Source of the DNA: a virus
Reading direction: 5' to 3' (one strand)
Length of the DNA: 20,014 nt
Virus record (IMG/VR): IMGVR_UViG_3300002519_000047
Coordinates: 1 to 20,014 of that record
In this document: positions 1 through 20,014 of the stretch, one piece after another
Numbering within the stretch: position 1 is the first letter of the stretch
Layout: each line of letters begins with the position of its first letter
Made by a program: the position numbers and the translations under genes
Notes under the pieces: generated by a model
Databases searched by the model: none
The model's input: the letters and a program-made list of their open reading frames with translations, nothing else
What the model was told of the DNA's origin: nothing

Positions 1-317
1 TCTTTTTGATTAGTAGTTGAGTTAAAGGATTCTATTTCTTTTTCACGTTGATCTTTGTTATCTTGAAGCTCTTTAAGTAATGCCTTCTTATTTTTATGAA
101 GTTCAACTAAAGTCATATTGTATTTGTCTACTTCAGAAAGCATCTTATTTTTCTTAATACTAAGAGCTGATATCTCATCAATAATGCCTTGCTTCATCTT
201 CTCGGATGAGGCTGTTTCCTCTGCTAAAACATCTTTGCGTTTAGTGAGGGCATTTAATTCATTTGTAACTTTGTGTAACCATCCGATCTTCGATTCATTG
301 GCATTATTGGTCTTCAT
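1..317 (-). CDS. Coiled-coil protein, N-terminal part (runs off the window)
   Basis: An open frame starts at ATG 317 and continues without a stop to base 1, giving 105 codons of an incomplete gene. The start has a good ribosome site (AAAGGA, then TACTA, then ATG). The protein begins MKTNNANESK and is almost wholly charged and helical, with repeated L/I/V spacing typical of a coiled coil from about residue 15 to the edge. It is rich in Lys and Glu and shows no membrane segment or catalytic motif. It lies downstream of the virion operon on the same strand but is separated from it by an opposite-strand gene, so it may belong to a new transcript; a TTGACA box lies just upstream. I do not recognise the family. 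A structural, tail-associated or lysis-related accessory role is possible but only a guess. The reading frame itself is secure. Confidence 0.8.
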   Translation of the reverse strand, partial: MKTNNANESKIGWLHKVTNELNALTKRKDVLAEETASSEKMKQGIIDEISALSIKKNKMLSEVDKYNMTLVELHKNKKALLKELQDNKDQREKEIESFNSTTNQK

Positions 318-339
318 TAGTATCCTTTACTCCACGCCC

Positions 340-367
340 ATTAGTTCTTTACGGTGCTCATTGTCAA
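340..367 (-). promoter_or_regulatory. Candidate sigma70-type promoter for the coiled-coil gene
   Basis: On the minus strand a perfect TTGACA (362-367) is followed after 16 bp by ACTAAT (340-345), which matches four of six bases of TATAAT. Transcription would begin near 333, leaving a short leader that still holds the AAAGGA ribosome site of the gene starting at 317. The -10 match is partial, so this is only a candidate. Confidence 0.35.
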
Positions 368-405
368 CTGCCATGCGAGTACGCGATTAAATAATAAATT
401 GTTCC

Positions 406-579
406 TTATACTGATGTTTCTACTAGACGATAATAGCTTGGGTCTGAAACTATTACGCTGTATATGTGGTTGCTTTGTTTCCTTGGAATTAAAACTAACT
501 TCTCTTCTTTGATGGTCTCCACACCCTGAATAGGCTGGATAAGGAGCCCCATTGAGAGGAAAAATATGGTTGTATTCAT
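406..579 (-). CDS. Small candidate secreted protein, 57 aa
   Basis: A 57-codon frame runs from ATG 579 to TAA 406. It begins MNTTIFFLSMGLLIQPIQG, a hydrophobic stretch that could be a signal peptide or short membrane anchor. A polar segment with alternating beta-strand-like residues follows, ending NHIYSVIVSDPSYYRLVETSV at the stop. No lipobox Cys is present, so it is not an obvious Rz1-type lipoprotein. There is no Shine-Dalgarno sequence before ATG 579; a TATAAT on the same strand at 611-616 could give a nearly leaderless transcript. A second frame is also open over this stretch (to 341), so the choice of frame is uncertain. I prefer this one because of the hydrophobic N-terminus and the less biased composition of the C-terminal half. 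Function unknown. Confidence 0.42.
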   Translation of the reverse strand: MNTTIFFLSMGLLIQPIQGVETIKEEKLVLIPRKQSNHIYSVIVSDPSYYRLVETSV

Positions 580-603
580 AAATTGGGTAATGCATAATAT
601 TTC

Positions 604-633
604 TTGTACTATTATAACCTATTTGCTTATAAT
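604..633 (+). promoter_or_regulatory. Candidate promoter of the plus-strand membrane-protein gene
   Basis: A perfect TATAAT lies at 628-633 on the plus strand, with a weak TTGTAC -35 candidate at 604-609 (18 bp spacing). Transcription would start near 640, immediately before the GGAGG ribosome site (641-645) of the gene starting at 651. The -10 is convincing, the -35 is not; activation by a regulator or a phage-specific polymerase is possible. Confidence 0.45.
611..633. repeat. Inverted repeat with back-to-back TATAAT boxes
   Basis: ATTATAA at 611-617 and TTATAAT at 627-633 form a perfect 7 bp inverted repeat around a 9 bp centre. Each arm contains a TATAAT reading outward on opposite strands, towards the plus-strand gene at 651 and the minus-strand frame at 579. 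It could be a divergent promoter pair or an operator, but short AT-only arms can arise by chance in such AT-rich DNA. Confidence 0.4.
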
Positions 634-650
634 GGGTGTTGGAGGTTGTT

Positions 651-959
651 ATGAAAGTATATAAAGATCCAATATGGTATAGGGCTATTGCTTGGCCTTT
701 CTTGAGAATATCTAAGCTATATGAAGCTACACGAGAAATTAAAGATTCTTTTTGGTTTTTAATTGCATTGTGCCATTGGATGCTATGGATAGGTGTTTTA
801 ATATTTATTGTTTTTGCATTCATATCTGAACCACTAGCTAAAATAGGTGGATATATCGCTGGATTAGGTTTTGTTATGATGATAATTAATAGTTTGATCC
901 ATTCATTTGGATGCCATTTCTTTAAAAGAAAAGACATTTCTAATTCTGATCCTGAATAG
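651..959 (+). CDS. Small two-helix membrane protein, moron-like
   Basis: This is the only credible plus-strand gene. I chose ATG 651 over an in-frame GTG at 636 because GGAGG lies five bases before it. The 102-residue product has a charged N-terminal region (MKVYKDPIWY onward), then two hydrophobic segments at about residues 34-58 and 63-87, and a basic then acidic polar tail (FKRKD to DPE). Two helices with short ends fit a small inner-membrane protein. It has its own TATAAT and is convergent with the virion operon, its last 20 bases overlapping the 3' end of the large ejection-protein gene. Independent promoter, opposite strand and membrane product are typical of phage morons, for example superinfection-exclusion genes. 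A holin is an alternative, but no endolysin or spanin is visible next to it. No family recognised. Confidence 0.65.
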   Translation: MKVYKDPIWYRAIAWPFLRISKLYEATREIKDSFWFLIALCHWMLWIGVLIFIVFAFISEPLAKIGGYIAGLGFVMMIINSLIHSFGCHFFKRKDISNSDPE

Positions 960-3900
960 TTTGTAGTATTGTTTCTATATCAGGTGTTTTGATGGATTGG
1001 TTTTCAACTTTCTGTTTCTTAGGTTTTTTACCAAACACATCTTTCTTCGCTTTAGCTCTTATCTTATTTAATCTTCCGGATAGTTTACTCACCTGAGCAT
1101 GAGGATTAGCTTTAACAAAGCTTTTATTATTTAGCATTCTATCTAATAATTTTTTATATTCATTACCAACTTGATATATAAAATCTCTTCTTTGTTCGGG
1201 GGTAGGCTTTATTTTATTACCATTTAATGTTAAATCTTTAATTCTTATATTAGGAACATGCCTTGCAGTTCCTGTTCTTTGTTGTAAATTCCACATATAA
1301 AGAATTGCGGGATCATCTGATATCTCTCCAGTTATTGCTGGATTAAAAAAGACATTAAATACCGTTCTATCTTCATCATCTATAAGGACTTGTTCTTGTC
1401 CTAACTGATCTAATCTTGGAGATAGCATTTTAGAGGCCCACGGAATTCTATCAGTTACTTGTCTTAGAATTTGTTTTGTTTCCCCCATAACAGTATCGTC
1501 ATCAAAAATATCTCTAAGGTTTTTATCTGAATAAAACCTCATTTGCGCTATTAATGTTGGTATAAATGTTCTCGGAGCTTGAGCGACCGTTTCCGCAAAA
1601 GCCTTGCCTATACTAGGATTTCTTGCAAATCTTCTTACTCCTGTTAGTAACGGTGTCTGAGTTAAAGCATCAACTCCTTCAAATAACGACGTAAATGATC
1701 TTCCTAATACCTCAATGCTATTAGTTACAGGTTCTGTCTCGTTATTCCAACCATCATTCATGCTAGCACCCATTACTACTGGAAATGCAAATGGTTGAAA
1801 CCAATCATAAGTAACCATTTTATCACCTGGACGAAACTTAGCCTCAGTCTTATCAAACCCACTGTATACTAATCTTTTAAAAGCTGTAGCATTTATGCTG
1901 TAGGGTTTTATACCAACAGATCTTTGGAGATCTCTGGCTATTCCGCTTTTAGGGCCTTCCAATGTAAGTATCCCATAATTATGAAGTAACGCCCCTGTCC
2001 CCACTAAACTTGTACTACCAACTAATGCCCTAGAAAAAGATTCAACAAATGCTTTTTGATTAAAATCTTTTCCTACCATTGGTTTAATAGCTTCAAATGC
2101 TGTCTTAGCAAAACCAGCGGGAGAATATGAGAAACCTCTATTTAATAGGTTAGCTGGTGTTCTTGGGTATTTTATTACTAAATCTCCGAACCCAAAAGGC
2201 TGTCCGACATTAAATACTTTTGATTTTAAATTACTTAATGATTTAGCTAATAAGCTATTATCTTGAAATGTTCTAAATAAACCAGCATAATGTGCTTGCT
2301 CTATCATTTCTGCAGTAGGCTTCTCAGCTCCATTTAACTTCATTAAGTTTTTAAGTTCATTTCTGTAAGCCATTTTATAAAAGGCTTTATCAGGAGCTCT
2401 TAAAGCAATTGATAAAGCTTTCTGCATTCCTTTTCCAAATTTACTTTGGAAGACTTCTCCTGCAGGTATATCAAACTTTGTTCCTAATTGATTTACATTC
2501 ACTCCGGCTAATGCTTCTTTAGTCCCCTCTTTCAATCCTTGAACTAAACCTTTAAACTGTTCCGCTACTGATGGAAGAGCTTTTGTTCTTTTGCCTGTAA
2601 ATTTACCTATAATCTTATCTATAGGCGTTGCAAGTACATCGGATATATTTTCGCCTATCGAAAAACCAGCATTACCTCCAAGGTTTCTAATGATTGTTTT
2701 AGGGTTTAATAGTTGGGCTATAGTTTGAGTCATTGCTGTTTTTTCTAGAAAAGCTTTTGTCCCCACCCTAGGAACTAATTCATTTATTGATTTAATTAAC
2801 TTAGATGATGCAAATGCCTTTTCCCAACCTTCGGACATCTCAGTTATTGTTTCAGCTTGTGATCTTATATTCTTAAATTGTTGATCTGTGATATCTACAG
2901 CATTTTTAGGATTAAGTTTATTAAATTTATCAACATATCTTTGAGCATATATTTGAGCCCCTGATGGGGTCATTCTTCCATATATTGAAGCAGCTTGTAT
3001 CGCTTGTCCCATTTGAGTAAGCTTTGGAGCTATATCATTTACTAATTCAGCTATTTCACTAGATGTATCTATTCCCTTTTTTTCAAGATATTCGTAATAA
3101 TCCATTAATCGTAGTGAGGTAGCTGTATGTTCTGCAGAAGGTGTCTTTTCAGCTAATACATATCTATGAGCTTTGGTTGGATTCTCCGCGATTCTTAAAT
3201 CTGCTTTAGCAACCGATTCTTCATTTGATATTTGTTTATAGTATTCATTGAGTTCAATTTGACTCTTCTTAGTTAAGTCTCCAATATCAGGTCTATTTTC
3301 ATCTATATTTGAAAAGAATCGTCTTCTTAATAAATCTTCCCCTTCTCCTCCAAGTTTAGAAACAGTATCAATGGTTTTGTTTTTAATTGATTCTATAGGA
3401 ATATTTAAAGTATCTTCACCTTTAGCTAAAATTCCCTCAACTTGTTGTCTAAGGTTTTGTATTTCCTTTCCTTCAATGTCAGCTGTTGCTTTAGCTAGAT
3501 TACGAGCTTGCTTTCTTTTAAGTTTTATATTCTTAATCTTCTTTTTCATTCTAAGGCCTTCAGTAGCCTTAGAACCTGCAGCCCCGATTAACTTAGCAAA
3601 CCCTGTTGGTATTAATAGTTCCCCAGCTATACCTGCTCCAGTTCCAATAACTCCATCACCTAAAGCTTCTTTAATTCTGTCAAAGGCAAATGGAGCTTTA
3701 ACTAATTCTTCTTGGCTGAAATCCTTCTCTAAATCAACTCCATAGCCTAATCCTTTAAACTCACCACCAAAAGCTGGTTCAAGTAGGTTGGTTAAGACAT
3801 CTTGTCCAGTTTTAATGCCTTGACCTGCCAATCTAGAGGTAACTGTTAATGCTGATAATGGATTTTGCTTTATTTGCTCCCCAATAGTCGTAGGTTCTTC

Positions 3901-4071
3901 TTGAGGTAATGCTGCACCTTCATCATGGACTCCCCCAAAAGAAGGGCTTACATCGAATTCTGGAGCCTCGTTTTCTTGTCTAGAACTTCCAAATAATATT
4001 TCATCAGTTCTATCTACAGATTTTGACTTCTTAGTTTTACCAAACAGAATTTCATCAGTTCTATCAGACAC
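940..4071 (-). CDS. Large internal virion (ejection) protein candidate, 1043 aa
   Basis: The last and largest gene of the virion operon. The start is GTG 4071 with GGAGG six bases upstream, overlapping the previous stop by 8 bp. The protein opens with a duplicated motif, DRTDEILFG at residues 3-11 and 20-28, then an acidic, Pro-containing stretch. A Gly/Ala-rich hydrophobic region follows at about 138-167 and then a very basic helix (MKKKIKNIKLKRK, near 175-187). The rest is mostly helical, with another hydrophobic Gly-rich segment near 680-705 (LVGSTSLVGTGALL) and a basic C-terminus. Size, composition and position after the tail genes fit the large internal proteins that podoviruses eject into the host envelope. 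Parts resemble the large polyvalent-protein-associated regions found in phage proteins, but I cannot confirm a family. I see no lysozyme or transglycosylase catalytic motif. Structural role likely, mechanism inferred. Confidence 0.82.
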   Translation of the reverse strand: MSDRTDEILFGKTKKSKSVDRTDEILFGSSRQENEAPEFDVSPSFGGVHDEGAALPQEEPTTIGEQIKQNPLSALTVTSRLAGQGIKTGQDVLTNLLEPAFGGEFKGLGYGVDLEKDFSQEELVKAPFAFDRIKEALGDGVIGTGAGIAGELLIPTGFAKLIGAAGSKATEGLRMKKKIKNIKLKRKQARNLAKATADIEGKEIQNLRQQVEGILAKGEDTLNIPIESIKNKTIDTVSKLGGEGEDLLRRRFFSNIDENRPDIGDLTKKSQIELNEYYKQISNEESVAKADLRIAENPTKAHRYVLAEKTPSAEHTATSLRLMDYYEYLEKKGIDTSSEIAELVNDIAPKLTQMGQAIQAASIYGRMTPSGAQIYAQRYVDKFNKLNPKNAVDITDQQFKNIRSQAETITEMSEGWEKAFASSKLIKSINELVPRVGTKAFLEKTAMTQTIAQLLNPKTIIRNLGGNAGFSIGENISDVLATPIDKIIGKFTGKRTKALPSVAEQFKGLVQGLKEGTKEALAGVNVNQLGTKFDIPAGEVFQSKFGKGMQKALSIALRAPDKAFYKMAYRNELKNLMKLNGAEKPTAEMIEQAHYAGLFRTFQDNSLLAKSLSNLKSKVFNVGQPFGFGDLVIKYPRTPANLLNRGFSYSPAGFAKTAFEAIKPMVGKDFNQKAFVESFSRALVGSTSLVGTGALLHNYGILTLEGPKSGIARDLQRSVGIKPYSINATAFKRLVYSGFDKTEAKFRPGDKMVTYDWFQPFAFPVVMGASMNDGWNNETEPVTNSIEVLGRSFTSLFEGVDALTQTPLLTGVRRFARNPSIGKAFAETVAQAPRTFIPTLIAQMRFYSDKNLRDIFDDDTVMGETKQILRQVTDRIPWASKMLSPRLDQLGQEQVLIDDEDRTVFNVFFNPAITGEISDDPAILYMWNLQQRTGTARHVPNIRIKDLTLNGNKIKPTPEQRRDFIYQVGNEYKKLLDRMLNNKSFVKANPHAQVSKLSGRLNKIRAKAKKDVFGKKPKKQKVENQSIKTPDIETILQTIQDQN
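951..990 (+). terminator. Weak candidate terminator after the membrane-protein gene
   Basis: CCTGA-ATAG (951-959) can pair with CTAT-A-TCAGG (975-984), a nine-pair stem with one bulged A and a 15-base loop, followed by TGTTTT (985-990). The stop codon TAG of the plus-strand gene is in the left arm. The large loop, the bulge and the imperfect T-run make this weak. It lies wholly inside the convergent gene's coding end. Confidence 0.25.
3989..4065 (-). repeat. Direct repeat encoding the duplicated DRTDEILFG motif
   Basis: Two 26 bp copies lie at 3989-4014 and 4040-4065, identical at 23 of 26 positions and offset by 51 bp (17 codons). They encode the two DRTDEILFG copies at the N-terminus of the 1043-residue protein. 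The near identity at DNA level suggests a fairly recent in-frame tandem duplication or strong conservation of a docking peptide. Confidence 0.8.
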
Positions 4072-5119
4072 CTAAGTCCTCCAACAATGAATTAGATTCT
4101 TCTTTTTGTTCTTTAATAAATTCAATTCTCGCTCTAACGTCTAGTTTGAATTGTTTCTTGTTTTCTTTATCACTAGGATCTTTTAAGTTTTCAGCGTATT
4201 CATTTGATACTTGTTTAATTGCTGCATTCACGATAGAAGTTGATTCTTTTCTCGCTTCTCTTGCTTTTCTTGCTGCAATTTTAAGATTTCTACCTTCTTT
4301 TTTTAACTGTGGAATCTTATCTTTGAATCCTAACAATTCCAACTCTTCTTCAGGGTCTAGGCTTTTCGAACTTTGAGGAGCTTTTTTCTTTAAAGCTTTA
4401 ACTTTTTTAGGATCTTTTCTGGCGTGACTTATAACTTCTAGAGGAGATGTATCTGCTTGCGGTGTATTAATACCACTTAACATAGCCCTAATTCCTGCGT
4501 GTTCCACATCTCTTGTTGTAGGCTCTCCAAATTGAGCTCTTTCTATGTCTGCAGCAACACCTAATGAAGCAGGTTCATTTTTATCAAGAAAACCAAAAGC
4601 TTGAGTAGCTTGTTTGTCTCTTCTTTGTTGTGGTCTTTTTCTAGCAGTTGCTCTAGCTGCCTTAGCTTCTTCATTTGCTATACCCTCAACATTACTTCTA
4701 GCCTCACCCTCTTGAACAGCTTCAAAGCTGGACATAGGCTCATCGTTTGTAACACCAATTAAACCTTGATCAAGTAAAGCTCTTTCCTCTTCACTGAATG
4801 ATCCTCTAGATTCACCATTATCAAGAACGCTTTCTATGTCTTGAATTCTATCTAAACGATCAAAGTCCATTTCATCTGCAGCATTGTTCTTGATAAGAAA
4901 ACTTACCTTTTGTTTTTCTCTATCAAGTATAGATCTAGTCACATTAATGCTACTTTGAAACTTTTGATCTTTACCAGCTTTAGCAAATTGAGCTAATTGA
5001 CCTCCAATTTGAAATACTTGACTAGCTATATCAATTCCACTAGGACCTCTGCTAGCATTAGCTTGAGATATTGATGGGTTTGATCCTCTTGACGGTCTTC
5101 TAAATCCTTTTATTGCCAT
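4064..5119 (-). CDS. Helical internal virion protein candidate, 351 aa
   Basis: The start is ATG 5119, preceded by AGGAGGGA and sharing a TAATG junction with the upstream gene. The N-terminus is basic and Ser/Gly-rich (MAIKGFRRPSRGSNPS), followed by a short hydrophobic helix (DIASQVFQIGGQLAQFAKAG, about 30-49). Beyond it lies a long, highly charged, Lys/Glu/Arg/Ala-rich helical stretch likely to form coiled coils, especially residues 255-345. There are no Cys or enzymatic motifs that I can see. It is followed by the 1043-residue protein with an 8 bp overlap and preceded by two other helical proteins, matching the block of internal virion proteins in podovirus genomes. Family not recognised; an internal core or ejection role is inferred from position and composition. 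Confidence 0.75.
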   Translation of the reverse strand: MAIKGFRRPSRGSNPSISQANASRGPSGIDIASQVFQIGGQLAQFAKAGKDQKFQSSINVTRSILDREKQKVSFLIKNNAADEMDFDRLDRIQDIESVLDNGESRGSFSEEERALLDQGLIGVTNDEPMSSFEAVQEGEARSNVEGIANEEAKAARATARKRPQQRRDKQATQAFGFLDKNEPASLGVAADIERAQFGEPTTRDVEHAGIRAMLSGINTPQADTSPLEVISHARKDPKKVKALKKKAPQSSKSLDPEEELELLGFKDKIPQLKKEGRNLKIAARKAREARKESTSIVNAAIKQVSNEYAENLKDPSDKENKKQFKLDVRARIEFIKEQKEESNSLLEDLGV

Positions 5120-5796
5120 TAGTTCCCTCCTGCTGCTTGTCGTGCTAAACCACCACCCAAACTAGTTGCTGCCGGTATTAAAGATGCTCCACCCGTAAAT
5201 GGTGCAGCTGCAAAGCCTAAGATAGATCCAAAGATGCTTCCAAAGAGACCACCTTTTTTCTTCTTCTCTTCAGCTCTTCTTTGGTTTTCACTCATTCTAA
5301 GCTGACCAGCAAAGTTTTCTCTATTTAAAATACGATCAAGTTCCGATTCTTTACTCAAGAAATCTATTTCTTGATTGACAGCATTTTGTTGAGTTAATTG
5401 TTGCTGTCTATTTACATTAGTCTGGGTAATAGCTCCGAACTGAGAATCGAACATTCCTAAACCAGCACTGAGACCACCGGTCTTAATCTTCTCCATGAAG
5501 TTTCTTTCACTGGTAGACATGTTCTCATCAAACTCTCTTAAGAGTAATCCTCTCCTTCTATTAAGGTCATCGGTTGCTCCAGCTGCAATATCTCCCCCAA
5601 AGTTTCTATCTACCCTCTTACCTGTGTCTCTATTAACTCTTGCAGATGAAGAACGAGTGTCTTCTCTTGCAATATCGCCTACAAGATTGAACTCCTTTTC
5701 AGCTTGAGGGCTTACATTCTTCCTTTGCATTGCTCTTAACGTAGCTTCCAACAAAGGATCATGTATGTCTAATTGTTCTCCTGGGTTCTTAGCCAT
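5119..5796 (-). CDS. Internal virion protein candidate with glycine-rich hydrophobic C-terminus, 225 aa
   Basis: ATG 5796 has AAGAGGT nine bases upstream. Residues 1-105 are charged and Arg-rich. Residues 128-180 are Gln/Asn/Glu-rich helix ending in a KKKK run (178-181). Residues 182-212 are a Gly-spaced hydrophobic segment (GGLFGSIFGSILGFAAAPF and on), and a short Ala/Gly tail finishes the protein. A helical stalk with a terminal glycine-zipper-like hydrophobic segment suits a protein that is packed inside the virion or portal and inserts into a membrane during DNA entry. The next gene upstream encodes a protein of the same plan. It could instead be a tail-tip or adhesion accessory. Family not recognised. 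Confidence 0.75.
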   Translation of the reverse strand: MAKNPGEQLDIHDPLLEATLRAMQRKNVSPQAEKEFNLVGDIAREDTRSSSARVNRDTGKRVDRNFGGDIAAGATDDLNRRRGLLLREFDENMSTSERNFMEKIKTGGLSAGLGMFDSQFGAITQTNVNRQQQLTQQNAVNQEIDFLSKESELDRILNRENFAGQLRMSENQRRAEEKKKKGGLFGSIFGSILGFAAAPFTGGASLIPAATSLGGGLARQAAGGN

Positions 5797-5799
5797 TAA

Positions 5800-6594
5800 T
5801 TATAAACCTCTTAATGTACTACCTAAGTTTATTCCACCTCCGATACTACCAAGCAGTCCACTTAGGAAATTATTACCACCACCGCGATTACTTTGAGAAA
5901 CTAATATATTTAATTGTTCTCTCTGTAAGGCCCTATCAAGAGCTGATTGCTGACGAGAAAACTCTAATTGTTGCGCACCAAGACGAGCTGAGAAGTCTCT
6001 ATTAGCTTTAGCAATGTCTTGAGCCGTTATACCTCTAAGCTGATTACTAAACAATCTCTCAGCGGACTCTAATCCTCTTAGCCTTGTGTTAGTAAGGAAG
6101 GATCTTTCATCTTCTGCCAACTGTTCTAAGTTACCGCCTATATCTCTAGATTCAGCTTCACCAATATCTTTAAGGTTTTCAATAAAAGCTCCACTAGATA
6201 GATTGCCTTGTGATCCTAACCTTCCGGCTACCGCACGTCTTGCTTTCTCAGCTTGTATTCTTGATCCTTCATCAAGCACACCTGCTCTTGATCTAAATCT
6301 ACCTTCATTGAATACAGGGGCTCTAAGATCATTTTTAATTGCTGCAAGCAACCCTTTGTATGATGGGAGTTGAGTACCACCCCCACCTTTATGTCCACCT
6401 CCGCTACTGCTGCTACCTCGGTGCCCCCCACCTGAAGATGTCTGAGGGGCTGGCCCCCATAGAGGGACAGTGTAACCCTGTAACCCTGGAATATTAATTC
6501 CAGCCGTTTGTCCTGTGGTTGGATTCTTCCAACCAATTAGTTTTCTTCCTCCAGGACCTGGAAACTTCTCTACTTGATCTGGCTTAAAGCCCAC
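5800..6594 (-). CDS. Internal virion protein candidate with Gly/Ser/His linker, 264 aa
   Basis: It starts at GTG 6594 with AAGGAGG seven bases upstream and overlaps the previous gene by 11 bp. Residues 1-50 are Gly/Pro-rich and may form a small beta domain. Residues 53-73 are a low-complexity Gly/Ser/His linker with GGGHRG and GGGHKG repeats. Residues 78-235 are predicted helix rich in Arg, Gln, Glu and Ala. The C-terminus (about 237-264) is a Gly/Leu-rich hydrophobic tail (GGGNNFLSGLLGSIGGG). The linker-helix-hydrophobic tail order parallels the next gene and suggests the two are distant paralogues or partners. A role in the ejected internal core or tail interior is inferred from position; the family is not recognised. 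Confidence 0.75.
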   Translation of the reverse strand: MGFKPDQVEKFPGPGGRKLIGWKNPTTGQTAGINIPGLQGYTVPLWGPAPQTSSGGGHRGSSSSGGGHKGGGGTQLPSYKGLLAAIKNDLRAPVFNEGRFRSRAGVLDEGSRIQAEKARRAVAGRLGSQGNLSSGAFIENLKDIGEAESRDIGGNLEQLAEDERSFLTNTRLRGLESAERLFSNQLRGITAQDIAKANRDFSARLGAQQLEFSRQQSALDRALQREQLNILVSQSNRGGGNNFLSGLLGSIGGGINLGSTLRGL

Positions 6595-7063
6595 TTAATG
6601 CCTCCTTATGAACAACCTTTGCTTTTTTTAAGTTAAATACAATTACTTGGTCAGCAAAGGCGTTATTGAAAAACTCACTAAGGAATATTTTCTTTGTGTT
6701 TGCAATGATTGCTATTTCATACTTTTTCTTAAAGAAATCCCAAAACTCTCCACTAGGATGCATTGGGTCTAACACCTTCTTTGCTAATCTAGATATTTCA
6801 TATATTGAATTTCTCAAGCTTAATAATGAATCAAATGCATATTTTCTAACATCTTGAGATAGATCAAATGCTACAGGAAATAATTCCTTACCATCATTCC
6901 AACGCCAAGCATCGTCATCTAAAGATAAGTAAAGCTGATCCCCCGCAAACTTTCCCTGCCCATGATCGTAGGTACCATGAATAGGGCTTTCGAACTTATC
7001 GTAGGGAATGCCTGCCTCCAATTTCTCTTTAGCTTCCTGGGTAGTAAAATGATTTAAGATCAA
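6584..7063 (-). CDS. Hypothetical phage protein, 159 aa
   Basis: The start is TTG 7063, chosen because AGGAGG lies four bases before it and it overlaps the upstream stop as TTGA. The product has an acidic aromatic central part (YLSLDDDAWRWNDGKELF) and a helical second half, with many Lys and Phe residues near the C-terminus. There is no signal peptide, membrane segment or known catalytic motif. It lies between tail genes and internal virion genes in the same coupled operon, so a virion or assembly role is likely, but I do not recognise it. Confidence 0.72.
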   Translation of the reverse strand: MILNHFTTQEAKEKLEAGIPYDKFESPIHGTYDHGQGKFAGDQLYLSLDDDAWRWNDGKELFPVAFDLSQDVRKYAFDSLLSLRNSIYEISRLAKKVLDPMHPSGEFWDFFKKKYEIAIIANTKKIFLSEFFNNAFADQVIVFNLKKAKVVHKEALSGL

Positions 7064-7479
7064 TTATCCTCCTCTTGTACATCTAAATATTTCGCTTGAT
7101 ATAGTAAGAGGCTTGCTATTCTTCTTACTGCCACTTTCATTTCCTCCAATGTTTTAACGCTTGCTAACATGTTATTAATGTCTCTTACAGTTAAGAATTT
7201 ATGTTGATCGTATAGATCTTTGCTTTCTTTTCTTCTTTTATTTCTAAGTTCTTCTTTTGTTTTCTTCTTACTGTCATGGCTCTCAATTACGTTTTGTATT
7301 ACAGTAGCATCAACATTATCAGGAAACTCAAACGTGGTTAAATTATCGCTAAGAGAAACCTTGAGTTTAGCTTTATGGTAAATACCATCTTCTAATGTAC
7401 CGCGTAATTCAGGAAGGGCTTCTAATATTTCATCATGAAGTATGTTAGGTTTATGTTCTTTTTTAACAGTTATCTTCAT
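7060..7479 (-). CDS. Hypothetical phage protein, 139 aa
   Basis: ATG 7479 overlaps the stop of the C1q-like gene as ATGA, and TGA 7060 overlaps the next start. The ribosome site is weak (AGAGAAAG), so translational coupling probably matters. The N-terminal half looks like beta strands (about residues 35-65, ending NLTTFEFPDNVDATVIQNV). The second half is a very basic helix (KKKTKEELRNKRRKE) followed by a Leu-rich helix. Small proteins of this kind often follow tail genes, but I recognise no family. Assembly factor or chaperone is speculation. Confidence 0.72.
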   Translation of the reverse strand: MKITVKKEHKPNILHDEILEALPELRGTLEDGIYHKAKLKVSLSDNLTTFEFPDNVDATVIQNVIESHDSKKKTKEELRNKRRKESKDLYDQHKFLTVRDINNMLASVKTLEEMKVAVRRIASLLLYQAKYLDVQEEDN

Positions 7480-8012
7480 AGTATTCTTTCTCTGTAGGCT
7501 ATGAACTCTGATTGAGCTGCTGTGGCTATCAATGAAATGCTGCCACCACTTATATGGTGGGCAACAACTTTTACACGATCTCCAGCAATTAATTTAAGAG
7601 ACCAATTTCCATGTACTAATATTACTGAGTTCGCTGCGCCCGTCAGATCTCCACTACCTCTATGTGACCTACTCCCGTTATTGATACGTAAAAAAACCAA
7701 AGCGAGATCGCCATCGTTCATAGAATATCGTAAATACGTCATAAATGAATAGATCCCGTCTGTCGGACAAACATACTCACCTGTAGTTCCATCATAAACG
7801 TTATCGTCATCTTCAAGAATTCTATCCCAAACAAGATCAGTGCTAGTATTATCAGGAATAGATTGATTAGCATTAAAGGTAACATCGATGTATTTAGATG
7901 AATGACCTAATCCGTTTGACTCCCCCCAACCTTGAAGATACTCAAAAAGAAGAGATAACTTCTTCATAGATGTTGTGCTTTTAGGTAGAAATGGGAATGT
8001 AAGCTTGCTCAC
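7476..8012 (-). CDS. C1q/TNF-like jelly-roll protein, candidate receptor-binding tip
   Basis: It starts at GTG 8012 with AGGAGGGG just upstream, overlapping the nozzle stop as GTGA. Residues 1-40 form a short helical N-terminus. Residues about 41-178 follow the C1q-like pattern: a W-D strand near 62-63, then YDGTTGEYVCPTDGIYSFM (73-91), then LALVFLRINNG (103-113), then WSLKLIAGDRVKVV (137-150), ending in a strand with SEFIAYR. C1q-fold domains trimerise and, in phages, occur at tips of fibres or tail proteins where they bind receptors. The position just after the nozzle fits a tail-tip or receptor-binding protein. A head fibre is the alternative. The fold is inferred from pattern, not from a search. 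Confidence 0.72.
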   Translation of the reverse strand: MSKLTFPFLPKSTTSMKKLSLLFEYLQGWGESNGLGHSSKYIDVTFNANQSIPDNTSTDLVWDRILEDDDNVYDGTTGEYVCPTDGIYSFMTYLRYSMNDGDLALVFLRINNGSRSHRGSGDLTGAANSVILVHGNWSLKLIAGDRVKVVAHHISGGSISLIATAAQSEFIAYRERIL

Positions 8013-10534
8013 CTATCCCCTCCTATTTTCTTGAAATGCGTTTCAAGACCTAATAACGTAAATACATCTGTAGTGGAATTATCAGTAATCCTAAAAGAAA
8101 CACTTCGGTTGTCTCCAGAACTGCCTTCAAAAAATACCTTCTTATAAAGCACGTCTTGGTTAGCGTTACCTGTTAAGGTGACTGTATTTGAATCTGAAAA
8201 AGCTGATTCATAATCAAAGTCCCAAGCAACTACAGCATCACCACTAGCTTCTACCTCGAACAAGGTATAGAAGTGATCGTAGATCTTTTCTTTAATAGGT
8301 CCACCGTCTTGAGATTGTTCCTGATAAAAATACTTAGTTTGAAAGGATGCATCTATCGCACACGTTCCATCACTAGCGTCTGAAGTTAACAAGGTATCAC
8401 TAGTATCTCGTTCATATCTAAATACACCTTGTGCACCTGTCCCAATATGCATTCTAGAAGTATTCTCATCTTCTTCAGACCAATTTAAAGCTGTAACACT
8501 AGAAGTTCCACAACCTGATTCCTCTTCAAAGGTATAGCTACTCCATGCACCATTATCTAAATGGAATATCGCTAAGGTGTCATTTCCCCAAGTGGTATCT
8601 GCTGGAAGCATAAACCATATTTGTCTATGCTTTGGATAATACTCTGCAAATGCTTTTAATTCAGTCGTATCTAAATCTGTAAATAAGGATTCTCTAATAG
8701 GAGCAGATATTTCTACAAACTGTTCCTCCTGATTAAAAGCATAGACACCATACTTATCTATGAAATAAACAATGCCATCAACTTCTACTAAAGATCTATT
8801 AGATGTAGTGCCTCTATTAGTGCTTATAAGAGATACAACATGGTTGTTAGGATTATCACCTCTTACTTCCCACACACTTCCAGACTTAAAAACAAATATG
8901 GAATTAGCTGAAGCAAATAAACCTGTAATAGCTTGTCCATCATCTTTGTTAATATCTAAGAAATCTACCTGTCTCCAAGATTCTGGTTCAGCTCCTGATC
9001 CACTGATTTCTGAAAAGTATAGCCTGGAAGGTTGATCCTCATCTCCAGCACCCCATATCCTATTTTTAAATACTTCAAGATATTTAACTGCTGGGGGTAC
9101 TCCATTATCATTTAAGCTGTCTCCTAGTATAGGAGCGAAGTCACCTAAAGAAGTGTCTGCTGTGTTATCGGTATAAGTTGTGTCAACATTAGGGATTTGT
9201 GCTACATAGAAGTAATTAGATCCACCTGCTTTAGTTCTATAAATATTTTTATATCTAACAGGACCATAGGTGCCATCACATTCAGCCATTGAAGTTAAAT
9301 CTATTTTATCTGAAGCTGCAGTTACTGTAGCACTAGCTGCACTACAATTACCTTCAGATCCATCCCAATGAACACATGAAAATCTATATTTATAATCTCC
9401 AGTTAATACTCCCGCTGCACCTGTAGCTCCACTTAAAGTATCTGTTACTGCTGGCACACCCATCTTATGGAATTCTGGTAGGAAAGTGAGGGCATCAAAA
9501 TAATGAGTGCCTAGCGAATCTGTGGCATTTGTTCTTTGAACATAGATATTAATTTCGGTTATATCATTTTCATCTGTAGAACCAGATGTTGCTGTTGTTG
9601 TATCTAAATCAATTCTATAATATCCAGTTTCTCCACTATGAGTAATGCTATGTTGTCTGTAATCAGCCCCTACTCCAGCCGTTGAAAATCTTACTAGAAT
9701 AGGACTAATAGAATCATTGGTTCCAGGAAACTCTATATAAATTAAACCATCTTTATGTCCCTCTAAATCTAATGAATCTATACCAGTATTTTGCATCCCA
9801 ACGGTAGTAGTAGTTGTAGCAGTAACATCAAATCCTACGATATTAGTTCCTTCAACTCGTTTTCCAGGTTGAGCGGAAGTAGAACCGCAATCGGTTAAAC
9901 AAGACCAATCACCAACAGTATCAAAACTTTCAATTAAATTATCTGATGCTTTTGCATTAAACTTTACATTTTCAACTGGTTTTACGTATCCAGGAGTTAA
10001 GTCTGGGTTAGGGATACCTCCTGTCTGAGCTGTCGCACAATAAAGCACGCCAGCCATTTGTACACAATCAAAATAATTTGTTTCTACTCCTGATGGAAAA
10101 GAAAATGTTCCCTTAGGAAATCTTGAAAGATCATGATCAACGCTTACATTCGTAGCTGTTTTATATAAAGCAACTGTAGCGTTTGCGGTTGCTACTAAAC
10201 CATCAGAAGCGTCATTTCTAAAATGAACTTCCCAATAAGGCGTAGCCATGACTGCCTTACCTAAAACTGTATAATCCGCTAATCCAAAAATGTTATCGTT
10301 CTCAGAAGAAGTAGAGTAAGTAGCAACAATGTCAAATCCTGGACGCTTAACGACGCGTTTGCTATCGTAATAAACATTTTTTGCCTCCAATGCCTCTTCA
10401 GGCATAAGCAAAATCTTATTAGTCGTATTATTCAATCCCTTATCGAGGCCATAGTGTCTTTCATATTCACTGAATATAATTCGGTAAATAGAAATGACTA
10501 AAATTGTAAGAATAAATATTTTTAATGCTTTCAT
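8009..10534 (-). CDS. Tail nozzle/hub (stabilisation) beta-propeller protein with inserted domains, 841 aa
   Basis: Residues 33-68 carry the nozzle-type opening (KGLNNTTNK, then EEALEAKNVYY, then KRPGFD). Residues 484-760 show propeller-like repeats such as YLEVFKNRIWGAG, RLYFSEI, SIFVFKSGSVWEV, GIVYFIDKYGVYAF and YYPKHRQIWFMLP. The C-terminus is beta-rich. This is the pattern of the podovirus tail nozzle or hub that closes the tail after the adaptor. Between these parts, residues about 198-355 resemble a carbohydrate-binding jelly roll (NLIESFDTVGDW to HYFDALTF). Residues about 366-465 resemble an Fn3-like domain. The chosen start, ATG 10534, directly follows the upstream stop, has only a weak GAG site, and gives an N-terminal hydrophobic helix (residues 4-22) unusual for this family. 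A later start (ATG at residue 44) would cut the conserved opening, so I keep ATG 10534. Confidence 0.82.
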   Translation of the reverse strand: MKALKIFILTILVISIYRIIFSEYERHYGLDKGLNNTTNKILLMPEEALEAKNVYYDSKRVVKRPGFDIVATYSTSSENDNIFGLADYTVLGKAVMATPYWEVHFRNDASDGLVATANATVALYKTATNVSVDHDLSRFPKGTFSFPSGVETNYFDCVQMAGVLYCATAQTGGIPNPDLTPGYVKPVENVKFNAKASDNLIESFDTVGDWSCLTDCGSTSAQPGKRVEGTNIVGFDVTATTTTTVGMQNTGIDSLDLEGHKDGLIYIEFPGTNDSISPILVRFSTAGVGADYRQHSITHSGETGYYRIDLDTTTATSGSTDENDITEINIYVQRTNATDSLGTHYFDALTFLPEFHKMGVPAVTDTLSGATGAAGVLTGDYKYRFSCVHWDGSEGNCSAASATVTAASDKIDLTSMAECDGTYGPVRYKNIYRTKAGGSNYFYVAQIPNVDTTYTDNTADTSLGDFAPILGDSLNDNGVPPAVKYLEVFKNRIWGAGDEDQPSRLYFSEISGSGAEPESWRQVDFLDINKDDGQAITGLFASANSIFVFKSGSVWEVRGDNPNNHVVSLISTNRGTTSNRSLVEVDGIVYFIDKYGVYAFNQEEQFVEISAPIRESLFTDLDTTELKAFAEYYPKHRQIWFMLPADTTWGNDTLAIFHLDNGAWSSYTFEEESGCGTSSVTALNWSEEDENTSRMHIGTGAQGVFRYERDTSDTLLTSDASDGTCAIDASFQTKYFYQEQSQDGGPIKEKIYDHFYTLFEVEASGDAVVAWDFDYESAFSDSNTVTLTGNANQDVLYKKVFFEGSSGDNRSVSFRITDNSTTDVFTLLGLETHFKKIGGDR

Positions 10535-11455
10535 TTAATACTCGTCAAATTGGTAGGGTAAGTGAACAAATGAGTTACGTGTTCCGAAGTTGTCTGGAGC
10601 TATTCTCAACAGATCATCTAGATCTGAGTTAAGAGTTGATCTTAAAGATCTTATTTGTGTGTCGTATTCTGCTTTCAACAAAGCAGCTAGTTCTATATGG
10701 TTTCTATCTGTAAGTGTTATTAAATATTTTGCGTATGTAGCTATGGCGTAATCAGCTGAATCCTCTTGTCCCATTAAAGCAAAGCGTTCTGCTATATGAG
10801 TAGTTACTCCAGCTTCTGTTGTACCAACATAATCTTTTTCTAGTTCCATACTTGTTGTGTTAGTAAATGTTTTAATTTTATACCAATATCCATTGCCATC
10901 TTTTATATACCTTCCAACCATGGCAGCCGTAAAAGTTGTCCCACTGCCAGCAATAGTCGCATCACCGTTGGTAAAAGTTATGGTACCTGTTTCATAATCA
11001 TCATTCGCAAAATCTCTCATAAGCATTCTATACGTGAGGTACATCGTAATAGCTGCATCAGGAACTGGATACAAACCTATCTGGTTAAACCCAGCATCTG
11101 ATAATCCTAATCGAGTTACGTAATATGTAGGCGTCCCGCTAGCCCCATTATTTGAGGGGTCTGGAACCTTTTCATAAAATAAAGCTGAGTCAATCGGTTG
11201 AAGTTTTGTTGGGGTTGTGTACTGTCTAAGAGATAGGATGTGACCTAAATCTTCTACAGGTTCATAAAGGAACTGCGAACTAACTGTTGAAAATGTCGTG
11301 GACTTCATACCAAGCATTCTAATGTCGCTTAACACTCTATCTTTCGCTTGGTTTATAGCTCTAAAAAGTCTGTTATTTACAGATGTCGCTAAACTCGTAA
11401 GAGTTGTTACTCCTAGTAAAGCTCCAACTTCTAAACGCATTTCACTCGATGTCAA
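10535..11455 (-). CDS. Head-to-tail adaptor/connector-like protein, 306 aa
   Basis: The start is TTG 11455, supported by AGAGGTG five bases upstream and a 4 bp overlap with the glycosyltransferase stop; ATG at residue 6 would lie too far from that site. The N-terminal part has helices (VNNRLFRAINQAKDRVLSDI, 26-45), then GTPTYYVTRLG and LYPVPDAAITMYLTYR. This is the usual course of phage adaptor proteins that dock below the portal ring. Residues about 157-217 are an extra beta module (GTITFTNGDATIAG, then VGRYI, then MELEKDYVGTTEAG) of a type common as an insert in phage tail proteins. A helical C-terminus follows. It lies directly before the nozzle gene, as expected for a podovirus tail. Assigned from pattern and position. 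Confidence 0.75.
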   Translation of the reverse strand: MTSSEMRLEVGALLGVTTLTSLATSVNNRLFRAINQAKDRVLSDIRMLGMKSTTFSTVSSQFLYEPVEDLGHILSLRQYTTPTKLQPIDSALFYEKVPDPSNNGASGTPTYYVTRLGLSDAGFNQIGLYPVPDAAITMYLTYRMLMRDFANDDYETGTITFTNGDATIAGSGTTFTAAMVGRYIKDGNGYWYKIKTFTNTTSMELEKDYVGTTEAGVTTHIAERFALMGQEDSADYAIATYAKYLITLTDRNHIELAALLKAEYDTQIRSLRSTLNSDLDDLLRIAPDNFGTRNSFVHLPYQFDEY

Positions 11456-12330
11456 ACTTTCACCTCTAATTTCTTATTGATTTCTTCTAACATTCTATTA
11501 ACGCGATGATGAATCGTGTGATTCTCTAATACGTATCGCATTCCTTCTCTTGCTATCTTTTCTCTTTCTTCATCATGCTCTATATAATACTTCGCCTTCT
11601 CAACAGCCTCATCCATGTCCTTGTAGGTAACAAGATGTTTGCCATCTTCGAATACAGCATGAAGTTCTGGGATGTCATTGGTTAGTAAAAAAGATCCTGT
11701 TGCTAAGGCTTCAAAGCAACGCATATTGAGATCATCTTTAATGGAGATATTAAATACTATTTTAGATTCACAATACTTTCTTGCAGCTTCTTCAAATAGT
11801 CTTTGTCCGTAAAAGAAGTTTGGAAATTCTTTAAACATGGTATCCAAAGCATCTATCCTGTTGCCGGAGTTAATATGACCTACAAAACAAATGTCAGTTT
11901 TCTTTCCAGGTATTTCGTAATTAGGATAGGCTTGTGGACAGACCGCGTGAGGAAGCCACAAGGCATGTTCAATTCCAGCTTTCTTAGCATCTTCTACTGC
12001 ACTCTGTTGAGCGAAGAAAACAATATCAAATTCTTTAGCCTTTTCTAGTCTCCAACCACCATCTAGGTGGGTGTCACTCATCCAACATAGATTTGGTTTA
12101 GGAGTCTTGAAAGGAACGTAAGGTAGCATTCCATATAGGGCATCTTCACCCCAATCAACATAAAGATGAAAATCATAATTACCAAATACATGCACATCTC
12201 CATCTGGAATAAAATGGTCTATTTCTAATTCGTTATCCTTCTGTCTGTTTTTTAAATCATTCCACACATATAATGGATTTCCATCATTGCGTCCTAATCG
12301 ATTTTCATAGTATATCGCTAGTCTATGCAT
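11452..12330 (-). CDS. GT-B glycosyltransferase, CgeB-like (group 1 type), 292 aa
   Basis: Third gene of the glycan cassette. ATG 12330 overlaps the previous gene by 8 bp and has AAGGGG upstream. The N-terminal half has a Rossmann-like course with DFHLYVDWGED (53-63) and LCWMSDTHLDGGW (81-93). The linker holds ICFVGHINSGNR (147-158), a typical start of the second GT-B lobe. NMRCFEALATGSFLLTNDIP (202-221) is the nucleotide-sugar binding region with the conserved Glu. EDGKHLVTYKDMDEAVEKA follows. This matches glycosyl transferases group 1 of the CgeB type. The product probably transfers a sugar from an NDP-sugar in the cytoplasm; donor and acceptor cannot be read. It is coupled by TTGA to the adaptor gene, so it is co-expressed with virion proteins. 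Confidence 0.85.
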   Translation of the reverse strand: MHRLAIYYENRLGRNDGNPLYVWNDLKNRQKDNELEIDHFIPDGDVHVFGNYDFHLYVDWGEDALYGMLPYVPFKTPKPNLCWMSDTHLDGGWRLEKAKEFDIVFFAQQSAVEDAKKAGIEHALWLPHAVCPQAYPNYEIPGKKTDICFVGHINSGNRIDALDTMFKEFPNFFYGQRLFEEAARKYCESKIVFNISIKDDLNMRCFEALATGSFLLTNDIPELHAVFEDGKHLVTYKDMDEAVEKAKYYIEHDEEREKIAREGMRYVLENHTIHHRVNRMLEEINKKLEVKV

Positions 12331-13573
12331 AGATTTCAGCCCCTTTTTTAACCTTTTCAGCTACCGTTACAAAACTCACAAAATTCTCTACATCAACATT
12401 TGCAACAACATGGAAACCGAACATCTCTAATAATGAAGGTAAGCTTGATTTAGTAAAGGCATGAACGGGTTCTGGATTCATTGGAATGGTATCGCCTATC
12501 GTTTGATCTGGAACGGCAATGATAAGCCGTCCATCAGGTTTTAATACTCTTCGCCACTCTTTAATGGTCTTCGATAGATCCACACAATGTTCTAATAAAT
12601 GTCTAGCTATAATCGTATCTACACTATCTGTTTCAAACGGTAACTCTTCTTCTGCATTTGCTTCAATGTCAGCAACACTTAATTCATTGCTAAGGGTTGA
12701 AATTGCATCTCCTTTTTTAATCCTATCTACACCTATAGAGTTTTCAATTGTTTTTCTGAAGCCACAACCCAGTTCAACAACTTGTTCGCCTGTGATATAG
12801 CTTCTAACAAGATCCCCTTCCATATCCCCTTCTTTCATTTCGTGAATACCCTCTATTGGCTGCCTTTGACACTCGAGGAATAATTTAAAACCATGCTTTT
12901 GAATTAAAGCTTTATTGGTTCTATCAATCATATCAATCGAGTTCCAGCCCATAGGTTGATCTGGTAGACCATGAACTTTAGTTCCTGTCACAAAACCATG
13001 ATGATAGATCATCACGCTTGGTTGAATTAAAAGCTTATAACCAGCTTTTAAGAATCTCATTGATAAATCGAAGTCATCCCCCCCAGGAAGCGTGTCATCG
13101 ATTCCACCAACCTCTTCTAAAGCACTTCTTCTTACCGCTACGCAAAATCCAATTAAATAACTTGTAGTTACAATGTCTTTAGGTGTATTAGGGTGAAATA
13201 TGTTTTGTAATCCTGATACGCAATTTGAAGTAGGTCCAACCGCTGCTACTTTCTTATCGTGAAATGGAAACAATAGGTTAATTAGCCAGTGACTTGATGT
13301 CTGAGGAACAAAGGTATCATCATTCATAAACACAATAAATTCGCTATCCGTGTGTTTAAGACCTTCTTTTAAACCACCTTCCCATCCAAGGTTTTTCTCT
13401 GTATTAACAATCTTAAGTAATTTATCTTTAGGTAATATAGTTTCTAATGGAGCTTTGCCGTTATTAACAACAACTATATCTGCAATACCTTGGTTGTGTT
13501 TTAGAATAGACTCTACGCAATTCTTCAGGTAATCAATTGAATCATATGTTGGAATTATCACTGTTGCTATCAT
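12323..13573 (-). CDS. Bifunctional GT2 glycosyltransferase / SAM-dependent methyltransferase, 416 aa
   Basis: ATG 13573 overlaps the upstream stop as ATGA. Residues 1-235 are a GT-A family 2 glycosyltransferase: VIIPTYDSIDYL (5-16), VVVNNG (34-39), NLGWEGG (61-67), the metal-binding MNDD (83-86), GGIDDTLPGGDDFDLSMRFL (156-175) and the downstream HHG. Residues about 250-400 are a class I methyltransferase: motif I VVELGCG (265-271), GVDR (281-284), LPFETDSVDTIIARHLLEH (311-329) and the RRVLKPDGRLIIAVPD helix-strand (341-356). Both domains look intact. The likely role is to add a sugar and then methylate it, or to methylate the previous residue so that chain growth is capped. Order and specificity are inference. 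No frameshift or stop separates the two halves. Confidence 0.87.
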   Translation of the reverse strand: MIATVIIPTYDSIDYLKNCVESILKHNQGIADIVVVNNGKAPLETILPKDKLLKIVNTEKNLGWEGGLKEGLKHTDSEFIVFMNDDTFVPQTSSHWLINLLFPFHDKKVAAVGPTSNCVSGLQNIFHPNTPKDIVTTSYLIGFCVAVRRSALEEVGGIDDTLPGGDDFDLSMRFLKAGYKLLIQPSVMIYHHGFVTGTKVHGLPDQPMGWNSIDMIDRTNKALIQKHGFKLFLECQRQPIEGIHEMKEGDMEGDLVRSYITGEQVVELGCGFRKTIENSIGVDRIKKGDAISTLSNELSVADIEANAEEELPFETDSVDTIIARHLLEHCVDLSKTIKEWRRVLKPDGRLIIAVPDQTIGDTIPMNPEPVHAFTKSSLPSLLEMFGFHVVANVDVENFVSFVTVAEKVKKGAEIYA

Positions 13574-14313
13574 GACACCTCTGTCGTTTTGTATTTGATG
13601 TATTCACCGTTGTGTCTCTCTACTTGTAGGTTGCTTTCTTTCCAATAAGCATGAGCTGAATCTTCAGTCACTTTAATTGGATTTCCTAGATGACCTAACT
13701 TTGTAGATGTATCAACATAAACTTTAAAACCATACTTCTTAGCGTTGTAACAAAAGAGAATGTCTTCACCTGTTTGTGATGATAGAGCAAAATAAGGTGG
13801 TTTCATTTTTCTAAACACATCCATTTTAATAAGAGCTGTACCGAAACCAAATGCATCACATTCAACCAACTTATCTTTTGGATAATTCATGATGTAATGG
13901 TTGATAAAGTAATCTTTCTTATCAATAGGATCCCAGCCATCTATACAAGAATAGATAACGGGTTTGAAGGGTGGATTCCTTGTGAATGCTAGTCCACCAA
14001 CGATATCAACATCGTGTCTGTATAATCTTTCAAAAATATCGTTATCTGCGATCATATCGTCATCAATCATCCACAGATAATCCATTCCAGCCTCTAGAGA
14101 ATTCTTAACAGCTTCTTCTCTAGCCATAGGGGTAAAAGTTCTTCCTATTACAAAGAAATAGAAATCAAATTCAACAGGTTCGTTCTTACTTCTTTCGGCC
14201 AATCTTCCTAAATGCAAAAAGTTTAAGAGTCTGTTTTCATAGGATTCTACTTGTGTATATCCGTTATTCGGAATTGCAATAGCAACTTTTACTACCTTAT
14301 GATTCTCAGCCAT
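13570..14313 (-). CDS. GT-A glycosyltransferase, phage type, 247 aa
   Basis: First gene of the cassette. I chose ATG 14313 (MAENHKVVKVAIAIPNNG), with GGGAGAG nine bases upstream, over an in-frame TTG 18 bases earlier that has no ribosome site. The fold follows GT-A: beta strand VAIAIPNNG (10-18), Arg-containing MAREEAVKNS, the metal site MIDDDMIAD (82-90), DIVGGLAFTRNP (103-114), a hydrophobic acceptor loop FGFGTALIKMDVF (155-167), GEDILFCYNAKKYGFKVYVD (182-201) with the catalytic-type acidic pair, and LGHLGNP (206-212). This arrangement is common among glycosyltransferases carried by phages and giant viruses. It should use an NDP-sugar with Mn2+ or Mg2+. It overlaps the gene before it by 22 bp and the GT2-methyltransferase by 4 bp, so the three enzymes are probably made together late in infection. 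The sugar and acceptor are unknown. Confidence 0.85.
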   Translation of the reverse strand: MAENHKVVKVAIAIPNNGYTQVESYENRLLNFLHLGRLAERSKNEPVEFDFYFFVIGRTFTPMAREEAVKNSLEAGMDYLWMIDDDMIADNDIFERLYRHDVDIVGGLAFTRNPPFKPVIYSCIDGWDPIDKKDYFINHYIMNYPKDKLVECDAFGFGTALIKMDVFRKMKPPYFALSSQTGEDILFCYNAKKYGFKVYVDTSTKLGHLGNPIKVTEDSAHAYWKESNLQVERHNGEYIKYKTTEVS

Positions 14314-14483
14314 ATAGAAATTCTCTCCCAATATTTAATTACTACAGGTTGTGCAACATAGTGACCAGCGTGTTTCTTTAAACACGATTGATCATCGGTC
14401 ACTAAAGCATAATCTGTACGACAACGGGACACCTCCAGAGGTTTTCCAAAAGGTCGTTTTACAAAACATGTAGGTGTCCACAT
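14292..14483 (-). CDS. Small Cys-containing hypothetical protein, 63 aa
   Basis: ATG 14483 has AAGGAA eight bases upstream, and the frame ends 22 bp inside the first glycosyltransferase gene. The product (MWTPTCFVKRPFGKPLEVSR at its start) contains three Cys, at residues 6, 21 and 34, plus His residues at 38 and 41. That could fit a small metal-binding or disulphide fold, but no clear CxxC pair is present. The good ribosome site and the fit between neighbours argue that it is real; without it there would be an unusual gap of about 170 bp in an otherwise gapless operon. It may be an accessory of the glycosylation cassette or a small head protein. Not recognised. Confidence 0.6.
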   Translation of the reverse strand: MWTPTCFVKRPFGKPLEVSRCRTDYALVTDDQSCLKKHAGHYVAQPVVIKYWERISIWLRIIR

Positions 14484-14499
14484 TGAGCGTTTCCTTAAA

Positions 14500-14946
14500 T
14501 TAAAGGCCTCTTACAAATCCCTTAATCCAGACTTGTGCTGAAACGGCAGCGGGTGTTTCTGCTGCTTTGACGTATCTGTAGAGTAGGGTTGAAAGAGCTT
14601 GGTTGGTAAGTGAACTGAAAAATGTTCCAGCTACTGCACCAGGTTTGAGGGTATCACCACGAGTAATCGTGATAGAAGTCCCTACGTGTGAAACTAGAAC
14701 TGACGCGGCATAACCCCAAGCAGTTACTTGTCCGTAACCGTTGATCGCTATGTCTTGCTTTGCAACACCACCAAAACCACTGATTGTAGCAGCCGTTGAA
14801 TTAACTGCGCTAACTCCATCAATAGAAGCACCGGCTTGTACTAAACAAACACCAGCACCTGTGGTAATTGATCCACCACCATCTACGTTTTTAACAACTA
14901 AACGAATGGTTTCTGCATCGGTTCTGTTAATGCGTTGCGTATTCAA
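14500..14946 (-). CDS. Capsid decoration/cement-like protein, 148 aa
   Basis: The start is TTG 14946 (MNTQRINRTDAET), with AAAGGAG about nine bases upstream. The protein is rich in Gly, Ala, Val, Ser and Thr and looks all-beta, with GYGQVTAWGYAASVLV, SITITRGDTLKPGAVAGTFF and a C-terminal VWIKGFVRGL. The strand course and the GDTLKPG turn are like small capsid cement proteins (DUF2190-like) that usually sit next to the major capsid gene. It lies two genes after the major capsid protein and directly before the glycan cassette, so it is a reasonable but unproven candidate acceptor for glycosylation. A head-fibre or completion role is an alternative. Confidence 0.65.
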   Translation of the reverse strand: MNTQRINRTDAETIRLVVKNVDGGGSITTGAGVCLVQAGASIDGVSAVNSTAATISGFGGVAKQDIAINGYGQVTAWGYAASVLVSHVGTSITITRGDTLKPGAVAGTFFSSLTNQALSTLLYRYVKAAETPAAVSAQVWIKGFVRGL

Positions 14947-14968
14947 TTATTCTTTTCTCCTTTCACCA

Positions 14969-14993
14969 GAAGCTTCAAGGTTTCCCGAGCTTC
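14969..14993 (-). promoter_or_regulatory. mRNA hairpin in the gap before the decoration-like gene
   Basis: In the 55 bp gap between two head genes the minus-strand RNA can form GAAGCT...AGCTTC (six pairs), with an inner GG-GAAA-CC that adds a tetraloop. It lies about 10 bases upstream of the AAAGGAG ribosome site and is not followed by a U-run. It is therefore more likely a processing, stability or translation element than a terminator. Confidence 0.4.
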
Positions 14994-15001
14994 ATAATGA
15001 G

Positions 15002-15271
15002 TTATTTTCCTAACAGTTTCCAAGTACCAGAATAGCCTTCTGTATTGTCAACTGTTATTGTGATAGTTCCGCTAGAGATTGTAACCTTTGGATTAGGTGT
15101 AGCTACACCACCAACCTCAAACTTTATGTCATGGTCCATGATGTAATTCAAGCCATGCGTTGAAGCATCTAATGTGCCTGAAGTATCACCATCTGCGGTC
15201 GTAAAAGTTCCGAACGCTAACCAATGACTACCTCTTGGAACCTTTTCAGTGACTGTAAACGAAAAAGCCAT
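15002..15271 (-). CDS. Small head-associated protein after the major capsid gene, 89 aa
   Basis: ATG 15271 is preceded by AAGGAG, which overlaps the stop of the capsid gene. The product starts MAFSFTVTEKVPRGSHWLAF and continues with strands such as GTFTTADGDTSGTLD, IKFEVGG and PKVTISSGTITITVDN, ending GTWKLLGK. Short beta-rich proteins with this FTVTEK...GTFT opening often follow the major capsid gene in tailed phages and are annotated as minor structural proteins. A decoration or head-completion role fits the position. No membrane segment or catalytic motif. Exact function unknown. Confidence 0.72.
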   Translation of the reverse strand: MAFSFTVTEKVPRGSHWLAFGTFTTADGDTSGTLDASTHGLNYIMDHDIKFEVGGVATPNPKVTISSGTITITVDNTEGYSGTWKLLGK

Positions 15272-15281
15272 TCAGTACTCC

Positions 15282-16235
15282 TTATGCAGTAATTCCGCTT
15301 AACACACAGTGTGTTCGACGAGAGTCAACAACTAAGTTACCGTAGACTAAAATCTGGGCAACTTTTGCGTCTTGATTCTCAGGACGGACAAATGGTGTAG
15401 TAACGAAATCCTTACCTTTACCCATCTCGAAAAAGAGATGGTTACTATTTAACAAATACATTGTTCCACTCGGACACGCGCGATCAAATAAAACAGGTGT
15501 TGCTTTGAACGCTAAATGCGGGAATGAAAGTTTACCAGTACCATCAGGACCAGTTACGGTGAGGTATCGTTCGTTGGATGCCATCGTTTTTTCGTAGTAT
15601 CCAAAAACGGCTTCAGTCGTAAAGATCACATCTGGACGGGAAGAACCGTAGAGAGCGGAATTATAACCAGCTCTCATCTTGTCCACACCGTTAGATGCAA
15701 ATGATCCTACGGATTGCTGCTTCTGATTCTGCCAATAAGTATTAGTAGAAGAATTAATATTTCCTACTGTTCCTGTACCAGCATCATTAACAAGATTTTG
15801 TAATCCTTCGATCTTGTTACCGCTTTGCGAAGCAAATGCGTCAGTGTTTAATACGTCCCGTAAGGACATTTCTGCGTTTTTAATCTTCCCTTCGAGAAGA
15901 TTAATTATTTCCCACTCCGAAGAGTTTTGAAATTCTTCGAGTCCATTAATTGCGATACTTACTGAGTATTGACGAATGTTATATTCTGCACTCGTAAACT
16001 CATCCTGGGGTGTCGTGTCCAAAAGTGAATACGATGCGTATTCACCAGCGGTCGTGTTCTTAGCTTCGATAATCGGTTTAACGATTGTACGACCACCACC
16101 AAGGGTTTTGACGTTACCCTTCTTTGACAACCAATTGAACAATGGCAACGGATTGAAGACGTTATCTTCTAGATTCGATGCATGGTTCTGTAAAGTTGTC
16201 GAAATAAGGGAGTCGAAGTTTGAATTACCTGCCAT
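15282..16235 (-). CDS. Major capsid protein, HK97-fold family, 317 aa
   Basis: ATG 16235 has AGGAGG nine bases upstream. The sequence shows the usual course of an HK97-like coat protein: an N-terminal helix (residues about 4-35), PLPLFNWLSKKG, the conserved strand GGGRTIVKPIIEAKN, DTTPQDEFTSAEYNIRQYSV, SIAINGLEEFQNSSEWEIIN (the E-loop to spine-helix region), LLEGKIKNAEMSLRDVLN, then DVIFTTEAVFGYYEKTM and the C-terminal P-domain strands ending LVVDSRRTHCVLSGITA. The length is typical, with no obvious N-terminal delta domain, consistent with the separate scaffold gene directly upstream. It forms the icosahedral shell around the scaffold core. The call rests on pattern and on the portal-scaffold-capsid order. 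Confidence 0.9.
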   Translation of the reverse strand: MAGNSNFDSLISTTLQNHASNLEDNVFNPLPLFNWLSKKGNVKTLGGGRTIVKPIIEAKNTTAGEYASYSLLDTTPQDEFTSAEYNIRQYSVSIAINGLEEFQNSSEWEIINLLEGKIKNAEMSLRDVLNTDAFASQSGNKIEGLQNLVNDAGTGTVGNINSSTNTYWQNQKQQSVGSFASNGVDKMRAGYNSALYGSSRPDVIFTTEAVFGYYEKTMASNERYLTVTGPDGTGKLSFPHLAFKATPVLFDRACPSGTMYLLNSNHLFFEMGKGKDFVTTPFVRPENQDAKVAQILVYGNLVVDSRRTHCVLSGITA

Positions 16236-16249
16236 TTACTACTTCCTCC

Positions 16250-16993
16250 TCAATCAATACCAAGCTGCTTTTTAGCTTTATGAAATGACTCTGCAACCGT
16301 TCTAGGACGGTCATCAGGAGTCACCGTTGAAGTCATTCCAGGAGATACGGTCGATGCGTTTTTCTTTGCATCTATCGATTGCTGATTCTGTTGTTGGACT
16401 TGTTGTCCGCTAACGAGATCATCAAACTTAACCTGTCGATACAACTCTTCAAGAGTCATATTAACGCCTGGATTTGCAGATTGGTAATCGATCATTTTTT
16501 GTCTGTAATTAGTTATATCTGTATATTTCCCACCGAGGTGTTGAAATTCCAGATCTACTGATTGATCTTTGAACTTACTAATGAGAGGATCGTGGTTGAT
16601 TTGCTTATTTACCTCTTGAGCAACGTACTGAGATAGTTCCGCTCTCGTCTGAGGTATATCATCATCATAGCCAATTTCCGTTTCACTAGCAGGAGGGTTT
16701 TGAGTTTGAGTGTTGCCCCCGTAGGTTTGCTGAGCCCAGTCAACAAATTTTGAATCATTCTTCAAATACTTAAGAGTATCCGAATCTTTTCTCAAGGCAA
16801 CTAGCTCTTGGTCACGCTGATTAAATTTCTGGCGTAACTCTTCGTAACTTTGTTTTAACGTCTCTGGGTCGGAAGATACTTCAGGGGCAGCCTCCACGGC
16901 TTGTCCTGAACTTTCGACTTGTCCACCTTCTGTGGGCGAAGGGGCCTGGGCTTGTCCTTCTGGTTGTGGGGTCTGGGTAACTTCGTCGGGCAT
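16250..16993 (-). CDS. Capsid scaffold (assembly) protein, 247 aa
   Basis: ATG 16993 has AAGGA five bases upstream. Residues 1-42 are acidic, Pro/Gln/Gly-rich and probably disordered. Residues 44-80 form a coiled coil (DPETLKQSYEELRQKFNQRD). The middle is charged helix, residues 196-212 are Gln-rich, and the C-terminus (residues 229-247, RPRTVAESFHKAKKQLGID) is a basic amphipathic helix of the type scaffolds use to bind the coat protein. It lies directly before the major capsid gene, the standard position. It should direct procapsid assembly and then leave or be degraded. No protease domain is seen here. The family cannot be named from sequence alone. Confidence 0.85.
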   Translation of the reverse strand: MPDEVTQTPQPEGQAQAPSPTEGGQVESSGQAVEAAPEVSSDPETLKQSYEELRQKFNQRDQELVALRKDSDTLKYLKNDSKFVDWAQQTYGGNTQTQNPPASETEIGYDDDIPQTRAELSQYVAQEVNKQINHDPLISKFKDQSVDLEFQHLGGKYTDITNYRQKMIDYQSANPGVNMTLEELYRQVKFDDLVSGQQVQQQNQQSIDAKKNASTVSPGMTSTVTPDDRPRTVAESFHKAKKQLGID

Positions 16994-17008
16994 ATAAATC
17001 CTTTCTTG

Positions 17009-17036
17009 CGGTTAGCTAACCGGCCTCTTCGAGGCC
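17009..17036 (-). promoter_or_regulatory. Two adjoining hairpins at the zinc-ribbon/scaffold junction
   Basis: A perfect 14 bp palindrome CGGTTAGCTAACCG (17009-17022) abuts a perfect six-pair stem GGCCTC-gaa-GAGGCC (17022-17036, as read on the minus strand). The second stem encodes the last residues of the zinc-ribbon protein, and the palindrome holds its TAG stop. Both precede the AAGGA site of the scaffold gene, and no U-run follows. It may be an mRNA processing or stability element that separates portal-region and capsid-region expression. Confidence 0.5.
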
Positions 17037-17279
17037 ATGTTGTTTCATTAATTTCTTTTTAGCTTCTCGAGAACTAACGTAGACTTTTCCTGGATTAGGG
17101 GTCAAATTCTCGGACCAAAAAGCTTTAAAACCAAAGTCTGGAGGTTGGGTAGGACTTGAATAGTCCAATTCCATCTCAGACTTGCATTCATCACAAATAA
17201 CTTCACTTGTGTCTGAAATCTTTCTAAATAGTTCGACCTTGATTTTGCAATTAGGACATTTGTAATCGTAGTTAGGCAT
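17016..17279 (-). CDS. FmdB-type zinc-ribbon protein, 87 aa
   Basis: I chose ATG 17279 (MPNYDYKCPNC) over an ATG 27 bases upstream because CAGGAAA lies just before it and the family begins MPxYxYxC. It overlaps the portal gene by 8 bp. Four cysteines in two pairs, C8/C11 and C29/C32, make a zinc knuckle, with the hallmark VELFRKISD between them. The C-terminal part is basic (SSREAKKKLMKQHG) and could bind nucleic acid or a partner. FmdB-like ribbons are common small phage genes, often between portal and scaffold. Their role is not established; a regulatory or assembly function is possible. Confidence 0.8.
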   Translation of the reverse strand: MPNYDYKCPNCKIKVELFRKISDTSEVICDECKSEMELDYSSPTQPPDFGFKAFWSENLTPNPGKVYVSSREAKKKLMKQHGLEEAG

Positions 17280-19398
17280 TGTTTCCTGATTGAACACCAA
17301 ATGCATCAGTAGCAGGATCTGGTGTTGGTAATCCTCCTGGAGTAGGTGAAATATTTGGATTTACAGTTGCTTGCGGAGAACCTGGTGAAGGTTGACTACC
17401 TCCTACGGGTGATCCACCACTCTGAATATCTACACCAGCTTGCGCTAGCATAGCTTCATGTTCAGCTAAATGCTGCAAGAATAACTGACTTGCAGTCCCC
17501 GTCGGATCAATCTCATCTAATTCTCCCCCTTTTAAAGCGTCTAAGAACTGCATATGCCCTTTCATATGCACCAAATGATTTTCATCTGGAGTCGCTTGAA
17601 CAGGTCTTCCTAACGCCATCAACTGATTTTCTTTTGACGCATGACTAGCTGCTTCAGCTTCATTCTGTTCTATATTCACCCAATCATCAGGATTCTTAAT
17701 CCACTTCTGGGTCTTCATAAACTCCGATAATATTCCTGGTATGTTTAAATGCTGAGCAAACAAAGGACTAGATAAGATCTGAATAGCAGTAATAGCTTTC
17801 TGTTCTCTTATCTCTTCAGTTAAAGGTAAGGTTGAACCTGCTTCTATCTTGACATCATACTCACCCTTAATCTCATCCTCCTCGTCAGTAGGCTCCCACT
17901 TCGTATTATTATCACCCGTAATAGCAATAATCTGATCTGGAGTATAAAGCTGATTAACTAACTGATTTACTTTTCTAAAGATGTCTTTAATGAAATCAAC
18001 AACAATGTCAGCCTTCTCATCAATTCTTAATTTCTTATTGGCTTCAACAATGCTTGATTCAGTAGCCGTAGTTGCTCCACGTGATAAAGCTCCGAACTGC
18101 TGTTCGTCAAATCCAGAGATAACACGCATATCTTGCTTAATATCTTCCTGGTAAAAACGATTATCAGACGGCATAGGCGCATCTGATATTGCAGATACAG
18201 CCGTACCCGCATTATCTGGAAACTTTAAAATTACACCGTCTTCTCCCCTTGCAAGTTTAGATAGCTCTTCTGGATTTACTAAACCATCGTTAACGGCATA
18301 CTTCCTTCCAAATCTCCTTACATGCTCCATCTGTTTCGTTCGGTAACGATTCAACTCTAAAGTTTGAGCTTCAATGTACTTCACATCAGGAACTGGATAA
18401 TACTCATCAGGAACTTCATTGAACTTCATATCCACTACAGGAAAGCCATCCATCATAAACGGCCAAGGTCTACTCTGTAGCTCTATACCTGCATCAGTAA
18501 TAAGAATAACCTCTTGATTTCTCTTATCCCAAATTTCATAAACCAAAACAAAGTCCTCTTGACTTTCTTGCTGTTTACTAGGCTTATCAAGGGTGAAGAA
18601 ATCAGAAACATTAATCTTTGAACCTTTTACTTGACTCACATTCTTATAAGAAGAATTGTTTTTTACATCGTCTACTGGAAAGAGATACTTAATCGCTATC
18701 CAAGGCATACGATCCATATCATCATAACCAATAGGAACTACTACTTGCTTTGGACTTAAACGATAAATATGGACCGAATCTCTCTTGATCTTTTCATTGT
18801 AATCAACAATGCCATCTAGTTTACTTGCTTCAAGTTCTACATCGAAGGTGTAGCCCACCTTCATGTAGCCAATAGAAAGAAAGGTATCTAAAATACACTT
18901 TTTTACTTCTTTCTTTACTCGCAACTCTTTAATGAGATAGTTGTCAACCGACTCTAATATTGGAGAGCGGTCTTCAGGTGTTAACCCAAACGGACTGCCG
19001 GTTTGTGCAATGCCGGTTGCTTGTTCTAAAATACCATCTATATTTTCATTACCACTTTTTTGCTGTGCATTTAACTTGGTTGGTATACCAGATCTCTGTT
19101 TTCTAGTGTTAACTGCAATACCAGGATCTTTAAAATAAAGCTGTGGAATGGAAGCTCGAATTAATGCATACGGATAGTTTACGGTAATACGGTCATCATT
19201 AGATCTAAATCCATGGAATTCATTCTTGTAATACTTCTTATATCTCTTCCACTTCTTTTCCTCTTGTTCAAGAACTCTTTCAGATTCCTTAATATCCTTT
19301 AGCCACTTCTTACTTTGTTTCTTAGCCTTCGGGTTTATGTCCGGATTATTGTCCTCACTAGAAGGAATGTTTACGTTAAAATCATCTTTAGGCGACAT
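17272..19398 (-). CDS. Portal protein, 708 aa
   Basis: ATG 19398 overlaps the terminase stop by 11 bp. A strong AGGAGGT lies 14 bases upstream, longer than usual, but an in-frame stop sits just before this ATG, so the start is fixed. The N-terminal region has the portal pattern: a charged helix (KKWLKDIKESERVLEQEEKK), then ITVNYPYALIRASIPQLYFKDP (residues about 75-96). The middle contains SPKQVVVPIGYDDMDRMPWI, FVLVYEIWDKRN and YYPVPDVKYIEAQTLELNRY. Further on are GALSRGATTATESSIVEANK and a long helical crown region. Residues 653-708 are a disordered Pro/Gly/Ser tail. It forms the twelve-part ring at the capsid vertex through which DNA is packaged and ejected. Position next to terminase supports the call. 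Confidence 0.9.
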   Translation of the reverse strand: MSPKDDFNVNIPSSEDNNPDINPKAKKQSKKWLKDIKESERVLEQEEKKWKRYKKYYKNEFHGFRSNDDRITVNYPYALIRASIPQLYFKDPGIAVNTRKQRSGIPTKLNAQQKSGNENIDGILEQATGIAQTGSPFGLTPEDRSPILESVDNYLIKELRVKKEVKKCILDTFLSIGYMKVGYTFDVELEASKLDGIVDYNEKIKRDSVHIYRLSPKQVVVPIGYDDMDRMPWIAIKYLFPVDDVKNNSSYKNVSQVKGSKINVSDFFTLDKPSKQQESQEDFVLVYEIWDKRNQEVILITDAGIELQSRPWPFMMDGFPVVDMKFNEVPDEYYPVPDVKYIEAQTLELNRYRTKQMEHVRRFGRKYAVNDGLVNPEELSKLARGEDGVILKFPDNAGTAVSAISDAPMPSDNRFYQEDIKQDMRVISGFDEQQFGALSRGATTATESSIVEANKKLRIDEKADIVVDFIKDIFRKVNQLVNQLYTPDQIIAITGDNNTKWEPTDEEDEIKGEYDVKIEAGSTLPLTEEIREQKAITAIQILSSPLFAQHLNIPGILSEFMKTQKWIKNPDDWVNIEQNEAEAASHASKENQLMALGRPVQATPDENHLVHMKGHMQFLDALKGGELDEIDPTGTASQLFLQHLAEHEAMLAQAGVDIQSGGSPVGGSQPSPGSPQATVNPNISPTPGGLPTPDPATDAFGVQSGNNA

Positions 19399-20014
19399 GT
19401 CTTATTGTGGGTACCTCCTGTATGTCATTACTTTCTCCATCAACATCTTCGTTTCCAATTCTGCCCTCCATCTCTTGCGCATTTTCTAAAAGCCTTTCCC
19501 AATACGCAAGCGTGCCTGGCTGCGATGCCTTACGCTGGGATTGGTAAGGGGGGAAACCAATACGCAAGACATCGGCCAGTGCGTCTAGGATGTCGTCGTG
19601 ACGAGACTTGGGATAACGTCTCATCTCTTCGAGCAGTTCGCTTTTGTTTCTACAATCTTCAACGACGTAAAGTTCACCAAATTCAACTTTAGGTTGAAGA
19701 GCGCAGATCCTTTGGAACTTACTTTCTCTCGTATCCCTTTTAAGTAATTTGACGGGTATGTTTAGGTTTCTCTGCTTACAGACACTACGGAAGAAATAAA
19801 CGACCGCTTTCTGAAACTGGACATCTTCAAATGAAATATGAAACGGCTTATAACGTAGGTAGGTTGAAATCATTTTATCGATCAACTCGTCTGGTTTGAC
19901 ATGCATTCTCTCAATGTCTAGGATGTAAATGTTCCAATCTTTGTCTACGCCTGCTGTTAATATCACTGAATAATCTGCGGTTGCTTTTTCTGATATAGCG
20001 GGGTCAATGGTTGT
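19388..20014 (-). CDS. terL: Large terminase subunit, C-terminal nuclease domain (5' part outside the window)
   Basis: The frame is open at the window edge, giving the last 208 residues. The visible start is TTIDPAISEKATADYSVI, not a true start. It shows the RNase H-like nuclease core of phage terminases: the first acidic residue in IDPA-ISEKATADYS followed by the strand VILTAGVDKDWNIYILD, the second acidic site in ISFEDVQFQKAVVYFF, and the third in SRHDDILDALADVLRIG. The ATPase half (Walker A and B) lies outside the window. The enzyme cuts concatemeric DNA and docks on the portal encoded by the next gene. The C-terminal 60 residues are polar and variable. Confidence 0.92.
   Translation of the reverse strand, partial: TTIDPAISEKATADYSVILTAGVDKDWNIYILDIERMHVKPDELIDKMISTYLRYKPFHISFEDVQFQKAVVYFFRSVCKQRNLNIPVKLLKRDTRESKFQRICALQPKVEFGELYVVEDCRNKSELLEEMRRYPKSRHDDILDALADVLRIGFPPYQSQRKASQPGTLAYWERLLENAQEMEGRIGNEDVDGESNDIQEVPTIRHVA

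What the first reader, a model, noticed from the sequence alone, without database searches (positions are those of the whole stretch)
11452..14313. Three-enzyme glycan cassette translationally coupled into the virion operon
A GT-A transferase, a GT2-methyltransferase fusion and a GT-B (CgeB-like) transferase are joined by 4-8 bp overlaps and lie between a decoration-like gene and the head-tail adaptor. Expression must coincide with virion assembly, so the acceptor is more likely a virion protein or a late envelope glycan than phage DNA. Virion glycosylation by phage transferases is known in some phages, for example mycobacteriophages. A cassette with a built-in methyl cap inside a podovirus tail operon is, as far as I know, not well described.
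Basis: partly seen in the sequence, partly recalled or inferred. Interest (0 to 1): 0.62.

Follow-up and report, generated by a model that had tools for sequence, protein, structure and literature searches.

The report
Phage capsid-decoration sugar-coating gene cassette
This uncultured phage carries, right beside its capsid gene, a ready-made set of a capsid decoration protein plus three sugar-attaching enzymes, and about 75 other uncultured phages carry the same set in the same order, which suggests that coating the virus shell with sugars is more widespread than the few known cases.

Summary
Three glycosyltransferase genes (GT-A; GT2 fused to a methyltransferase; GT-B of the Glyco_trans_1_2 family) overlap by 4 and 8 bp, and the last overlaps the SU10-type adaptor gene by 4 bp. 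The order capsid - decoration protein - GT-A - GT2(-MT) - GT-B - adaptor recurs on one strand in 73 of 76 distinct uncultured-phage contigs; neither the fusion nor the decoration protein has a tblastn match in 50,697 GenBank phage records. The neighbour (14500-14946) is predicted to have the phage capsid decoration fold and is co-inherited with the transferases (rho 0.64-0.71) far more than with the capsid protein (0.30). GT-A most resembles STIV A197, candidate enzyme for that virus's glycosylated coat. No DNA-modification genes were found. Best reading: a virion-glycosylation module whose main acceptor is its own decoration protein, with variable tailoring genes in relatives. Nearest known: mycobacteriophage virion glycosylation; Che8 also has overlapping transferases including a GT2-methyltransferase fusion, so the methyl cap is not new. 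New are the dedicated decoration protein, the placement and the breadth. Glycosylation itself is untested.

The parts
14500..14946 (-). capsid decoration protein (148 aa), proposed acceptor
   Evidence: AlphaFold model pLDDT 90.8; decoration/cement fold, Z 12.0 to HFTV1 and 9-11 to Sf11, T1, TW1, Pam3, phi29 gp8.5 base; co-inherited with the enzymes
14292..14483 (-). small Cys/His-rich protein (63 aa), possible zinc site, role unknown
   Evidence: homologues in 51 of 64 cassette contigs with enough flank; CxxC/D ... C/H-x-GH pattern
13570..14313 (-). GT-A glycosyltransferase
   Evidence: phrog_1574/phrog_12406; model pLDDT 94.2; closest STIV A197; D84, D86, G182-E183-D184, H208 invariant in 71
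12323..13573 (-). GT2 glycosyltransferase fused to a SAM methyltransferase
   Evidence: PF00535 at residues 4-117 and PF08241 at 277-352; N84-D85-D86 and D166-D167 in 72 of 72 homologues, H325/E328/H329 where the methyltransferase domain exists
11452..12330 (-). GT-B glycosyltransferase (Glyco_trans_1_2)
   Evidence: PF13524, E 9.6e-30; E207 in 64 of 64 homologues
10535..11455 (-). SU10-type head-tail adaptor, downstream boundary
   Evidence: PF24175; 4-bp overlap with GT-B; evolves with portal and capsid, not with the cassette
15002..15271 (-). 89-aa protein between capsid and decoration genes, alternative acceptor
   Evidence: homologues in cassette contigs, none among 79 cassette-less capsid relatives; weakly linked to the enzymes
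15282..16235 (-). major capsid protein, upstream boundary
   Evidence: phrog_9953 major head protein, E 8.7e-60

Best explanation
A virion-glycosylation module. During late expression the GT-A enzyme attaches a first sugar to a virion protein in the cytoplasm, the GT2-methyltransferase fusion extends and O-methylates the glycan, and the GT-B enzyme extends it further. The main acceptor is the capsid decoration protein encoded just upstream, so the shell carries many copies of a short, partly methylated glycan. Shown here: gene order, overlaps, predicted folds, conserved catalytic residues, conserved linkage, and co-inheritance of the decoration gene with the enzymes. Inferred: that glycosylation happens, which protein is the acceptor, the order of sugar addition, what is methylated, and the benefit (masking the shell or changing what it sticks to).
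For: Order kept in 73 of 76 contigs; decoration gene in 63 of 64, GT-B in 52 of 52; all 25 loci found by the decoration protein carry the enzymes. Decoration fold. Decoration-enzyme rho 0.64-0.71 against 0.30 with capsid, bootstrap difference intervals above zero; window vs L095/L151: decoration 66-70%, GT-B 58-59%, capsid 30-33%, portal 21-24%. GT-A closest to STIV A197 and collagen hydroxylysine glycosyltransferases; STIV coat is glycosylated and A197 is the candidate (PMC4187194). Catalytic residues kept. No membrane segments in the enzymes. Sugar-tailoring genes in relatives. Che8 parallel.
Against: No mass, stain or deletion data exist for any member. In MW202711 and MW202496 a lone GT-A homologue sits by the capsid gene without this decoration protein, so the GT-A family need not use it. 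The 89-aa protein also sits in the block's neighbourhood. Ser/Thr content does not single out the decoration protein. Weak linkage to the capsid protein could also mean it is not bound to the shell as assumed.
Confidence: 0.6

Rival explanations
1. The enzymes glycosylate another virion protein (major capsid protein, the 89-aa protein, a tail component or the C1q-domain protein), as reported for capsid and tail tube of mycobacteriophages; the decoration protein is a passenger or partner.
For: Mycobacteriophage glycans sit on capsid and tail tube subunits (PMC12619734, PMC11600133). A lone GT-A homologue lies by the capsid gene without a decoration homologue in two Manatee Spring phages.
Against: Capsid, portal and adaptor evolve apart from the enzymes, the decoration protein with them.
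Confidence: 0.22
2. The enzymes modify a host surface glycan late in infection, for example to block superinfection or ease release.
For: The fusion weakly matches a GtrB-like O-antigen conversion family (phrog_841, E 6e-4); phage serotype conversion is a known use of glycosyltransferases.
Against: No membrane segment in the three enzymes, no flippase or lipid-carrier gene in the window's cassette; fixed position in the head operon and co-inheritance with a decoration gene.
Confidence: 0.1
3. The enzymes add sugars to modified bases of the phage DNA.
For: Virus-encoded glycosyltransferases that hypermodify DNA exist (Pyle 2024, cited in PMC12619734).
Against: No Tet/JBP match in 20 records, though no control genome rang; no thymidylate-synthase-type hydroxymethylase in 18 records, control rang in 9 of 14; none seen in the rest of the sister genome; genes lie in the head operon.
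Confidence: 0.05

Closest known systems
Mycobacteriophage virion glycosylation (Che8 gp108-110; cluster O phages)
   Same: Three glycosyltransferase genes overlapping by 4 bp, one a GT2-methyltransferase fusion, another GT25; Che8 capsid reported glycosylated (PMC11256854); cluster O phages have three tandem transferases after an O-methyltransferase gene (PMC11600133).
   Different: Che8 enzymes lie at the far genome end, with nothing between capsid and adaptor genes; no clear homology beyond generic GT2; no linked decoration gene there.
STIV A197, archaeal virus glycosyltransferase
   Same: Best structural match of GT-A (E 1.7e-11, Z 18.3); candidate enzyme for a glycosylated coat protein (PMC4187194).
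   Different: Single enzyme in an unrelated, non-tailed virus; A197 itself remains uncharacterized according to that review.
Lone GT-A homologue of Manatee Spring phages MW202711 and MW202496
   Same: GT-A homologue (HMM E 3.5e-33 and 9e-28 in a small set) between the capsid gene and downstream virion genes.
   Different: One transferase only; no GT2, GT-B, decoration or small-protein homologue among the genes tested.
Phage capsid decoration/cement proteins (HFTV1, T1, Sf11, TW1, Pam3, phi29 gp8.5 base)
   Same: Same predicted fold and position after the capsid gene.
   Different: Here the gene is tied to glycosyltransferases and is inherited with them rather than with the capsid gene.

Membership tests
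Phage-encoded virion glycosylation system (mycobacteriophage kind) | Phage-encoded glycosyltransferases with intact catalytic motifs | tested here: met
Phage-encoded virion glycosylation system (mycobacteriophage kind) | Glycan covalently attached to a virion protein | not testable with these tools
   needs mass spectrometry of virions or co-expressed proteins
Phage-encoded virion glycosylation system (mycobacteriophage kind) | Sequence relationship to the Che8 transferases | tested here: inconclusive
   Only generic GT2 similarity, best 6.1 bits; shared domain types GT2 + methyltransferase
Capsid decoration/cement protein | Decoration-protein fold | tested here: met
   Z 9-12 to several decoration proteins; the same fold also occurs in fibres and appendages
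Capsid decoration/cement protein | Presence on the virion surface | not testable with these tools
   needs virion proteomics or cryo-EM
Phage DNA hypermodification system | Base-modifying enzyme that creates the acceptor (Tet/JBP or hydroxymethylase) | tested here: inconclusive
   No match in 20 and 18 records; Tet/JBP search had no ringing control, and other base-modifying enzymes were not searched
Gtr-type serotype conversion | Membrane flippase and polyprenol-linked membrane transferase beside the gene | tested here: not met
   Window cassette has no such gene and its three enzymes no membrane-like segment

The most novel reading that the evidence does not exclude
A self-contained, exchangeable glyco-decoration module: a dedicated capsid decoration protein is inherited with the enzymes that glycosylate it, moves between diverged capsids, and carries a variable tailoring slot, so that phages change their outer sugar coat much as bacteria change surface polysaccharides.
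Probability: 0.45. Interest if true: 0.75.

Novelty: new variant of a known kind. Interest (0 to 1): 0.6.

Why it matters
Phage virion glycosylation is known chiefly from mycobacteriophages. A conserved acceptor-plus-enzymes cassette in about 76 distinct uncultured phages would make it a widespread trait of environmental viruses. It also offers a compact system, one acceptor and three enzymes, that can be expressed and assayed in a laboratory strain, and a handle on why a virus of bacteria would coat its shell in sugar.

Tried and rejected
DNA similarity of the window to GenBank phages: none. tblastn of the fusion and decoration proteins: none; GT-A only weak, partial matches, mostly cyanophages; GT-B partial matches in 3 records. 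0 of 79 near capsid relatives carry the enzymes (two weak decoration hits there lie in a long fibre-like ORF), but those relatives form one clade in the capsid tree, so this is one contrast, not 79. Ser41 of the decoration protein is invariant in 68 of 68, but it was not pressed as the glycosylation site because a weakly similar domain in a cassette-less phage appears to keep it. Ser/Thr content does not set the decoration protein apart from the capsid protein (17.8 vs 17.6%). Promoter and terminator patterns were not above chance. A methyl cap as a universal feature was rejected: several relatives have a GT2 ORF of about 233-278 aa without the methyltransferase part. Pfam gave no family for the decoration protein, and only one weak Phage_cement_2 match among 68 homologues. 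Freeman 2023 is not in the library, so it is cited at second hand.

Full report
OBSERVATION. The three genes, their order, strand and short overlaps are as described: GT-A 14313..13570, GT2-methyltransferase 13573..12323, GT-B 12330..11452, adaptor 11455..10535, with overlaps of 4, 8 and 4 bp. Pfam gives Glycos_transf_2 plus Methyltransf_11 for the fusion, Glyco_trans_1_2 for the GT-B enzyme and the SU10 adaptor for the downstream gene. GT-A is weak in Pfam but matches phrog_1574 and the glycosyltransferase family phrog_12406, as do 71 and 58 of 71 homologues. C/H-x-GH pattern suggestive of a zinc site.

THE CASSETTE IS CONSERVED. The window's virus record is 23,395 bp; a 39,093 bp contig encodes the same searched proteins at 99-100% identity. 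Scans of viral contigs with GT-B, with a decoration-protein alignment and with a fusion alignment, and of prokaryote contigs, gave 76 distinct contigs after removing repeats. Where the contig reaches far enough, the decoration gene is present in 63 of 64, GT-A in 70 of 71, GT-B in 52 of 52 and the capsid gene in 58 of 59. The order portal - capsid - decoration - GT-A - GT2(-MT) - GT-B - adaptor, on one strand, holds in 73 of 76. All 25 loci found through the decoration protein also carry the enzymes. GenBank phages have no tblastn match to the fusion or decoration protein.

THE NEIGHBOUR IS A DECORATION-TYPE PROTEIN. An alignment of 68 homologues gave a model with pLDDT 90.8. Foldseek's first two dozen PDB matches come from capsid decoration, cement or head-fibre proteins of phages and HFTV1. 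VIA-align gives Z 12.0 to HFTV1, 10.6 to Sf11, 10.0 to T1, 9.4 to TW1, 9.2 to Pam3 and 9.1 to the phi29 gp8.5 base. The fold also occurs as a domain in fibre-like proteins and phi29 gp12, so the assignment rests on fold plus position. One relative (L109) has three tandem copies before GT-A.

IT IS INHERITED WITH THE ENZYMES. The correlation of pairwise distances between the decoration protein and GT-A, fusion and GT-B is 0.69, 0.64 and 0.71, like that among the enzymes (0.61-0.72). With the capsid protein it is 0.30 and with the portal 0.34, while adaptor-portal and adaptor-capsid are 0.83 and 0.78. Bootstrap intervals for the difference exclude zero: GT-B minus capsid 0.20 to 0.64, GT-A minus capsid 0.18 to 0.53. 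Distance along the DNA does not explain this: the median gap from capsid to decoration gene is 358 bp, whereas GT-A and GT2 genes lie between decoration gene and GT-B. Against L095 and L151 the window is 66-70% identical in the decoration protein and 58-59% in GT-B, but 30-33% in capsid and 21-24% in portal; against L132 and L093 it is 47% in capsid but 39-45% in decoration. This points to exchange of the block from decoration gene to GT-B relative to the genes on both sides. Caveat: loci were found through decoration, GT-B or fusion motifs, which may favour conserved copies; GT-A, not used in the multi-locus scans, behaves the same way.

THE ENZYMES. GT-A homologues keep D84, D86, G182-E183-D184 and H208 throughout. 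The model (pLDDT 94.2) is closest to STIV A197 (E 1.7e-11, Z 18.3), then LH3, COLGALT1, mimivirus R699 and Mnn9. STIV's coat protein is glycosylated and A197 is the candidate enzyme (PMC4187194). The fusion keeps N84-D85-D86 and D166-D167 in all 72 homologues, and H325, E328 and H329 where the methyltransferase domain exists; several relatives have the GT2 part alone. None of the three has a membrane-like segment. In relatives, genes between or around the enzymes include O-methyltransferases, NAD-dependent epimerases, a DegT aminotransferase, WbqC, a formyltransferase and an extra GT2, a tailoring set expected of a variable glycan.

WHAT IT IS PROBABLY NOT. No Tet/JBP match in 20 related records, though no control rang, and no thymidylate-synthase-type hydroxymethylase in 18 records, with the control ringing in 9 of 14 genomes. 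The rest of the sister genome shows, by eye, a DnaB-like helicase, a nuclease-like protein and fibre-like genes, but no DNA-modification gene. The window's cassette has no flippase or membrane transferase, so serotype conversion is unlikely.

COMPARISON WITH THE KNOWN. Mycobacteriophage virions carry glycans on the C-termini of capsid and tail tube subunits (PMC12619734, citing Freeman 2023, which could not be read). Che8 is reported to be glycosylated on its capsid (PMC11256854). Its annotated transferase genes 108-110 overlap by 4 bp, gp108 is a GT2-methyltransferase fusion and gp110 is GT25. They show no clear homology to the present enzymes beyond generic GT2 and lie at the far genome end. 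That these three genes make the Che8 glycan is inferred here from annotation and second-hand reports. The parallel supports the virion reading and removes the novelty of the methyl cap. Manatee Spring phages MW202711 and MW202496 have a lone GT-A homologue next to the capsid gene, perhaps a simpler form.

VERDICT. A new variant of a known kind: probable virion glycosylation by a co-inherited decoration protein and transferase cassette, spread over many uncultured phages. A virion protein as acceptor is about 0.8 likely, the decoration protein specifically about 0.6. Glycosylation itself is not shown.

Noticed in passing
   Followed up: partly
window 10535-11455 (-): Adaptor residues about 153-262 match N-terminal parts of many tail-fibre PHROGs, as if a fibre-like domain were inserted in the adaptor.
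   Followed up: no
L109:6955-8471: Three tandem decoration genes directly before GT-A in one relative.
   Followed up: partly
L088:5797-6402, L092:9414-9977, L145:9157-9702: Probable HNH homing endonuclease genes on the opposite strand between the GT2-methyltransferase and GT-B genes of relatives.
   Followed up: no
L088:7313-7933, L090:10923-11504, L095:9792-10379: A conserved gene of about 200 aa (begins like MQVFRLMGMPDKVIAFDELPERFLKGFE) follows GT-B in many relatives but not in the window.
   Followed up: no
window 7476-8012 (-): C1q-domain protein encoded after the 841-aa virion protein; another possible surface protein.
   Followed up: no
L184: A cassette-bearing 35.7 kb contig is binned in a Nitrososphaeraceae genome: a mis-binned phage or a host hint.
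   Followed up: no
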